Origin: Colwellia sp. 39_35_sub15_T18
Lineage (GTDB): Bacteria; Pseudomonadota; Gammaproteobacteria; Enterobacterales; Alteromonadaceae
Assembly (NCBI GenBank): GCA_002162675.1
Contig: MAAE01000032.1
Span: 62,001 to 126,000 of the forward strand
Direction: 5' to 3'
Length of the DNA stretch: 64,000 nt
Shown: piece after piece, positions 1 through 64,000 of the stretch
Layout of the letters: each line of letters starts with the position of its first letter
Numbering within the stretch: position 1 is the stretch's first letter
The notes under the pieces: generated by a model
Database searches by the model: none
What the model was told of the DNA's origin: nothing
What the model saw: only the letters and a program-made list of their open reading frames with translations
Program-made: the position numbers and the translations under genes

Positions 1-30
1 ATGAACAACGGGGCTAAAAATCATGATTAG
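1..30 (+). CDS. possible 3' end of an upstream gene (pabC expected)
   Basis: Frame 1 is open from the first base to a TAG at 28-30, overlapping the start of mltG by 8 nt. In many gammaproteobacteria pabC (aminodeoxychorismate lyase) lies directly before mltG, so this could be its last nine codons. The fragment is too short to recognise, and frame 3 (stop at 15-17) is equally possible. Placement rests only on synteny. Confidence 0.2.
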   Translation: MNNGAKNHD

Positions 31-1039
31 CACTGTTATTAAAAGAATGTTGTTGATTTTGTTGCTGACTTTTACACTATTCATAATTGCTTTTTTTCTG
101 CTGTTAGAAAAACAAATGCAACTACCTTTGCCTCTTAGTCAGGTACAATTATTGACCGTTGATAAAGGCAGCTCAGTGAACTCCTTTGCTAAAAAATTGG
201 TCAAACAAGGTTGGCTTGAAAATCGTTTTTGGCTGCGCGCTTATGCACGCTTATATCCTGATAAGGTGAAAATTAAAGCGGGAACCTATCAAATACCGCT
301 TAACACTAGCTTACAAAGCTTATTGACACTGCTTTCTAGTGGTAAAGAGTACCAATTTCAGTTGACGTTTGTTGAGGGTACAAGCTTTCAGCAATGGTTA
401 GCACAGTTAAAGCAGCAGCCAAAGTTAGCACAAACGTTATCTTCATTAACGTTAGCGCAAATAGCCCAACGTTTAGATATTAAACAAGCGAATCCTGAAG
501 GGTGGTTTTTTCCTGAAACCTATGCTTTTACTCAAGGCACGGTCGACTTTCAATTATTAAAACGTGCCCATGCGAAGATGAAAACAGCTTTACATGAGCT
601 ATGGCAGCAAAGAGCGACTAATTTACCTTATAAAACCCCATATCAAGCTTTGATTATGGCTTCAATTATTGAAAAAGAAACTAGCTATTTACCTGAGCAG
701 GGGCTTATTGCCTCAGTCTTTATTAATCGTTTAGCCAAAAAAATGCGTTTGCAAACAGATCCAACGGTTATTTATGGCTTAGGAGAGCGTTATAAAGGTG
801 ATATTACCCGCGCTCACTTGCGAGAAAAAACACTTTATAACACCTACAGAATTAATGGTTTACCGCCAACACCTATTGCCATGCCAAGTCTTTCGGCACT
901 AAAGGCGGCGCTTAATCCTGCCAGCAGTGACTATTACTATTTTGTTAGTGCTGGTAATGGCAAGCATGCTTTTAGTAAAACACTTACCGAGCACAATGCC
1001 GCTGTTAGGCGGTTTTTGGCGTTATCAAGAAATAAGTAA
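23..1039 (+). CDS. mltG: Endolytic murein transglycosylase MltG (YceG-like)
   Basis: The 338-residue protein matches the usual MltG length of about 340. MltG is an inner-membrane lytic transglycosylase that cleaves nascent glycan strands and so helps set glycan chain length. One N-terminal membrane segment (about residues 8-28) is followed by a LysM-like region and the YceG domain. The segment IMASIIEKET around residues 211-220 carries the expected catalytic glutamate, and the conserved LQTDPTVIYG and YNTYRINGLPPTPIA blocks follow. It sits first in the mltG-tmk-holB-pilZ-tatD block, a common arrangement in this class. Start is the ATG at 23. Confidence 0.95.
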   Translation: MISTVIKRMLLILLLTFTLFIIAFFLLLEKQMQLPLPLSQVQLLTVDKGSSVNSFAKKLVKQGWLENRFWLRAYARLYPDKVKIKAGTYQIPLNTSLQSLLTLLSSGKEYQFQLTFVEGTSFQQWLAQLKQQPKLAQTLSSLTLAQIAQRLDIKQANPEGWFFPETYAFTQGTVDFQLLKRAHAKMKTALHELWQQRATNLPYKTPYQALIMASIIEKETSYLPEQGLIASVFINRLAKKMRLQTDPTVIYGLGERYKGDITRAHLREKTLYNTYRINGLPPTPIAMPSLSALKAALNPASSDYYYFVSAGNGKHAFSKTLTEHNAAVRRFLALSRNK

Positions 1040-1049
1040 TATTGATTAT

Positions 1050-1631
1050 ATGAACAGCTCGATAAATAAAATGATAGTGGCGGATATTTTTGGGGTAACG
1101 CCAGCATTAATAGCGCTTGGTCGTACTATTAACGCTGATATCATTGTTGACCCTTATGATGGCAAAATGATGAACTTTGACAATGAGGCACAGGCATATC
1201 ATTATTTTACTGACAATGTTGGCCTTGATGTCTATGTAAATAAACTGTCTAAAATTATGAAAGAATGCGCTGATAAAACTATCATTATCGGCTTTAGTAT
1301 TGGCGCTGCTGCAATCTGGAAATTATCTGCATCAACCGATATCGAAATAATTAAACGAGTAAAATATGCAATTTGTTTTTATGGCTCTCAAATTAGGCAT
1401 TTAACTACCTTGTCTCCCAACTTTGATGTACAGCTTATTTTTCCTAAGAGTGAAGCTCATTTTGATGTGCAGGCATTAGTAGAGCGGCTCGCTAACAAAA
1501 AAAGGGTGACTGCGGTACAAGTTGATTTTTTGCATGGCTTTATGAATTCACATTCTAATAACTTTAATCAGCTGGGCTATACAGCGCATGTGAAACTATT
1601 ACAGCAAAATATTAATTTAAGTGATTATTGA
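1050..1631 (+). CDS. Dienelactone hydrolase-family alpha/beta hydrolase
   Basis: The ORF track begins at 927 inside mltG, but the protein resembles the family only from MNSSINKMIVADIFG, so I place the start at the ATG at 1050, ten bases after mltG ends (ATG 1071 is an alternative). That gives 193 residues, short but normal for this family. G-F-S-I-G is a G-x-S-x-G nucleophile elbow, and FLHGFMN near the C-terminus supplies the expected catalytic histidine. The substrate is not evident. It is probably cytoplasmic, with no signal peptide. It is an insertion relative to E. coli, where tmk follows mltG directly. Confidence 0.75.
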   Translation: MNSSINKMIVADIFGVTPALIALGRTINADIIVDPYDGKMMNFDNEAQAYHYFTDNVGLDVYVNKLSKIMKECADKTIIIGFSIGAAAIWKLSASTDIEIIKRVKYAICFYGSQIRHLTTLSPNFDVQLIFPKSEAHFDVQALVERLANKKRVTAVQVDFLHGFMNSHSNNFNQLGYTAHVKLLQQNINLSDY

Positions 1632-1738
1632 CAACATATTCTTTAAAAGGACTTAAATAAGGTGTTGTTAATCTAAAAGCTATATATTATTGCCCGTGTG
1701 TTCCTCGTGGGAAACTTAAATAAATAGATGAGAGAAAT

Positions 1739-2374
1739 ATGAATAAAGGTTTTATGGTTGTTTTTGATGGCAGTAATGGCGCGGGTAAAACAACCGTTAT
1801 CAAAGGGGTTGAACAATACTTGCTATCAAAAGGCTTCGATGTACTTCTCACCAGAGAGCCGGGCGGTACACCTATAGGGGAAAAAATTAGAGACGTTATT
1901 TTAGATCCCACCACCCCCGAAATGTCATTTATGACCGAATTAATGCTCTTTGGTGCTGGACGTGCCCAACATATTCAAGAAAAAATAGTGCCTGCGTTAG
2001 CACAGGGGAAAATCGTCATCTGTGATCGGTTTGATGCCGCCACTTTTAGTTTTCAGCACTATGCTAGAGGCATCGATTTAGATACTATTATTAAGATCAA
2101 TGATTTAGCGTTAGCGGGGTTTAGCCCCGAGATAAATATTATTTTAGACTTAGATCCCAATGAAGGTTTAAAGCGGGTGCATAGCCGTGGCGAAGGTCTT
2201 GATCGTTTAGAAGACGAAAAGGCAGAGTTTTTGATCAAAGCGAGAAATGGTTATTTAAAACAAGCGCAGCAGTCTCCTGAAAAATTTGAAGTGATTGATG
2301 CCGCACAGTCAAAACAAGCTGTTTTAGCGGATGTCATTAACATTATAGATACCTTACTGGTAAAGCGTAGCTAA
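1739..2374 (+). CDS. tmk: Thymidylate kinase (dTMP kinase)
   Basis: This kinase phosphorylates dTMP to dTDP with ATP, an essential step of dTTP synthesis. The 211 residues show a P-loop (GSNGAGKTT), the TREPGGTPIGEKIR block that contacts dTMP, and the late RGEGLDRLE segment. Two positions look unlike E. coli Tmk: the P-loop is preceded by FDG rather than the usual EG, and the DR(x)n(A)YQG motif reads DRFDAATFSFQHYARG. Gene order (mltG, tmk, holB) supports the assignment. GAGAGA lies just upstream of the ATG, and holB starts one base after the stop, so the two are probably co-translated. Confidence 0.93.
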   Translation: MNKGFMVVFDGSNGAGKTTVIKGVEQYLLSKGFDVLLTREPGGTPIGEKIRDVILDPTTPEMSFMTELMLFGAGRAQHIQEKIVPALAQGKIVICDRFDAATFSFQHYARGIDLDTIIKINDLALAGFSPEINIILDLDPNEGLKRVHSRGEGLDRLEDEKAEFLIKARNGYLKQAQQSPEKFEVIDAAQSKQAVLADVINIIDTLLVKRS

Positions 2375-2375
2375 T

Positions 2376-3362
2376 ATGAAACCTTGGTTAATTGAGCATC
2401 AACAACGGCTAAGCCAACAGTTTAGTCAGCATATTTTACCGCATGCAATATTAATTACCGGTGTTAAAGGTGCGGGTAAGTTGTCACTTGCCCAGTGGCT
2501 AATTAAATTGTTAGCCTGTCAAAAACCTACGCAGATACAAGGTGAACCATTGCGTGCTTGTGGTCAGTGTAAAACCTGCTTGCTTGAGCGTAGTAATACC
2601 TTACCCGATCATCTAAATTTAATAGCAGAAAAAACTAGTTTAGGTGTTGATGAAGTGCGTTATGCGAACAGTTTTTTGCAAAAAACAGCACAATTGGGCA
2701 CTTATAAAACGGTGTTAATTGCTCATAGCGAATTGATGACAATAGCGGCGGCTAATGCATTATTAAAAACGCTGGAAGAGCCAACAGATAACAGCATTAT
2801 TGTGTTGTTAACGGATGATATTGAAAGGTTATTACCCACCATAGTTAGCCGAACAAGGGTGTTGAATATCAGGCCTGTTGTTGGTCAAGCCTTGATGAAA
2901 AACCTAGCTGAAACCGAGGGTAGCGCTTTAACAAGTTTAGAAAGTAATGTCACGGTAAATCAACATGCAGGTTTTGTTAATTTAACGCAACTTCCCGAGT
3001 TAACCGATCAAGTAGTCAATGAAGAATTTCAACATTTTAAGCAAACATACATAGGCTTTCTTTATCATCAACAAGGTGAAAGCTTATTGTTACAGCAAGT
3101 GTTAAGTAATGAGCATTCATTACGCTGGCTCGAACAGATTACCGTTGGCTTACAACGAGAAAACTTACTTAATGCAACTGACTCAGTGCCAAAGCCAATA
3201 AAGCTAAACTCTCAAGTATTGAATCAGCTCTATAAAGTTATCATTAATGGGTGTAAAGTAATAAAATCTTATCCTCAAGCTAATAAACAGTTTGTTTGTG
3301 AGCAACTTATCATCTCGATAAGTGATGTAATGGCAGCAAATAGCACCTTGATAAAAAATTAA
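2376..3362 (+). CDS. holB: DNA polymerase III subunit delta'
   Basis: Delta' is part of the clamp loader that opens and loads the beta sliding clamp. The protein (328 residues, typical length) has the AAA+ layout with a degenerate P-loop (GVKGAGKLS), a four-cysteine zinc module (C-x8 or more-CGQCKTC, residues about 50-70), LLKTLEEP and a sensor-like SRTRVL. Loss of a working P-loop is normal for delta', which does not hydrolyse ATP. It follows tmk with a 1-nt gap and precedes pilZ by 20 nt, as in Pseudomonas and relatives. Confidence 0.93.
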   Translation: MKPWLIEHQQRLSQQFSQHILPHAILITGVKGAGKLSLAQWLIKLLACQKPTQIQGEPLRACGQCKTCLLERSNTLPDHLNLIAEKTSLGVDEVRYANSFLQKTAQLGTYKTVLIAHSELMTIAAANALLKTLEEPTDNSIIVLLTDDIERLLPTIVSRTRVLNIRPVVGQALMKNLAETEGSALTSLESNVTVNQHAGFVNLTQLPELTDQVVNEEFQHFKQTYIGFLYHQQGESLLLQQVLSNEHSLRWLEQITVGLQRENLLNATDSVPKPIKLNSQVLNQLYKVIINGCKVIKSYPQANKQFVCEQLIISISDVMAANSTLIKN

Positions 3363-3382
3363 CAATAAGCAGGAGAGCGCGT

Positions 3383-3709
3383 TTGATCCCCATCAATGTT
3401 GAATTTCAATCAGAGCATGATTTATATATCTCTTATATGCCATTTTTAAAAGAGGGTGGTTTATTTGTTCGTACGGCCGAGCCTTATGAGCTTGGTGTCG
3501 AAGTTGAGCTTAATGTCTTATTGCCAGACTCCTTAGAGCCTTCGCTTATTAAAGGGGATGTTTGTTGGATAACACCGACAGGAGCTCAAAATGGTACGCC
3601 AGCAGGAATAGGCGTGAGTTTTACCGATGATCCTGATAAAGTACGCAATCAAATTGAGCAAGCGATTGCTCGTCAATTAAGTTCGTCAGAGCCAACTTTA
3701 ACCATGTAA
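3383..3709 (+). CDS. pilZ: PilZ domain protein, type IV pilus PilZ family
   Basis: This is a 108-residue single-domain PilZ protein. It starts at TTG 3383, chosen because a good AGGAGAG lies about six bases upstream and no ATG is available. The C-terminal AGIGVSF resembles the conserved G-x-G-V-x-F strand, but the N-terminal RxxxR c-di-GMP motif of canonical PilZ domains is absent. That absence is characteristic of the holB-linked PilZ that acts in type IV pilus assembly. The position directly after holB is the classical one. No pilus genes lie in this window, so its role is inferred from the family. Confidence 0.88.
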   Translation: MIPINVEFQSEHDLYISYMPFLKEGGLFVRTAEPYELGVEVELNVLLPDSLEPSLIKGDVCWITPTGAQNGTPAGIGVSFTDDPDKVRNQIEQAIARQLSSSEPTLTM

Positions 3710-3755
3710 CTTGGTTTGGTGTTTGTTTTCGTGTACCTTTCAACTTAAAAGCTTT

Positions 3756-3855
3756 ACCACAGAAAAAGCGCTGAGGTGTTACTCACTACACAGAGAATAA
3801 TAAGTCCTCTGTGTAGGCTCGAAGAGCCCTCTGTGCAGTATCGCACCTCGGTGGT
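3756..3855. repeat. Nested inverted-repeat element between pilZ and tatD
   Basis: About 100 bp of symmetric sequence: an outer ACCAC/GTGGT pair, a GAGGTG (3773-3778)/CACCTC (3844-3849) pair and a perfect inner pair CTACACAGAG (3786-3795)/CTCTGTGTAG (3807-3816), followed by GCTCGAAGAGC. It has the look of a small dispersed palindromic element, but only this one copy is in the window. It could also terminate or process the holB-pilZ transcript, although there is no T-run. Confidence 0.6.
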
Positions 3856-3908
3856 GAACAGCCATGTTTTCGTTAACTTTAATAATATAATTATTCTGGA
3901 GCCCGTTT

Positions 3909-4676
3909 TTGTTTATTGATTCCCATTGCCACCTAGATCGCCTTAACCTATCCCTTTATGACAACCAATTAGCTAATGTGGTACAAGCAGCCAAAGCTGA
4001 AAAGGTCGATAAACTTTTATGCGTTAGTGTTACCTTGGAAGATTTTCCAGCCATGCTGGAAAAAACAAAAGACTTTGACAATGTCCTTGTTTCTTGTGGT
4101 ACGCACCCACTTAACCAAGATGATGAAGTAAGTGAGCAACAATTATATGCCTTAGCAGATCAAAAGCGCGTGATTGCCATTGGTGAAACAGGCCTTGATT
4201 ATCACTACGCACCAGAAACTAAAGCTTTGCAGTTAGACTCCTTCAAAAAGCATATTAAGGTCGCTAAGGCATTAAAAAAACCCTTAATCATACATACTCG
4301 AGAGGCACAGCAAGATACGCTAGATATATTAATTGCTGAAGGTGCTGCTGAAGTAGGGGGCATATTGCACTGTTTTACTGAAAGTTGGGATATGGCTAAA
4401 AAAGCATTAGAGTTAGGTTTTTATATTTCGTTTTCTGGCATCGTTACTTTTAAAAGTGCCAGTGCTTTACGCGAAGTGGCCAAGCTAGTGCCTGATGATA
4501 GAATACTAATTGAAACTGATGCTCCTTATTTAGCGCCTGTGCCGCACCGAGGCAAAGAAAATCAACCTGCCTATGTGGTTGAAGTCGCAAAGCACTTAGC
4601 CAGTATCCGTGGTCAATCAGTCGAAACTATCGCAAAATTAACGACAGATAACTTTAATCGCTTATTTAATTTGTAA
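3909..4676 (+). CDS. TatD family metal-dependent hydrolase (YcfH type)
   Basis: This 255-residue TIM-barrel hydrolase belongs to the TatD family of Mg-dependent deoxyribonucleases. Metal ligands are visible in DSHCHLD (HxH), GETGLDYHY, IIHTREA, LHCFTES and IETDAPYLAP. The start is TTG 3909: GGAG ends seven bases before it and the conserved FIDSHCHLD follows at once. The gene is the YcfH-type paralogue found after holB in enterobacteria. The physiological substrate of this paralogue is not settled. A 199-bp repeat-bearing gap separates it from pilZ, so it may have its own promoter. Confidence 0.9.
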   Translation: MFIDSHCHLDRLNLSLYDNQLANVVQAAKAEKVDKLLCVSVTLEDFPAMLEKTKDFDNVLVSCGTHPLNQDDEVSEQQLYALADQKRVIAIGETGLDYHYAPETKALQLDSFKKHIKVAKALKKPLIIHTREAQQDTLDILIAEGAAEVGGILHCFTESWDMAKKALELGFYISFSGIVTFKSASALREVAKLVPDDRILIETDAPYLAPVPHRGKENQPAYVVEVAKHLASIRGQSVETIAKLTTDNFNRLFNL

Positions 4677-4716
4677 GTTGAGAGTTTGATTTACGGATTA
4701 TTTTCTCCATTATTTC

Positions 4717-4748
4717 AAAGCATTTGGATGCACTTTCCCAAATGCTTT
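4717..4748 (+). terminator. Hairpin downstream of tatD
   Basis: AAAGCATTTGG (4717-4727) pairs perfectly with CCAAATGCTTT (4738-4748) across a 10-base loop, 41 bases after the tatD stop. There is no T-tract after the stem, so it is a weak intrinsic terminator at best, or an mRNA-stabilising stem. Confidence 0.45.
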
Positions 4749-4938
4749 AACACAAACTCTTTCAAGTTCTTCGATACCCTCCATCACCTGATCATTTTTA
4801 AATTCAAAAATTGAATAGCAAAATTAAATACGAAAAATGAATAACTAAAATAATACTGGCATTATATGACTTTTCAGCTAGATTTAAGTCATTGCTTTAT
4901 TAGCAGTTGTACCTTTTTAAGGAGCTATTTTTTCGGTT

Positions 4939-7314
4939 ATGGTTAAGACTGCACACGATACATTGAGTAGTGTAGCCAGGGAGAGTGTGATGGCACAAAA
5001 ATTTACCAGACCTTTAGCAAGGCAACTGCTGTTTTGGATTTTATTGTCCAGTTCGGTTTTAACCTTAGTGATCACCAGTTTTCATTTATATCTTGATTAT
5101 CGTCAAGATATGTCAGCAATAGATGCCAGGTTGATACAAATAGAAAACAGCTATTTGCCAACCATAGCTAGTGCCCTTTGGACTGAAGATCAAGCACAAT
5201 TAGAAGTACAACTTGTCGGTATAAAAAACTTACCAGAAGTTAGTGTAGTCCAATTGAACGTTGAGCAGCAGCTATTATTTAGTCAAGGAAAAAATCAGTC
5301 AAAATACATTCGTGAGCGTCATTGGCCAGTTAATTATGACTTTGATGGCAGTACTGAGGTTTTAGGGGAGCTCTATGTCATCACTGATCTTAGCGTTGTT
5401 TATGAAAAATTGACGAGAAAAGCACTACTCACCTTAGCAACGCAAGGGGCAAAAACCTTTATTATTTCCTTTGCGATTTTCTTCATTGTTTATTATTTGA
5501 TTGCCCGCCATATCAAAACCATTGCCAACTCAATGGCAGAATTTAAGCTTACTCCTGATAACGCTAACAATCCTAGTCAAGCACTACATTTAGTACGTGC
5601 TGATGACGTAGATGATGAATTAACTTATCTAGTCACAAAATATAATGATATGCACGATAAAATTTATCGTGATTTTATTGAGTTAAACAAACAAAAGGAA
5701 AAAGCTGAGGAAATTAACCAATTAAAAAGTGATTTTTTAGCTAATATCAGTCATGAAGTTAAAACGCCAATGAATGGTGTTTTTGGTATGGCACACTTGC
5801 TGCTGAAAACCCCCCTCAACAAAGAGCAGTATGAATATATTGAAGTGATCAAAAACAGCTCAGTGCACATGCTAGATCTGTTAAATAGCATTCTCGACTT
5901 TTCTAAAATTGAAGCGAATAAACTTGAATTGGACATACAGCCATTTGACTTGGAAAAACTGATTGCTGAAACGGCCACTTTATTTAGGGCAAGCATGGAT
6001 AATAATGCTTTGGTTTTTATATCTAATGCCGAGCTGGATTTACCTTGTTTAATGCAAGGTGACTCAATGCGTTTACGTCAAGTTTTAGTCAATCTCCTCA
6101 GCAATGCTTTTAAGTTTACTAAAACTGGCCGAATAGTACTTGAGGTAAGTCGCCTTACTGGCGATGCCAATAGCTGTGCTGTTTTATTTTCAGTAACCGA
6201 TACCGGTATTGGCATAGCGACAGAAAAACAAGCCACTATTTTTGATAAATTTACCCAAGCTGACAGCTCAACCACGCGTCATTACGGCGGTACTGGTTTA
6301 GGTTTAGCTATTTGCTCACACTTGGTGATAAAAATGGGCGGAGAACTTCAATTAGTCAGTGAAGAAGAGCAAGGTAGCCGGTTTTACTTCTCTATACCCA
6401 TGCAATTATCTGATATTAGTATAGAAAAAATACCAGAGCAGAGTCATAAGCTGCATGACCTTAAGGTTTTAGTTGTTGATGATTACCAATTTAATACCCG
6501 AATGATGACAGATTTACTCTCTGGCTGGCAAATGCGAGTGGAGAGCGTTAATACCGCCGAGCAGGCAATTTCAGTCTGCAAAGGCCGTCTTGGTGAGCAG
6601 AATATTTTTGATTATATATTTATCGACAAATGTATGCCAACGACAGACGGTTATCAGCTATTTCAGCAGCTTACTTCAATGCAACTTACTAATGGCGCCA
6701 AAGTAATACTAACCTCAGCCCGTGCAGATGCCCATGATGCAGGAAAGTGTAAACAAATGGGTATCGATGCATTTTTGCCCGTACCAGCTAACCATGAACA
6801 GATATTAGCGCTGTTATTAACTTTGCTAACGGATAAAAAAGTAATAACACTTCCTGAAGACTCAGATATTAAAGCAATAGCAAATGAGCATGATCAAGAA
6901 CAAGCACAAATAACACCCTCTCAAGACTTTCCTTTAGTATTACTAGCGGATGATTCCAGAATAAATCAGCAGGTATTTCGTGCCATGTTGAAAAGCGTTA
7001 ATCATCAACTCATTATTGCTAACAATGGTGAAGAGGCTGTTAAGCTGTGGCAGGAAAATATGGTTGATTTAATTTTTATGGATTGTCACATGCCTGTGAT
7101 GGATGGCTTTGATGCAACCTTGGCAATACGTCAGCAAGAGTCAGTGGATGCCCAAAGAACAGCTATTGTCGCGTTAACGGCCAGTGATTTGAGTGTTGAT
7201 AAGCAAAAGTGTTTTGATGTTGGCATGGATGATTTTATTGCCAAACCTTATGTGTCGGAGCAGTTAATATTAATGATGAACAAATATGTTCTTGCTAGGA
7301 AACAGGTAATATAA
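4939..7314 (+). CDS. Membrane hybrid sensor histidine kinase with two receiver domains
   Basis: 791 residues. An N-terminal membrane helix (about 29-50), a periplasmic sensing region of about 115 residues and a second helix (about 168-188) lead into a coiled linker and a HisKA domain with the phospho-accepting His272 ([13 protein letters not shown]). HATPase_c follows with [17 protein letters not shown] and GGTGLGLAI. Two receivers end the protein: the first is divergent (DDYQFN, Asp563 in IDKCMP), the second canonical (DDSRIN, Asp715 in [10 protein letters not shown]). No separate Hpt protein is adjacent. AGGAG lies about 14 bases before ATG 4939; ATG 4990 is an alternative start. The solute-binding gene 12 bp downstream may supply its ligand. 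Confidence 0.88.
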
Positions 7315-7326
7315 GGATAGTTTTAA

Positions 7327-8085
7327 ATGTTATATAAAGTTGCTGTTATGATAGTTTTTATGATGTTAGCTGCTTGTTATACTCCTAGCCTATTCGCACA
7401 GTCTGAAATCGGTGTATCAAAATACAATCAGCACAAGCCATTGTTAGTAGGTTATATAAATTTCAGTCCCTTATATTTTACCTCAGAGCAAAAAGCACAG
7501 GGTATTTTGGTTGATGTCACAAAAAAAATATTTACTGAGTTAAATCTCGAATATAGAGAACTTCTTATGCCCACAAAGCGCTTATTTTCTAGTTTGAAAG
7601 TTGGTCGGGTAGATTTGTGGTGTGGGATTAAAGTGGCAGAGTTAGAAGGTCAGGTGTTAACAGGGCAGGTGCCACTGCATCATTTAACGTTAAATCTTTA
7701 TCGAAGTGAACAAAGTTTAGCCATCAAAAATAAGACGGATCTAACGGATAAAAAAATTATATTACTATTAGGGTATAGTTATGGTGACTGGGGGCGCTAT
7801 ATTCGCAACAAAGCTAATAAAGTGAAGTTTATTGAAGTAAAGACGCATCAAGATGCGTTAAGACTGCTTAATAGAGGTCGCTTCCAGTACCTACTTAACT
7901 ATCAAGCGCCAATGAATGCAGCATTTGAAAAAACTGCTACCGCTAAATTACCGTGGCAAACGATCAGTAGCCTACCGATAATGTTTAATGTTTCTAAAGC
8001 TCATCCTAGCGCCAAGTTATTATTAGCTAAGTTAGATCGCAAGTTGGCTGATCTTATTCAACGTGGTGCACTGACAATTCAGTAG
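7327..8085 (+). CDS. Periplasmic solute-binding protein, family 3-like
   Basis: 252 residues with an N-terminal signal sequence. MMLAAC could be a lipobox, making it lipid-anchored, while SLFAQ could be a Sec cleavage site; I cannot decide. The mature part resembles bacterial family-3 substrate-binding proteins (LLVGYINFSPLYF, then GILVDVTKKIF and a two-lobe layout). No transporter genes flank it, so a sensory role with the upstream histidine kinase is more likely than uptake: the stop of the kinase and this start are 12 bp apart. Ligand unknown. The stop codon lies inside an 11-bp tandem repeat. Confidence 0.72.
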   Translation: MLYKVAVMIVFMMLAACYTPSLFAQSEIGVSKYNQHKPLLVGYINFSPLYFTSEQKAQGILVDVTKKIFTELNLEYRELLMPTKRLFSSLKVGRVDLWCGIKVAELEGQVLTGQVPLHHLTLNLYRSEQSLAIKNKTDLTDKKIILLLGYSYGDWGRYIRNKANKVKFIEVKTHQDALRLLNRGRFQYLLNYQAPMNAAFEKTATAKLPWQTISSLPIMFNVSKAHPSAKLLLAKLDRKLADLIQRGALTIQ

Positions 8086-8109
8086 CCATTCAGTAGCCAT
8101 TCAGTAGTA
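8077..8109 (+). repeat. Three tandem copies of an 11-bp unit over a stop codon
   Basis: ATTCAGTAGCC is repeated at 8077, 8088 and 8099 (the last ends in TA). The first copy contains the TAG stop of the solute-binding gene; the other two lie in the 3' untranslated region. This looks like recent slippage. Confidence 0.8.
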
Positions 8110-8271
8110 ACTAAGTACAACTCAGAATGATTCAGCCATAAAATAGCCCATTGAGACATAATCTTACATGCCGATGTAGATCAATCAGGAACAATTCTAG
8201 ATTGGTCGAAAACGTCATTGCAGTGGTGTTTTAGGCTGGAACCCTATTTGGAAAACATCGATAAAGGCAGC

Positions 8272-8301
8272 AAAAAAAAGCCCGAATAATATATTCGGGC
8301 T
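8272..8301 (-). terminator. Strong minus-strand intrinsic terminator
   Basis: AGCCCGAATA (8279-8288) pairs perfectly with TATTCGGGCT (8292-8301) around a 3-base loop. Read on the minus strand, the stem is followed at once by eight T (plus-strand A-run 8272-8279), which is a textbook rho-independent terminator. The nearest minus-strand gene ends 455 bp upstream at 8757, so it ends either a long 3' UTR of the antiporter gene or a separate small RNA. Confidence 0.8.
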
Positions 8302-8310
8302 CAAGGGAAT

Positions 8311-8330
8311 GGCTCAAAGGGGTTTGAGCC
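8311..8330. repeat. Perfect 8-bp hairpin beside the terminator
   Basis: GGCTCAAA and TTTGAGCC flank a GGGG loop (CCCC on the minus strand). It lies ten bases before the minus-strand terminator, giving the two-hairpin 3' end typical of bacterial small RNAs. Confidence 0.6.
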
Positions 8331-8414
8331 GTGCGCTAATTAACTACTTACAAATATAACAAAACACAATAAAAACATAACAAAAACAAAGTAAACATCT
8401 ACTATCAATATTTA

Positions 8415-8461
8415 GACGGACTTATATAATAAAAATAAGTATCGTTAAATATAAGTCCGTC
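8415..8461. repeat. 13-bp perfect inverted repeat
   Basis: GACGGACTTATAT (8415-8427) and ATATAAGTCCGTC (8449-8461) are exact reverse complements separated by 21 bp of AT-rich sequence. It could be an operator dyad or an RNA stem. Confidence 0.65.
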
Positions 8462-8490
8462 AAAAGAGTGCGCGAGCATCACTTTTATCA

Positions 8491-8582
8491 CCACTACAGT
8501 GAATGATTGAAACAAGTTATAACAACCAATTTAGTTATCAAAACAACTCTGTTGCTCAACTTGTATTCATTAAGTGTAGTGG
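8491..8582. repeat. Long imperfect inverted repeat
   Basis: The arms at 8491-8518 and 8558-8582 are complementary over about 25 bp with a few mismatches (CCACTACA...CAAGTT against its complement). The interior holds a further ATAAC/GTTAT pair. On the plus strand a T5 run follows the right arm by a few bases. It resembles a small palindromic element or a structured RNA. Confidence 0.55.
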
Positions 8583-8756
8583 ATGTTTTTACAAATGCGA
8601 ATTATTTTTTATTTTTTTTATCTATATGTTTTTAAAGGGTTAAATTTAACAAAAGTAAAGGTTAATGATTTAGGTGGTGTTTTTAATAACATCTTTACCA
8701 CTGGCTATGCACGGTTTTTTCACAGTATATCCACAGACGCTTAATCGGTAAACCAA

Positions 8757-10331
8757 CTACCTTGTTTTCGCGTCAATTAAGGCAATACTTTCATCAGCAA
8801 AACCGACACCAGCCTCAGAGTAAAAGTTGAATACTTTATCAACACCATAGGCTTCAAGTTCTGCTCTTTCATCATCATAACGGGCAATGGCAGCTATCTT
8901 TCCTTGGTAGCCTGCAATTTGTAGCTGCTCGGTAATGCTCATGCTATCAATGACATTAGGCAGCGCTAATAAAACGAGTTCAAGTTTTGTTAGGTCAATT
9001 CGCTCCCAAAAAAAGGCATCTTCTGCATCGCCATAACAAGCTTGAATTCCTTGCTGTTTAAGCCAAAACACTTTTTCTTGCTCTGCATCTAAGCCCCAGG
9101 CTAATTTACTGCTGTGCTCTGAAATAGCGCGATAGGCACCCATACCAACCCGGCCCATCCCAATAATAACGATAGGAGCATTAGTCGGTTGAGAAAAAAC
9201 ATCTTCAACTAAAATTTCATCACGTTCGAAGCGTTGAAACACATATTTATAGTGGCTAAAAAAGCTATGAGCAAAACGATATAGAACATTAGTAATAACA
9301 AATGAAATAGCAACCGCAAGCGCTAAAATAACTAACCAGTCATTGCTCAACCAATCACTACTAACACTAATGGCAGCAACAATGAGTCCAAACTCACTAA
9401 AATTGCTTAATGCCAAAGCGCTCAAATAAGCGGTTCTACACCTTATTTTCATTAAGCTTAATAAGCCAAAAAACAACACAAACTTAATAGGAATCAACAA
9501 TACTAACAGCATCGCTAGGTTTAGCATTTCAAAGGTTGGAATAGCACTAAAACCTATAGATAAAAAGAAACCAATAAGAAATAAATCTTTAAAGCTCATT
9601 AATGACTTGTTTATTTCTGATGCTTTAGGGTGAGAAGATAAAAACATACCTATAAGTAATGCGCCTAAATCGCCCTTGATATTAACTAACTCAAATAGCT
9701 CATAACTGCCTAAAGCAATAAAGAATCCCATTAAAGGAATTAACTCACCATGACCAACATGGTCAACTATTTTATTAATAACGGGGCGAATCATAAATAA
9801 AGCTAATAAACCGAATGCCCATAGCGATGGTGATTTTCCGGTAGCAAATACTAAAAAAGCAACCGCAACAATATCTTGTATTACTAATATACCAACGGCA
9901 ATTTTGCCATGACGGGTGCGCATTTCACCATTTTCTTCAAGCAATTTAATTACGCATACTGTGCTGCTGAAACTTAACGCAAAGGCAATAAGCATGGCGG
10001 TAGTAAAGTCTAAATCAACAAAATAGTTAATGGTCAGAAAAGCAAACAATTTAGTCATACTGATAGTGGCAACTAGCCAAAGTACAGTGTGTAATGAACT
10101 CGTTAACCAAACTTCATTTTTAAATAGGCTTTTTACGTTGAGCTTTAACCCTATGGTAAACAACATCAGGGTTATGCCTAAGTGACTTAAAATAGTCAGG
10201 CTATCATCTGCTTGATAGCCTAAAAAGTTCAAAGCAAAACCGGCCACTAAAAAACCAATTGATGGCGGAAGATTGATTGTTTTAGCAGCTAATCCACAAA
10301 TAAAGGCAAAGAAGATCCAAATAAAGTCCAT
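8757..10331 (-). CDS. CPA2-family monovalent cation:proton antiporter with RCK domain
   Basis: 524 residues. About 12 membrane segments of the Na+/H+ exchanger (KefB/KefC/YbaL) fold span residues 1-375. They include the family start FAFICGLAAKTINLPPSIGFLVAG and LSFSSTVCVIKLLEENGE. They are followed by a cytoplasmic TrkA-N/RCK nucleotide-binding domain with VIIGMGRVGMGAY (about 390-402). Such proteins exchange K+ or Na+ for H+ and are gated through the RCK domain. The C-terminus ends after the TrkA-N fold, so there is no TrkA-C domain. It lies 17 bp downstream of tesA on the same strand. The exact ion is not readable from sequence. Confidence 0.88.
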   Translation of the reverse strand: MDFIWIFFAFICGLAAKTINLPPSIGFLVAGFALNFLGYQADDSLTILSHLGITLMLFTIGLKLNVKSLFKNEVWLTSSLHTVLWLVATISMTKLFAFLTINYFVDLDFTTAMLIAFALSFSSTVCVIKLLEENGEMRTRHGKIAVGILVIQDIVAVAFLVFATGKSPSLWAFGLLALFMIRPVINKIVDHVGHGELIPLMGFFIALGSYELFELVNIKGDLGALLIGMFLSSHPKASEINKSLMSFKDLFLIGFFLSIGFSAIPTFEMLNLAMLLVLLIPIKFVLFFGLLSLMKIRCRTAYLSALALSNFSEFGLIVAAISVSSDWLSNDWLVILALAVAISFVITNVLYRFAHSFFSHYKYVFQRFERDEILVEDVFSQPTNAPIVIIGMGRVGMGAYRAISEHSSKLAWGLDAEQEKVFWLKQQGIQACYGDAEDAFFWERIDLTKLELVLLALPNVIDSMSITEQLQIAGYQGKIAAIARYDDERAELEAYGVDKVFNFYSEAGVGFADESIALIDAKTR

Positions 10332-10348
10332 AGGTTGTTGATGTTCCT

Positions 10349-11014
10349 TTAATGCGAGTCGGTTTGAGCCAAAGGCGGGGTAATAATGTCAGCTAACGTT
10401 TGCGCCATAAACTCTACTATTAAAGGTTGCGCGGCTAAATTAGGATGAATACCATCTGTTTGCATCAACTCGGGTTTAATGGCGATTGTTTCCATGAAAA
10501 AGGGTAATAATGGAATGTCGTGCAGCTTAGCAGCCTCAACAAAAGTTTGATTAAAGAGCTGATTATAACGATCACCATAATTAGGGGGGATTTTTATCGA
10601 CATTAATAATACTTTGATATTTTTCTGCTGTGCCAAGGTGATTATTTGTAACAAGTTGTTTTTAATAAGCTTGGGGGGAAAGCCTCTTAAGCCATCATTA
10701 CCTCCTAATTCAATCAACAAATAGTCAATGTTTTGCTTAGCTAAAATCTTAGGTAAGCGAGCTAGCGCACCGCCTGTGGTCTCACCACTAATGCTGGCAT
10801 TGACTAATGTGTAGGGGGCGTTTTGTTGGCGTAATGTTTGGTTTAATTGGTAAACCCAACCTTGATTTTCTTTTAAACCAAAGCTTGCGCTTAGGCTATC
10901 ACCTAGTATTAAAATAGAGCTTGGTTGATTTTGTACACTGTAACTTGGTTTTGAGTAAAACAAACTAACCGTAACTAATAGTAGCAACACACTTAAAAAA
11001 GTATTTTTAATCAT
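10349..11014 (-). CDS. tesA: Periplasmic acyl-CoA thioesterase I / lysophospholipase
   Basis: 221 residues with a Sec signal peptide (hydrophobic [19 protein letters not shown]). The SGNH/GDSL hydrolase motifs are complete: GDSLSASFG with the nucleophile serine, the oxyanion glycine after SGETTGG, GGND and DGIHPN with the catalytic Asp and His. TesA hydrolyses acyl esters and thioesters in the periplasm. It is divergent from ybbA-ybbP, as in E. coli, but here the two start codons overlap: its ATG is read from CAT at 11012-11014, while the ybbA ATG is 11013-11015. Promoters for each gene must therefore lie inside the other. Confidence 0.92.
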   Translation of the reverse strand: MIKNTFLSVLLLLVTVSLFYSKPSYSVQNQPSSILILGDSLSASFGLKENQGWVYQLNQTLRQQNAPYTLVNASISGETTGGALARLPKILAKQNIDYLLIELGGNDGLRGFPPKLIKNNLLQIITLAQQKNIKVLLMSIKIPPNYGDRYNQLFNQTFVEAAKLHDIPLLPFFMETIAIKPELMQTDGIHPNLAAQPLIVEFMAQTLADIITPPLAQTDSH

Positions 11015-11768
11015 GACATCTAATTCCGAAATTATTCTTAAAACTCAATCGATTACTAAATCGGTTTCCTTAGAAAATAAGCAGCTGCATTTACTACAAG
11101 GTATCGATTTAACAGTATATAAAGGTGAAACTGTCGCCATTGTTGGTTCGTCAGGCTCAGGAAAAACAACACTACTATCACTTTTGGCGGGTTTAGATTT
11201 ACCTTCTCAAGGTGAAGTTTATCTCAAAAACAAGCCTTTACACCAGCTAAATGAAGAAGATCGTAGCCAAGTAAGAGCAGATCATGTTGGTTTTATCTTT
11301 CAACAGTTTCTATTAGTGAATAGTTTAACCGCGTTAGAGAATGTAATGTTGCCGGCAGAGCTTGCCAATAATGGCAATGCCAAACAAGAGGCGCAAGCGT
11401 TATTAGCGCAAGTGGGCTTGAGTGATCGAGGCAGTCATTTTCCGTCACAATTATCAGGTGGCGAGCAACAGCGTGTTGCCATTGCCCGTGCCTTTATTAC
11501 CAAACCCGATATTTTATTTGCCGATGAACCGACAGGCAATTTAGATAAAAAAACATCGAACCATATTGCAGATTTGCTGTTTGATTTAAATAAACACTAT
11601 GACACCACGTTAGTGCTAGTGACACACGACTTATTATTAGCTAAGCGCTGTCAACGTAGTGTGGAAATGAAAGATGGACACCTTGTCGATCAGTCCATCG
11701 TGCAAAAGCCGCTCGCTGAACAAAATCAAGAACCTCATCAACCCATCATTAACCCGGCCAACGCATGA
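11013..11768 (+). CDS. ybbA: ABC transporter ATP-binding protein YbbA
   Basis: 251-residue ATPase of the LolD/MacB-type subfamily, with Walker A (GSSGSGKTT), Q-loop (FIFQQFLLV), signature (LSGGEQQ) and Walker B ([12 protein letters not shown]). It pairs with the large FtsX-like permease that follows; the two reading frames overlap by four bases. The E. coli pair ybbA-ybbP also sits divergent to tesA. The transported substrate is unknown. Translation begins at the ATG at 11013, which has no visible Shine-Dalgarno and overlaps the tesA start codon on the other strand. Confidence 0.92.
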
Positions 11769-14422
11769 GTATTTTAACGGCCAACTGGGCGAAACAGTCA
11801 TTTAGGTTATTCTTACATGAATTAAAACGTGGCGAATTAACTATTATTATTTTGGCTATTGTTTTAGGGGTTGCCAGTGTTTTTTCATTAGCGGGCTTTT
11901 CTGGACAAATTAAACAAGCCTTGATTAATGAAAGTACCAGCTTTATCGCCGCTGATCGTATTTTACAAAGTAGTCGTCCTTTAGTTGAGACAGAAATTGA
12001 TAGCGAAGTAGACTTAGAAAATGATTCAACGGCTGATTCGAAAGTCGACCACCTTAATCGCATAGCGATAGACGAACAAAGCCAGCAATTAAATATTGTA
12101 CAAGCAGAGCAAGTGTTAATGTCATCAATGGTGTTTGCAGGTGATAATATGCAATTGGTTGAACTGGTCGCTGTATCTAAGAATTACCCTTTACGTGGTG
12201 AGTTGTTGATCAGTGAAAGTGTTAATGACAGTGATGAAAAAATTGCTCATGCACCCGTGCAGGGTACCGTATTTGTTGAAGAAAAGTTTTTATCTTTACT
12301 GGGTGCTTCTGTAGGCGATGACATTGAAATAGGCAATGCTCAATTGGTTATTGCTGGGATTGCCAAGCAAATACCCGACGCTTCTTTTAGTGTTTTTACC
12401 TCAGGGGTAAAAGTTATCGTTAATATTGCCGACTTAAAAGCAACAAATCTTATTCAGCCTGGTAGTCGTGTTACCTATAAATATTTATTTGCCGGTAATA
12501 GTCATGATATTGATGCGCTAGATGATTGGGTTAAACCTAAAATCAATGACGCCCAACGCTGGTATGATATTCAATCTAAACAATCGCCGTTGGCAAATGC
12601 CTTAAACAGAGCAGAAAAATACCTATCCTTAGCCAGTTTGCTTGGTATTATTTTAGCTGCTGTCGCGGTTGCTGTTGCCAGTAGACGTTATGGTCAAAAA
12701 CATCAAAGCAGTGTTGCTGTGTATAAGGCAATGGGGGCATCGTTATCGCATATTAGAAAATTATATGCTTTGCATTGGGCTAGTTTAAGCCTGTTTAGCA
12801 TAATGGTGGGCTTGGTGTTTGGATACATGCTTGCTCAGCTGGGTCTTTATGTCATCAAAGATTACTTGCCGATACAGGCAATTCAACCAGGAAGCAATAG
12901 CTCAACCTTGGTTATTTTTTCATTAAAGCTTGTGCCTTTAGGTTTTTACCCGTTCATTATGGCTGTGCTAACCGGCTTAGTGTGTGCAGTCGCATTCTCC
13001 TTAGTACCATTAAAACAGCTAATAGCCACATCGCCGTTAGCGGCATTAAGAGATGAAAAGCTGCGTGATGACAAGCAACCTTTACTTGCCCGCATAGGGC
13101 AAGTGTTGCCGCCTATTATCGCACTATTCTTTTTATTACTGCTGTTTAGCCGAAGTTTAGTACTAAGTGTTAGTCTATTGTTAGCGGGTATTTTAGTGTC
13201 AGCTTTACTCTTAATTGTTGGCCGAATGTTAATGAGTATTAGCCGTGCTGTTGGCACTAAATCTGGCGCAGCTTGGCATTTAGCCATGGCCAATTTAAAA
13301 CGCCGGGCTGCGGCTAACAGCGTGCAATTAGTCAGTTTTACCATCGCTATTAAGTTATTGCTGCTGATTGTCGTCATTAAAAGCGCTCTATTATCTGAAT
13401 GGCAAGCGCAGTTACCCGATAAAGCACCTAATCTTTTTCTCGTCAATATTGCCAATGAACAAGCCAAAGACGTTGAAGACTTTATTGGGCAGAATGACAT
13501 TGTTGCCAGTGATCTTTATGCGGTAATACGAGGCCGATTAACCGCAATTAATAAAGATGAAGTTGCTAAGCAAGTAAGTAAAGAACAAGTTGATGGCAAT
13601 GATAATGGTCGTCAAGGAGTAGGGCGTGAGCTTAATTTAACTTGGCGAGCTCAATTGCCTAAAGAAAATATTATTGCTCAAGGTAGTTGGTGGCATGCCG
13701 ACTCAACGACCCCTGAAGTTTCTATTGAAGAAAGTTTAGCCGAACGTTTACAGATAAAATTAGGTGATATGCTAACGTTTCAACTAGGTAGTGACACTAT
13801 TCAGGTGCCAGTAACGTCTATTCGCACTGTTAATTGGCAATCAATGCAACCAAATTTTTATATGATCTTTAGTCCACAGGTATTAGCTGATTTCCCAGCA
13901 AGTTTTATTGCCTCACTTTATGTACCGCAGGATAAAAAACGCTTAATGCAGCAATTTCTTGCTAATTATCCAACCATAAGTTTGATTGATATTGACGCCC
14001 TAATTGAGCAATTACGCAAAGTTATTGAGCAAGTATCAAAAGCGGTCGAGTTTATTCTAGTGTTAGTGGTACTCGCTGGCTGTTTAGTGTTGGTGGCTCA
14101 GGTGCAAGCGAGTATGGAAGAGCGAGAAAGAGAAATTGCTATATTGCGTACTATTGGGGCAAAGGGAACTTTGTTAAGAAATAGCGTTTTATTCGAGTTT
14201 ATTGCTTTAGGTGCGATTGCCGGGTTGATGGCTAGCATGGCTATGGAGCTCACCGTTTATTTACTGCAAACAAACCTGTTTAACATGCAAACAAGCTTTC
14301 ATTTTGAGTTTTGGTTGTTGGGCATTGTCGCGGGCGCAGGTTTTGTTGGTCTGGTTGGGCTACTGTCATGTTGGCGATTAATTAATTTACCTAGTGTGAC
14401 TTTAATTCGCCGTACCATGTAG
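11765..14422 (+). CDS. ybbP: FtsX-like ABC transporter permease YbbP
   Basis: 885 residues, a size typical of YbbP, which is a double FtsX-type permease. Membrane segments appear near the N-terminus (about 22-45), in two clusters in the middle (about 285-400 and 440-500) and at the C-terminus (about 765-875). Large periplasmic MacB-like domains lie between. EEREREIAILRTIGAKG near the C-terminus is the cytoplasmic coupling segment seen in this superfamily. A serine/aspartate-rich stretch (about 75-98) in the first periplasmic domain looks lineage-specific. Its start overlaps the ybbA stop region by four bases, indicating translational coupling. Confidence 0.9.
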   Translation: MSILTANWAKQSFRLFLHELKRGELTIIILAIVLGVASVFSLAGFSGQIKQALINESTSFIAADRILQSSRPLVETEIDSEVDLENDSTADSKVDHLNRIAIDEQSQQLNIVQAEQVLMSSMVFAGDNMQLVELVAVSKNYPLRGELLISESVNDSDEKIAHAPVQGTVFVEEKFLSLLGASVGDDIEIGNAQLVIAGIAKQIPDASFSVFTSGVKVIVNIADLKATNLIQPGSRVTYKYLFAGNSHDIDALDDWVKPKINDAQRWYDIQSKQSPLANALNRAEKYLSLASLLGIILAAVAVAVASRRYGQKHQSSVAVYKAMGASLSHIRKLYALHWASLSLFSIMVGLVFGYMLAQLGLYVIKDYLPIQAIQPGSNSSTLVIFSLKLVPLGFYPFIMAVLTGLVCAVAFSLVPLKQLIATSPLAALRDEKLRDDKQPLLARIGQVLPPIIALFFLLLLFSRSLVLSVSLLLAGILVSALLLIVGRMLMSISRAVGTKSGAAWHLAMANLKRRAAANSVQLVSFTIAIKLLLLIVVIKSALLSEWQAQLPDKAPNLFLVNIANEQAKDVEDFIGQNDIVASDLYAVIRGRLTAINKDEVAKQVSKEQVDGNDNGRQGVGRELNLTWRAQLPKENIIAQGSWWHADSTTPEVSIEESLAERLQIKLGDMLTFQLGSDTIQVPVTSIRTVNWQSMQPNFYMIFSPQVLADFPASFIASLYVPQDKKRLMQQFLANYPTISLIDIDALIEQLRKVIEQVSKAVEFILVLVVLAGCLVLVAQVQASMEEREREIAILRTIGAKGTLLRNSVLFEFIALGAIAGLMASMAMELTVYLLQTNLFNMQTSFHFEFWLLGIVAGAGFVGLVGLLSCWRLINLPSVTLIRRTM

Positions 14423-14517
14423 CTATACCGTGTATTAATGATAATTTTTCAGGTATATTAGCCATCATTATTTAAAGTATAAAAACAATAACTTTAACGA
14501 CAAAGGATTAATTATTT

Positions 14518-15588
14518 ATGGGCGCTTTAGCTAAAAGCACGAGTGTAGTAAAGGTGTTTGTCACTATTGCGGCAATCTTTATTATTTTCGCAGGAGTTAA
14601 AACAGCAGCCAATATTTTAGTGCCATTTTTATTATCATTATTTATTGCCATTATTTGTAATCCTCTCGTCGCTAAAGCCAGTGAATATAAAGTGCCTAAA
14701 GCGATATCAGTGCTGTTAGTGATTGGCATTTTTGTCACCGTGGCTCTTTCACTTGCGGGTTTGGTGGGGCAATCATTAAACGAATTATCGCAGCTTATTC
14801 CGCAATATAGATTGCAGCTTAAAGAACAGTTTGTTTGGCTGACGGCTTTTTTAGCGCGTTATAACGTACAAATATCTTCAGCAATTTTACTAGAATATTT
14901 TGATCCTGCCGTCGCTATGGGTATGGCCGCCAATATGCTTAGCGGTTTTGGCTCTGTGATGGCTAATCTATTTTTAATCATACTTACCGTGATTTTCATG
15001 TTATTTGAAGCACCCTCTTTTCCCATTAAACTGCATTTTGCGCTTGATGATCCTGAAATGCGCTTGAAACAAATAGAGCGTTTTCTCGCTTCGGTAAACA
15101 ATTATATAGCCATTAAAACCATGGTCAGTATTGCGACAGGTATTATTGTTGCAACCATGCTTTGGGCGTTTGGCTTAGACTTTTTCTTATTATGGGGCGT
15201 ATTAGCTTTTTTACTCAATTATATCCCCAATATTGGTTCAATAATTGCCGCTGTCCCCGCGGTTATCTTAGCGGTTTTGCAGTTGGGTTTAGGTGAAGCG
15301 GGTGCTATTGGCATGGGCTATATGCTTATTAATATGACTATGGGTAATATTATTGAGCCTAGGTATTTAGGCAAAGGTTTAGGTTTATCAACCTTGGTAG
15401 TGTTTTTATCATTGATTTTTTGGGGCTGGTTGCTTGGTACAGTAGGCATGTTGCTAAGTGTACCATTGACCATGATAGTAAAAATTGCCTTTGAAAACTC
15501 CCCAGAAGGGCGTTGGTTAGCCATTTTACTCAGTGATGAGGCTTCAGTTGAGCAAGAGGCAGAGCAAGCTCAATCAGTTAAGTCATAA
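14518..15588 (+). CDS. AI-2E family transporter (TqsA/PerM-like permease)
   Basis: 356 residues with seven to eight membrane segments. It has the family features: an N-terminal helix pair with LVPFLLSLFIAI, LNYIPNIGSIIAAVPAVILA, IEPRYLGKGLGLSTLVVFLSLIF and WGWLLGTVGMLLSVPLTMI. Members include E. coli TqsA, implicated in AI-2 export, and others with Na+/H+ antiport activity, so the substrate here cannot be named. It starts at ATG 14518, 95 bp after ybbP, and is probably a separate unit. The C-terminal tail is rich in Glu and Gln. Confidence 0.87.
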   Translation: MGALAKSTSVVKVFVTIAAIFIIFAGVKTAANILVPFLLSLFIAIICNPLVAKASEYKVPKAISVLLVIGIFVTVALSLAGLVGQSLNELSQLIPQYRLQLKEQFVWLTAFLARYNVQISSAILLEYFDPAVAMGMAANMLSGFGSVMANLFLIILTVIFMLFEAPSFPIKLHFALDDPEMRLKQIERFLASVNNYIAIKTMVSIATGIIVATMLWAFGLDFFLLWGVLAFLLNYIPNIGSIIAAVPAVILAVLQLGLGEAGAIGMGYMLINMTMGNIIEPRYLGKGLGLSTLVVFLSLIFWGWLLGTVGMLLSVPLTMIVKIAFENSPEGRWLAILLSDEASVEQEAEQAQSVKS

Positions 15589-15701
15589 TTGTTTTGTAGT
15601 TATTTTGTAATGTAGCCTATAAAAAATGTAGATGTTGTTCAAAACACTACTATCCTAAATTAATCTTTGTCCAAACAAGCTTGTTCTTGTTTAAATAGAT
15701 A

Positions 15702-16106
15702 TTAATTAACTTGGCTCAATTCTTTTATGCGTAATTGACTAAGTTGAATATAACACTTTTTATAGGCGACATTGGCGCCTTTTTCCGGCGAGACCATCAA
15801 GTATCGCCATCGACAATCATTATCTCTAAAAGTAATAAAATTACTTTGCGAGCGTTTAAACATCTTTAGTGCCGAGTAACGTCCGGTAATCAACGCTTTT
15901 TCTTCAAGATTGAAAACATGATTGTTTACCCACGTTTGTAATTCTCGGTCAATGGCCTTTGTTACACCATCTAAACAACTAGACGCTTCATTCATGGTTA
16001 AATCAGCTTGTTGACACTCGACTAGTGTTTTTGCAGCATAAGCTGGGGAAGTTAATAAAAATTGAGCCGTTACCATCAGTACGAGTGTGGTTATTTTTTT
16101 TATCAT
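15702..16106 (-). CDS. Secreted LprI-like (DUF1311) protein
   Basis: 134 residues with a clear signal peptide ending in AYA-A. The mature part has the cysteine pattern and NxCLD... layout of the lysozyme-inhibitor LprI-like DUF1311 family: CQQADLTMNEASSC, a central helical segment, then NDCRW and KKC. Four cysteines in the mature region suggest two disulfides. The function of most members is unproven; lysozyme inhibition is known only for a few. It stands alone on the minus strand, facing the AI-2E transporter gene convergently. Confidence 0.72.
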   Translation of the reverse strand: MIKKITTLVLMVTAQFLLTSPAYAAKTLVECQQADLTMNEASSCLDGVTKAIDRELQTWVNNHVFNLEEKALITGRYSALKMFKRSQSNFITFRDNDCRWRYLMVSPEKGANVAYKKCYIQLSQLRIKELSQVN

Positions 16107-16206
16107 ATATTAATTAGATACTTATATAGCTTTTGTCACAAACACAAAATCAGCAGTTACAAAAGCTTAGTTGAAAATTATAGTTATTTAAAAAAGTTTA
16201 AAAAAG

Positions 16207-16509
16207 TTAAGCGGGTAATACTTTTTTATAAGGCTTAACCGTTACTTTTTTGTAAACACCAGCGTCAATGTAAGGGTCAACATCAGCCCATGCTTGTGCT
16301 TGTGCTAACGAGTCAAACTCGGCAATAATTAACGAGCCAGTAAAGCCAGCCTCACCGGGATCATTACTATCAATAGCAGGGCATGGGCCAGCAACCAATA
16401 ATCGTCCTTGTGATTGTAATTCACTTAAACGTGCTAAGTGCTGCTCTCTAACCGATAAACGTTTTGCTAAGCTATTTTCATTGTCTTCGCTGTAAATAAG
16501 GTAAAACAT
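16207..16509 (-). CDS. yciI: YciI family protein
   Basis: 100-residue small cytoplasmic protein of the YCII dimeric ferredoxin-like fold. It begins [13 protein letters not shown], with the family segments [19 protein letters not shown] and [21 protein letters not shown]. The His and Asp conserved in the family (EQHLARL; ADVDPY) are present. Its biochemical role is not established. It lies 44 bp downstream of yciB on the same strand, matching the enterobacterial yciB/yciI neighbourhood. Confidence 0.9.
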
Positions 16510-16553
16510 ATTTTCTTCTTTCCTGTTAATTTAAGTAAAGCTTTTGCTTAAAA

Positions 16554-17165
16554 CTATTTTTTATCGTTAGGTGATTCACTCATGACACTTGAGCTAATTT
16601 CTATGCTGTCTTCAAGCGCATCAGCCACTTCTTCATTATCTTGCGGTAGGTATTTATAAAGAGAAAAAATAGAACCAACAGCAAAAACTAAGGTAAGGCC
16701 CGTTAAACCAAAAACTTTAAAGTTTACCCAAGTATCTAATTCAAAATTGAAAGCTACATATAAGTTTAGCGCACCACATAAAGCAAAAAATATTGCCCAT
16801 GCAAGGTTTAATTTAGTCCAAATAGGCTCTGGTAGGGTTAAAGACTCAGATAAAAACTGTTTAATGATATTTTTATTAAAAACGTAATGACTAACAAGCA
16901 AGGCAATAGCAAAAAATTCATTAATAATGGTGACTTTCCATTTGATAAAAGCGTCATCATGGAAAAAAATAGTCAAACCACCAAAAACAGCGATTAAACC
17001 AAAAAATATCCAATTTCGAGTAGGTACTTTTTCTTTTTTAATTAAGTAATACAATATTTGCAGGGCAGATGTGACGATTAACGACCCTGTGGCCCAATAT
17101 AAATCAGCAAATTTATAAAATAATAAGAAGATGATTAAGGGAATATATTCCAAAACAGCGTGCAT
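16554..17165 (-). CDS. yciB: Inner membrane septation-associated protein YciB/IspZ
   Basis: 203 residues with five predicted membrane helices and the family landmarks YIPLIIFLLFYK, near the start, and WTKLNLAWAIFFALCGALNLYVAF. YciB is an inner-membrane protein linked to septation and envelope integrity. E. coli YciB is about 179 residues; here an extra acidic and serine-rich tail (roughly the last 25 residues) follows the last helix. The gene probably heads a yciB-yciI unit reading from the gene-free region 17166-17846. Confidence 0.9.
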   Translation of the reverse strand: MHAVLEYIPLIIFLLFYKFADLYWATGSLIVTSALQILYYLIKKEKVPTRNWIFFGLIAVFGGLTIFFHDDAFIKWKVTIINEFFAIALLVSHYVFNKNIIKQFLSESLTLPEPIWTKLNLAWAIFFALCGALNLYVAFNFELDTWVNFKVFGLTGLTLVFAVGSIFSLYKYLPQDNEEVADALEDSIEISSSVMSESPNDKK

Positions 17166-17846
17166 GTTTTACCTTTTAAATAATGACTGTAACTAGCTTG
17201 GCTCAATTTTAACTAAACTCACTCTATTTTAATAGCTCAAGGCTAACATTTTCCAAGATTATATTAACTTGCTCTTTCAATGATCTCTATCAACTAAGCT
17301 GTCGTTCTCGTGTGTACTTTCATCAAAGGCAAGTTACTTTAGCGTTAAGTTAATGATGCTATGTATGGTTTTTCATCAGTAAAGCGCCATAACGTGGTTT
17401 TACTGTGCTCAAAAATTTTAATGAGCTGTATAGCGATCCATGTTCGCGGTAGAGTCCAAGCTATTCGTCCTGGTTTTTATACCCGTATGGGGGACGCGAT
17501 AATACAAGCAACAGCGTTAATCGCTGCTTTTTAACTCCAACTTATTAAAAACAAATAAAATTTTTATAAATTCTTGCGCTTTGTTATTTCTGTGCTAGCT
17601 CTAATACATGTCATTATTTTTACTTTTTATTTTCTATAACATTATTATATTCATTCTATATCAACAGGTTAGGGTGCTAATGTTTTTTTTTAATTAGTTT
17701 CTTGATTTAGTGAAAATCTGACATATAGTTAAAAACCAAGTGATAAAAATCTTAAAAGTCAGTGTTTTGAGGTTTATCAGTGTGTTGAGGTTTAGTTAAT
17801 GGCGTCAATGTCATTTTTAAAGAACTCTAGCGAATAGGATGGTTGA
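17166..17846. other. Gene-free 680-bp region between yciB and the chemosensory locus
   Basis: No convincing ORF on either strand. It must hold divergent promoters for yciB and for the plus-strand chemosensory locus. I see a small hairpin followed by CTTTTT (CAGCG 17512-17516, CGCTG 17522-17526), possibly the end of a short plus-strand transcript, and an 18-bp-period direct repeat at 17760-17794. The rest is AT-rich without recognisable RNA motifs. Confidence 0.5.
17760..17794 (+). promoter_or_regulatory. Tandem 17-bp direct repeat upstream of the chemosensory locus
   Basis: CAGTGTTTTGAGGTTTA (17760-17776) and CAGTGTGTTGAGGTTTA (17778-17794) differ at one base and have an 18-bp period. They lie 53 bp before the first start codon. 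The spacing is not a whole number of 10.5-bp turns, but tandem sites of this kind often bind a regulator. Function is inferred. Confidence 0.4.
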
Positions 17847-18122
17847 ATGCTTAAGCTCCCCAGTGAACTTACCATTGCTCAGGTTGAAGAGTATCGTGTA
17901 GAAGTACAAGCCATAATTGATGAAAATGAAGTGATTACTATAGATGATAGTAAATTGGCTCGCATCGATACCATTGGCGTGCAGTTTATTTTAGCAGTAG
18001 TCACCTATATTTTAGCCCAAGGTAAAACACTGCAATATCAATCAACATCGACAGTGCTCCAAGAGAGTATTAAGCAATTAGGTATCAACGATGCGATTTT
18101 AATGCAACACCTACCTAACTGA
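17847..18122 (+). CDS. STAS domain protein at the head of the chemosensory locus
   Basis: 91 residues covering a single STAS fold (sulfate transporter / anti-sigma antagonist type). The region that normally carries the phosphorylatable serine reads RIDTIGVQF, so a threonine replaces the usual DSSG serine. Phosphorylation by an HPK-type kinase could still occur but is not assured. It precedes cheY and cheA by short gaps (58 bp to cheY) on the same strand. A second STAS gene with a canonical serine lies at 29290. In other F7-like loci STAS proteins connect the array to partner switching; the role here is inferred. Confidence 0.78.
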   Translation: MLKLPSELTIAQVEEYRVEVQAIIDENEVITIDDSKLARIDTIGVQFILAVVTYILAQGKTLQYQSTSTVLQESIKQLGINDAILMQHLPN

Positions 18123-18180
18123 TATAAAAACACAAATTAAAATTTCAGCAGAACTACTAAGTTAAATATAGGAGCAAACC

Positions 18181-18543
18181 ATGGCAAAAGTGCTGGTCGT
18201 TGATGATTCCAACTCGATAAGAGATATGGTCAGTTTTACCTTGAAAAGTGCTGGTTACCAAACAGTTGAAGCGAAAGATGGTCGGGAAGGGCTAAATAAA
18301 GCGCAAGGTGAAGGTTTTGATCTGGTTATTTCGGATGTCAATATGCCTAATATGGACGGTATAACCCTATGTGCAGAGTTAAGAAAACTCGCTAACTTTA
18401 AATTTACCCCTATATTGATGTTAACAACAGAGAGTTCAACAGACATGAAGATGCGAGGAAAGTCGGCAGGTGCAACAGGGTGGTTAGTGAAACCTTTTAA
18501 TCCCGAAAAGTTGCTAGCAACAATCAAAAGAGTCGTTCGCTAA
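18181..18543 (+). CDS. CheY-like single-domain response regulator
   Basis: 120-residue receiver domain only. The acidic pair DD at 8-9, phospho-acceptor Asp52 (VISDVNMPNMDG), Thr in MLTTESS and the switch lysine in VKPFNPE are all present. It is the likely phosphate sink or output of the CheA encoded next. AGGAG lies about seven bases before ATG 18181. Whether it binds flagellar FliM cannot be told. No cheZ or cheC is present in the locus, so dephosphorylation may rely on intrinsic turnover or on other proteins. Confidence 0.9.
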   Translation: MAKVLVVDDSNSIRDMVSFTLKSAGYQTVEAKDGREGLNKAQGEGFDLVISDVNMPNMDGITLCAELRKLANFKFTPILMLTTESSTDMKMRGKSAGATGWLVKPFNPEKLLATIKRVVR

Positions 18544-18576
18544 GCCGTTAGTTATACAATTTTGTAAGGGAATCTC

Positions 18577-20721
18577 ATGAGTGTTGATTTATCACAGTTT
18601 ATCCCAAGCTTTTTAGAAGAAAGCTTTGAAGGTCTTGAATTAATGGAGTCAAGCCTGCTCAATTTGCAACCAGGTGATCATGAATCTATCCATTCTATAT
18701 TTAGAGCCGCCCACTCCATCAAAGGCGGTGCTGGGACCTTTGGTTTTGACTCAGTGACAGAATTTACTCATTTAGTTGAAACCTTACTAGATGAGATGCG
18801 TGATGGTCGCCGTGATGTTGATCCTAAAGATGTTGAGATTTTATTGGCCGCTGTAGATTGTATGCGATTGTTAATAGAGGCAGCTCGTGATGAAGAAGAT
18901 TACGATCAAGATAAAGTAGCACAAACCACCAAGCAACTAGAGCAGACTTTAGCTGTAAACAGCGATGATAATTCAACAATACCAGCCGCTAGTGAAAATG
19001 CTGAGCAGACGCCAGCAATGGCTAAATACAATATTCATTTTGTACCAGAGCATAACTTAGCTAAAACAGGTAACGACCCACTCTTTTTGTTTAGTGCCTT
19101 AGCTGAACTCGGTGAATTGACCATTAAAGCAGTAACGAGTGAGTTACCCGCACTTACCGATATTGATCCGCAAGAGTTATACCTTAGTTGGAATTTAATT
19201 TTAACCACAGAGGCAACGATAGAAGAAATACAGGAAATTTTTGAGTGGGTTGAAGATGAATGCGAATTAAAAATCACTCAAATTGACAATGATAAAGTCA
19301 CTAACGACAGTGATAAAACTACTCACAAGGATGTTTCTAACGAAGAACTTAAACAAACAGATATTCCTACTATCGCAACCACGTCTCAGTCGAGTGATAA
19401 CAATGCTGAGCAAGCCAATGTTACTTCAGGAGGAGTCTCAAAAGAGCAAGCAGCTAAGCCTAAAACAAAAGCGAAAGCTGAAGTAGGCTCTATACGTGTA
19501 GGCGTTGATAAAGTAGACAATTTAATTAACTTAGTCGGCGAGCTTGTTATAACTCAATCAATGTTGTCCGAGTTGGGTAACGACTTTCAAATGGATAAAA
19601 TAGAGCGTTTAACCAATGGTTTAGAGCAGTTACTGCAAAATACCAAAGAACTACAAGAAAGTGTTATGCGTATTCGCATGCTCCCTATTAGTTTTGCCTT
19701 TAACCGCTTTCCGCGCTTAGTTCACGATTTAGCCATTAAAACGGGTAAAGCAATGGAGTTGGTGATCAAGGGAGAACAAACAGAGCTTGATAAAACGGTT
19801 ATGGAGCAAATTGGCGACCCCTTGGTACATTTAGTGCGTAATGCTGTTGACCACGGTATAGAGTCAGCAGAAGTTCGTCTTGCTAATGGCAAACCAGAAA
19901 AAGGCACCATTTCACTTGATGCCTATCATCAAGGTGGCAACATTGTTATCGAAATATCTGATGATGGCGGTGGTATTGATCGACAAAAAGTTTTTGCTAA
20001 AGCGGTAGAAAAAGGCATTGTCGAACCAAACGCTACTCTTACTGACAGTCAGGTATTTGACCTCCTTTTTGAACCTGGATTTTCTACGGCGGATCAGGTC
20101 ACTGATATTTCAGGTCGTGGCGTTGGTATGGATGTAGTGAAACGTAACATTCAATCCTTAGGTGGTCGAATTCAAGTTGAATCTACCGCAGGTAAAGGCA
20201 GTTGTTTTAAAGTAAATTTACCCTTAACTCTCGCTATTCTTGACGGGCAATTAGTTAAGGTGGGTAGTGAAACTTATATCATCCCTTTAATCTCTATTGT
20301 TGAATCTTTGCAAGTTGACAATGAACTTGTTAATCGCGTATCAGGTGACATGGCCTTGTATCGTCTTCGAGATGAAAATGTACCTATTTTACCCATTTAT
20401 CAAATGTTTGGCTTAAAAACTGAGTACACCAGTATCAATAACGCGTTACTTGTTGTTGTAGAAGCTGATGGTCAAAAAGTGGGCTTGATGGTTGACAATT
20501 TATTAGCGCAGCAACAAGTGGTGATAAAAAGTTTAAAAGAAAATTATCAGCAAGTTATCGGTATTTCAGGCGCGACAATTCTTGGTGATGGTTCGGTTGC
20601 CATGATATTAGACATTCCAGGTATGATTCAAATGGCTTTGACTCACGCCCAAAATAAACGTCATAACACTCCTCACAATAAAACGAGTCTAGAAAATACA
20701 GTTATAGGAGAGTATAGCTAA
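18577..20721 (+). CDS. cheA: Chemotaxis histidine kinase CheA
   Basis: 714 residues. P1/Hpt carries His46 (RAAHSIKGGAGTFGF). A region at about 150-235 resembles a second alpha/beta adaptor, followed by a low-complexity Asn/Thr-rich linker (about 240-300). Then come the dimerisation helices, HATPase_c (EQIGDPLVHLVRNAVDHG, DDGGGID, GRGVGMDVV) and a C-terminal CheW-like P5 domain. CheA autophosphorylates and passes phosphate to CheY and CheB. The stop TAA shares its last base with the ATG of the following cheW, implying coupling. A second CheA for flagellar taxis is expected elsewhere but not in this window. Confidence 0.95.
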   Translation: MSVDLSQFIPSFLEESFEGLELMESSLLNLQPGDHESIHSIFRAAHSIKGGAGTFGFDSVTEFTHLVETLLDEMRDGRRDVDPKDVEILLAAVDCMRLLIEAARDEEDYDQDKVAQTTKQLEQTLAVNSDDNSTIPAASENAEQTPAMAKYNIHFVPEHNLAKTGNDPLFLFSALAELGELTIKAVTSELPALTDIDPQELYLSWNLILTTEATIEEIQEIFEWVEDECELKITQIDNDKVTNDSDKTTHKDVSNEELKQTDIPTIATTSQSSDNNAEQANVTSGGVSKEQAAKPKTKAKAEVGSIRVGVDKVDNLINLVGELVITQSMLSELGNDFQMDKIERLTNGLEQLLQNTKELQESVMRIRMLPISFAFNRFPRLVHDLAIKTGKAMELVIKGEQTELDKTVMEQIGDPLVHLVRNAVDHGIESAEVRLANGKPEKGTISLDAYHQGGNIVIEISDDGGGIDRQKVFAKAVEKGIVEPNATLTDSQVFDLLFEPGFSTADQVTDISGRGVGMDVVKRNIQSLGGRIQVESTAGKGSCFKVNLPLTLAILDGQLVKVGSETYIIPLISIVESLQVDNELVNRVSGDMALYRLRDENVPILPIYQMFGLKTEYTSINNALLVVVEADGQKVGLMVDNLLAQQQVVIKSLKENYQQVIGISGATILGDGSVAMILDIPGMIQMALTHAQNKRHNTPHNKTSLENTVIGEYS

Positions 20722-21248
20722 TGGATATTCAAGATCTCGCCACTGATATTCCCTCTCAGGGAGAGCATGCTGTTGAAGGCATTGAGTTTATTACTAGTGG
20801 TGAGCAGTATTTAACTTTTTTACTCGCTAGTGAGCAATACGCAGTTGATATTTTGTGCGTTGAAGAAATAAGAAGTTGGGAACGACCCACTAAAATACCA
20901 AATTCTCCTAGCTATATTAAAGGTGTCATCAACATGCGTGGCATTATTGTTCCTATCGTTGATTTGCGAGTTAAATTCAATATAGGTGAAGCGAGTTACC
21001 ATGAAACAACCGTGGTAATTGTTTTAACTTATCAAGCTGAAGAAACTTCCCGCACTATTGGTTTTGTTGTTGATGCTGTTTCGGATGTACTTAATGTCGA
21101 GGCAACTGAAATAAAAAACTCTCCATCATTTGGTGGCAGTGTACAACCTCAATATGTAGAAGGCTTAATTAATGTTGGTAAAAGCGTAGTGACATTACTG
21201 AATGTTGAAAATCTGCAGCAGGTTGAACAACACGCTTTGAATCATTAA
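20721..21248 (+). CDS. cheW: Chemotaxis coupling protein CheW (first copy)
   Basis: 175 residues with the CheW fold: YLTFLLASEQYAVDILCVEEIR, YIKGVINMRGIIVPIVDLR and VVDAVSDVL. A 30-residue N-terminal extension precedes the domain. CheW bridges CheA and receptors in the array. The start overlaps the cheA stop by one base (TAATG). The second cheW gene 44 bp downstream encodes a clearly related but divergent protein, so the pair are paralogues with possibly distinct positions in the array. Confidence 0.93.
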   Translation: MDIQDLATDIPSQGEHAVEGIEFITSGEQYLTFLLASEQYAVDILCVEEIRSWERPTKIPNSPSYIKGVINMRGIIVPIVDLRVKFNIGEASYHETTVVIVLTYQAEETSRTIGFVVDAVSDVLNVEATEIKNSPSFGGSVQPQYVEGLINVGKSVVTLLNVENLQQVEQHALNH

Positions 21249-21292
21249 TCCAGTGTTAATGATGAGCTATTAGCAATTAAAACGGAGTTAAG

Positions 21293-21760
21293 GTGAGTGA
21301 CATGAGTGACATAGAGCAAGAATATCTTACTTTTATATTACAAGGAGAAGAATACGGTGTTGATATTCTTTGTGTGCAAGAAATTCGAGTATGGAGTTCA
21401 GTAACCGAGTTACCTAATAAACCATCTTATATAAAGGGTGTCATTAATTTACGCGGTGTGATCATACCTATTATTGACTTACGTCAGCGTTTTTCCAAAG
21501 AGCCGCTCGATTATAACGAACAAACAGTCACTATTATTTTAAAACACCAAACTCAAGAGCGCACTATGGTGGTAGGTATAGTGGTTGATGCAGTATCAGA
21601 AGTGTATAAATTTAGTGATAAAGCAATCAGTAAAGCACCTGCTTTTGGCAGCAATATCGATAGCTGTTTTTTAAAAGGTTTAGCAAGTGTTGAAGAAAAA
21701 TTAGTTATTTTATTAGATAGTGCCGCTTTACTTAGTGAAGACGAACTCTACTGTATTTAA
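21293..21760 (+). CDS. cheW: Chemotaxis coupling protein CheW (second copy)
   Basis: 155 residues, CheW fold with YLTFILQGEEYGVDILCVQEIR, YIKGVINLRGVIIPIIDLR and VVDAVSEVY. Two starts are possible: GTG 21293, with GGAG five bases upstream, or ATG 21302, nine bases later; the domain is intact in either case. It resembles the preceding CheW strongly in these segments but lacks its long N-terminal extension. It is followed 24 bp later by the large receptor gene. Two adjacent cheW genes are typical of the Vibrio cholerae cluster III-like arrangement. Confidence 0.92.
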   Translation: MSDMSDIEQEYLTFILQGEEYGVDILCVQEIRVWSSVTELPNKPSYIKGVINLRGVIIPIIDLRQRFSKEPLDYNEQTVTIILKHQTQERTMVVGIVVDAVSEVYKFSDKAISKAPAFGSNIDSCFLKGLASVEEKLVILLDSAALLSEDELYCI

Positions 21761-21784
21761 ATACTTTAAGGCAAAGGAATAGCA

Positions 21785-24700
21785 ATGACCCCCAAACAAA
21801 TCAGTTTAGTTCAAATAAGTTGGCAAAAAGTACTGCCGATAGCCCCACAAGCCGCAGAAATTTTTTATGACACTCTATTTGAAATGGATCCGTCATTAAA
21901 ACCGTTATTTCCAAGTGATATGGCTGAGCAAGGCAAAAAGCTTATGGCAATGCTAGATACCGCAGTAAAGCTATTGGATCAACCTGACAAACTTATCCCC
22001 GCGGTACAAAAACTTGGGGTAAAGCATGTTGGTTACGATGTAAAAGCCGAGCACTACGATACGGTTGGTGCGGCACTAATAAAAACCTTATCAGCAGGTT
22101 TAGGTAAAGACTTCACTGCACCTGTAAAAAGGGCTTGGACAACAGTATATAACACGCTAGCTACTACTATGATTGATGCAGCAAATATGATTGATGCAGC
22201 AAACAACGTTGACAAAGGAACTAACATGGATATGAAAACTAAGCAAAATGCTCAAAATGATGAATTATCAGTGCAATTTCAAGGTGCATTAGCACAATCA
22301 GCTACAGCCTTTATTATGATAGATAGAGATTTTGAAATAACTTATGCAAATGAAGCTACAATGGTTTTGTTAAAAAAACATGAAGTAACCTTTGCCCAAA
22401 ACTGGCCCGGATTTAAAGCTGATGCCGATACGATTATAGGCACTAATATTGATAGCTTTCATAAAAATCCTGCGCATCAAAGAAAGTTACTTGATGATCC
22501 AAGTAACTTGCCTTATCAAACCGACATCAATATTAAGCATTTAACCTTTCAATTGAATGTCAGTGCTATTTCTGACTCAAATGGAGAGTACATTGGTAAT
22601 GCATTAGAGTGGCAAGATGTTAGTGCGGCAAGGTTACAGGCAAACAAAGCCGCACAACTGCAAGGGGCAATAGATCAGTCTGGTACCGCTAATATTATGA
22701 TTGATAGAGATTTTGTCATCACTTATGCCAATGATGCCACGCTTGCCTTGTTGAAAGAGCATGAAGTAACGTTTGCCCAAAATTGGCCGGGATTTAAAGC
22801 CGATCCTGAAGTTATTATTGGTACTAATATCGATAGTTTTCATAAAGACCCTGCTCACCAGCGCAAGCTTTTAGACGACCCCAGTAATTTACCTTACCAA
22901 ACTGACATTCAAATTAAACATTTAACCTTTCAATTAAATGTCACGGCAATCACGGACTCACAAGGGAAGTACATAGGTAATTCACTTGAGTGGCAAGATG
23001 TGACTGCGGCAAGGTTACAGGCAAACAAAGCCGCACAACTGCAAGGGGCAATAGATCAATCAGCTACGGCTAATATTATGATTGATAGAGATTTTGTCAT
23101 CACTTATGCCAATGATGCCACGCTTGCCTTGTTGAAAGAGCATGAAGCAACCTTTGCCCAAAATTGGCCGGGCTTTAAAGCCGATCCCGAGGTTATTATT
23201 GGCACTAATATTGATAGTTTTCATAAAAATCCCGCTCATCAACGCCAGCTTTTAGACGACCCCAGTAATTTGCCTTACCAAACCGACATTCAAGTGAAAC
23301 ATTTAACGTTTGAATTAAATGTCACGGCAATCATGGACTCAAAGGGGGAGTACATAGGCAATTCACTTGAGTGGCAAGATGTTACTGCGGCAAGGTTACA
23401 GGAAAACAAAGCCGCACAACTGCAAGGGGCAATAGATCAATCAGCTACGGCTAATATTATGATTGATAGAGATTTTGTCATCACTTATGCCAACGATGCC
23501 ACGCTTGCCTTGTTGAAAGAGCATGAAGCAACCTTTGCCCAAAATTGGCCGGGCTTTAAAGCCGATCCCGAAATTATTATTGGCACCAATATTGATAGTT
23601 TTCATAAAAATCCCGCTCATCAACGCCAGCTTCTAAACGACCCCAGCAATTTACCTTACCAAACCGACATTCAAATTAAACACTTAACCTTTCAATTAAA
23701 TGTCACGGCAATTATGGACTCAACAGGTGAGTACATAGGTAATTCACTTGAGTGGCAAAATGTTACCGCAGCAAGAGAAAAGTCCATAGAAGTAGGGCGT
23801 TTAAGCTCAGCCGTTAATGGCATGACCACTAACTTAATGATGGCAGACAAAGACGGTAATATTGTTTATGCAAACCCATCGGTTAAAACCATGTTGCGTC
23901 GCAGAGAAGTGCAATTACAAACAGTATTGCCCTCATTTAGAGTTGATACCATGGTAGGAACCAATTTTGATACCTTTCATAAGAACCCTGCCCATCAGCA
24001 AAACTTATTAGGTAATCCTGCTAACATGCCCTACGACACTGAAATTTCTGTGGCGGGGCTAACTTTTCAATTGATCGCTATCGCCTTAATGGATGAAGAA
24101 GGAAATCATGTCGGTACTGCCGTGCAATGGCTGGATTTAACTGAAGAAAAAGATGCACAAAGCCAAATTGAAAATTTAATTGGTGATGCAACGTCAGGCA
24201 CCTTAGATAGCCGAATAGACACCGAAGAATATCAAGGTTTTATGAAAGCTCTTGGTGAAAATATTAATGGTTTAATGGACGCCATTGTCGCCCCAATCAC
24301 TGATGCTATTAATGTAGCGCAAGCACTTGCTGAAGGTGATTTAACCCAAAATATGCGCAATGATTACGGTGGTGAATTTTTAGCGCTTGCTAATGCCATG
24401 AATGGCTCTATGGATAACTTGAGTAATATGGTTGATGAAATTCGTGGAGCCTCTACCAATGTATTTGATTCAGCAAGAGAAATTGCTCAAGGAAATAGCG
24501 AATTAAGTCATCGCACTGAATCTCAAGCTTCTAGCCTTGAAGAAACAGCATCGGCTATGGAAGAGCTAACAAGCACAGTACAACAAAATGCTGAAAACTC
24601 CACGGAAGCCAGTAAATTGTCTAACACCGTGATGGAAAAAGCGACAAATGGTGGTTCAGTAGTGCGCAATGCAATTACCGCGATGAGTGATATTAATAAA

Positions 24701-25321
24701 TCCAGTAAAAAAATTGCCGATATCATCAGTGTTATTGATGAAATAGCATTCCAAACTAATTTACTGGCGCTAAATGCCGCAGTTGAAGCAGCAAGGGCGG
24801 GTGAACAAGGTCGTGGATTTGCGGTAGTAGCGGCAGAGGTTCGTAACTTAGCCCAACGTTCGGCAGGTGCAGCAAAAGAAATTAAAGGCCTAATCAATGA
24901 CAGTGTCGAAGCTGTTGGTCAAGGGACTAAACTGGTTGATGAAACAGGGCAAACATTCAGTGAGCTTGTTACCTCCATTGAAGAAGTCAGTAACATGATC
25001 AGTGATATTGATAGTGCAGGTAAAGAACAGTCGGCAGGTATTGGTGAGGTAAGTGCAGCCGTTAGTCAAATGGATGAAATGACACAACAAAATGCCGCTT
25101 TAGTTGAAGAGGCTGCGGCATCAAGTAAATCGATGGAAGAGCAATCGCAAGCACTATTAGAGCAAGTGGCATTTTTCAATAATGGCGATAATAGCGAGAA
25201 GCCAGCGGCGCCAGCCCCGAGGAAAAAACCTGTGCAAGCAGTAGCACCTAGAAGAGCTATGAAAAAGGCGAAAAATACACGCATACAAACGACAAGTGAC
25301 CAAGAATGGGAGGAGTTTTAA
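21785..25321 (+). CDS. Soluble globin-PAS-MCP chemoreceptor
   Basis: 1178 residues, no membrane helix. Residues 1-135 form a flavohemoglobin-type globin. Tyr28 (IFYDTLF), Gln49 and His81 (VKHVGY) fall at the B10, E7 and F8 positions by eye-alignment to Hmp, so heme binding is plausible. Four nearly identical 127-residue PAS units (165-672) and a divergent fifth PAS (673-795) follow. Then come a HAMP-like segment, an MCP signalling hairpin ([19 protein letters not shown] tip) and a C-terminal EWEEF, a W-x-x-F tether for CheR. The start has GGAATAGC upstream. An internal AAGGA and in-frame ATG at 22226 could give a globin-less isoform. Ligand (O2, NO or redox) is inferred, not shown. Confidence 0.93.
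22214..22228 (+). promoter_or_regulatory. Internal ribosome binding site and ATG at the globin/PAS junction
   Basis: AAAGGAA is followed six bases later by ATG at 22226, in frame with the receptor (Met148). An 18-bp tandem duplication (ATGATTGATGCAGCAAA twice) lies at 22170-22205, just before it. The arrangement fits an old start of a globin-less receptor gene now embedded in a fusion. Use in vivo is inferred. Confidence 0.5.
22277..23800 (+). repeat. Four 381-bp tandem repeats encoding PAS units
   Basis: Units start at 22277, 22658, 23039 and 23420, exactly 381 bp (127 codons) apart. Units 2-4 are almost identical in DNA as well as protein (same 20-base stretches across unit boundaries). 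Unit 1 is more diverged. A fifth PAS beginning at 23801 is homologous but strongly diverged. This indicates recent duplication or gene conversion inside the receptor gene. Confidence 0.93.
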
Positions 25322-25327
25322 CAACCA

Positions 25328-26197
25328 ATGAAGCCAAACAGTCAAAATGGTCGAGATAAAGCTGTACGTCTATCTGATGATGATTTTGCTTTTATATGTG
25401 ATTTTGTTTATCAGTCTACAGGGATTGTTCTTAATGATAATAAGCGAGAAATGGTTTATAGACGACTTACTCGTATTGTTAGAGAGCGAAAATTAAACTC
25501 ATTCAGTGACTACTGTCAGTTATTGAAACAACAGGGAGCTCAAGAAAAAGACTATTTTATTAATGCGATAACGACAAATTTAACCAGTTTTTTTCGTGAG
25601 CAACACCATTTTGATTATTTGGTTAATGAAGAGTTACCAAGGTTAATGGCTGAAAAAACAGTACAAGCCAATGGTAAAAAGCGTTTAAGAATATGGTCTA
25701 GTGCCAGCTCTACAGGCGAAGAACCTTATAGCATTGCCATATCAGTATTGGAAGCAATGCAAGAACAATTATCAAGCTGGGACGCTAAAATTTTAGCAAC
25801 CGACATTGACTCTAACGTACTCGCAGCAGGTAAAGCCGGTATATATGAGGATCGTCGTATCGAAAGTTTAAGTGAAAAATTTAAACAGCGCTATTTCCAT
25901 CGAGGTGTTGGTAAAAATTCAAGTAACGTGAGAGTGGACAAAAAGCTCAGTGATTTAATTACTTTTAAGCAGTTAAACTTGTTGCATGAGTGGCCAATGA
26001 AAGGAGAATTTGATGTGATTTTTTGTCGCAATGTCATCATTTATTTTGATAAGCCTACCCAACAAGAGTTATTCACGCGTTATTATGATTTGTTAAAACC
26101 TGGCGGGTTATTGATGTTGGGACACAGCGAAAATTTAGGTGAGTTTCAGCAACATTTCAACACGATAGGTCGAACTATGTTTAGAAAAAGCAAGTAA
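25328..26197 (+). CDS. cheR: Chemoreceptor glutamate methyltransferase CheR
   Basis: 289 residues. An N-terminal helical CheR domain (DFVYQSTGIVLNDNKREMVYRR) is followed by a SAM-binding domain with WSSASSTGEEPYSIAI, ATDIDSNVL, FDVIFCRNVIIYFD and the final GLLMLGHSE. CheR transfers methyl groups from SAM to receptor glutamates for adaptation. The beta-subdomain that binds W-x-x-F pentapeptides appears to be present, and the receptor encoded six bases upstream ends in EWEEF, so tethering is likely. The ribosome binding site (GAGGAG) lies within the end of the receptor gene. Confidence 0.95.
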   Translation: MKPNSQNGRDKAVRLSDDDFAFICDFVYQSTGIVLNDNKREMVYRRLTRIVRERKLNSFSDYCQLLKQQGAQEKDYFINAITTNLTSFFREQHHFDYLVNEELPRLMAEKTVQANGKKRLRIWSSASSTGEEPYSIAISVLEAMQEQLSSWDAKILATDIDSNVLAAGKAGIYEDRRIESLSEKFKQRYFHRGVGKNSSNVRVDKKLSDLITFKQLNLLHEWPMKGEFDVIFCRNVIIYFDKPTQQELFTRYYDLLKPGGLLMLGHSENLGEFQQHFNTIGRTMFRKSK

Positions 26198-26245
26198 TAA
26201 ACCTAAAGCAGAGTTGATGAAAACTAAGCATAAATAGGAAGTCTA

Positions 26246-26905
26246 GTGCATAGGAATAAACATTTACAAGTGGATCATTGTTTGCGGTATTGCTTGCCTG
26301 AGTTTACTCATGTAAATCACTATTGGGATAAACAAAGAGAAAAAGTGGTTGCTAAAATATTGCCCGGTGAACTTTATATGACCGCAGAAAAGGTAGTTAT
26401 AGCAACAACCTTAGGGTCGTGCATTGCGGCTTGCATTTGGGATGAACAAGCTAAAATTGGTGGCATGAACCACTTTATGTTGCCGTTAACTACCAAAGAA
26501 GTTCATGAAGTTAACTGGGGGAAAAGAGAGCAAATGAGTGATGCCACTCGTTATGGTAATTTTGCTATGGAGCACCTTATTAATACTATTTTACGATGCG
26601 GGGGCAGAAGAGCCAATTTACGAGCCAAGCTTTTTGGTGGTGGAAAAATGATAAATCAGATGTCAGATGTCGGTCAGAAAAATGCTGACTTTGCTGTTGA
26701 TTATTTAGAGCAAGAAAATATTATTATTGATAGAAGTGACTTAGGTGATATATATCCAAGAAAAGTGATTTTTGAACCCTTTAGTGGTCGTGCTTTTGTT
26801 AAGCATCTCAATAATTTACACAACGATACTATAGTTCGCCGTGAGACTGATTACCGCAGTAAAATTGATAAAAAAGATGTTGAAGGTGATATTGAATTAT
26901 TTTAA
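26246..26905 (+). CDS. cheD: Chemoreceptor glutamine deamidase CheD
   Basis: 219 residues starting at GTG 26246, supported by AGGAAG five bases upstream. CheD deamidates receptor glutamines and in some systems binds receptors directly. The catalytic cysteine lies in TTLGSCIAACI and the histidine in GGMNHFMLP; RANLRAKLFGGG is the usual downstream block. There is no cheC partner in the locus. The C-terminus VEGDIELF ends in the same acidic E-L-F tail as two other proteins of this locus (28034 and 31427), which may be a shared docking motif. Confidence 0.94.
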   Translation: MHRNKHLQVDHCLRYCLPEFTHVNHYWDKQREKVVAKILPGELYMTAEKVVIATTLGSCIAACIWDEQAKIGGMNHFMLPLTTKEVHEVNWGKREQMSDATRYGNFAMEHLINTILRCGGRRANLRAKLFGGGKMINQMSDVGQKNADFAVDYLEQENIIIDRSDLGDIYPRKVIFEPFSGRAFVKHLNNLHNDTIVRRETDYRSKIDKKDVEGDIELF

Positions 26906-26949
26906 TACTTGGTTTAAGGAACATTAAACCACGAAGGGGTGTAATTAAT

Positions 26950-28047
26950 ATGAGTTTAATTAAAGTGCTGATCGTTGATGACTCTTCAGTGATTCGAAAT
27001 ATCATTAGAGATGCGTTAAGTATGGCTGATAATATTGAGGTTGTTGGTGAGGCTGAAGATCCTATTGTAGCGCGAGATATGATAAAACAACTAAACCCTG
27101 ATATTTTAACGCTGGATGTAGAAATGCCTAAAATGGATGGCATTACTTTTTTGTCTAATTTAATGCGTTTACGCCCTATGCCAGTCATCATGCTTTCTAC
27201 TCTGACACAAAAAGGGGCAGAAACAACCTTACAAGCACTTGAGTTAGGAGCGATTGATTTTATCGCTAAACCTAGTGTGCAGGAACTTATTGCCAAAAAA
27301 GATAGCTTTAAAGAAGTGCTTATCGAAAAAATATTACAAGCGGTTAAAGTTGATCAAAAAAATTATCAACTTAGCCATGCACTCAGCAAAAATAATAGTG
27401 AACGTAGTTCAAGTATACTCCCTTTTAATGGTGTAAAACGCCGTAACCACATCATTGCTATTGGTGCTTCAACAGGGGGTACTGAAGCGATTAAAAGATT
27501 ATTAGAAAATTTACCTGCAAACTCTCCCCCTATCGTTATTACCCAGCACATACCAAAAAACTTTAGTTTTAGCTTTGCTAAGCGCCTGAATGATATGTGT
27601 CAGTTGCAAGTACATGAAGCAAGTCACGGGCAAAAAGTAAAAACGGGTCATGTATACATAGCGCCTGGAGATTTACACATGGAAATAACTCATAAAAATG
27701 GCGCTATGTTCTGCACCTTGCTTGATACAGAAGAAGTCAATCGCCATAAACCTGCTGTTGATGTGTTATTTGACTCATTATTGGATAACGCAAGTAATGT
27801 GCAAGCTGTACTATTAACTGGTATGGGACAAGATGGCGCACAAGGAATGCTTAGGTTAAAACAACAAGGCGCTAGAACTATCATTCAAGATAAAGCCAGT
27901 AGTCTTATTTGGGGGATGCCCGGTAAAGCACACGCACTTGACGCTCACACACTTGAGTTACCACTCATAAAAATAGGTAAAGCTATGCTTGAATATGCAG
28001 CTTTAGACAGAGATGGTATGAAAGAGGCTGCTTATGCTTATCAATAA
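26950..28047 (+). CDS. cheB: Chemoreceptor methylesterase CheB
   Basis: 365 residues: receiver domain (DDSS at 10-13, Asp56 in [11 protein letters not shown], lysine in AKPSVQ), a linker of about 30 residues, then the methylesterase domain. The catalytic serine is in [10 protein letters not shown], the histidine in [10 protein letters not shown] and the aspartate in MGQDGAQGM. Phosphorylated CheB removes methyl groups and completes the adaptation loop with CheR and CheD. The last 14 bases overlap the start of the following MCP-like gene, so both are probably translated together. Confidence 0.95.
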
Positions 28048-29248
28048 AAAATTATTGTTAGTTGGGGCTAGTTTCTCGATTTTATTATTGTTGAATCATA
28101 CCTTGTGGCAAAATAATTTTTTATTTTATTCACTACAGAGTACTCTGCTATTTTTCTTTCTTTACATGATTTATCAAGTGCAAAAATCATCTTTATCACA
28201 ACCTCTTGATACTGAAAAATCAAAGCAATCTTCTAATGAACAGATGCTTGACGTTGATCATGCACTTTTTCATGACGTCGTTTTTGAATTACAGCAGTTT
28301 CTTCACCAAGAAATAGACATTATTGAAAATGAAATTAAACGAACAAAAAACTTAGTTGAGGAAGCTGTCGGCGGTATTTCGGACAGTTTCAAATATTTGC
28401 AAGGCTTAAGCGGTGAACAACAAGAGATGATTAAAAACTTAATCAAAAACTCCACTAGTTTTTCTGTTGATGACAGTACCGAGTCTAGTTTAGAAGATTT
28501 TGTCACGCAATCAAATCAAACCTTAGATGATTTTGTTAGCGTTATTATCAATACTAGTAAACAAAGTCTTGAAACCATGAGCTACACTGATGAAATGATC
28601 GCGCAATTTGACAGCATTTTTAAGTTACTTTCGCAAGTGGAAGGGCTCGCTAGCCAAACCAATTTATTAGCCTTGAATGCTGCTATTGAAGCGGCTAGAG
28701 CAGGTGAAGCTGGCAGGGGCTTTGCTGTTGTTGCTAATGAAGTTCGCTCATTATCTGTTGGTTCTACTGATTTAAATGAAGATATTCGCAAAGAGATAAG
28801 TAAGGCACAAGCAATAATTGCCAAACTGCGTAACTCAGTTGAACAAATGGCTTCTGCTGATATGACTTCAACCCTAGAAGCAAAAGATAAAATGTCGGTG
28901 ATGATGGTTCATGTTGAAAAGGTTAACAAACATACTTTTGATAGCGTTGATGAGTTGGCTGTGATCGCGCCAAAGATAAAGGATGCCGTTGCCACTGGAG
29001 TGCGCTCATTACAATTTGAAGATTTAACAAGGCAGTCATTACATTCATTACAAATGAATGTACAAAGTATTCATGCCATAAGTGACGTTTTATCAGGTTT
29101 TGAAGCAAATCAGCAAAGCTCTACTCATCAGCAGTTAGCTTTATTAAAGGATAAATGCCAAAAAATTTATCAGCAAACTAAGTTGACTGAAAGTGAACGA
29201 AGCGTAAAACAAATATCAATGGATGAAGGTGAAGTAGAGCTTTTCTAG
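28034..29248 (+). CDS. Small membrane MCP-like signalling protein
   Basis: 404 residues. Two closely spaced N-terminal membrane helices (about 5-22 and 30-50) with almost no periplasmic loop lead into a long coiled coil and an MCP-like tip ([18 protein letters not shown], then [15 protein letters not shown]). No HAMP or sensor domain is visible. The coiled coil is short for a canonical receptor, so it may sense the membrane, join a cytoplasmic array to the membrane or take input from partners. The start overlaps cheB by 14 bases. The C-terminus EGEVELF shares the acidic E-L-F tail with CheD and the receiver protein at 31427. Confidence 0.8.
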
Positions 29249-29289
29249 CTTGATAATAGATATAAAAATGATTTACTAAGGAGATTAAC

Positions 29290-29598
29290 ATGGCAGTTAG
29301 TACCAATTTTTCAGAAGAAAATAAGCAAATGATTATTATGATTGAGGATAGGTTTGACTTTTCATTACATCAACAGTTTCGTGATTCATATAGTCAATGT
29401 GTTGATAAAAATTTAAATTATATTCTTGACTTAAGTAGAACAAAATATATGGATAGCTCCGCTTTGGGGATGATTTTATTATTAAAAGACTTTGCTGAAA
29501 TGAATGCAAGTAAGCTGGTGATCAGAAAGCCCAATGAAACGGTTAATAAAATATTAGAAATAGCTCAGTTTCATCGTTTAATGACTATAGAACATTAA
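29290..29598 (+). CDS. STAS anti-sigma factor antagonist-like protein
   Basis: 102-residue STAS protein with the canonical phosphorylation loop MDSSALGM. It is preceded by AAGGAG seven bases before the ATG and lies 28 bp upstream of a PP2C/HATPase regulator. That regulator can plausibly dephosphorylate and phosphorylate this serine, as in HsbR/HsbA of Pseudomonas aeruginosa or CrsR/CrsA of Shewanella. The downstream target (anti-sigma factor, FlgM-like protein or diguanylate cyclase) is not identifiable here. Confidence 0.85.
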   Translation: MAVSTNFSEENKQMIIMIEDRFDFSLHQQFRDSYSQCVDKNLNYILDLSRTKYMDSSALGMILLLKDFAEMNASKLVIRKPNETVNKILEIAQFHRLMTIEH

Positions 29599-29626
29599 CA
29601 TTAACATTTTGATTTGTTGAGCTGAT

Positions 29627-31369
29627 ATGGATGCATTTAAAAATAAAAAATTAGCACTTGTTGTTGATGATTCAATGACCCAATGCCTGTTGCTTTCTGT
29701 TCTGCTTAAAGAAGAAGGTTATCAGGTTGAAGTGGCAAATGATGGTGCAAAAGGTGTTGAAAAGTATATCGAACACCAGCCTGATTTAGTGCTTATGGAC
29801 ATTAATATGCCAATTATGAATGGCTATGAAGCAGCAAGGCGCATTAAAAAACTTTCTGGGGATAATTTAGCACCGCTTATTTTTATCACCAGCATGGATA
29901 CCGATCAATCTTTTATTGAAAGTGTTGATGCTGGCGGGGATGGTATTCTAGTGAGACCATTTTCGCCGCAAGTTTTTAAGGCTAAAATAAAATCAATACA
30001 GCGGATTAGTGACTTATACCAGCAGGTGAAAAACTTGCAACAAGAGCAACATAAAGATGCCGAGTTGGCTGAAAAGATGATGTCAGAGGTGATTGAATCA
30101 CGAAATTTTGCCCTTGATAAAATTGGTATTATTAAACAAGCTGCCACCATGTTTAGTGGTGATATTCAATTAACTTCTTTATGCCCCAATGGCGATATAC
30201 ACATTCTGTTAGGCGATTTTACCGGTCACGGCTTACGTGCTTCTATTGGTGCTATTCCCGTCAGTGAAACCTTCAGAGCCATGACCAAAAAAGGTTTTGC
30301 TTTAATTGACATTATTGCGCAAGTAAACAGACAACTTAATGATTTATTACCGAATGACTTGTTTTTTGCTGCTTGTTTTGCTTGCATTTCATCCCATCAA
30401 AAGTCTGCCTATATTTTTAATGCTGGTTTACCCGATGGTTATATATTTGATGAAAATTCCGCTATTAAACAGCAGTTTCCATCAGTTCACCCACCTTTAG
30501 GAATCTTACCTAAGTTATTAGCTGACTCTCCTCTTGTTGTGGTGTCTATTGAAGATAATGATCATTTAGTTTTGATATCAGACGGTATTATTGAAGCGAG
30601 AAATGAACAAGGACAAGAGTTTGGCGTCTCTCAATTTGAACAGGCAGCTAAAGTAGGCATGATTACTCATAACATTACTGCTCACGTATTAAAAGAGTTA
30701 CAAAACTTTTGCCAGAATATGCCACAAGAAGATGATATATCTTTAATTGATGCCCCATGCTCTGGTTGGCAAAAAACGTTAACGCCTAATCAAATTATTA
30801 TTCCCGATAGTTATAGTTTTGAGGATAACCTTTACGCTGACACGCCTAGTTGGTCTTGGCACTTACACCTTACGGATAAATTATTAGCAACCGTCAATCC
30901 CATTCCTTTAGTGATGAACCAAATCAATGATATTGAAGGGGCGGGTGAGCATTGGCAAAGCCTATATACAGTGTTAACAGAATTGTTTTTAAATGCGCTT
31001 GACCATGGCGTGCTCGGATTGAGCTCGGCATTAAAAGATTCCCCTGAGGGCTTTAGTCAGTATTTTAATGAAAGATCAAAACGGCTTGACCACTTAGAGC
31101 AAGGATTTGTGCATTTAGAGTTGAATTATTTCCCTTTTGCTTATGGCGGCAAAATGGTGATAAATGTTAAAGACAGTGGTGAAGGTTTTGATGTTTTAAA
31201 AGTGTTAAAAAACAACAGGGGTGCTCAGCACGAAAGTATGCGCCTTAGTGGCCGAGGCATTGAATTGATAAACCAGCTATGCGATACCTTAGATTATCAA
31301 GAAAACGGTACTTTTGTGATGGCAAGTTATGTGTGGCATAACGATAAAGCAAGCAACTTTCATTACTAG
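29627..31369 (+). CDS. REC-PP2C-HATPase partner-switching regulator
   Basis: 580 residues. The receiver (Asp58 in LMDINMPIMNG) is followed by a coiled coil and a SpoIIE/PP2C phosphatase domain, whose metal-binding segments are GDFTGHG and SDGIIEARN. The C-terminal HATPase is an RsbW-like serine kinase domain (ELFLNALDHGVLG, DSGEGFD, SGRGIELI). The single protein can therefore both remove and add a phosphate on the STAS partner encoded just upstream, with the balance set by receiver phosphorylation from CheA or the hybrid kinase at 32596. This is the HsbR/CrsR architecture. Confidence 0.9.
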   Translation: MDAFKNKKLALVVDDSMTQCLLLSVLLKEEGYQVEVANDGAKGVEKYIEHQPDLVLMDINMPIMNGYEAARRIKKLSGDNLAPLIFITSMDTDQSFIESVDAGGDGILVRPFSPQVFKAKIKSIQRISDLYQQVKNLQQEQHKDAELAEKMMSEVIESRNFALDKIGIIKQAATMFSGDIQLTSLCPNGDIHILLGDFTGHGLRASIGAIPVSETFRAMTKKGFALIDIIAQVNRQLNDLLPNDLFFAACFACISSHQKSAYIFNAGLPDGYIFDENSAIKQQFPSVHPPLGILPKLLADSPLVVVSIEDNDHLVLISDGIIEARNEQGQEFGVSQFEQAAKVGMITHNITAHVLKELQNFCQNMPQEDDISLIDAPCSGWQKTLTPNQIIIPDSYSFEDNLYADTPSWSWHLHLTDKLLATVNPIPLVMNQINDIEGAGEHWQSLYTVLTELFLNALDHGVLGLSSALKDSPEGFSQYFNERSKRLDHLEQGFVHLELNYFPFAYGGKMVINVKDSGEGFDVLKVLKNNRGAQHESMRLSGRGIELINQLCDTLDYQENGTFVMASYVWHNDKASNFHY

Positions 31370-31426
31370 AGCTATAGTTAATTCATATAGTTAGTTCGTT
31401 TACATGGAAAAACAAGGAATAAGGTA

Positions 31427-32599
31427 ATGAATTCAGTAGAAAATAAGCACAACCTTTTGATCATTGATGATGATATAGAGTATTTGAAAATATTGGCTGA
31501 AAGCCTTGAAGATGACTTTGAGGTTAGATGTGCTAGTAATCTTCAAATAGCCAATGACCTCTTAAAAGAGAACATTAACTTTGATATTGCTTTAGTGGAT
31601 GAAAATATTGGCTTAGAAAAAGGCTCTAATTGGATTAAAGCTCAACAAAATGCTGATAACTCGCCAACTTCTTTTGTACTTTACTCTGGCATGGCAACAG
31701 AAGAGGCTATCTTAAAAGGCTTAGAATGTGGCGTAGATGATTTTCTAGCCAAACCTATCTCACTATTAACACTAAATAATAAATTGCAGCACCTGATTGG
31801 CTATCAAGAAAAAATCTCTGAATTTGAAAATGAAATAAAATCGAAAGAAAATGTCATTAATATTTCAATGGCGCAAGCGTCAAAATATGGTAGTTGTATG
31901 CAGCTCACCTCTAAACTTAACCACTGCAATACTTATGATCATATTAGAAATGAAGTTTTTTCTTATTTCTATGCGATGGGCTTACATGGCTGCATTGCTT
32001 TTTATCCATTAAATGAACAGCCAATTTATTATAGCGCCCAAAAAGGTTTATGCTCACCGGTTGAAATTGAAGTGATGGAGTTGTTAAAAATCAAGCCTCG
32101 TTTATATCAGTTTGGCTCTAGAACTATTTTTAATCACTCTCAGGTTTCTATTTTCATTTTAAACCTTGAGCAAGGCACTATCGATACAGATATTTACATT
32201 GATGCACTGGCTTCTGTTATTGAGTGTGTTGGCGCTAGAATGGCTTTTATTACCTATAAAAATTCTTTAGTGAGTGTTCAGGACAAAATTAAGCAAGCAG
32301 TCAATTCGACCAAAAAAATGGTGGAAATTTCTAAGCATCACCAGCAAGAAGTGATGAACGAAATAGTGCAAAAAATAGGGTTAAGTTTTCATGTACTAGA
32401 TTTGAATGTGGAACAAGAAGATTACTTAACGAATTTAGTACATGAGACCTTAAAAAAACATTCACAAGACGATATTAACTTTTTAGAGGTGATTAAATTA
32501 CTCGATAATGCCTTAGCTAGTGTCGATCAACTGCAAAGCATGAGTTTAGAACAAGAGCAAGTGACACCTAGCTTAGATGATGAGGATGAATTATTTTGA
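31427..32599 (+). CDS. Response regulator with uncharacterised C-terminal domain
   Basis: 390 residues. The N-terminal receiver is intact (DDD near 14-16, Asp58 in ALVDENIGLEKG, lysine in LAKPIS). A coiled segment follows. The C-terminal 250 residues match no output domain I know; a central block (about 150-280) has a GAF-like feel (LHGCIAFYPL, IFILNLEQG), which is only an impression. The C-terminus DDEDELF shares the E-L-F tail of CheD and the MCP-like protein. The stop overlaps the TTG start of the hybrid kinase (TTGA), pointing to a cognate pair. Confidence 0.7.
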   Translation: MNSVENKHNLLIIDDDIEYLKILAESLEDDFEVRCASNLQIANDLLKENINFDIALVDENIGLEKGSNWIKAQQNADNSPTSFVLYSGMATEEAILKGLECGVDDFLAKPISLLTLNNKLQHLIGYQEKISEFENEIKSKENVINISMAQASKYGSCMQLTSKLNHCNTYDHIRNEVFSYFYAMGLHGCIAFYPLNEQPIYYSAQKGLCSPVEIEVMELLKIKPRLYQFGSRTIFNHSQVSIFILNLEQGTIDTDIYIDALASVIECVGARMAFITYKNSLVSVQDKIKQAVNSTKKMVEISKHHQQEVMNEIVQKIGLSFHVLDLNVEQEDYLTNLVHETLKKHSQDDINFLEVIKLLDNALASVDQLQSMSLEQEQVTPSLDDEDELF

Positions 32600-34776
32600 A
32601 ACCACGTTCATATAATCTAACTCATACGCACAAAGTACTTGAGGGGTTAGATGAAGCCTATTGGGAATGGGATTTAGAGCAAGATACGGTTTTTTATTCA
32701 GCTCAATTAATGCAACTGCTTGGTTATGAAAATAAGGCTCACAAAGACTCAAGAATATTTTGGACTAAACATTTTGACGAAAGTAATTTAACCCAAATGT
32801 ACCAACAAATTGTGCAACACTTGAAGGGGGAAATAGATAAAGTTGATATGTCATATCCCTTAACCACTAACATGGGAAAAAGTGTTTGGATTAACGCGGT
32901 ATGCAAAATTATTGAATATGATGGTGCACGAGCAACCATGATGTTTGGCACAGTGAAAAACATCACCGATAACAAAGACATGTTTGCACAGTTTAAAAGG
33001 CAAAAAAATTGGTTAGCGTTAGTAGGAAAAGTTAATAATACTGGCCATTGGCGCTTTGATTTTAAAAAACAAGTATTATCATGGTCGAGTGAGTTGTACA
33101 AAATGTATGGTGAGCATGAGCAAAACTTTACTCCTACTCTTGAAAATGTTGGTCACCTCTTTACGGTAAAAGATCGGCCATTATTTAGAACTAAAATTCA
33201 GCGTGCTATAGAATTTGCCGAGCCATTTTATTTGAAAGCGACAGTTAACTTATCTAGAGCTAAAAAAATTAAGGTTGAAGTTATAGCTGAAATAGAACGT
33301 GATTCAGCAAATAACGTTCAAGCTGTTTTTGGTGTTATTAAAGATATAACTCGTCAGGAGGATGTTTTTGAAAAATTAAAACTGTTAGCTATGGTTAATC
33401 TCACCATTAAAGTACCGATTTTTTTTATTGACGATAATGATAATGTTGTTTATCAAGATATTTCTCCTCATTATGATAACGCCAGTGCTGTATTGTTCAA
33501 TTATATAAATTTTAGTATTACTGAATACATGAGTTATAAAAAACAAGCAATGGCACAAGGGCAAATAAAATATTCTAGTGTCAGCTTTGACAAATATAAT
33601 AGTGTTTTTGATCTATCGGTTACTTATGAGGCTGAAGAAGGTATTTATATTTGGATTGTGGAAAATGTCACTGACAAATTTCGCCAAGAGCAGCAACAAA
33701 TTATTTCTAACCGATTAGCATTGCTCGGTAACACTTTTGGCAACGTTTCTCACGACATTAATAATGTACTGGGTGTCGCATTAGGCGCGATAGAAATGTT
33801 GGAGTTAAAGTTTACTAAAGGTGAACAAGACATTTCAACTTATATTGATAGAGTAAAAAATGCTATTGATAAAGGTAAAAGCGTGACCGAAAGGCTTTTA
33901 GCCTTTACCCGCAAGCCAACGATAAAAGTAGTGAGTTTTGACCCTATTCAAGATATTAAAGACAATCAATACTTATTCAAACAATTACTGCTAAGTACTA
34001 TTAATTTAAGTTTTGAGTTCGAATCGATGCATTGCACAATAAAGTTTCCTCAAGGAGAGTTTATTAATATTTTACTCAATTTAGTTTTGAATGCCCAAGA
34101 TGCTATTCAAGAAAAGGGGCTAAGTGGCAAGATTATTATTTCAGCAAACTTAGCGCAAACGAACCGCTTAGAGGTTCATGTTAAAGATAGCGGCACAGGT
34201 ATTGCCGAAGAAAATTTAACAAAGATATTTGATCCTTTTTATAGCTCTAAGTCCGTTAATAAAGGTAATGGTATTGGTTTAGCCAATGTTTATAACACCA
34301 TGTATAAACATAATGGCCAGATTCAAGTGGAAGGTACAAGTGAGCTAGGCGGAGCACATTTTACCTTGATATTTAAATGCAAAGAACTTGAGCAGCGTTT
34401 TAAAGCTGTTGAAACCGTTCAGCCATGCTCAAATATTCGAGGCAAAAAAATTCTGGTTTTAGATGATGAGGTCAGTATTGCTGAATTTGTTTGCTTATTT
34501 CTTGAAAGCAAGGGAGCCGACGTGATTATGGCTAATGATAAAGACGAGTTAACTACTGTTCTTAGCAGGGCTTCTGAGTTTGATATTTTTATCACTGATA
34601 TGATTTTACCTGATTTATCTGGTCGAGAGGCTGTTAATATGGTTCAGAAAGAATTTCCTCAAGTGAAGGTTTATTCCATTAGCGGATATATTGCTATTGA
34701 AGATCGTAGTTGGGATTATCCTGTTTTAAGAAAACCTTTTAATTCAAAAGAGTTAGCTGATTTTTTAGCACATTGA
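32596..34776 (+). CDS. PAS-containing hybrid sensor histidine kinase
   Basis: 726 residues, soluble. Two PAS-type domains (about 10-125 and 135-255) and a third sensor-like segment precede HisKA with His386 (NVSHDINNVLGVALG). HATPase_c follows (LNLVLNAQDAI, KDSGTGIAEENL, GNGIGLANVY) and then a C-terminal receiver (LDDEVS, Asp668 in FITDMILPDLSG). The start is TTG 32596, overlapping the previous stop; AGGA lies about nine bases upstream and no better start is in phase. The kinase probably phosphorylates the receiver proteins on either side, including the Hpt-bearing cyclase through a phosphorelay. Confidence 0.87.
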   Translation: MKPRSYNLTHTHKVLEGLDEAYWEWDLEQDTVFYSAQLMQLLGYENKAHKDSRIFWTKHFDESNLTQMYQQIVQHLKGEIDKVDMSYPLTTNMGKSVWINAVCKIIEYDGARATMMFGTVKNITDNKDMFAQFKRQKNWLALVGKVNNTGHWRFDFKKQVLSWSSELYKMYGEHEQNFTPTLENVGHLFTVKDRPLFRTKIQRAIEFAEPFYLKATVNLSRAKKIKVEVIAEIERDSANNVQAVFGVIKDITRQEDVFEKLKLLAMVNLTIKVPIFFIDDNDNVVYQDISPHYDNASAVLFNYINFSITEYMSYKKQAMAQGQIKYSSVSFDKYNSVFDLSVTYEAEEGIYIWIVENVTDKFRQEQQQIISNRLALLGNTFGNVSHDINNVLGVALGAIEMLELKFTKGEQDISTYIDRVKNAIDKGKSVTERLLAFTRKPTIKVVSFDPIQDIKDNQYLFKQLLLSTINLSFEFESMHCTIKFPQGEFINILLNLVLNAQDAIQEKGLSGKIIISANLAQTNRLEVHVKDSGTGIAEENLTKIFDPFYSSKSVNKGNGIGLANVYNTMYKHNGQIQVEGTSELGGAHFTLIFKCKELEQRFKAVETVQPCSNIRGKKILVLDDEVSIAEFVCLFLESKGADVIMANDKDELTTVLSRASEFDIFITDMILPDLSGREAVNMVQKEFPQVKVYSISGYIAIEDRSWDYPVLRKPFNSKELADFLAH

Positions 34777-34789
34777 GAAGACAAGTATT

Positions 34790-36199
34790 ATGTTTGATAA
34801 AGCCTATAGAATACTTGCTATTGATGATGCCAAAGATGGTTTATTGCTATTAGCCTTTGATTTGCAAGAGGCTGGTTGTGATGTTGTTTCTGCAAACTCT
34901 GGTGAGTCAGCGCTACGGCTATTAGAGCAAAATCAAGTTGATCTCATTATTTTAGATATGCACATGCCGGGTTTATCGGGGTTGGCGACATTAGCTGCAT
35001 TGAAAAGTAACAGTAAATTACAAGACATTCCCGTTATTATGCTTTCGGCTTCCGACCTTGAAGATGAAATTGTGGCCGCATTAGAATTAGGTGCTGATGA
35101 TTATGTCGTTAAACCTTATATTCGAAAGGTGCTATTGGCTCGAATGCATACCTCGTTACGGTTAAGGGAGAAAACTAAGGCATTAGCCTACTTAGCTAAA
35201 ACTGATTTTTTAACAGGAATCAATAATCGCTCCTGTTTTTATCAATTGACCAATAGTGCTATGAGCCAAGCATCACGAAACGATCATAATATAGTCATCG
35301 CTATGTTTGATATTGATTTATTTAAACGAGTAAATGATAACTATGGTCACGATGTTGGTGATCAAATACTAAAAGCATTTGCTCAGTGTATGAGCCAGTG
35401 TTTTCGCGATTACGATATTATTGGTCGGCTTGGTGGTGAAGAGTTTGCGGTGTGTTTGCCGGACACCAATATCGAACAGGCTATGTTAGCCTGCGAACGA
35501 TTTCGCTGTAATATTGAACAATTAAGTTTGTCGAGTGCTGTCGATAATCAAAATCAAGAAAATTCTAACTTAGTAAAAATAACGGTTAGTGGTGGTGTTG
35601 TTTCAAGTAGTCGTAAAAGCCTTGATATTGATCAATTACTAAAACAAGCCGATGTTGCGCTGTATTATGCGAAATCAACCGGGAGAAATAAAATGGTCAA
35701 TGTTAATGATTTACCTAATAATGAAGAGGTTCAAGATCCAGCTAAACTAAATCAGACTAATACATCAATAGTTAATACATCAGCAGCTAGCATACCTGAA
35801 GAAACCTTAAACGAAGTAGATAACTCTATTGATCTAGCTTTGATTGATGACTTTAGCCTTGAAGGGATGGAGGTAACCGTTGGCTTGAATAATGTTCTGG
35901 GTGACAAAGCCTTATACTTTGAAATTTTGCAAATGTTTTATCAAGATCACAGAAATGATGGTGATAAACTTAAGCAAGCAATAAGCGAACAAGATTATGA
36001 TACCGCAAAGCACGTATCACATACCTTAAAAGGAGTTTCTTGCTCGGTAGGTGCTATGACTCTTTTTGACTTAACCAAAAAGCTAGATGATGCAATCAAT
36101 GCCAAAGAGACAGATTTACAGGCTTTACTAACTAATGTAGATGCTCAGTTGAAAAAAGTTATGGGGAGCATTCAAATGGCTGTAGTAAAAGAGTTTTAG
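34790..36199 (+). CDS. REC-GGDEF-Hpt diguanylate cyclase response regulator
   Basis: 469 residues. Receiver with Asp56 (ILDMHMPGLSG) and the lysine in VVKPYI. GGDEF domain with the active-site signature GGEEF at 215-219 and an inhibitory I-site RDYD at 206-209, exactly five residues upstream, so it is predicted to make c-di-GMP with product feedback. A linker leads to a C-terminal Hpt domain with His411 (HVSHTLKGVSCSVGA). The Hpt histidine could relay phosphate from the upstream hybrid kinase receiver. It is the last gene of the same-strand chemosensory locus, 13 bp after the kinase. Confidence 0.92.
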   Translation: MFDKAYRILAIDDAKDGLLLLAFDLQEAGCDVVSANSGESALRLLEQNQVDLIILDMHMPGLSGLATLAALKSNSKLQDIPVIMLSASDLEDEIVAALELGADDYVVKPYIRKVLLARMHTSLRLREKTKALAYLAKTDFLTGINNRSCFYQLTNSAMSQASRNDHNIVIAMFDIDLFKRVNDNYGHDVGDQILKAFAQCMSQCFRDYDIIGRLGGEEFAVCLPDTNIEQAMLACERFRCNIEQLSLSSAVDNQNQENSNLVKITVSGGVVSSSRKSLDIDQLLKQADVALYYAKSTGRNKMVNVNDLPNNEEVQDPAKLNQTNTSIVNTSAASIPEETLNEVDNSIDLALIDDFSLEGMEVTVGLNNVLGDKALYFEILQMFYQDHRNDGDKLKQAISEQDYDTAKHVSHTLKGVSCSVGAMTLFDLTKKLDDAINAKETDLQALLTNVDAQLKKVMGSIQMAVVKEF

Positions 36200-36271
36200 A
36201 TTACTGAGGCTCTATACGAGTTAATTACAGAGCATAAAATAAATGTTTTAGCGCAGAGTGTTCAATGATAC

Positions 36272-36559
36272 TTAGTCAATTTTGATATTTATATCAGTAA
36301 CCGGCACACAGCAGCAGGGTAATATTTCATTTTCACCCACAAAAGCGAGAGGCTCACCTTTAGGGTAACTTATTTCTCCTGCGGCTAAGGTAACTCTACA
36401 CGCACCGCAAAAGCCATCTCGACAATGATAATCTACTTTGACGTTATTGCTTTCTAAGCATTCAAGTAAAGTTTGTTTTGTGTCCTTAAAGCAAATCTGC
36501 TTACCTTGTACTGTTATTGTTGGTGTTAACTGTATAGAAGGCTTAGTTGATGCAGACAT
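36272..36559 (-). CDS. yfaE: 2Fe-2S ferredoxin YfaE, NrdB cofactor maintenance
   Basis: 95-residue plant-type ferredoxin. The cluster ligands appear as C-x4-C-x2-C in CRDGFCGAC and the last cysteine in ILPCCCVP. YfaE reduces the diferric centre of NrdB to regenerate the tyrosyl radical. It lies 20 bp downstream of nrdB on the same strand, exactly as in E. coli nrdA-nrdB-yfaE. It converges on the diguanylate cyclase gene across a 72-bp gap. Confidence 0.92.
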   Translation of the reverse strand: MSASTKPSIQLTPTITVQGKQICFKDTKQTLLECLESNNVKVDYHCRDGFCGACRVTLAAGEISYPKGEPLAFVGENEILPCCCVPVTDINIKID

Positions 36560-36579
36560 AAAGTTGTTTTGTATACCTT

Positions 36580-37710
36580 TTAGAGGTCGAAATCATCAAA
36601 GTCATCAGCATCAACGGTTGAGTCTACTTGCCCAACTAAATAACTTGAAATTTCAGTCTCTTGTGGCGCAACTTGTACATTGTCGCTGACTAAATAGGCA
36701 TTCATCCAAGGTAACGGGTTACTTTTAATATCAAAGGGGGCATCAAAACCTATCGCCGTTAAGCGTTGATTTGAGATGTACTCAATATATTGATTTAAAA
36801 TTTCCGCATTCAAACCAATCATAGAGCCATCTTTAAATAAATATTGTGCCCATTCTTTTTCTTGTTCAACAACATCTAAAAATATTTGTAAGCCAGCATC
36901 GCGCATATCTTTACTAACTTCAGCCATTTCTGGGTCGTCTTTGCCTGTCATCCAAAGGTTCAAAATATGCTGAGTACCGGTAAGGTGAAGCGCTTCATCA
37001 CGTGCGATTAATTTAATTATCTTTGCATTACCTTCTAACAGCTCACGTTCAGCAAAAGCAAATGAACAAGCAAAGCTGACATAGAAGCGAATGGCTTCGA
37101 GCGCATTGACGGAGCAAACAGCTAAGTATAAACGCTCTTTTAATTTTCGTGTGCTGACTTCTATGGTTTTACCGTCTACTTCATAACTCCCTTCACCTTG
37201 AGATTGCAGTAATTGTGTCGTTAAAATAACATCATCAAAGTATTTAGCTATGCTAGTAGCACGTTTTAAAATGGCGGGATTAACCACTATGTCATCAAAT
37301 ACTTCACCGGGATCAGTAAATAAATTACGTAAAATATGGGTATAAGAGCGAGAATGAATCGTTTCACTAAATGCCCATGTTTCTACCCAAGTTTCAATTT
37401 CTGGTAATGAAACTAACGGTAATAATACCGCATTTACTGAGCGTGCAGCCATAGAATCTAACAGAGTTTGATATTTCAAGTTAGAAATAAAAATATGTCT
37501 TTCGGAATGAGTTAAACTTTGCCAATCAGTCCTATCTTTAGAAACGTCAACTTCTTCAGGGCGCCAAAAAAACGATAACTGTTTTTCAATCAGTTTTTCA
37601 AAAGCACTATATCTTTGTTGATCATAACGAGAAATATTAACACTATTACCTAAAAACATAGGCTCTAATAAAGCGTTATTAGGCGTTTGGTTAAACGTGG
37701 TGTACGTCAT
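36580..37710 (-). CDS. nrdB: Ribonucleotide reductase class Ia beta subunit
   Basis: 376 residues, the same length as E. coli NrdB. The radical tyrosine falls in [12 protein letters not shown]; iron ligands are visible in SETIH, in [10 protein letters not shown] and in [13 protein letters not shown]. The subunit houses the diiron-tyrosyl radical cofactor needed by NrdA. A 124-bp gap separates it from nrdA, long enough for a processing site or a secondary promoter. The C-terminal acidic tail [10 protein letters not shown] is the peptide that docks onto NrdA. Confidence 0.95.
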
Positions 37711-37834
37711 TAGCTGCTATTCCTTAATGGTCACTCTATATGTGGTGACAATGAACCTAGGCTTGATGCTAGGCTCTTTAATGGTATAAGTTTGTTGTTT
37801 TTTGATGTAAATAAACAATGAAAATGTGAGCGAT

Positions 37835-40105
37835 CTATATCTTACAAGCGCCACCAGCACAACCATCATCTTCAATTTCTACGTTGTCACTGGCACCGTC
37901 ACGAGTGTTATGGTAATACATCGTCTTAATGCCCAGTTTATATGCGGTTAGAATATCTTTTAATATTTGCTTAACAGGCACTTTTCCGCCTTCAAATTTA
38001 GCAGGATCATAGTTTGTGTTAGCAGAAATAGTTTGATCAATAAATTTTTGCATGATACCAACAATCTCTAAATATCCTTGATTGTCAGGGATGTTCCAAA
38101 GCAGCTCGTAGTTATCTTTAAGTTTTTGATACTCAGGTACTACTTGTTTCAGTATGCCGTCTTTACTGGCTTTTATACTAATCAAACCTCGAGGCGGCTC
38201 AATACCATTGGTAGCATTAGATATTTGTGAAGATGTTTCTGATGGCATTAATGCCGAAACGGTTGAATTACGAACGCCATGCTTTTTAATGCTTTTTCGT
38301 AATGACTCCCAATCTAAATGCAGTGGTTCGCCAGTTATATCATCAATAGTCTTTTTGTAAGTATCAATGGGCAATATGCCTTGGGCAAGACGAGTTTCAT
38401 CAAATTTAGGGCAGGCGCCTTGCTCTTTAGCTAATAAATTAGTGGCTTTTAACAAATAGTACTGTATGGCTTCAAAAGTTTTATGAGTTAAGTTGTTGGC
38501 ACTACCGTTTGAATAGTACAAGCCATTTTTAGCTAAATAATAAGCGTAATTAATAACACCTATACCTAGCGTGCGACGAGCTAAGCTAGCATTTTTCGCA
38601 GCCGGAATAGGGTAGTCTTGATAATCGAGTAAACTATCCAGTGCGCGTACGGCTAAGTCGGCTAGGCCTTCTAACTCATCAAGAGACTCTATTGCCCCTA
38701 AATTGAATGCTGATAATGTACATAGTGCTATTTCACCATTTTCATCATTAACATCCTTCATCGGTTTCGTGGGTAGAGCAATCTCTAAACACAAGTTACT
38801 TTGACGAATAGGGGCTTTGCTTGGCTCAAATGGGCTATGCGTATTACAGTGATCAACATTTTGTAAATATATGCGACCAGTACTTGCACGTTCTTGAGCA
38901 AATAAAGTAAATAATTCAATGGCTTTAATACGCTTTTTACGAATTGACTCATCATTTTCATATTGAAGATAAAGTTGCTCAAATTTTTCTTGATCTTCAA
39001 AGAAAGCATCATAAAGTCCTGGCACATCACTTGGGCTAAATAATGTGATATGGCCACCTTTGATCAAACGTTGATACATTACTTTGTTAAATTGTACCCC
39101 GTAGTCTAAATGTCGAACTCGGTTTTCTTCAACGCCACGGTTATTTTTAAGCACTAGCAAGCTTTCTACTTCTAAATGCCAAAGTGGGTAGAATAAGGTC
39201 GCTGCACCGCCGCGAACACCACCTTGCGAACAGCTTTTAACAGCTGTTTGGAAGTGTTTGTAAAAAGGGATACAACCAGTATGGAAAGCTTCACCGTTAC
39301 GAATAGCACTACCTAAAGCGCGAATGCGCCCAGCATTAACACCAATACCCGCACGTTGTGAAACGTATTTAACAATAGCACTTGATGCCGCATTAATTGA
39401 GTCTAAAGAATCATCACACTCAATCAATACACAAGATGAGAATTGGCGCGTAGGGGTACGAACTCCAGCCATAATAGGCGTAGGTAATGATATTTTAAAC
39501 GTTGAAATGGCATGGTAAAAACCTTCAACATACTTTAAACGAGTACTGCTAGGGTATTTAGCGAATAAACATGCAGCAACTAAAATATAGAGAAACTGAG
39601 CACTTTCATAGATGTCACCGTTAACTCGGTTTTGTACTAGATATTTGCCTTCCAGTTGTTTTACGGCCGCATAACTGAAGCTTAAATCGCGACTATGATC
39701 TAAATATAATGACATCTGCTCGAAGTCACTTTCGCTATAGTCATTTAATATATGTTGATCGTATTTACCTGCTTCAACTAACTTAACAACATGATCATAA
39801 AGTCTTGGCGGTTCAAATTGACCATAAGCTTTTTTACGAAGGTGAAATATAGCAAGTCTTGCTGATAAATATTGGTAATCAGGCGTTTCTTCAGAAATCA
39901 AATCAGCTGCAGATTTGATAATTGTTTCATGAATATCTTCTGTTTTAATGCCATCATAAAATTGAATATGTGACTTTAGTTCAACTTGGGAAACGGATAC
40001 TTTTTCTAACCCTTCAGCAGCCCAAGCAATAACTTTGTGGATTTTTTCTAGATCGATGGGTTCTTTTTCGCCATTACGCTTAGTAACAAAAAGATTATTA
40101 TTCAT
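37835..40105 (-). CDS. nrdA: Ribonucleotide reductase class Ia alpha subunit
   Basis: 756 residues (E. coli 761), with no intein. An N-terminal ATP-cone for allosteric control (VTKRNGEKEPIDLEKIHKVI), the ten-stranded barrel with RQSNLCLEI carrying the catalytic cysteine region, and the C-terminal redox pair CAGGAC are present. The enzyme reduces NDPs to dNDPs under aerobic conditions. Two NrdR-like boxes 31 bp apart lie 169-215 bp upstream, so NrdR repression under high dATP is expected. It forms an operon with nrdB and yfaE. Confidence 0.96.
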   Translation of the reverse strand: MNNNLFVTKRNGEKEPIDLEKIHKVIAWAAEGLEKVSVSQVELKSHIQFYDGIKTEDIHETIIKSAADLISEETPDYQYLSARLAIFHLRKKAYGQFEPPRLYDHVVKLVEAGKYDQHILNDYSESDFEQMSLYLDHSRDLSFSYAAVKQLEGKYLVQNRVNGDIYESAQFLYILVAACLFAKYPSSTRLKYVEGFYHAISTFKISLPTPIMAGVRTPTRQFSSCVLIECDDSLDSINAASSAIVKYVSQRAGIGVNAGRIRALGSAIRNGEAFHTGCIPFYKHFQTAVKSCSQGGVRGGAATLFYPLWHLEVESLLVLKNNRGVEENRVRHLDYGVQFNKVMYQRLIKGGHITLFSPSDVPGLYDAFFEDQEKFEQLYLQYENDESIRKKRIKAIELFTLFAQERASTGRIYLQNVDHCNTHSPFEPSKAPIRQSNLCLEIALPTKPMKDVNDENGEIALCTLSAFNLGAIESLDELEGLADLAVRALDSLLDYQDYPIPAAKNASLARRTLGIGVINYAYYLAKNGLYYSNGSANNLTHKTFEAIQYYLLKATNLLAKEQGACPKFDETRLAQGILPIDTYKKTIDDITGEPLHLDWESLRKSIKKHGVRNSTVSALMPSETSSQISNATNGIEPPRGLISIKASKDGILKQVVPEYQKLKDNYELLWNIPDNQGYLEIVGIMQKFIDQTISANTNYDPAKFEGGKVPVKQILKDILTAYKLGIKTMYYHNTRDGASDNVEIEDDGCAGGACKI

Positions 40106-40152
40106 GAAAGACCTGTGATAAAGATAGTGATTATTTTGTTCTTTAAAATACC

Positions 40153-40181
40153 ACTATTACCGTAAAAATTACCGTAATAGT
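40153..40181 (-). promoter_or_regulatory. 29-bp dyad in the nrdA leader
   Basis: ACTATTACCGTAA (40153-40165) and TTACCGTAATAGT (40169-40181) are reverse complements except at one base, with a 3-bp spacer. The site is 48-76 bp upstream of the nrdA start. It may be an operator or a leader hairpin. I cannot assign a regulator. Confidence 0.5.
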
Positions 40182-40273
40182 TGTCACAAAGTAGACAATT
40201 TGGTGTGATTAAAGAAACCCCTTTGTTTTATTGTTTTTTATTATTTCCCTAATTACGCAAAAAATACATGAGC

Positions 40274-40320
40274 GCACTACATCTTGGGTTTTTTTTAATT
40301 TCAACCACAAGATAATGGGG
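40274..40320 (-). promoter_or_regulatory. Pair of NrdR-like boxes upstream of nrdA
   Basis: GCACTACATCTTGGGT (40274-40289) and CCACAAGATAATGGGG (40305-40320) match the NrdR consensus acaCwAtATaTwGtgt at about 12 and 11 of 16 positions by eye. Their starts are 31 bp apart, the three-helical-turn spacing usual for NrdR box pairs. NrdR represses ribonucleotide reductase genes when dATP is plentiful. Confidence 0.7.
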
Positions 40321-40606
40321 TTTTGGCTTTATTGCAAGCGTTTAAGTAGGCTATATTTTAGCTGTTTTTTCAGTGTTTGGTACAGGGTTAGTGTTGACTA
40401 ACCTAGTACCTCTAATTCATTTAATGTTTTGCTAAATGCAAACAGTTTTTGAAAGTTTTTTTTCTCTAAAAATATTTTAATTGAATTTTTTGGTTCTATA
40501 TATCCAATCGGAATATAAAAGAAAATATATATTAAAATCAAATGGTTATTTTGTAGGTTATAGAATAAACAACTTGCTTATTAAAATAGCAATGGCGAAT
40601 AAAACC
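40321..40606. other. AT-rich gap between the nrdA control region and ubiG
   Basis: No ORF is visible. A hairpin formed by GGTTAGT and GACTAACC lies at about 40386-40403, inside a GTAC/GTAC frame. It has no T-tract on either strand, so it is not an obvious ubiG terminator. The rest carries no motif I recognise. Confidence 0.45.
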
Positions 40607-41329
40607 TTAAACCTTTTGGCAGCACAGTATGTAGTTCACATCCAAATTATCGATTAATTTGTGATTTTCGGTAATAGGGTTGTAATGAATACCACTGGCA
40701 TCAATACATTTTAATTCACACGCTTGCGCCCAACTAATCAGTTGTGAAGGTTTAATGAATTTATCATGATCATGGGTACCATCCGGCACTATTTTAAATA
40801 ATTTTTCAGCGGCTAAAATAGCTAATAAATAAGATTTAATGTTTTTGTTTAATGTTGAAAAAAAGACTAAACCACCGGGTTTTACTAATTGTGCACAAGC
40901 ATTAACTATTGAGGCAGGATCGGGTACATGCTCTAGCATTTCCATACAAGTAACAATATCAAAAGACCCTTTTGCTTGCTGCGCTTTTTCTTCAGCGGTT
41001 ATTTTTTCATAATTTATTGTTAAGCCTGATTCAAGTGCATGCAGCCTGGCAACATTTAATGGCTCGGTTCCCATATCAATGCCGGTAACATTGGCACCAA
41101 GTTTTGCTAATGACTCGGATAAAATACCACCACCACAACCGACATCAATAACATCTTTTCCAAAAACTTCTGTTTGTTGTTCACTTATATGCTGGCAAAT
41201 AAATTGCACTCTGAGCGGGTTTAACTGATGTAAAGGTTTAAAATCACCCGTTAACTCCCACCATTGATTAGCGACTTTTTCAAATTTAGCAATTTCTTCT
41301 TTGTTTACGTTCAATGAGTTTGTTGTCAT
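40607..41329 (-). CDS. ubiG: Ubiquinone biosynthesis O-methyltransferase UbiG
   Basis: 240-residue class I SAM methyltransferase with motif [25 protein letters not shown], and the EMLEHVPDP segment. UbiG methylates two hydroxyl groups during ubiquinone synthesis at the inner membrane. It is divergent from gyrA across a 403-bp region and upstream of nrdAB on the same strand, the conserved enterobacterial order. The start ATG follows a stretch with AAAGGA eight bases before it on the minus strand. Confidence 0.95.
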
Positions 41330-41491
41330 GGTATATCTGAGTCATAAAGGAAAGTTATACAAGAATATTACGATTCTAAACTAAACATTTTTCTAAACAT
41401 AGTAAATAGATCAATAAAGCTGTTTTTGTTCGATAAACAGTCACAAATAAGCCTAAAAAAAACACACACCTATAGTGCAAAATAAAGCTGT

Positions 41492-41519
41492 TTGGCATCA
41501 CTAAAAACTGTGCTAATAT
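41492..41519 (+). promoter_or_regulatory. Probable sigma-70 promoter of gyrA
   Basis: TTGGCA (41492-41497) and TAATAT (41514-41519) are separated by 16 bp, with an extended TGC directly before the -10. Transcription would start near 41526 and give a leader of about 207 nt before gyrA. gyrA promoters in other bacteria respond to supercoiling; that is not readable here. Confidence 0.6.
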
Positions 41520-41732
41520 GCTGCGTTGATTTATATTTCTGTATCTATTTACTTGCTGTTATCTTCATGGTGTTTTAATTGATGATCTCGGCATTGATTT
41601 TCAATATTTTGTAGCACAGCTAGGAAATATTGCTTCCCTCAGAGTGAGGTGAATAGTTACTACTTTTTATGATAAAAATAATAAAATTTTTGCGTTACTT
41701 CGTATTAGTTAAGTTAAGGGATACGTTCATTT

Positions 41733-44447
41733 ATGTCAGATCTGGCCAAAGAAATAGTTCCAGTAAATATTGAAGATGAGTTAAAAACCTCCTATCTAGA
41801 TTACGCCATGAGCGTGATTGTTGGTCGTGCATTACCTGATGTTCGTGATGGTTTGAAACCAGTGCATCGCCGCGTACTATTCGCAATGGATGTTTTAGGA
41901 AATGATTGGAACAAAGCCTATAAAAAATCAGCCCGTGTGGTTGGCGATGTAATCGGTAAATATCACCCTCATGGTGATACCGCGGTATACGACACTATTG
42001 TTCGTTTAGCGCAACCTTTCTCAATGCGTTATATGTTGGTTGATGGGCAAGGTAACTTTGGTTCGGTCGATGGTGACAGCGCGGCAGCAATGCGTTATAC
42101 CGAAATCCGTATGGCTAAAATTGCCCATTCAATTTTAGCTGATCTTGATAAAGAAACCGTGGATTTTGTGCCTAACTATGATGGCACTGAATTCATTCCA
42201 GCGGTTATGCCCACTCGAATTCCCAATTTACTTGTTAATGGTGGTTCGGGTATTGCTGTTGGTATGGCAACAAATATTCCACCCCACAACTTAACCGAAG
42301 TGATTAATGGTTGTTTAGCCTTAATAGAAAATAGTGACATTACCTTTGAAGAGCTATTAACCCACATCCCAGGCCCTGATTTTCCAACAGCGGGTATTAT
42401 TAGTGGTCGTGCAGGCATTGAAGAAGCCTATCGTACTGGTCGCGGTAAAATAAAAATTCGTGCCCGTGCTGAAATCGAAGTACATGAAACGACAGGCAAA
42501 GAAACCATCATAGTGCACGAGTTACCTTTTCAGGTGAATAAAGCTCGTCTCATTGAAAAAATGGCTGAGCTTGTTAAAGATAAACGCCTTGAAGGTATTT
42601 CTGCCTTACGTGATGAGTCTGATAAAGACGGCATGCGCATGGTGATCGAAATCAAACGTGGTGAGGTGGGTGAAGTTGTTTTAAATAACTTATATAAACT
42701 TACTCAAATGCAAGTATCTTTTGGTTTCAATATGGTGGCATTAGGTAATGGCCAACCGAAAATATTCAACATTAAAGAAATGCTTGAAGAGTTTGTTTTA
42801 CATCGTCGTGAAGTTGTTACCCGTCGTACCATTTTTGAATTAAGAAAAGCACGTGATAGAGCGCACATCTTAGAAGGCTTATCAATAGCGTTAGCTAATA
42901 TTGAACCTGTTATTGAATTAGTGAAAAATTCACCTTCGAGAAAAGAAGCAGAAGAACAGCTTGTTGCTCAAGGTTGGGATCTAGGTAATGTTAGCGCCAT
43001 GTTAGAACGCGCAGGAACTCATGCGGCACGCCCTGAATGGTTAGAGCCTGAATTTGGATTTCGTGATAACAAGTACTATTTAACGCCTGTACAAGCTAAA
43101 GCCATTGTTGAGCTACAGCTTTATAAGTTAAGTGGTTTAGAACACGAAAAAATTCTAAATGAGTACAAAGAGTTATTAGAGCTGATCGCTGAGCTCATGC
43201 ATATTCTGGAAAACCCAGAGCGCTTAATGGAAGTTATTTGTGAAGAGTTAGTCGCTATTCGTGATGAATTTGGTGATGAACGTCGCACTGAAATTACCAA
43301 TGCGTCTCATGATTTATCATTAGAAGATTTAATTTGTGAAGAAGATGTTGTGGTAACACTTTCTCATGAAGGTTATGTGAAATATCAAGTATTAAGCGAT
43401 TACCAAGCGCAACGTCGTGGTGGTAAAGGTAAAGCGGCAACAAAGATGAAAGAAGAAGATTTCATTGAACGCCTGTTAATTGCCAATACCCATGATACGA
43501 TTTTGTGTTTCTCAGATCGTGGTAAATTATATTGGTTAAAAGTGTATCAACTACCTTTAGCAAGTCGAACGGCTCGTGGCCGTCCAATTGTTAATATTTT
43601 ACCGCTAGAGGCCGACGAACGTATAACCGCTATTTTACCGGTGCGTGAATATGAAGAAGATAAATATATCATTATGGCGACAGCGTCAGGTACAGTGAAG
43701 AAAACGGCCTTAACGGCGTATTCAAACCAACGTGCGAACGGTATTATTGCTTTAAACTTACGTGATGACGACACCTTAATTGGTGTGGATATTACCAATG
43801 GTAACAATGATATTATGTTGTTCTCTGATGCGGGCAAAGTTGTTCGTTTTAATGAAAAAGTTCGCGACAGTGAAACTGGTGAAATTAAACTCGACCCTGA
43901 AACTGGCGAACAACGTTGGGCTTTAAAACCTATTGGCCGAACAGGTACAGGTGTACGCGGTATTAAACTTGAAGGCGATCAAAAGGTTGTTTCACTGATC
44001 GTACCGAAAAATGATGGCCCAATTTTAACCATTACAGAAAATGGTTATGGTAAGCGCACAGACTTAGCTGAATATCCAGCGAAGAGTAGAGCAACTAAAG
44101 GTGTTGTTTCTATTAAAGTGAGTGAACGTAATGGTAAAGTTGTTGGTGCTGTGCAAGTGGAAGATCTTGATGAAATCATGGCAATTACCGATAATGGCAC
44201 TTTAGTACGCACACGGGTTAATGAAGTCAGTGTTATTGGTCGCAATACTCAAGGTGTTCGTTTAATTCGTACTGTTGAAGGGGAGCATGTTGTTGCTCTA
44301 CAACGTATTGATGAAATAGAAGAACCAGAGATCACTGAAGGTGAGGATTCCTCAACTGTAGAGTCCTCAGATGATGCATCATTAACAGACAACCCCGAGC
44401 ATAATGCCCAACAAGTGGATGACGAAAACACATCAAGCGACGAGTAA
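41733..44447 (+). CDS. gyrA: DNA gyrase subunit A
   Basis: 904 residues (E. coli 875). Breakage-reunion domain with the catalytic tyrosine in [10 protein letters not shown], followed by the C-terminal beta-pinwheel containing the GyrA box QRRGGKG. The quinolone-determining region reads [10 protein letters not shown]: threonine stands at the position of E. coli Ser83, with Asp87 retained. Threonine is also native in Pseudomonas aeruginosa GyrA. The very acidic Ser/Glu/Asp tail (last 40 residues) is longer than in E. coli. A strong terminator follows within 25 bp. Confidence 0.97.
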
Positions 44448-44470
44448 TTATAAGCGTCGCACACTTTGAA

Positions 44471-44495
44471 AAGGCGGCTAATAACCGCCTTTTTT
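44471..44495 (+). terminator. gyrA rho-independent terminator
   Basis: AAGGCGG (44471-44477) pairs with CCGCCTT across a 6- to 7-base loop and is followed by six T. It lies 24 bp after the gyrA stop. A hairpin repeat element begins immediately after the T-run. Confidence 0.9.
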
Positions 44496-44700
44496 ATGTT
44501 CAGGATGAACGGTATGTCGCGGTGCCATGGATGGCAAAGAGCGTGTATGTTCAGGATGAACGGTATGTCGCGGTACCATGAATGGTAAAGAACGTGTATG
44601 TTCAGGATGAACGGGCAGTTTTTTGCTCCTGCAAAAACTGCACTTCCGCCATCCTTGGCGGTCGTATGTCGTGATCACATGGATGTGAAAGAGCGTGTAT
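44496..44700 (+). repeat. Terminator-associated hairpin repeat, copy A (three units)
   Basis: Three tandem units, each starting ATGTTCAGGATGAACGG (44496, 44547, 44598) and ending AAAGAGCGTGTAT or AAAGAACGTGTAT. Each unit contains a GTTC-AGGAT-GAAC hairpin and a second short hairpin whose stem covaries: GCCAT/ATGGC, ACCAT/ATGGT and CACAT/ATGTG. The third unit has an extra 60 bp with two larger hairpins, both with TCCT loops (GCAGTTTTTTGC/GCAAAAACTGC and CCGCCA/TGGCGG). Related copies lie at 52545 and 60302. Confidence 0.88.
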
Positions 44701-44763
44701 TTGTTTAACTTGCGTTACTTGCTTAGTTTACTGAGTTTTATTTAATAACATTTGAGAAAGAAA

Positions 44764-45852
44764 ATGACTGAAGTTTTTAATTTTTGTGCTGGCCCTGCCA
44801 TGCTACCTAAAGCTGTAATGACAAAAGCGCAAAATGAATTTATTAATTGGAATGATACCGGTAGCTCTGTGATGGAGTTAAGCCACCGTAGTAGTATTTA
44901 TATGGCTATGGCGGCAGAGGCTGAAGCTGATTTGCGTGATCTTATGGCTATTCCTGACAATTACAAAGTCTTGTTTTGTCATGGTGGTGGACGCGGTCAA
45001 TTTTCTGCTGTGCCACTTAATTTATTACCGCAAGGTAAGTCTGCCGATTATATTGTTAACGGTTCATGGTCAAAAGCCGCCGCCGCTGAGGCTAAAAACT
45101 TTGGTGATATTAATGTCATTAATATCCGAGAAGAGCGTAGTGATGGCGCAACTAGCCTTACCGCAGTTAACCAATGGCCATTAAATAACGATGCAGCTTA
45201 TGTACACTATTGTCCAAATGAAACGGTTGACGGTATTGAAATTAATGATATTCCAGATACTCATGGTGTGCCATTAGTAGCTGATATGTCATCTACTATT
45301 TTATCTCATGAAATTGATGTCACTAAATTTGGTTTAATCTATGCTGGCGCGCAGAAAAATATCGGACCATCGGGTTTAACGCTTGTTATTGTTCATGAAG
45401 ATCTGCTTGGTCATGCTCAACTAGCAACACCTTGCATTATGAACTATCAAACTAGTGCTAATAATGACTCTATGTATAACACACCACCCACTTATTCGTG
45501 GTACTTAGCTGGCTTAGTTTTTAAATGGCTTAAAGAGTTAGGTGGAGTAAAAGCTATTGCGAAAATCAACAAAGAAAAAGCCGACTTGCTTTATCAAACC
45601 ATTGATAGCAGTAACTTTTACACAAATAATATTGAGCAGCAATATCGCAGTAAAATGAATATTCCATTTTGGCTTACTGATGAAAGCTTAAATGAAAAAT
45701 TTTTAATTCAAGCCGAGCAACAAGGTTTAACGGCATTAAAAGGCCATAGAATTGTTGGTGGTATGCGAGCTAGTATTTACAATGCCATGCCTATTGAAGG
45801 TGTACAGGCGTTAGTTGATTTTATGAAAAAATTTGAAAAGGGCGCTAGATAG
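44764..45852 (+). CDS. serC: Phosphoserine aminotransferase
   Basis: Class V PLP aminotransferase that makes 3-phosphoserine in serine synthesis and also acts in pyridoxine synthesis. The track starts at TTG 44752, but ATG 44764 gives 362 residues, exactly the E. coli length, and begins with the family N-terminus [11 protein letters not shown]. The PLP lysine is in [18 protein letters not shown] and the C-terminal [12 protein letters not shown] are also typical. It forms the conserved serC-aroA operon, with aroA starting one base after its stop. Confidence 0.95.
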
Positions 45853-45853
45853 A

Positions 45854-47146
45854 ATGGAGCAGTTAACACTAAACCCGATAGGTAAAATTAATGGCGAAGT
45901 CTTTTTACCCGGCTCAAAAAGCTTATCTAATCGCGCATTGTTAATTGCTGCGTTAGCTAATGGTGTGACTAAAATTACCAACTTGCTCGTTAGTGATGAC
46001 ATAAAGTATATGTTAAATGCGTTAACAAGCCTTGGGGTTGAGTATGTTTTGAGTGATTGTGGCACTGAATGTACAGTCGTTGGAAACAATGGCTTTTTCA
46101 ACACTAACACTAAAAATAATAAACCGTTGGAGTTATATCTCGGTAACGCGGGCACCGCTATGCGCCCATTGTGTGCCGCTCTTGCCGCGAGTGAGGGAGA
46201 GTTTATCTTAACAGGCGAGCCAAGAATGAAAGAAAGGCCAATTGGCCACTTGGTCAATGCATTAGAGCAGCTTAGTGCCGATATAGAATACTTGGAAGAT
46301 CAGGATTACCCACCGGTAAAAATTAAAGGTAAAACCTTAGCTGGTAGCACGGTAAGCATAGATGGCTCTATTTCTAGCCAGTTTTTAACTGCTATATTGA
46401 TGATTGCACCTTTATTAAAAACGGACACTAACATAGTGATTGAAGGTGAATTAGTTTCTAAGCCGTATATTGATATAACACTTAATATTATGAGTAGGTT
46501 TGGTGTCGAGGTGCAAAACAATGACTATAAATCTTTCACGGTAAAAGGTTCTCAATCTTACCAATCTGTTGAAAAATATATGGTGGAAGGTGATGCTTCT
46601 TCAGCGTCATATTTTCTGGCAGCAGGCGCGATAAAAGGTGGAGAAATTACTGTACATGGTGTTGGTAAACTGAGTGTTCAAGGTGACAAGTATTTTGCTG
46701 ATGTACTTGAGAAAATGGGCGCAGAAGTGACTTGGAGTGATGAGTCAATTACTGTTAGCGGTAAAGCACTTACTGCGATTGATATGGACATGAACCATAT
46801 ACCAGATGCCGCGATGACTATTGCAACGACAGCACTTTTTGCCGTAGGTACTACAACAATTCGAAATATCTATAACTGGCGAGTAAAAGAAACTGACCGT
46901 TTAACTGCAATGGCTACGGAGCTAAGAAAAGTAGGCGCTGATGTGGTAGAGGGTGAAGATTATATATCTATTACTCCACCAGCATCCTTGAAACATGCTG
47001 AAATTGATACCTATAATGATCATAGAATTGCCATGTGTTTTTCTCTGGTAGCATTGAGTGATACACCTGTCACAATTAATGACCCTAAATGTACGGCTAA
47101 AACATTTCCCGACTACTTTGATAAATTAGCGCATGTCTCTTGCTAA
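45854..47146 (+). CDS. aroA: 3-phosphoshikimate 1-carboxyvinyltransferase (EPSP synthase)
   Basis: Catalyses the sixth step of the shikimate pathway, joining shikimate-3-phosphate and PEP. The ATG at 45854 ([10 protein letters not shown]) is preferred to the TTG at 45833, because it matches the E. coli N-terminus and lies one base past serC. That gives 430 residues. [23 protein letters not shown] and the [10 protein letters not shown] block are class I EPSP synthase signatures, with Gly retained in [15 protein letters not shown] marks the C-terminal lobe. Confidence 0.95.
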
Positions 47147-47209
47147 TATCAATTTGGTATAAATATGTTACAGAATAATTTTTTACGCGATTTAGAGAAA
47201 CAAATCCCG

Positions 47210-47215
47210 TATAAT
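47210..47215 (+). promoter_or_regulatory. Consensus -10 element upstream of cmk
   Basis: A perfect TATAAT lies 33 bp before the cmk ATG. No good -35 sits at 16-18 bp; TTTACG is 22 bp away. The site would give cmk-rpsA a promoter separate from serC-aroA, as in E. coli. Confidence 0.45.
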
Positions 47216-47247
47216 GCTGCCGATTTTTGACATTAGGAGATAGATGT

Positions 47248-47928
47248 ATGCAGGAAAGCGTTCCAGTAATCACCATTGATGGCCCTAGCGGGGCAGGCAA
47301 AGGAACTGTTGCCAGAATTGTTGCTGAACAACTTGGCTGGCACTTGCTTGATAGTGGTGCTATTTATCGTGTGCTTGCCGTTGCAACTCAACATCATCAT
47401 GTTGGTGTTGATGATGAAGAACCATTGATCCCCATGGCTGCCCACTTAGATGTGCAATTTGAAATTAGCAGTCAAGGCGAAAGCAAAGTTATTTTAGAAG
47501 GTGAAGATGTCACCAACACGATTCGCACAGAAGAAATAGGCTCGTTAGCATCAAAAGTAGCCGCTTTTCCACGTGTTCGTGAAGCATTATTACGCCGTCA
47601 ACGTGCTTTTAGCGTAGCTCCAGGTTTAGTTGCCGATGGTCGAGATATGGGAACTATCGTTTTTTCTAAAGCGCCAGTGAAAGTATTTTTAACCGCTAGC
47701 GCAGAAGAGCGAGCAGAGCGTCGATTTAATCAGTTGAAAGAGAAGGGCTTTGATGTTAAAATCGGGCGCCTTTTGGATGACATACGTCAACGGGATGAGC
47801 GAGACCGCAATCGAGAAGTTGCCCCGCTTGTACCGGCAGAAGGCGCGTTAATAGTTGATTCTACTGACCTTTCTATACAAGAAGTGGTTAATAAAGTCCT
47901 TTCATTCGCGAATGAAAAATTAACATAA
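47248..47928 (+). CDS. cmk: Cytidylate kinase
   Basis: Phosphorylates CMP and dCMP. The ATG at 47248 is chosen over the track's TTG 47227: AGGAG lies eight bases upstream and the protein then begins [20 protein letters not shown], giving 226 residues (E. coli 227). The P-loop, [19 protein letters not shown] and the LID segment [15 protein letters not shown] are all present. It is followed by rpsA, as in most gammaproteobacteria. Confidence 0.95.
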
Positions 47929-48067
47929 ACCTTTATTTTATACCTTTGCTTATCCTAAGTATAAAATAATCTAACTAAAGCCTACGTCAAGGATGTACCG
48001 AGGCTAATTTAATAACCCCATGAAACATCGATGTTGATTGGATTAATAACGAGTTAATACACAAGTT
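47929..48067 (+). promoter_or_regulatory. Structured rpsA leader
   Basis: The 139-nt leader has no Shine-Dalgarno next to the rpsA ATG. Instead it shows several small stems: TATAC/GTATA (from 47940), AGCCT/AGGCT enclosing AAGGA, and the palindrome ACATCGATGT, separated by AT-rich stretches. E. coli rpsA also lacks a proper Shine-Dalgarno and is initiated and autoregulated through such hairpins, so the same control is likely here. Confidence 0.55.
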
Positions 48068-49729
48068 ATGACTGAAAATTTTGCGCAACTTTTTGAAGAA
48101 AGTTTACAAGAAATCGAAACCCGCCCTGGTTCAATTATCAAGGGTACAATCGTAAAAGTAACCAAAGACAACGTAATCGTTGACGCTGGTCTTAAATCTG
48201 AGAGCGTTATCTCAATCGACCAATTCAAGAACAATGCTGGTGAAGTGGAAGTTGTTGTTGGTGATCAAGTCGATGTATCGCTTAAAGCAACAGATGATGG
48301 TTTCGGTGAAACTGTACTTTCACGTGATGATGCAAAACGTCACGAAGCATGGCAAGTACTTGAAAAAGCCTATGAAGAAAAAGAGACTGTTATCGGTGTT
48401 ATCAACGGTAAAGTTAAAGGTGGTTTCACGGTTGAAGTTAGCGATATACGTGCTTTCTTACCGGGTTCATTAGTAGATGTACGTCCTGTACGTGACACTG
48501 CTCACCTTGAAGGTAAAGATTTAGAATTCAAAGTTATTAAGCTTGATCAAAAGCGTAATAACGTAGTTGTTTCACGTCGTGCTGTTATCGAAGCTGAAGG
48601 TAGTGCAGAACGTGATGAATTACTAGAGTCATTAGCGGAAGGCCAAGAAGTTAAAGGTATCGTTAAAAACCTTACAGACTACGGTGCATTCGTTGATTTA
48701 GGCGGCATTGACGGCCTACTTCACATCACAGATATGGCTTGGAAACGTGTTAAGCACCCAAGTGAAATCGTAAATGTTGGTGATGAAATTCAAGTTAAAG
48801 TATTGAAATTCGACCGTGAGCGTACTCGTGTATCTCTTGGTATGAAGCAGTTAGGCGAAGATCCATGGGTAGCAATTGCTAACCGTTACCCAGAAGGTTC
48901 TAAACTTTCTGGTCGCGTAACTAACTTAACTGACTACGGCTGTTTCGTTGAAATCCAAGAAGGCGTTGAAGGTTTAGTTCACGTTTCTGAAATGGATTGG
49001 ACTAACAAAAACATCCACCCATCTAAAGTTGTTAACTTAGGTGACACTGTTGAAGTACTAGTATTAGAAATTGACGAAGAACGTCGTCGTATTTCTTTAG
49101 GCCTTAAACAATGTATTGCTAACCCTTGGGAAGAGTTTGCTAAAAACTTCAACAAAGGCGATAAAGTATCAGGTAAGATCAAGTCAATCACTGACTTTGG
49201 TATCTTCATTGGTCTTGATGGCGGCATAGATGGTTTAGTTCACTTATCTGATATTTCATGGAATGGCGGTGAAGAAGCTGTTCGTGATTATAAGAAAGGC
49301 GATGAAATCACAGCTATCGTATTGCAAGTTGATCCTGAGCGTGAGCGTATCTCTCTTGGTGTTAAGCAAGCTGAAGATGACCCGTTCAATATGTATCTGA
49401 CAGATAAGAAAAAAGGTGCTATTGTTACAGGTAAGGTAACGGCTGTTGACGCTAAAGGTGCTACTATCGAGTTAGCCGAAAGTGTTGAAGGTTACTTACG
49501 TGTTAGCGATATCTCTGTTGAACGTATTGAAGATGCGTCTACAGAATTATCTATTGGTGATGATGTTGAAGCTAAGTTTATGGGTGTGGATCGTAAGAAC
49601 CGTACTATTAGCTTATCTATCAAAGCGAAAGATCAAGCTGACGAACGTGAAGCTATAGACAGCTTAAACCAAGTTGAAGAAACAGGTTTAAGTGCAATGG
49701 CAGCAGCGTTTAAAAACGCTAAAAACTAA
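48068..49729 (+). CDS. rpsA: 30S ribosomal protein S1
   Basis: 553 residues with six S1/OB-fold repeats; repeats 3-6 are most alike, each with a G-x-V-x-x-(I/L)-x-D-(Y/F)-G-x-F motif ([41 protein letters not shown]). S1 unfolds mRNA at the ribosome and is essential in gammaproteobacteria. Codon use is visibly more biased (CGT, GGT, AAA) than in neighbours, as expected of a highly expressed gene. The leader suggests autoregulation. Confidence 0.97.
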
Positions 49730-49812
49730 TTTCTTGTAAAAAGATATTATTTTTAATACTTTGCACTTTTTCTAGTTTTACTTTAGTAATAAAGAAGACT
49801 AAAAAGACAGTG

Positions 49813-49836
49813 GAGGAGAATATCACTATTCTCCTC
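49813..49836 (+). terminator. Perfect hairpin between rpsA and ihfB
   Basis: GAGGAGAATA and TATTCTCCTC form an uninterrupted 10-bp stem with a TCAC loop. Only a weak T-rich tail follows (TTATATT), so it may be a partial terminator or an mRNA 3' end that sets rpsA against ihfB levels. Confidence 0.55.
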
Positions 49837-49884
49837 TTATATTAACTTCATTAGCGCGAAGCTAGATGAATACTGGAGGGTCAA

Positions 49885-50172
49885 ATGACCAAATCAGAAC
49901 TCATTGAAAAATTAGCCGATAAATTATCTCATTTGTCAGCTAAAGATGTAGAACAATCGATTAAAGAAATCTTAGAATTAATGGCGCAATCTTTATCAAA
50001 AGGTGACCGTATAGAAATTAGAGGTTTTGGTAGTTTTTCATTGCATTATCGTGCTCCTAGAGTTGGTAGAAATCCAAAAACTGGTGAATCAGTTGAGTTA
50101 AGTGGTAAATACGTACCTCACTTTAAACCAGGCAAAGAGTTGCGAGAAAGAGTTAATCTTTCGGTAGCTTAA
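49885..50172 (+). CDS. ihfB: Integration host factor subunit beta
   Basis: 95-residue DNA-bending protein, partner of IhfA. It shows the HU/IHF fold with the DNA-inserting arm [17 protein letters not shown] and the intercalating proline in RNPKTG. GGAGGG stands just before the ATG. It follows rpsA as in E. coli and is closed by a strong terminator about 65 bp after the stop. Confidence 0.95.
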
Positions 50173-50234
50173 TTGCGGGTTAATTGTCTCTATATTGCAA
50201 CCTTATTGTAAAAGATGCAAAAAAATCAGATAAT

Positions 50235-50265
50235 AAACGGCATACATTAGTATGCCGTTTTTTTT
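50235..50265 (+). terminator. ihfB rho-independent terminator
   Basis: AAACGGCATAC and GTATGCCGTTT form an 11-bp stem around an ATTA-type loop and are followed by eight T. It separates ihfB from lapA-lapB. Confidence 0.93.
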
Positions 50266-50311
50266 CGTCTACATTTATATTAATTACAATTTCTAAGTGA
50301 GATCACCCAAC

Positions 50312-50557
50312 GTGCGAATTTATTTTACTTTTTTCTTAATGTTAATTTTACTTGCTATTGCCTTTGTTTTTGGTAGCCAAAATGAGCAGATAATTTCATT
50401 AAATTATCTTATCGCAAAAGTCGATCTTTCTATCGCGGCGGCAGTAAGCCTATTCACCGTTATTGGTATATCGATAGGGATATTGGTAACTATACTATGG
50501 CGCTTGATCCGCAAGGGCAAAAAAGCATTAGCCAAAAATCGCTCAACTGAAGCTTAA
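50312..50557 (+). CDS. lapA: LapA, lipopolysaccharide assembly membrane protein
   Basis: Small DUF1049 membrane protein with two helices (FTFFLMLILLAIAFVFGSQN and a second at about 45-65). LapA works with LapB in envelope and LPS homeostasis. Start is uncertain: GTG 50312 (81 residues) aligns best with the E. coli N-terminus, which begins near the first helix, while the track start GTG 50297 adds five residues. No strong Shine-Dalgarno supports either. lapB starts 14 bp after its stop. Confidence 0.85.
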   Translation: MRIYFTFFLMLILLAIAFVFGSQNEQIISLNYLIAKVDLSIAAAVSLFTVIGISIGILVTILWRLIRKGKKALAKNRSTEA

Positions 50558-50571
50558 GTGTAACTAATATA

Positions 50572-51741
50572 ATGATAGAGCTACTTTTTTTATTACTTCC
50601 CGTTGCCATGGCCTATGGTTGGTTTATGGGACGAAATAGCATCAAGCAAAAAGATCAAACCATCAAGCAAGACTTATCGATTAAGTATTCTACCGGTTTA
50701 AATTACCTGTTATCTAATCAAAAAGATAAAGCGATAGATTCACTCCTCGAGGCTTTAAAAGTTGAAGATGATAGTGTTGAAGCTCACTTTGCTATGGCCA
50801 ACTTATTTCGTAAACGTGGTGAGCTCGATAGAGCATTGAAAGTGCACGAGCATTTAGTTCGTCACGGAAATCTACCCACCAAAGACAAACAACAAGCAGT
50901 ATTTGAGTTAGGTAAAGATTTTCTCAGCGCAGGCCTGTATGACAGAGCTGAAAAAATGTTTAATAAGTTATTAAAGTCTAATGATTATGGTTTGAAATCA
51001 TTAACTTATTTACTGCAGATTTTTCAATCTACCAAAGATTGGCAGCAGGGTATAAACCATAAAAAACTGATTGTTAAACTAAATGATAAACGCCTTTTAC
51101 ATACATTAGCTAATTTTTATTGTGAACAAGCAACCAGCGCTTTTGAGCAAGATAAATTTATAGAAGTGATCGAGTTACTTGAGCAAGCATTGAAATTAGA
51201 CCCTAACTCTTGTCGTGCTAACTGGCTAATGGCAAAAATTTACGAAAATCACAAACAATGTGAGCTAGCATGTAAATGTTACCAAGATATTTATCAACAA
51301 GATAAAGAGTTTTTTCCTGATGTTATTGAACAAATGCATCAATGTTACCTTGAACTTGATGCAAGCGATGAGTTCTTTAGCTTCATTAAAAAAGTTTATG
51401 ATGAAACGGCAAGCTCTAGTGCATTAATCTCTTATTTAAGCTATGTAGAAGAAAAGCACGGCAATAAAAAAGCACAAGAGTTTATGTTGTCGGCATTAAA
51501 GCGTAGACCCACTATTCGGGGGTTTAGGCATTTTGTTAAAATGCAAATGAACCAGCCAGAAATGGCAGTAAACAATACTAGCTTAGACTTAATTAGAGAA
51601 TTAATTAGTGAATATTTAAAAGTTAAGCATAGATATAGTTGTCGCAGTTGTGGTTTTAATAGCTCAACTCATTATTGGTCTTGTCCATCCTGTCATGAGT
51701 GGGAACAACTTAAACCCGTGCGTGGGCTCGAAGGCGAATAA
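50572..51741 (+). CDS. lapB: LapB (YciM), TPR regulator of LPS synthesis
   Basis: 389 residues: an N-terminal membrane anchor (LLFLLLPVAMAYGWFMG), nine or so TPR repeats (from GLNYLLSNQKDKAIDSLLEAL onward) and a C-terminal rubredoxin-like metal site with two C-x2-C pairs (CRSCGF and CPSC). LapB promotes FtsH-dependent degradation of LpxC and so limits LPS synthesis. The anchor plus cytoplasmic TPR/rubredoxin layout is complete. Confidence 0.94.
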   Translation: MIELLFLLLPVAMAYGWFMGRNSIKQKDQTIKQDLSIKYSTGLNYLLSNQKDKAIDSLLEALKVEDDSVEAHFAMANLFRKRGELDRALKVHEHLVRHGNLPTKDKQQAVFELGKDFLSAGLYDRAEKMFNKLLKSNDYGLKSLTYLLQIFQSTKDWQQGINHKKLIVKLNDKRLLHTLANFYCEQATSAFEQDKFIEVIELLEQALKLDPNSCRANWLMAKIYENHKQCELACKCYQDIYQQDKEFFPDVIEQMHQCYLELDASDEFFSFIKKVYDETASSSALISYLSYVEEKHGNKKAQEFMLSALKRRPTIRGFRHFVKMQMNQPEMAVNNTSLDLIRELISEYLKVKHRYSCRSCGFNSSTHYWSCPSCHEWEQLKPVRGLEGE

Positions 51742-51811
51742 ATAATATTGTAAATTAACTTATTCCTGTAGCGAGTAAGTTAATAAAAAAGAATTGAAAA
51801 TAGGAAACACC

Positions 51812-52507
51812 ATGTTAGATCCAAAAGTAGTTGTCGCGTTAGATTTTGATAAAAAAAATGATGCCTTATCATTTGTAGATAGAATCTCGCCAAGCGATTG
51901 TAAGTTAAAAGTGGGTAAAGAAATGTTCACCTACTTTGGCCCTGAATTTGTAAAAACCTTAACAGGGAAGGGCTTTGATGTTTTTCTTGATTTAAAGTTT
52001 CATGATATTCCTAATACGGTAGCAAAAGCGGTTACGGCTGCAGCCGATTTAGGCGTATGGATGGTTAATGTGCATGCTAGTGGTGGTAGTCAAATGATGA
52101 CTAAAGCCAAAGAAGCATTAATGCATTATGGTGACGATGCACCGTTACTGATTGCGGTAACGGTATTAACGAGCATGTCAGAAAACGACTTACGCGGTTT
52201 AGGGATCACAAAGACACCAGCAGAGCAGGTTGATTTCCTTGCTAGCTTAGCCAAACAAAGTGGCTTAGACGGTGTTGTTTGTTCGGCATGGGAAGCGGAG
52301 CAGCTAAAGTTGTCTTTAGGTAAAGAGTTTAAACTCATTACCCCAGGTATTAGACCTGCTGGCTCGGCAAAAGATGATCAACAACGCATAATGACGCCAG
52401 AGCAAGCAATTAATGTCGGTGTCGATTATTTGGTGATCGGACGCCCAATTACTAAAGCAGTAGACCCTCAGTTAGTACTAGAGCAAATTAATGCCTCAAT
52501 TACATAG
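51812..52507 (+). CDS. pyrF: Orotidine 5'-phosphate decarboxylase
   Basis: Final step of de novo UMP synthesis. The ATG 18 bases into the track ORF gives [12 protein letters not shown], 231 residues, matching the family; AGGA lies just upstream. KVGKEMF, the catalytic [11 protein letters not shown] and VIGRPITKA are all conserved. lapB-pyrF linkage is the E. coli arrangement. No terminator of its own is seen before the shared one at 52710. Confidence 0.95.
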
Positions 52508-52544
52508 GTGGGAACTTGTCCGCGCTTTGCTATTAAAGCAGTGT

Positions 52545-52709
52545 TGTTCACACTGAACATACACGCTCTTTGCCATCAGGAGAATTGCGTCCTGCATTCT
52601 CTAAGTAGTCACATCCTTGTAACGTCATGGCACCGCGACATACGACCGCCAAGGATGGCGGAAGTGCAGTTTTTGCAGGAGCAAAAAATTGCCCGTACAT
52701 CCTGTACAT
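52545..52709 (-). repeat. Terminator-associated hairpin repeat, copy B
   Basis: This is the reverse-strand relative of copy A. Read on the minus strand it begins ATGTACAGGATGTACGGGC right after the gapA terminator T-run. It then carries the same GCAAAAACTGC and CCGCCA/TGGCGG hairpins as the third unit of copy A and ends GGCAAAGAGCGTGTATG. The first stem is GTAC/GTAC instead of GTTC/GAAC, a compensatory pair change. An insertion inside the GCCAT/ATGGC hairpin adds another hairpin with AGGA in its loop. The track ORF at 52508 is an artefact of this repeat. Confidence 0.85.
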
Positions 52710-52743
52710 AAAAAAGGCTTAGTTTCTCAACTGAGCCTTTTTT
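52710..52743 (-). terminator. Bidirectional terminator between pyrF and gapA
   Basis: AAAAAGGCTTAGTT and AACTGAGCCTTTTT pair across a TCTC loop with one wobble. T-runs occur on both strands, so it can end both the convergent pyrF and gapA transcripts. Confidence 0.9.
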
Positions 52744-52789
52744 GATCTAATAATTACAAAATATATTTTTCGACCGCTTATTTTTATAA

Positions 52790-54119
<1,330 letters not shown>

Positions 54120-55649
54120 ATGACACAAGATAAAGTTTTGTGTGACATCGGCTTTATTGGCCTTGGTGTTATGGGTAAAAACCTAGTGTTAAACCTTGCA
54201 GACAATGGTTTTAACATTGCGGCTTTTGATTTATGTGATGAAAAAATTCAAGAGGCTATGGAGCAAGACAAACAAGAAAATACCACAGGCTCACCTCGTG
54301 TTTATGGCTGCTCTTCATATACTGAGTTAATTTCACAATTAAAGGCTCCACACCTTATTGTCTTGAGTGTACCCGCAGGAGCACCCGTAGATCAGGTGTG
54401 TGAAAACTTGATAGGTGCGGGCATTCAACCCGATGATATTATTATTGATACAGGCAATAGTTTATGGACTGATACTGTTGCTCGCGAGAAAAAATATAAA
54501 AGTAACTTCTTATTATTTTCATCAGCCGTTTCAGGTGGTGAAGTAGGGGCGCGCTTTGGTCCGTCATTAATGCCTAGCGGCTCTCCGTATGCTTGGACAC
54601 GTGTAAAGCCTATTTGGGAAGCTATTGCAGCAAAAGTCGATGCCGAAACAGGAAAGCCTATTGAACGAAGTAAGCCAGGGCAAGTTATTACCGAAGGAGA
54701 ACCTTGTGCTGCTTATATCGGGCCAGCAGGAGCTGGGCATTATGTGAAAATGGTACATAATGGAATTGAATATGCTGATATGCAAATTATTTGTGAGGCT
54801 TACCATATTCTTAATGCTGGTTTAGGCTTAAGTGCAGATGAAATTGCTGATATTTTTGCACAATGGAATAATGGCTTGCTCGACAGTTATTTGATGGAAA
54901 TTAGTGTTGAAGTGCTACGCCACAAATCGTGTGACACTGGCACTACGTTAGTCGATTTAATTCTTGATAAAGCAGGGCAAAAAGGTACTGGATTATGGAC
55001 AGCTATGAGCAGCTTAGAAGTAGGGTGCCCAGCCCCAACTATTGCTCAAGCAGTATATGCTCGCTCTATTTCGTCATTTAAACAATTAAGAACTCAAGCC
55101 TGTACGATGTTAAAGGGTCCTGAGTCAGTAACGCTTTCAAACCAAGAAAAAATAGACTACATAGCGCAACTTCATGATGCTATATATTGTGCAAAAATGT
55201 GTGCTTATGCACAAGGCTTTCAGTTAATGAAATTAGCCGCCAAAGAGCATGGTTGGGCACTTGATTTTGCCAATATCGCTAAAATTTGGCGTGCTGGTTG
55301 TATTATTAGAGCGACATTTTTACAATCAATCGCCCATGCGTATGAACGTAACGAAGATTTAGATAATTTATTGCTTGATAATTTTTTTGCTAAACAGCTC
55401 AGTGAGCGTCAGTTCAATTGGCGTAAAGCTGTGTGTGGCGCTACTATGTTTGGCATACCTAATGGCGCATTGTCTTCAGCTTTGTCTTATTATGATTCAA
55501 TGCGAAGTGAAACTTTGCCTGCAAACTTGCTACAAGGTCAACGGGATTTTTTTGGCGCTCATACTTTTGAGCGTGTTGATAAAGCCGATGGCAAAAAATA
55601 CCATGTACAATGGTCAACACCTGAACGTAAAACCGTGATCATAGAGTAA
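54120..55649 (+). CDS. gnd: 6-phosphogluconate dehydrogenase, decarboxylating
   Basis: 509 residues, longer than the 468-residue E. coli Gnd. NADP-binding GFIGLGVMGKNLVLNLADNGF, substrate motif GGEVGARFGPSLMP, GHYVKMVHNGIEYADMQ, with the catalytic lysine, and KGTGLWT are conserved. An insertion of about 20 residues (ETGKPIERSKPGQVITEGEP) sits after the substrate motif. The enzyme makes ribulose-5-phosphate and NADPH in the oxidative pentose phosphate pathway. zwf and pgl are not adjacent. msrB follows at 12 bp. Confidence 0.93.
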   Translation: MTQDKVLCDIGFIGLGVMGKNLVLNLADNGFNIAAFDLCDEKIQEAMEQDKQENTTGSPRVYGCSSYTELISQLKAPHLIVLSVPAGAPVDQVCENLIGAGIQPDDIIIDTGNSLWTDTVAREKKYKSNFLLFSSAVSGGEVGARFGPSLMPSGSPYAWTRVKPIWEAIAAKVDAETGKPIERSKPGQVITEGEPCAAYIGPAGAGHYVKMVHNGIEYADMQIICEAYHILNAGLGLSADEIADIFAQWNNGLLDSYLMEISVEVLRHKSCDTGTTLVDLILDKAGQKGTGLWTAMSSLEVGCPAPTIAQAVYARSISSFKQLRTQACTMLKGPESVTLSNQEKIDYIAQLHDAIYCAKMCAYAQGFQLMKLAAKEHGWALDFANIAKIWRAGCIIRATFLQSIAHAYERNEDLDNLLLDNFFAKQLSERQFNWRKAVCGATMFGIPNGALSSALSYYDSMRSETLPANLLQGQRDFFGAHTFERVDKADGKKYHVQWSTPERKTVIIE

Positions 55650-55661
55650 GGGCTTATTGTT

Positions 55662-56057
55662 ATGAATGATGAAAATTATAAAGAAAAATTGAGTGACGCC
55701 GCTTATAAAGTTTGTCGTTTAGCGGCGACTGAGCAACCTTTTACAGGCATTTATAATGATCATTGGCTAGCGGGAACTTATTTATGTGCCTGTTGTGATA
55801 AAGCGCTTTTTAGCAGCGAGAGTAAATTTAACGCCGGTTGTGGCTGGCCTAGTTTTTTTGCTACCATTTCAGGTAATGTCGCTTATATTGAAGACACAAG
55901 CCATAATATGCAACGTATAGAAATTCAATGTCAGCACTGCCAATCACATTTAGGCCATGTTTTTGATGACGGTCCTAAACCCACTGGTAAACGCTATTGC
56001 GTTAATTCTTTAAGTCTAACATTTCAAGCGCAGAGCAAACCTCATCATAGCGATTAG
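55662..56057 (+). CDS. msrB: Peptide-methionine (R)-S-oxide reductase MsrB
   Basis: 131-residue enzyme that repairs methionine-R-sulfoxide. Zinc cysteines appear as CACC and CQHC, and the catalytic cysteine lies in RYCVNSLSL. GCGWPSFF and HLGHVFDDGPKPTGKRYC are family signatures. It is probably co-transcribed with gnd (12-bp gap), a source of reducing power. In many relatives msrB neighbours gapA. The last four bases overlap the convergent DUF2989-like gene. Confidence 0.95.
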   Translation: MNDENYKEKLSDAAYKVCRLAATEQPFTGIYNDHWLAGTYLCACCDKALFSSESKFNAGCGWPSFFATISGNVAYIEDTSHNMQRIEIQCQHCQSHLGHVFDDGPKPTGKRYCVNSLSLTFQAQSKPHHSD

Positions 56058-56851
56058 TATTTTGGTGCCTTAAATTCCCCTTGCTCAATTTTATCTAAGG
56101 TGCTTTTGGCAACTTCATCCAAAAAATCAACATTTAAGGAATGGCTCTTAGCAAGTTGCTGCAAGGTGAATTCTACTTGATTACTGTTATTATTGACGAC
56201 AAGTTGATATATTTTCAACCAGATATATGCTTGCTTAGGTTTATCTTTATTGGTAAATATTGTGGCAAGCGTTTGTAATACTTCAGGTATTAATTTTTCT
56301 TTTGGTTGGTGCAGCTCTAACGCGTGAAATAATAACGCTAAGGTTTTATTGATGTCTTTTTTCGAGTAATAGCTCGCTAAATGATATTGTGAAATAGCGT
56401 TTTCTAATTCACTGCTCCCTTCTAATTGAATAAACTGCTGTAATGACTTTTTATTTAACTCTCTTGACCAATGGTAATAAAGTAAGTGTGGGTGTTTAGA
56501 GGTTAGGGTTTGAGCTGACAATTCGGCTAGTTGTGCTTTTGCTTTGAGTAAATTGTTTTTTCTTAAAGTGGTTTTTTCTTTTAATTTAATATGTTGTATT
56601 TGAGAGGCTAGGCTCATGCAGCCAACATACCCTTCATAAGCCACTAATAGATGATATTTTTGTAAGTCTTGTTTTTGCGTTTTTAAAGCAATTCTCGCCA
56701 AAGCAACATCAACTCGCTCACGCTTACACCAACTATCTTTACCAAATTCATGACAGATTTGAGGGTTTTCCTTACATAGTTCGGCTAAACTTTTACCTGA
56801 GTCGCAACTCAATAATAAAAAAAGGCTACAAAGCAGGAGCAGTTGTTTCAT
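56054..56851 (-). CDS. DUF2989-like lipoprotein
   Basis: 265 residues. The N-terminus KQLLLLCSLFLLLSC is a lipoprotein signal with a lipobox cysteine at 16. The mature region begins DSGKSLAELCKENPQIC and continues with helical hairpins that look like weak TPR/Sel1-type repeats (KTLALLFHALELHQ; QTLATIFTNKDKPKQAYIWLKIY). It resembles DUF2989 proteins of Shewanella and Vibrio, which also lie near gapA and msrB. No function is established. It converges on msrB with a 4-bp overlap. Confidence 0.65.
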   Translation of the reverse strand: MKQLLLLCSLFLLLSCDSGKSLAELCKENPQICHEFGKDSWCKRERVDVALARIALKTQKQDLQKYHLLVAYEGYVGCMSLASQIQHIKLKEKTTLRKNNLLKAKAQLAELSAQTLTSKHPHLLYYHWSRELNKKSLQQFIQLEGSSELENAISQYHLASYYSKKDINKTLALLFHALELHQPKEKLIPEVLQTLATIFTNKDKPKQAYIWLKIYQLVVNNNSNQVEFTLQQLAKSHSLNVDFLDEVAKSTLDKIEQGEFKAPKY

Positions 56852-57057
56852 ATAAAAATCGCTTATGTTAAGTATATAATTCAGGTTCAGATAATAGTTA
56901 ATAAATAAAGATGTAAGCTATAGCGAAACATTACATCATGCATTACAATGTGCGCGCAACAATTTCCCACTATAGTCAAGTTTTTACTTTTTAATAGTCA
57001 AACTAATATGATTATAGTAACTTACCGTTTAATTGACTGAAATAAAAGGTTTAACTA

Positions 57058-58509
57058 ATGACGTCTCATCTTGAGGAAGAGTATCAAGCAAGTTGGCAAG
57101 AGCGCCAGACTTTCGCTGAAAATATGCAACCTATCATAGGGCAGCTATTTAGAAACAAAGGCATCGAAATAGCTGTTTACGGTCGCCCGTTACTTAATGC
57201 TTCACCTATTGATATCATTAAAGCCCATAAATCAGTAGCTTTGCATGAAGAAAGCAAACTACGTTTACGTGAAAGTTTTCCTTTTGTTGAAGCATTAAGC
57301 AAAATGGCATTGGCTCCTGCACGTATCGATGTGGGTAAATTAGCTTATCGTTATTTATTTCAAGGACAGTCAAATGACTTGTCTATTGAACAATATCTAG
57401 AAAAAGAATTAGTAACGGTTAGTGAAGCCAATAAAGGTTCACAAAGCCAAGATGTAGTTTTATATGGTTTTGGTCGTATTGGTCGTTTATTAGCTCGTTT
57501 GCTTATTGAACAAACAGGCCCTAACGCCAAACTTAACTTGCGTGCTATTGTTTTACGCCCAAGTAAAGGCGGAGACGACTTAGAAAAACGTGCGAGTTTA
57601 TTGCGTCGTGATTCGGTGCATGGTGCCTTTAATGGTAGCATCACTATTGACAAAGAAAATAATGTTATTAAAGCCAATGGTGCTTTTATTAAGGTTATTT
57701 ATGCACAATCTCCTGCAGAAGTTGATTACACAGAATATGGTATTAATAATGCACTTGTTGTTGATAACACAGGTATTTGGACTGATGAAGATGGCTTAGG
57801 TCAGCACTTACAATCTCAAGGTGTTGCTAAAGTATTATTAACAGCACCAGCCAAAGGTGATATCAAAAACATCGTTTATGGTGTTAACCAAGATATGATT
57901 TTGCCAGAAGATAAAATTGTTTCTGCTGCTAGCTGTACTACTAATGCTATTACGCCAGTACTTAAAGCATTAAATGATGAATTTGGTATTCGTAACGGCC
58001 ATGTTGAAACGATTCACTCTTACACCAATGATCAAAATTTAATTGATAACTATCATAAAGCGCCACGTCGTGGCCGTAGTGCACCATTAAATATGGTTAT
58101 TAGTACCACAGGTGCTGCAAAAGCGGTTGCTAAAGCGCTACCTGAGTTAAAAGGTTTATTAACAGGTAACGCCATTCGTGTTCCTACGCCAAATGTTTCT
58201 ATGGCAATCATGAATTTAAATCTGAAGAAAGCGACAGATAAAGATAGCTTAAATGATTACTTGCGTAATATGTCATTGAAATCTGATTTGCAAAACCAGA
58301 TTGATTACACCGCTTCAAATGAAATTGTTTCAACTGATTTGGTTGGCTCGCGTTATGCGGGTGTTGTTGATTCACAAGCAACCATTGTTGATGGTGATAG
58401 AGCAGTATTATACGTATGGTATGACAACGAATTTGGCTATAGCTGTCAAGTAGTTCGCGTTATGCTTGAAATGGCGGGTATTACGGTACCAAATCTACCT
58501 ATTAAGTAA
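57058..58509 (+). CDS. Long-form glyceraldehyde-3-phosphate dehydrogenase
   Basis: 483 residues. A helical N-terminal extension of about 130 residues precedes a GAPDH core: VLYGFGRIGRLLARLL, the catalytic [35 protein letters not shown] and WYDNEFGYSCQVVRVM. The extended form is typical of marine gammaproteobacteria that also carry a short GapA. The coenzyme-binding turn (AIVLRPS rather than the Asp of GapA) suggests NADP use and perhaps a gluconeogenic role, which is inference. It has its own terminator. Confidence 0.9.
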   Translation: MTSHLEEEYQASWQERQTFAENMQPIIGQLFRNKGIEIAVYGRPLLNASPIDIIKAHKSVALHEESKLRLRESFPFVEALSKMALAPARIDVGKLAYRYLFQGQSNDLSIEQYLEKELVTVSEANKGSQSQDVVLYGFGRIGRLLARLLIEQTGPNAKLNLRAIVLRPSKGGDDLEKRASLLRRDSVHGAFNGSITIDKENNVIKANGAFIKVIYAQSPAEVDYTEYGINNALVVDNTGIWTDEDGLGQHLQSQGVAKVLLTAPAKGDIKNIVYGVNQDMILPEDKIVSAASCTTNAITPVLKALNDEFGIRNGHVETIHSYTNDQNLIDNYHKAPRRGRSAPLNMVISTTGAAKAVAKALPELKGLLTGNAIRVPTPNVSMAIMNLNLKKATDKDSLNDYLRNMSLKSDLQNQIDYTASNEIVSTDLVGSRYAGVVDSQATIVDGDRAVLYVWYDNEFGYSCQVVRVMLEMAGITVPNLPIK

Positions 58510-58526
58510 TTTTACCTTTAAATAAC

Positions 58527-58564
58527 TAAAAGCACGCACTTATCATGAGTGGGTGCTTTTTTTT
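58527..58564 (+). terminator. Terminator of the long GAPDH gene
   Basis: AAAAGCACGCACT and AGTGGGTGCTTTT form a 13-bp stem with one mismatch and a 7-base loop, followed by eight T in all. It starts 18 bp after the stop. Confidence 0.9.
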
Positions 58565-58649
58565 AATTTTTTGTGTCAAAATAAGTTAAGAAATAGCATA
58601 ACTAGCCGATATATCATTAAATTAACTTGATATGATTTGGAAAGGTTCA

Positions 58650-58844
58650 ATGTCTACAATACTTAACAATGATAGCCCCGCGGTTGATGCCAATACAGCC
58701 CAAGGTATAAAAACAGCAAATCTAGTTAAAAACCATAAAGAGCAAGAAGCTCAAATGGCTATCGATTTAATCGCTTCAGCAAGCATTGTGTCGCTACCTC
58801 AGCCGTTGGGAAATAGTGGTCATAATATTAATATAAAGGTGTAA
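58650..58844 (+). CDS. Small protein, possibly YjfB-type putative motility protein
   Basis: The track start 58632 is less likely than ATG 58650, which has AAAGG four to five bases upstream. The 64 residues include an amphipathic helix (LVKNHKEQEAQMAIDLIASA) and the ending PLGNSGHNINIKV. This pattern resembles the small YjfB putative-motility family, whose members end in G-x-N-I-x. Function is unknown even for that family. It lies alone between the GAPDH terminator and the convergent tusE gene. Confidence 0.5.
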   Translation: MSTILNNDSPAVDANTAQGIKTANLVKNHKEQEAQMAIDLIASASIVSLPQPLGNSGHNINIKV

Positions 58845-58863
58845 TACTATTAATTGAAATAAC

Positions 58864-59202
58864 CTACAAACAACGTTTAGGTTTTGGTAAACCCGCATAT
58901 TTTGTTGCTTGCTTGGCTGGGCCATCGGGAAATAGTCGAAAAAGATAACGGCTACTTGTTTTTTCTTCGCCAAATTCAGCTTTCATGGCTTTTGTCAGTG
59001 CTCTAATCGCTGGCGAGGTATTATAGGTTAAATAAAATTGACGGACAAAATTGATCACCTCCCAATGATCGCTTGTTAATACAAGGTTATCATGCTCTGC
59101 CATGATTATTGCCACATCTTCTTGCCACTGGGTGTGATCAAGTAAATAGCCTTGCTTATCTGTTGCTACTTGCTTGCCATTAAACTCAACACTTATTGCC
59201 AT
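58864..59202 (-). CDS. tusE: Sulfur relay protein TusE / DsrC family
   Basis: 112 residues, DsrC fold with [28 protein letters not shown] and the C-terminal ending PKRCL. Its cysteine, next to last, accepts sulfur from TusBCD and hands it to MnmA for 2-thiolation of tRNA wobble uridine. It overlaps the end of tusB by ten bases and so completes a tusD-C-B-E run, whereas in E. coli tusE is separate, next to yccA. yccA does lie upstream here. Confidence 0.93.
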
Positions 59203-59480
59203 GTGATCACTCTGTCTGTTTGAAAGGTTAGTGCAACTAATTCATTCATCGTTATTGTTGTGGCCTTGGTGTTGGTTAAATTAATTGCCCTAGCGTTAAC
59301 ATGTTCAATTATTGCTTTAAGTTCAACTTGCACACTAAGTTGCTTTATACACGGATGAGTGAGGTTATAACAGCCATCGTCGGTAAAAACGATGCAATCA
59401 CTGTCTTTGACTGTTTGTAAACATTGAGCAAAGTCACTGGTCGTAAAAGCGCTTTGTCTAACTATATGCAAGGTGGTCAT
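59193..59480 (-). CDS. tusB: Sulfur relay protein TusB
   Basis: 95 residues of the DsrH/TusB family, the smallest subunit of the TusBCD hexamer. It shows [18 protein letters not shown] at the start and the segment [15 protein letters not shown]. It relays persulfide from TusA to TusE. It lies 44 bp after tusC and overlaps tusE by ten bases. Confidence 0.87.
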
Positions 59481-59524
59481 AGCAACTCTTTGGTTAAAAT
59501 CGTTTTGGTTAAAATCGTCTTTGA

Positions 59525-59899
59525 TTAAAACCTTAGTATGGTACTGTGTGTTGTCAGCTTACTGGCAAAATCGTGCTGATTTAACACTTGCACTTGTTCA
59601 ATATGAAAATCACTAGCTAAGCCACGTTCAATCAAAGACTGTTGGCAAACATAAACATCTTCAATATCGTAAAATTCAAAAGCTGAAAAGGTTTTCAGGT
59701 AATCTTTCACTGAAATTATGTCACCATCTTGTCCTTGCATCAGTTGATAAACACCGTCACCTTGAAAGAATAAAGCGGTTGCTTGTTCAAATGAGCCAAA
59801 AACTAAGGCAATATCTAGCGCATCTTTACCGGCATTATTGGCATAAGGGGCTTTACTGTTTAATAAAGCTAAGGATTTATTCGGTTGATGTAGTGTCAT
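59525..59899 (-). CDS. tusC: Sulfur relay protein TusC
   Basis: 124 residues of the DsrF/TusC family: NNAGKDALDIALVFGSFEQATALFFQGDGVYQLM is the characteristic block. TusC is a structural subunit of TusBCD. The N-terminus lies one base into the tusD stop region (tusD ends at 59899), so the two are translationally coupled. Confidence 0.9.
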   Translation of the reverse strand: MTLHQPNKSLALLNSKAPYANNAGKDALDIALVFGSFEQATALFFQGDGVYQLMQGQDGDIISVKDYLKTFSAFEFYDIEDVYVCQQSLIERGLASDFHIEQVQVLNQHDFASKLTTHSTILRF

Positions 59900-60267
59900 T
59901 AAAATTGTACCAGCCGGTCAGCACTTGTTGATAATTCTACCAGCTCGCCTAAACCCGAAATAGTAAAAGCAGGGTGAATTAAGTTATCAGCATCATTCTC
60001 GTCAGACATGCCGCGTTTTTCTGCTGCCGTTATACATAAATGTAATGGTAAGTGATACTGTTCATGCAAGGCTTGCCAACGCTTTATCGTTTGAAATTCA
60101 TCACTGGCTAACTGTACTTTACTATTAGCATTTAACACACCATCTTGATAGAAGAACACCCCAATTAGCTCTATATCAGAGTGTAAGGCAGCTTCAATAT
60201 AATTAAGCGCTGTTATGATTAAATTACTATAGGGTGGGGTGGTTATCACCACGGCAAGTTTGTTCAC
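59899..60267 (-). CDS. tusD: Sulfurtransferase TusD
   Basis: 122 residues, DsrE/TusD fold. The N-terminal AVVITTPPYS and LIGVFFYQDGVLNAN are typical. The family's active cysteine (Cys78 in E. coli) appears here in PLHLCITAAEKRG. It starts the tusDCBE unit. The promoter must lie within about 100 bp that also contain repeat copy C. Confidence 0.92.
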   Translation of the reverse strand: MNKLAVVITTPPYSNLIITALNYIEAALHSDIELIGVFFYQDGVLNANSKVQLASDEFQTIKRWQALHEQYHLPLHLCITAAEKRGMSDENDADNLIHPAFTISGLGELVELSTSADRLVQF

Positions 60268-60301
60268 TACACTATCTCAATATAACGTCAATAAAGAAAA
60301 A

Positions 60302-60370
60302 ACATACACGCTCTTTAACATCATCTTTGACATCAGGACAGAATGCGTTCAGCCCGTTCATCCTGAACAT
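60302..60370 (-). repeat. Terminator-associated hairpin repeat, copy C
   Basis: On the minus strand it begins ATGTTCAGGATGAACGGGC immediately after the yccA terminator T-run and ends AAAGAGCGTGTATG. It is a shorter, more degraded copy: the first hairpin and both ends match copies A and B, while the middle differs. It lies between yccA and the tusD start. Confidence 0.8.
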
Positions 60371-60400
60371 AAAAAAGCCCCGCAAATGCGAGGCTTTTTA
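60371..60400 (-). terminator. yccA rho-independent terminator
   Basis: On the minus strand AAAAAGCC...GCATTTGC...GGCTTTTTT forms a stem with a C/A bulge followed by six T. It starts about 45 bp after the yccA stop. Because it is symmetric it could also act on the plus strand. Confidence 0.85.
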
Positions 60401-60444
60401 TTATATAGCTTTTTGTCGAGACTAAAAGCTAATTAATTTGATGA

Positions 60445-61113
60445 TTAGTCATCGCTGCCAAGTACACCTAAAAGACTAAGTAAGTGAACAAAAATATTAT
60501 AAATATTTAAGTACAAAGAGATAGTTGCTCTTATGTAGTTACGCTCACCACCGTTAATAATACGGCTAGTATCAAATAAAATCAGACCTGACATAACCAT
60601 AATAACGGCAGCACTTATTGCTAATGAAAGAGCAGGAATTTGAAAGAAAATATTAGCTAAACTTGCTACTAATACCACAACCAAACCCGTCATTAAAAAA
60701 CCACCCATATAAGAGAAGTCTTTTTTACTGGTTAAGGCGTAACCTGATAACGCGAAAAATATTAGCGCCGTGCCACCAAGTGCTTGCATGATCATAGCGG
60801 GACCACCAGGCATAGCAGCATAAACATTAAGCATTGGCCCAAGTGATGCGCCCATTAAGCCGGTGAAGCCGAAAATCCAGAAAACACCGCTAGCAGATTC
60901 AGCCTTTTTGTTAACAACAAACATTAAACCAAAAGCAACTAACATCATCACCAATGCTGCTATATGTGACAAATTCATCGCCATTGAAATGCCCGCGGTT
61001 ACGGCACTAAATGCTAAGGTCATCGACAGTAACATGTAAGTATTTTTCAATACTTTATTTATTTCGATAGCAGAGCTTTGGCTCGCTGATTGAAAACTCA
61101 TATTAGATTGCAT
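60445..61113 (-). CDS. yccA: Bax inhibitor-1/YccA family membrane protein
   Basis: 222 residues, seven membrane helices, with the BI-1 landmarks VLKNTYMLLSMTLAFSAVTAGI, GFTGLMGASLGPML and the C-terminal ISLYLNIYNIFVHLLSLLG. E. coli YccA modulates the FtsH protease. Linkage with tusE is conserved in enterobacteria and here with the whole tus run. The polar N-terminus rich in Ser and Gln is typical. Confidence 0.93.
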   Translation of the reverse strand: MQSNMSFQSASQSSAIEINKVLKNTYMLLSMTLAFSAVTAGISMAMNLSHIAALVMMLVAFGLMFVVNKKAESASGVFWIFGFTGLMGASLGPMLNVYAAMPGGPAMIMQALGGTALIFFALSGYALTSKKDFSYMGGFLMTGLVVVLVASLANIFFQIPALSLAISAAVIMVMSGLILFDTSRIINGGERNYIRATISLYLNIYNIFVHLLSLLGVLGSDD

Positions 61114-61261
61114 AAAACTTCCTTTAAGGTTTAATTCTAATTACTTTATATTCTAAACGTTATAATTAAGATAAGGGCGCTTTAGTAAAGTTCAAGTTTT
61201 TATTGAGCTTTACTTACGAACTTGTGACATATTATGACATGCGTTTTTTTAAATAGCTAGC

Positions 61262-61870
61262 TTAACACTGTTGATACTGCTCGATTATTTGTTTCCTTTT
61301 GTAACACGTTAAACTGTGATCATTCACCATGCCACAAGCCTGCATGTGCGCATAGCAAATAGTAGAGCCAACAAATTTAAAACCACGTTTTTTAAGGTCC
61401 TTACTCCACGCATCTGACTCAGTGCTAGTGGCCTGATAATCCTTTAAATCGCTAACTTCATTGACTATGGTTTTATGATTGACAAAGGCCCACATATAAT
61501 CGCTAAAAGAACCAAACTCTCGCTGTATATCAATAAACAATTTTGCATTATTAATCGTGGCGTTTATTTTACCTCGGTTACGAATAATATTGCTGTTTAG
61601 CATAAGCTCTTCTACCTTAGCTTGATCGAATGCTGCAACAGCATGAACATCAAAGTTGGCAAAAGCATCATGATAACCTTGTCTACGCTTTAATATAGTG
61701 TACCAACTCAAACCCGCTTGAGCAGACTCAAGCGTTAAAAACTCAAAAAGTTTTTGATCATCATAAACAGGCACTCCCCATTCTTTATCGTGGTATTGCA
61801 CATAATCGGGCTTACTTGTGTCTAACCAAGGGCATCGACAGACATCATTTACATTCTCATTTTTGGGCAT
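61262..61870 (-). CDS. tag: DNA-3-methyladenine glycosylase I
   Basis: Removes 3-methyladenine from DNA. The ATG read from 61868-61870 is chosen (MPKNEN) because AAGGAG lies five bases upstream, and the longer track start at 61900 has none. The result is 202 residues (E. coli 187). Zinc-binding ends are visible (CRCPW near the N-terminus; CYAHMQACGMVNDH), along with LTLESAQAGLSWYTILKRR and NRGKINATINNA. It stands alone between yccA and the tRNA-Ser. Confidence 0.95.
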   Translation of the reverse strand: MPKNENVNDVCRCPWLDTSKPDYVQYHDKEWGVPVYDDQKLFEFLTLESAQAGLSWYTILKRRQGYHDAFANFDVHAVAAFDQAKVEELMLNSNIIRNRGKINATINNAKLFIDIQREFGSFSDYMWAFVNHKTIVNEVSDLKDYQATSTESDAWSKDLKKRGFKFVGSTICYAHMQACGMVNDHSLTCYKRKQIIEQYQQC

Positions 61871-62029
61871 TTTTGCTCCTTTTGCCTGAATTGAATACAA
61901 AGTGGTTATTTTTTTAGCAAACGATTTGTTATTTGCTAATTAAGGCTTTACAAGTATGGAGGGACACTTTAATATTCGCCCCGTCTTCAAGCAAGCGTTT
62001 ATATTATTATTTACTTTGCTAAGATAATT

Positions 62030-62120
62030 GGTGAGATGGCTGAGTGGTCGAAAGCACCGGTCTTGAAAACCGGCAAGGGTTTGTAGCCCTTCTAGAGTTC
62101 AAATCTCTATCTCACCGCCA
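62030..62120 (+). tRNA. serT: tRNA-Ser (anticodon UGA)
   Basis: 91-nt cloverleaf with acceptor GGTGAGA/TCTCACC, anticodon loop CTTGAAA (anticodon TGA) on a CCGGT/ACCGG stem, the long class II variable arm (GGGTTTGTAGCCC) expected for serine, T-arm TAGAGTTCAAATCTCTA and encoded CCA. A TAAGAT five bases before the gene could be its -10. Confidence 0.96.
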
Positions 62121-62129
62121 CATTAAGAA

Positions 62130-62160
62130 AATCCGCTAATCGAAAGATTAGCGGATTTTT
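62130..62160 (+). terminator. tRNA-Ser terminator
   Basis: AATCCGCTAATC and GATTAGCGGATT form a perfect 12-bp stem with a GAAA loop and end in TTT. It begins nine bases after the tRNA CCA. Confidence 0.93.
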
Positions 62161-62187
62161 GCTTTTCAGCTTTTGGTGAATAGTAAA

Positions 62188-62240
62188 GGTTTGTAGCACA
62201 ACACCTTTACTATAGAGTTCAAATCTCTATCTCACAGCCA
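62188..62240 (+). pseudogene. tRNA-Ser 3'-half remnant 1
   Basis: The T-arm ATAGAGTTCAAATCTCTA, acceptor 3' strand TCTCAC and CCA are near-identical to the intact tRNA, exactly 120 bp downstream. No 5' half precedes it, and the variable arm is altered (AAAGG/CCTTT stem). It cannot fold into a tRNA. Confidence 0.85.
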
Positions 62241-62250
62241 CATTCTAAGA

Positions 62251-62280
62251 AACCGCTATATTAATTTATAGCGGTTTTTT
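62251..62280 (+). terminator. Terminator after tRNA remnant 1
   Basis: AACCGCTATA and TATAGCGGTT form a 10-bp stem with a TTAATT loop and are followed by eight T. It occupies the same relative position as the tRNA-Ser terminator but with a different stem. Confidence 0.88.
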
Positions 62281-62337
62281 TTCGTCTTAAGTTTATTAGT
62301 GTTCGGGTTTTTGCTTTCCAGCTTTTGGTGAATAGTA

Positions 62338-62390
62338 GAGGTTTGTAGCATATTACCCACGACATAGAGTTTAAATTTCTATCTCTAGCT
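62338..62390 (+). pseudogene. tRNA-Ser 3'-half remnant 2
   Basis: The T-arm-like ATAGAGTTTAAATTTCTATCTC and the preceding GTTTGTAGC match the tRNA with more changes than remnant 1, and the CCA end has decayed. It ends ten bases before the convergent aldolase gene. Confidence 0.75.
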
Positions 62391-62399
62391 TAAACGACT

Positions 62400-63191
62400 T
62401 TACTCAAACATTTCTGGTTGTTCAGCACTAATCACATTTAGCAGAGGTTGAAAGCTAAAATATCCAGCTAACTCACTACCTACTATGTCATAAGCTGACT
62501 GTGCTGCTGCTGGGCTGATAGTTTTTGGCGAGCCTGCTGATTGTGCTAGTAATTGTGTTTGGCAACTACGTTCCATAGTAATAAACCACCATGCGGCCGC
62601 TTCCACTGTTTTTGCTACGGTTAATAAGCCATGATTTTGTAATATTACTGCTTTATTATTACCAAGAGATTCCGCAATACGCTTTCCTTCGTTTGTGTCG
62701 AGCACGACACCGGTAAAATCGTCAAATAACACATGATCTTGATAAAATGCACAGGAGTCTTGGGTAATTGGGTCAAGGGTTTTTCCCAGTGTTGACCAAG
62801 TTTTTCCGTATAAAGAATGAGCATGAGCTGCTGCATTTACCTCTGGGTGAGCATTATGAATTTGGGAATGAATGGCAAAAGCGGCGCCGTTTAAAAGTCC
62901 TTCTCCCTGTACAACTTCTCCTTGATGATTGACTAATAACAGCTGCGAAAGTTTCATTTGTTTAAACGACACTCCCATAGGATTCACCCAAAAGTGATCC
63001 AACTGCTCAGGATCTCGAACGGTTATGTGTCCAGCTAATCCCTCATCAAAGCCAAATTTACCAAATAATCGAAAAGCTGCTACTAACATACGTTTTCGAT
63101 GTAATCGCACTTCTTCAGCGGTATTGCCTTCGTTAATGCTAGGCATATCACCTTTGGCATTCATCACCACGTTATTCATCGCATCGGTCAT
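62400..63191 (-). CDS. Class II aldolase/adducin family protein
   Basis: 263 residues of the araD/fucA fold. Zinc ligands are visible in AAAHAHSLYGK and in ILQNHGLLTV; GHITVRDPEQLDHFWVNP is the N-terminal glycine-rich motif. Members include sugar-phosphate aldolases, epimerases and decarboxylases, and others with no known reaction. Neighbours give no pathway, so the substrate is open. The gene converges on the tRNA remnants. Confidence 0.88.
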   Translation of the reverse strand: MTDAMNNVVMNAKGDMPSINEGNTAEEVRLHRKRMLVAAFRLFGKFGFDEGLAGHITVRDPEQLDHFWVNPMGVSFKQMKLSQLLLVNHQGEVVQGEGLLNGAAFAIHSQIHNAHPEVNAAAHAHSLYGKTWSTLGKTLDPITQDSCAFYQDHVLFDDFTGVVLDTNEGKRIAESLGNNKAVILQNHGLLTVAKTVEAAAWWFITMERSCQTQLLAQSAGSPKTISPAAAQSAYDIVGSELAGYFSFQPLLNVISAEQPEMFE

Positions 63192-63422
63192 TTTAATGTC
63201 TCTATTAGCAAAAGTGTTAAACAGCTACCTAAAGTATCATGAGTATATTGTGTAGTGTTATCTGATTCTACTTAAATTGCCATTCACTTTGGGACTCAAA
63301 GCAAGCTCGAACTATTCTGGGGTTGATGATGTTACGGCAGAGTTTGATCGATTTCACTAACTTATAGGAGCATAAGTAAGCTAAAATAACAGCAATTATC
63401 TTAGCTTTGAGCCCTTTATTTC
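63192..63422. other. Divergent intergenic region before the helicase gene
   Basis: 230 bp with no ORF of note and no motif I recognise; it presumably holds promoters for the aldolase-like gene and the helicase. Confidence 0.4.
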
Positions 63423-64000
63423 ATGAGCATTCTCATAACGCCAACCAACTTTGCAGAACTCAGTCTTATTCCACCTTTATTAGCTCGATTAACCGAGCTG
63501 GCATATCAGCAGCCAACGCCCATTCAAGCGCAGGCTATTCCAAATGTGTTAGCAGGACATGATTTAATTGCAGGGGCAAATACTGGTTCGGGTAAAACCG
63601 CCACCTTCGCATTGCCTATGTTGCAGCATCTTTTTCTGCAACAAAATGCTAAAAAATCATCAGCTAGTAAAGGTAACTATGTTTCAGGGTTAATTTTGGT
63701 GCCTACTCGTGAATTAGCCAAGCAAGTTGCTGACAGTATTAAATCTTATGCCGTGCATTTTAATGGCGCGATTAAAACGGTTGCTGTTTTTGGTGGTGTA
63801 TCAGCGAACACTCAAATGCAAGCATTACGTGGCGGCACCGATATTTTGGTGGCAACGCCAGGTCGGTTACTTGATTTGATTGCAAATAATGCCATTAAAC
63901 TTGATAGGGTTAGTACTTTAGTGCTTGATGAAGCCGATCGGATGTTAAGTCTAGGCTTTACTGACGAGTTATCTGCGTTATTAGCGCTTATGCCTAATAA
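63423..64000 (+). CDS. DEAD-box ATP-dependent RNA helicase (3' truncated by window end)
   Basis: Not in the ORF track because it runs off the window. From ATG 63423 (MSILITPTNFAELSLIP) the frame stays open for 192 codons. Q motif (QPTPIQAQAIP), motif I ANTGSGKT (Ser instead of the commoner Thr), Ia PTRELAKQV, GG in FGGVS, Ib TPGRLLD and motif II LDEADRML are present in order, so the first RecA-like domain is nearly complete. Helicases of this RhlE/SrmB-like type act in ribosome assembly or RNA decay, and psychrophiles carry several. The specific paralogue cannot be named without the C-terminus. Confidence 0.93.
   Translation, partial: MSILITPTNFAELSLIPPLLARLTELAYQQPTPIQAQAIPNVLAGHDLIAGANTGSGKTATFALPMLQHLFLQQNAKKSSASKGNYVSGLILVPTRELAKQVADSIKSYAVHFNGAIKTVAVFGGVSANTQMQALRGGTDILVATPGRLLDLIANNAIKLDRVSTLVLDEADRMLSLGFTDELSALLALMPN

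Follow-up and report, generated by a model that had tools for sequence, protein, structure and literature searches.

Behind an intact tRNA-Ser gene, the 64,000-nt stretch of Colwellia sp. 39_35_sub15_T18 analysed here (the window) carries two partial copies of the 3' part of that gene. How did these copies arise, and do they have a function of their own? tRNA 3' ends are classic docking sites of mobile elements. A preliminary description, made from the letters alone, regarded the copies as decayed 3' halves, possibly left either by tandem tRNA duplication or by integrative elements that rebuilt the tRNA 3' end at each insertion. We consider the locus most likely to be an integration site of the CIME (cis-mobilizable element)/accretion type whose attachment module was amplified in tandem.

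The intact gene is a tRNA-Ser(UGA) with the anticodon TGA (62030..62120, plus strand; ARAGORN, and Rfam RF00005 with 61 bits). A consensus scan places a promoter-like site on the same strand at 61947..61976 (TTTACA, 17 or 18 nt, TAATAT/AATATT) and finds no further one between 61880 and 62420, including the interior of the array. Directly 3' of the tRNA a terminator-type hairpin (62128..62159, plus strand) is formed by an inverted repeat with perfect 14-nt arms, a 4-nt loop and a T run. Unit 1 (62187..62244, plus strand) comprises the tRNA 3' third with a variable arm of the unit type, the T arm, the CCA end and a CATT trailer; in the repeat search its full register begins at 62152. A second terminator-type hairpin, again an inverted repeat, lies 3' of it (62247..62280, plus strand). 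The consensus terminator scan reports this second hairpin and not the first, and a T run stands behind both; a terminator-type structure is present behind the first copy, as had been described. Unit 2 (62304..62385, plus strand) is worn and consists of a spacer from 62304 on and a variable-arm/T-arm part at 62340-62385.

A 68-nt direct repeat relates 62093-62160 to 62213-62280 with an offset of 120 bp, and an 82-nt repeat (83% identical) relates 62152-62233 to 62304-62385 with an offset of 152 bp. Unit 2 thus lies 272 bp in all (120 + 152) behind the intact gene. The likeness of units 1 and 2 is not a product of chance, because the profile E-values are 6.5e-18 and 1.5e-7, and two partial copies at 120 and 272 bp are real, as had been described. 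Their portrayal as decayed halves with T arm and acceptor end holds only in part. Both keep the T arm, but unit 2 has lost the ACCGCCA acceptor end and reads CTATCTCTAGCTTA. Unit 1 can hardly be called decayed, since T arm, 3' end and CCA are present and it fits a conserved repeat family. The second tRNA-Ser(UGA) locus of the same genome (L002, G000:C62:17823-18056) holds one unit; over 234 bp its identity to the window locus is 97%. On the left, the tag gene for 3-methyladenine DNA glycosylase (61262..61900, minus strand; PF03352, 5.7e-80) is a conserved neighbour that marks the orthologous locus; it adjoins tRNA-Ser in 24 of the 30 genus loci examined.

Arrays of one to five such units stand behind tRNA-Ser(UGA) in Colwellia and relatives. 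Each unit combines a terminator with the 3' third of the tRNA, made up of a variable arm longer by about 9 nt, the T arm and the CCA end. With a strict pattern the unit was found in 34 of 399 genomes and, of 52 genera sampled from the family, in 8; within the genus 20 of 39 genomes have it. The reversed control pattern gave no match in the same genome search. The records concerned belong to Colwellia, Cognaticolwellia, Pseudocolwellia and Thalassomonas, plus MAGs. Units are nearby at 12 of the 22 readable orthologous tag/tRNA-Ser loci of the genus, and many genomes are without units. A viral source was considered and rejected, as viral contigs contain no exact match to the unit pattern. The period is 120.7 +/- 5.3 bp (s.d.; median 120 bp, n = 127 units). 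A terminator-like hairpin follows 70 of 78 tRNAs, 76 of 81 internal units and 34 of 61 last units, compared with 57 of 741 shuffled stretches. In L043, L046, L057 and L059, one and the same insert (GGTTTTTATCACATCCATGTGAAAACCACATAACTTCATCC..., about 55 bp) splits several units behind the CTATCTC of their acceptor part; it might be a REP-like or miniature element.

The unit consensus GGGTTTGTAGCGCAANACCTTCNNGTAGAGTTCAAATCTCTATCTCACCGCCACATT has about 9 nt more in the variable arm than the tRNA (AGGGTTTGTAGCCCTTCTAGAGTTC...). This insertion is present in many species and absent from the tRNA; consequently, new units stem from existing ones rather than from repeated copying of the tRNA. Unit cores are 88% alike within one array and 80% between arrays, and linkers 75% and 63%, respectively (shuffled linkers: 49%). 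Of 97 scorable cases, 95 show the same trailer state (CCACATT or CCATATT) in a unit and in the tRNA upstream of it, a number to be read in the light of the rarer state being present in few loci only. This agreement suggests exchange between tRNA and units. The trailer is the sole indicator of such exchange, because the variable-loop state shows no consistent agreement between the two.

Evidence for integration comes from relatives. In L116 a 12.6-kb element lies between the intact tRNA and a displaced tRNA-type 3' fragment, which is followed by a unit. The element encodes a tyrosine integrase (PF00589, 3.3e-8) and a MobA/VirD2-like relaxase (PF03432, 1.5e-15), and similar elements occur in L121 and L122. 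Relatives, though not the window, hence harbour elements that carry a site-specific recombinase and sit at the tRNA 3' end, as in a CIME-type system. In L116, L125 and L123, element or gap ends are marked by 22-46 nt direct repeats of the tRNA 3' end. Array segments that are not directly behind a tRNA start after recurring sequences. Such end sequences, some of them borne by elements with tyrosine integrase and relaxase, abut tRNA or unit 3' ends exactly. The right end alpha (about 118 bp) terminates with GTAGGTCTTGAAAACCGG-CAAGGGTTTGTAG, beta reads TTTTATTGAATAAAACCAGTGCCCATACTCGTCCCATTCTGCC-CGCCACATT, and gamma, then TTCTATCTCACCGCCACATT, adjoins a Phage_integrase gene in G035. The left-end sequence delta (CAAAGGGCTGCACAATGTGCAGCCCTTT) comes after CCACATT. 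It includes a terminator hairpin, and a delta-like hairpin behind tRNA-Ser in L191 looks like a plain terminator.

Alpha occurs at seven places, joined to unit-type 3' halves in four and to tRNA-type halves in three; delta stands behind units at seven places and behind tRNAs at at least five. With four right ends and as many as seven left-end-type junctions located on units, the units appear to have served as attachment sites. Alpha has anticodon-stem sequence even where it is joined to a unit without such a stem, so the switch would have to lie at or after GGGTTTGTAG. In L118 a hipBA pair without integrase has delta on one side and alpha on the other, and beyond each of these ends lie units; this is an integrase-less segment bounded by attachment-type ends, as is typical of CIMEs. 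Iterated searching with a single integrase query gave two copies only; a Pfam family search (PF00589) was therefore carried out in nine genomes, and most arrays there have no integrase nearby. The comparison of the remnants with attachment-type ends, proposed in the preliminary description, gave a positive answer in relatives, where element ends meet tRNA or unit 3' halves. Two other recurrent sequences were seen: one (TATAGATAAGCCTCTGTTTTACAGGGGCTTTTTTATG...) directly behind arrays of different genera in L045, L047 and L056, a possible further element end, and one (...CAAATTAGTCCAGCAGGATTGCCTGAGACAATG...) behind tRNA-Ser or a unit in L031, L054, L206 and L218, possibly a further inserted element.

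None of the alpha, beta, gamma and delta ends has a match within the window, so that insertion at this locus is inferred from relatives. No match to Phage_integrase (PF00589) was found in the window either, as had been stated; the closest is 92 kb off on the same contig. What follows the array is a class II aldolase/adducin-type gene (62400..63191, minus strand; PF00596, 4.8e-48) and a DEAD-box helicase gene (plus strand, 63423..64000 and on to about 64730 past the window end), separated from unit 2 by a junction at 62386..62399. Among 39 genus genomes, only the close relative G022 has a near-identical copy of the aldolase (93%); elsewhere in them no full-length match exceeds 54% identity, and a 90-residue piece in G352 reaches 64%. 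In G022 the aldolase and helicase genes are 86-88% identical in DNA. This homology ends at 62399, 9 bp beyond unit 2, and the tRNA array of G022 is on another contig. The beta motif of the own genome (G000:C2:127584-127644) corresponds to about 65584 in window coordinates, 3.2 kb downstream and outside the window. From the homology break, the rarity of the aldolase and the position of beta, we conclude that the block is accessory DNA which this lineage acquired behind the array, be it by integration or by another rearrangement.

With some reserve we favour the following scheme, in which a tRNA 3' attachment module was amplified in tandem and the tRNA together with its copies became an integration hot spot. 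A module of about 120 bp, i.e. the tRNA-Ser(UGA) 3' third plus terminator, would gain and lose copies by recombination between copies, as the repeat patterns suggest. Tyrosine-integrase elements and integrase-less cassettes would join at the shared segment GGGTTTGTAG to CCGCCACATT, irrespective of whether it belongs to the tRNA or to a unit, and would thereby accumulate behind the tRNA; the junctions are seen directly, and the recombination is deduced from them. In this genome the result would be a well-kept unit 1, a worn unit 2 and the aldolase-helicase block, which comparison marks as accessory DNA joined there. Much of this is also explained by tandem duplication without any integrase, because some arrays (L012, L014, L021) hold identical units. 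According to this alternative, slippage or illegitimate recombination gave rise to a single duplication of a tRNA-Ser 3' fragment together with its terminator, which unequal crossing-over and gene conversion then spread; mobile elements would use the copies incidentally and would have had no part in their origin. Identical neighbouring units, the alternating two-unit pattern in L022, the likeness of units within arrays, the trailer agreement, which fits exchange, and the many arrays without a nearby integrase are all in line with it. However, several unrelated element ends abutting units are left unexplained, and we hold pure duplication to be possible but rather unlikely. It departs from the favoured scheme mainly in the origin of the first unit.

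It is improbable that every unit was left directly by a single past insertion, as an attL or attR relic. Real scars do exist in relatives, namely the direct repeats in L116, L125 and L123, and the idea that integrative elements left their marks here stands insofar as elements insert at this locus in relatives with ends that coincide with tRNA or unit 3' halves. But the clearest scar at the tRNA, that of L116, carries a tRNA-type variable arm, whereas the units share one common insertion and a constant period. Independent insertions would not yield near-identical 120-bp neighbours; such regular arrays require tandem amplification rather than one insertion per unit. Least credible of all is the decay of complete tRNA-Ser genes after tandem duplication of whole genes. 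Complete tandem pairs or triplets are indeed found in L010, L022, L025, L062 and L063, but these occur separately and are mostly spaced otherwise (about 195 bp), and every unit lacks the same 5' part and has the same insertion. No trace of a 5' half in front of the 3' half came up in repeat and profile searches, in which homology starts at the variable arm. The reading of the copies as leftovers of tandem tRNA duplication is not supported for the unit family in view of the shared variable-arm insertion, the period of about 120 bp, the terminators and the recurrence in many species. Arrays acting as spare landing pads, which either divert elements from the tRNA or let integrase-less cassettes stack in an integron-like manner with the help of an integrase in trans, are a speculative and doubtful proposal.

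In the favoured scheme of an amplified attachment module, the units probably do not act as RNAs in their own right. In E. coli, tyrT is followed by short tandem repeats (rtT; Rfam RtT), each of which includes the 3' end of the tRNA. A small-RNA role like the one proposed for these repeats, with units processed from read-through transcripts, would be consistent with the persistence of terminator-like hairpins. The named variable-arm and T-arm helices have 92.5% paired cells and two double changes, slightly above shuffles. RNAalifold, in contrast, finds no covariation, with a consensus fold of -1.2 kcal/mol and no double changes. Moreover, the array has no internal promoter-like site and a terminator ahead of it, the T stem is broken in several copies, units are missing from many genomes, and cmscan lists no match to Rfam RtT up to an E-value of 5. 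A functional RNA was therefore rejected on the little covariation and the missing promoter-like site and is very improbable; conservation of the unit sequence presumably reflects an origin at the DNA level. A mini-tRNA, i.e. a unit read as a tRNA that lacks the D and anticodon arms and has GGTGA as the acceptor 5' strand, was rejected as well: it fits this species only, and the GGTGA ahead of unit 1 is not common to other species. The arrays resemble rtT in being short tandem repeats behind a tRNA gene, each with the 3' end of that tRNA. They differ in the tRNA concerned, the longer tRNA part, the missing Rfam match, the terminator behind each copy, the element ends at copies and the lack of any sign of an RNA product.

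Closer counterparts are the CIMEs and the tandem accretion of ICEs and IMEs at a tRNA 3' end (review PMC5704250, and Pavlovic et al. 2004 as cited there). Site-specific insertion at the tRNA 3' end, integrase-less elements bounded by attachment sites and stacking at one site are common to both. Here, however, the attachment module is itself repeated in tandem every 120 bp, has a variable arm specific to the units and brings terminators of its own; element ends join array copies as well as the tRNA. Partial tRNA genes left by integrative elements are described for archaea and other prokaryotes as single-event fragments (PMC9897764). They are likewise integration-caused 3' fragments near an intact gene, whereas the present units form a conserved, amplified repeat family. 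Our literature search, with most subscription journals outside its scope, found no prior description of these arrays or of this Colwellia locus. Multiplied docking sites across genera, with several kinds of element ends, provide a natural setting for studying the choice between a tRNA gene and spare sites, and for how integrase-less cassettes accumulate.

The cargo at this locus is exchangeable. One and the same right flank, upstream of the MNLEQALLD gene, has beta in front of it in G002, G019, G034, G016 and G010; in G020 alpha and a unit take this place, and in G035 a unit array does, so that changing cargo lies between constant flanks, as in a CIME-type system. The beta motif (about 55 bp) is very conserved; 19 of 39 genus genomes have it, in most cases at a position downstream of a tRNA-Ser array. 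It is a putative right-boundary motif, and may be an element end or something else. In one frame it could encode the short peptide ILLNKTSAHTRPIL. Between tRNA or array and beta we found two kinds of Gabija systems (L181, L101) and a SIR2-nSTAND (SIR2-STAND) protein (L179). A NERD-domain gene repeatedly lies left of these systems (L181:312-4926; L101:484-4956; L179:6806-11554). With its NERD gene and changing defence systems, the interval from tRNA-Ser to beta is a predicted defence hot spot. As in defence hot spots known from fixed chromosomal sites (e.g. PMC10250203, PMC10121019), the chromosomal position is fixed and the defence cargo exchangeable; unlike those, the Colwellia locus has tRNA-Ser units on the left and a beta motif or alpha end on the right. 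In cold-water marine bacteria the locus carries exchangeable defence systems, and its boundaries are readable from sequence. In L109 (9734-16227; putative C. marinimaniae) a gal gene cluster has a unit array on one side and an alpha end on the other, and because of this placement it may be cassette cargo.
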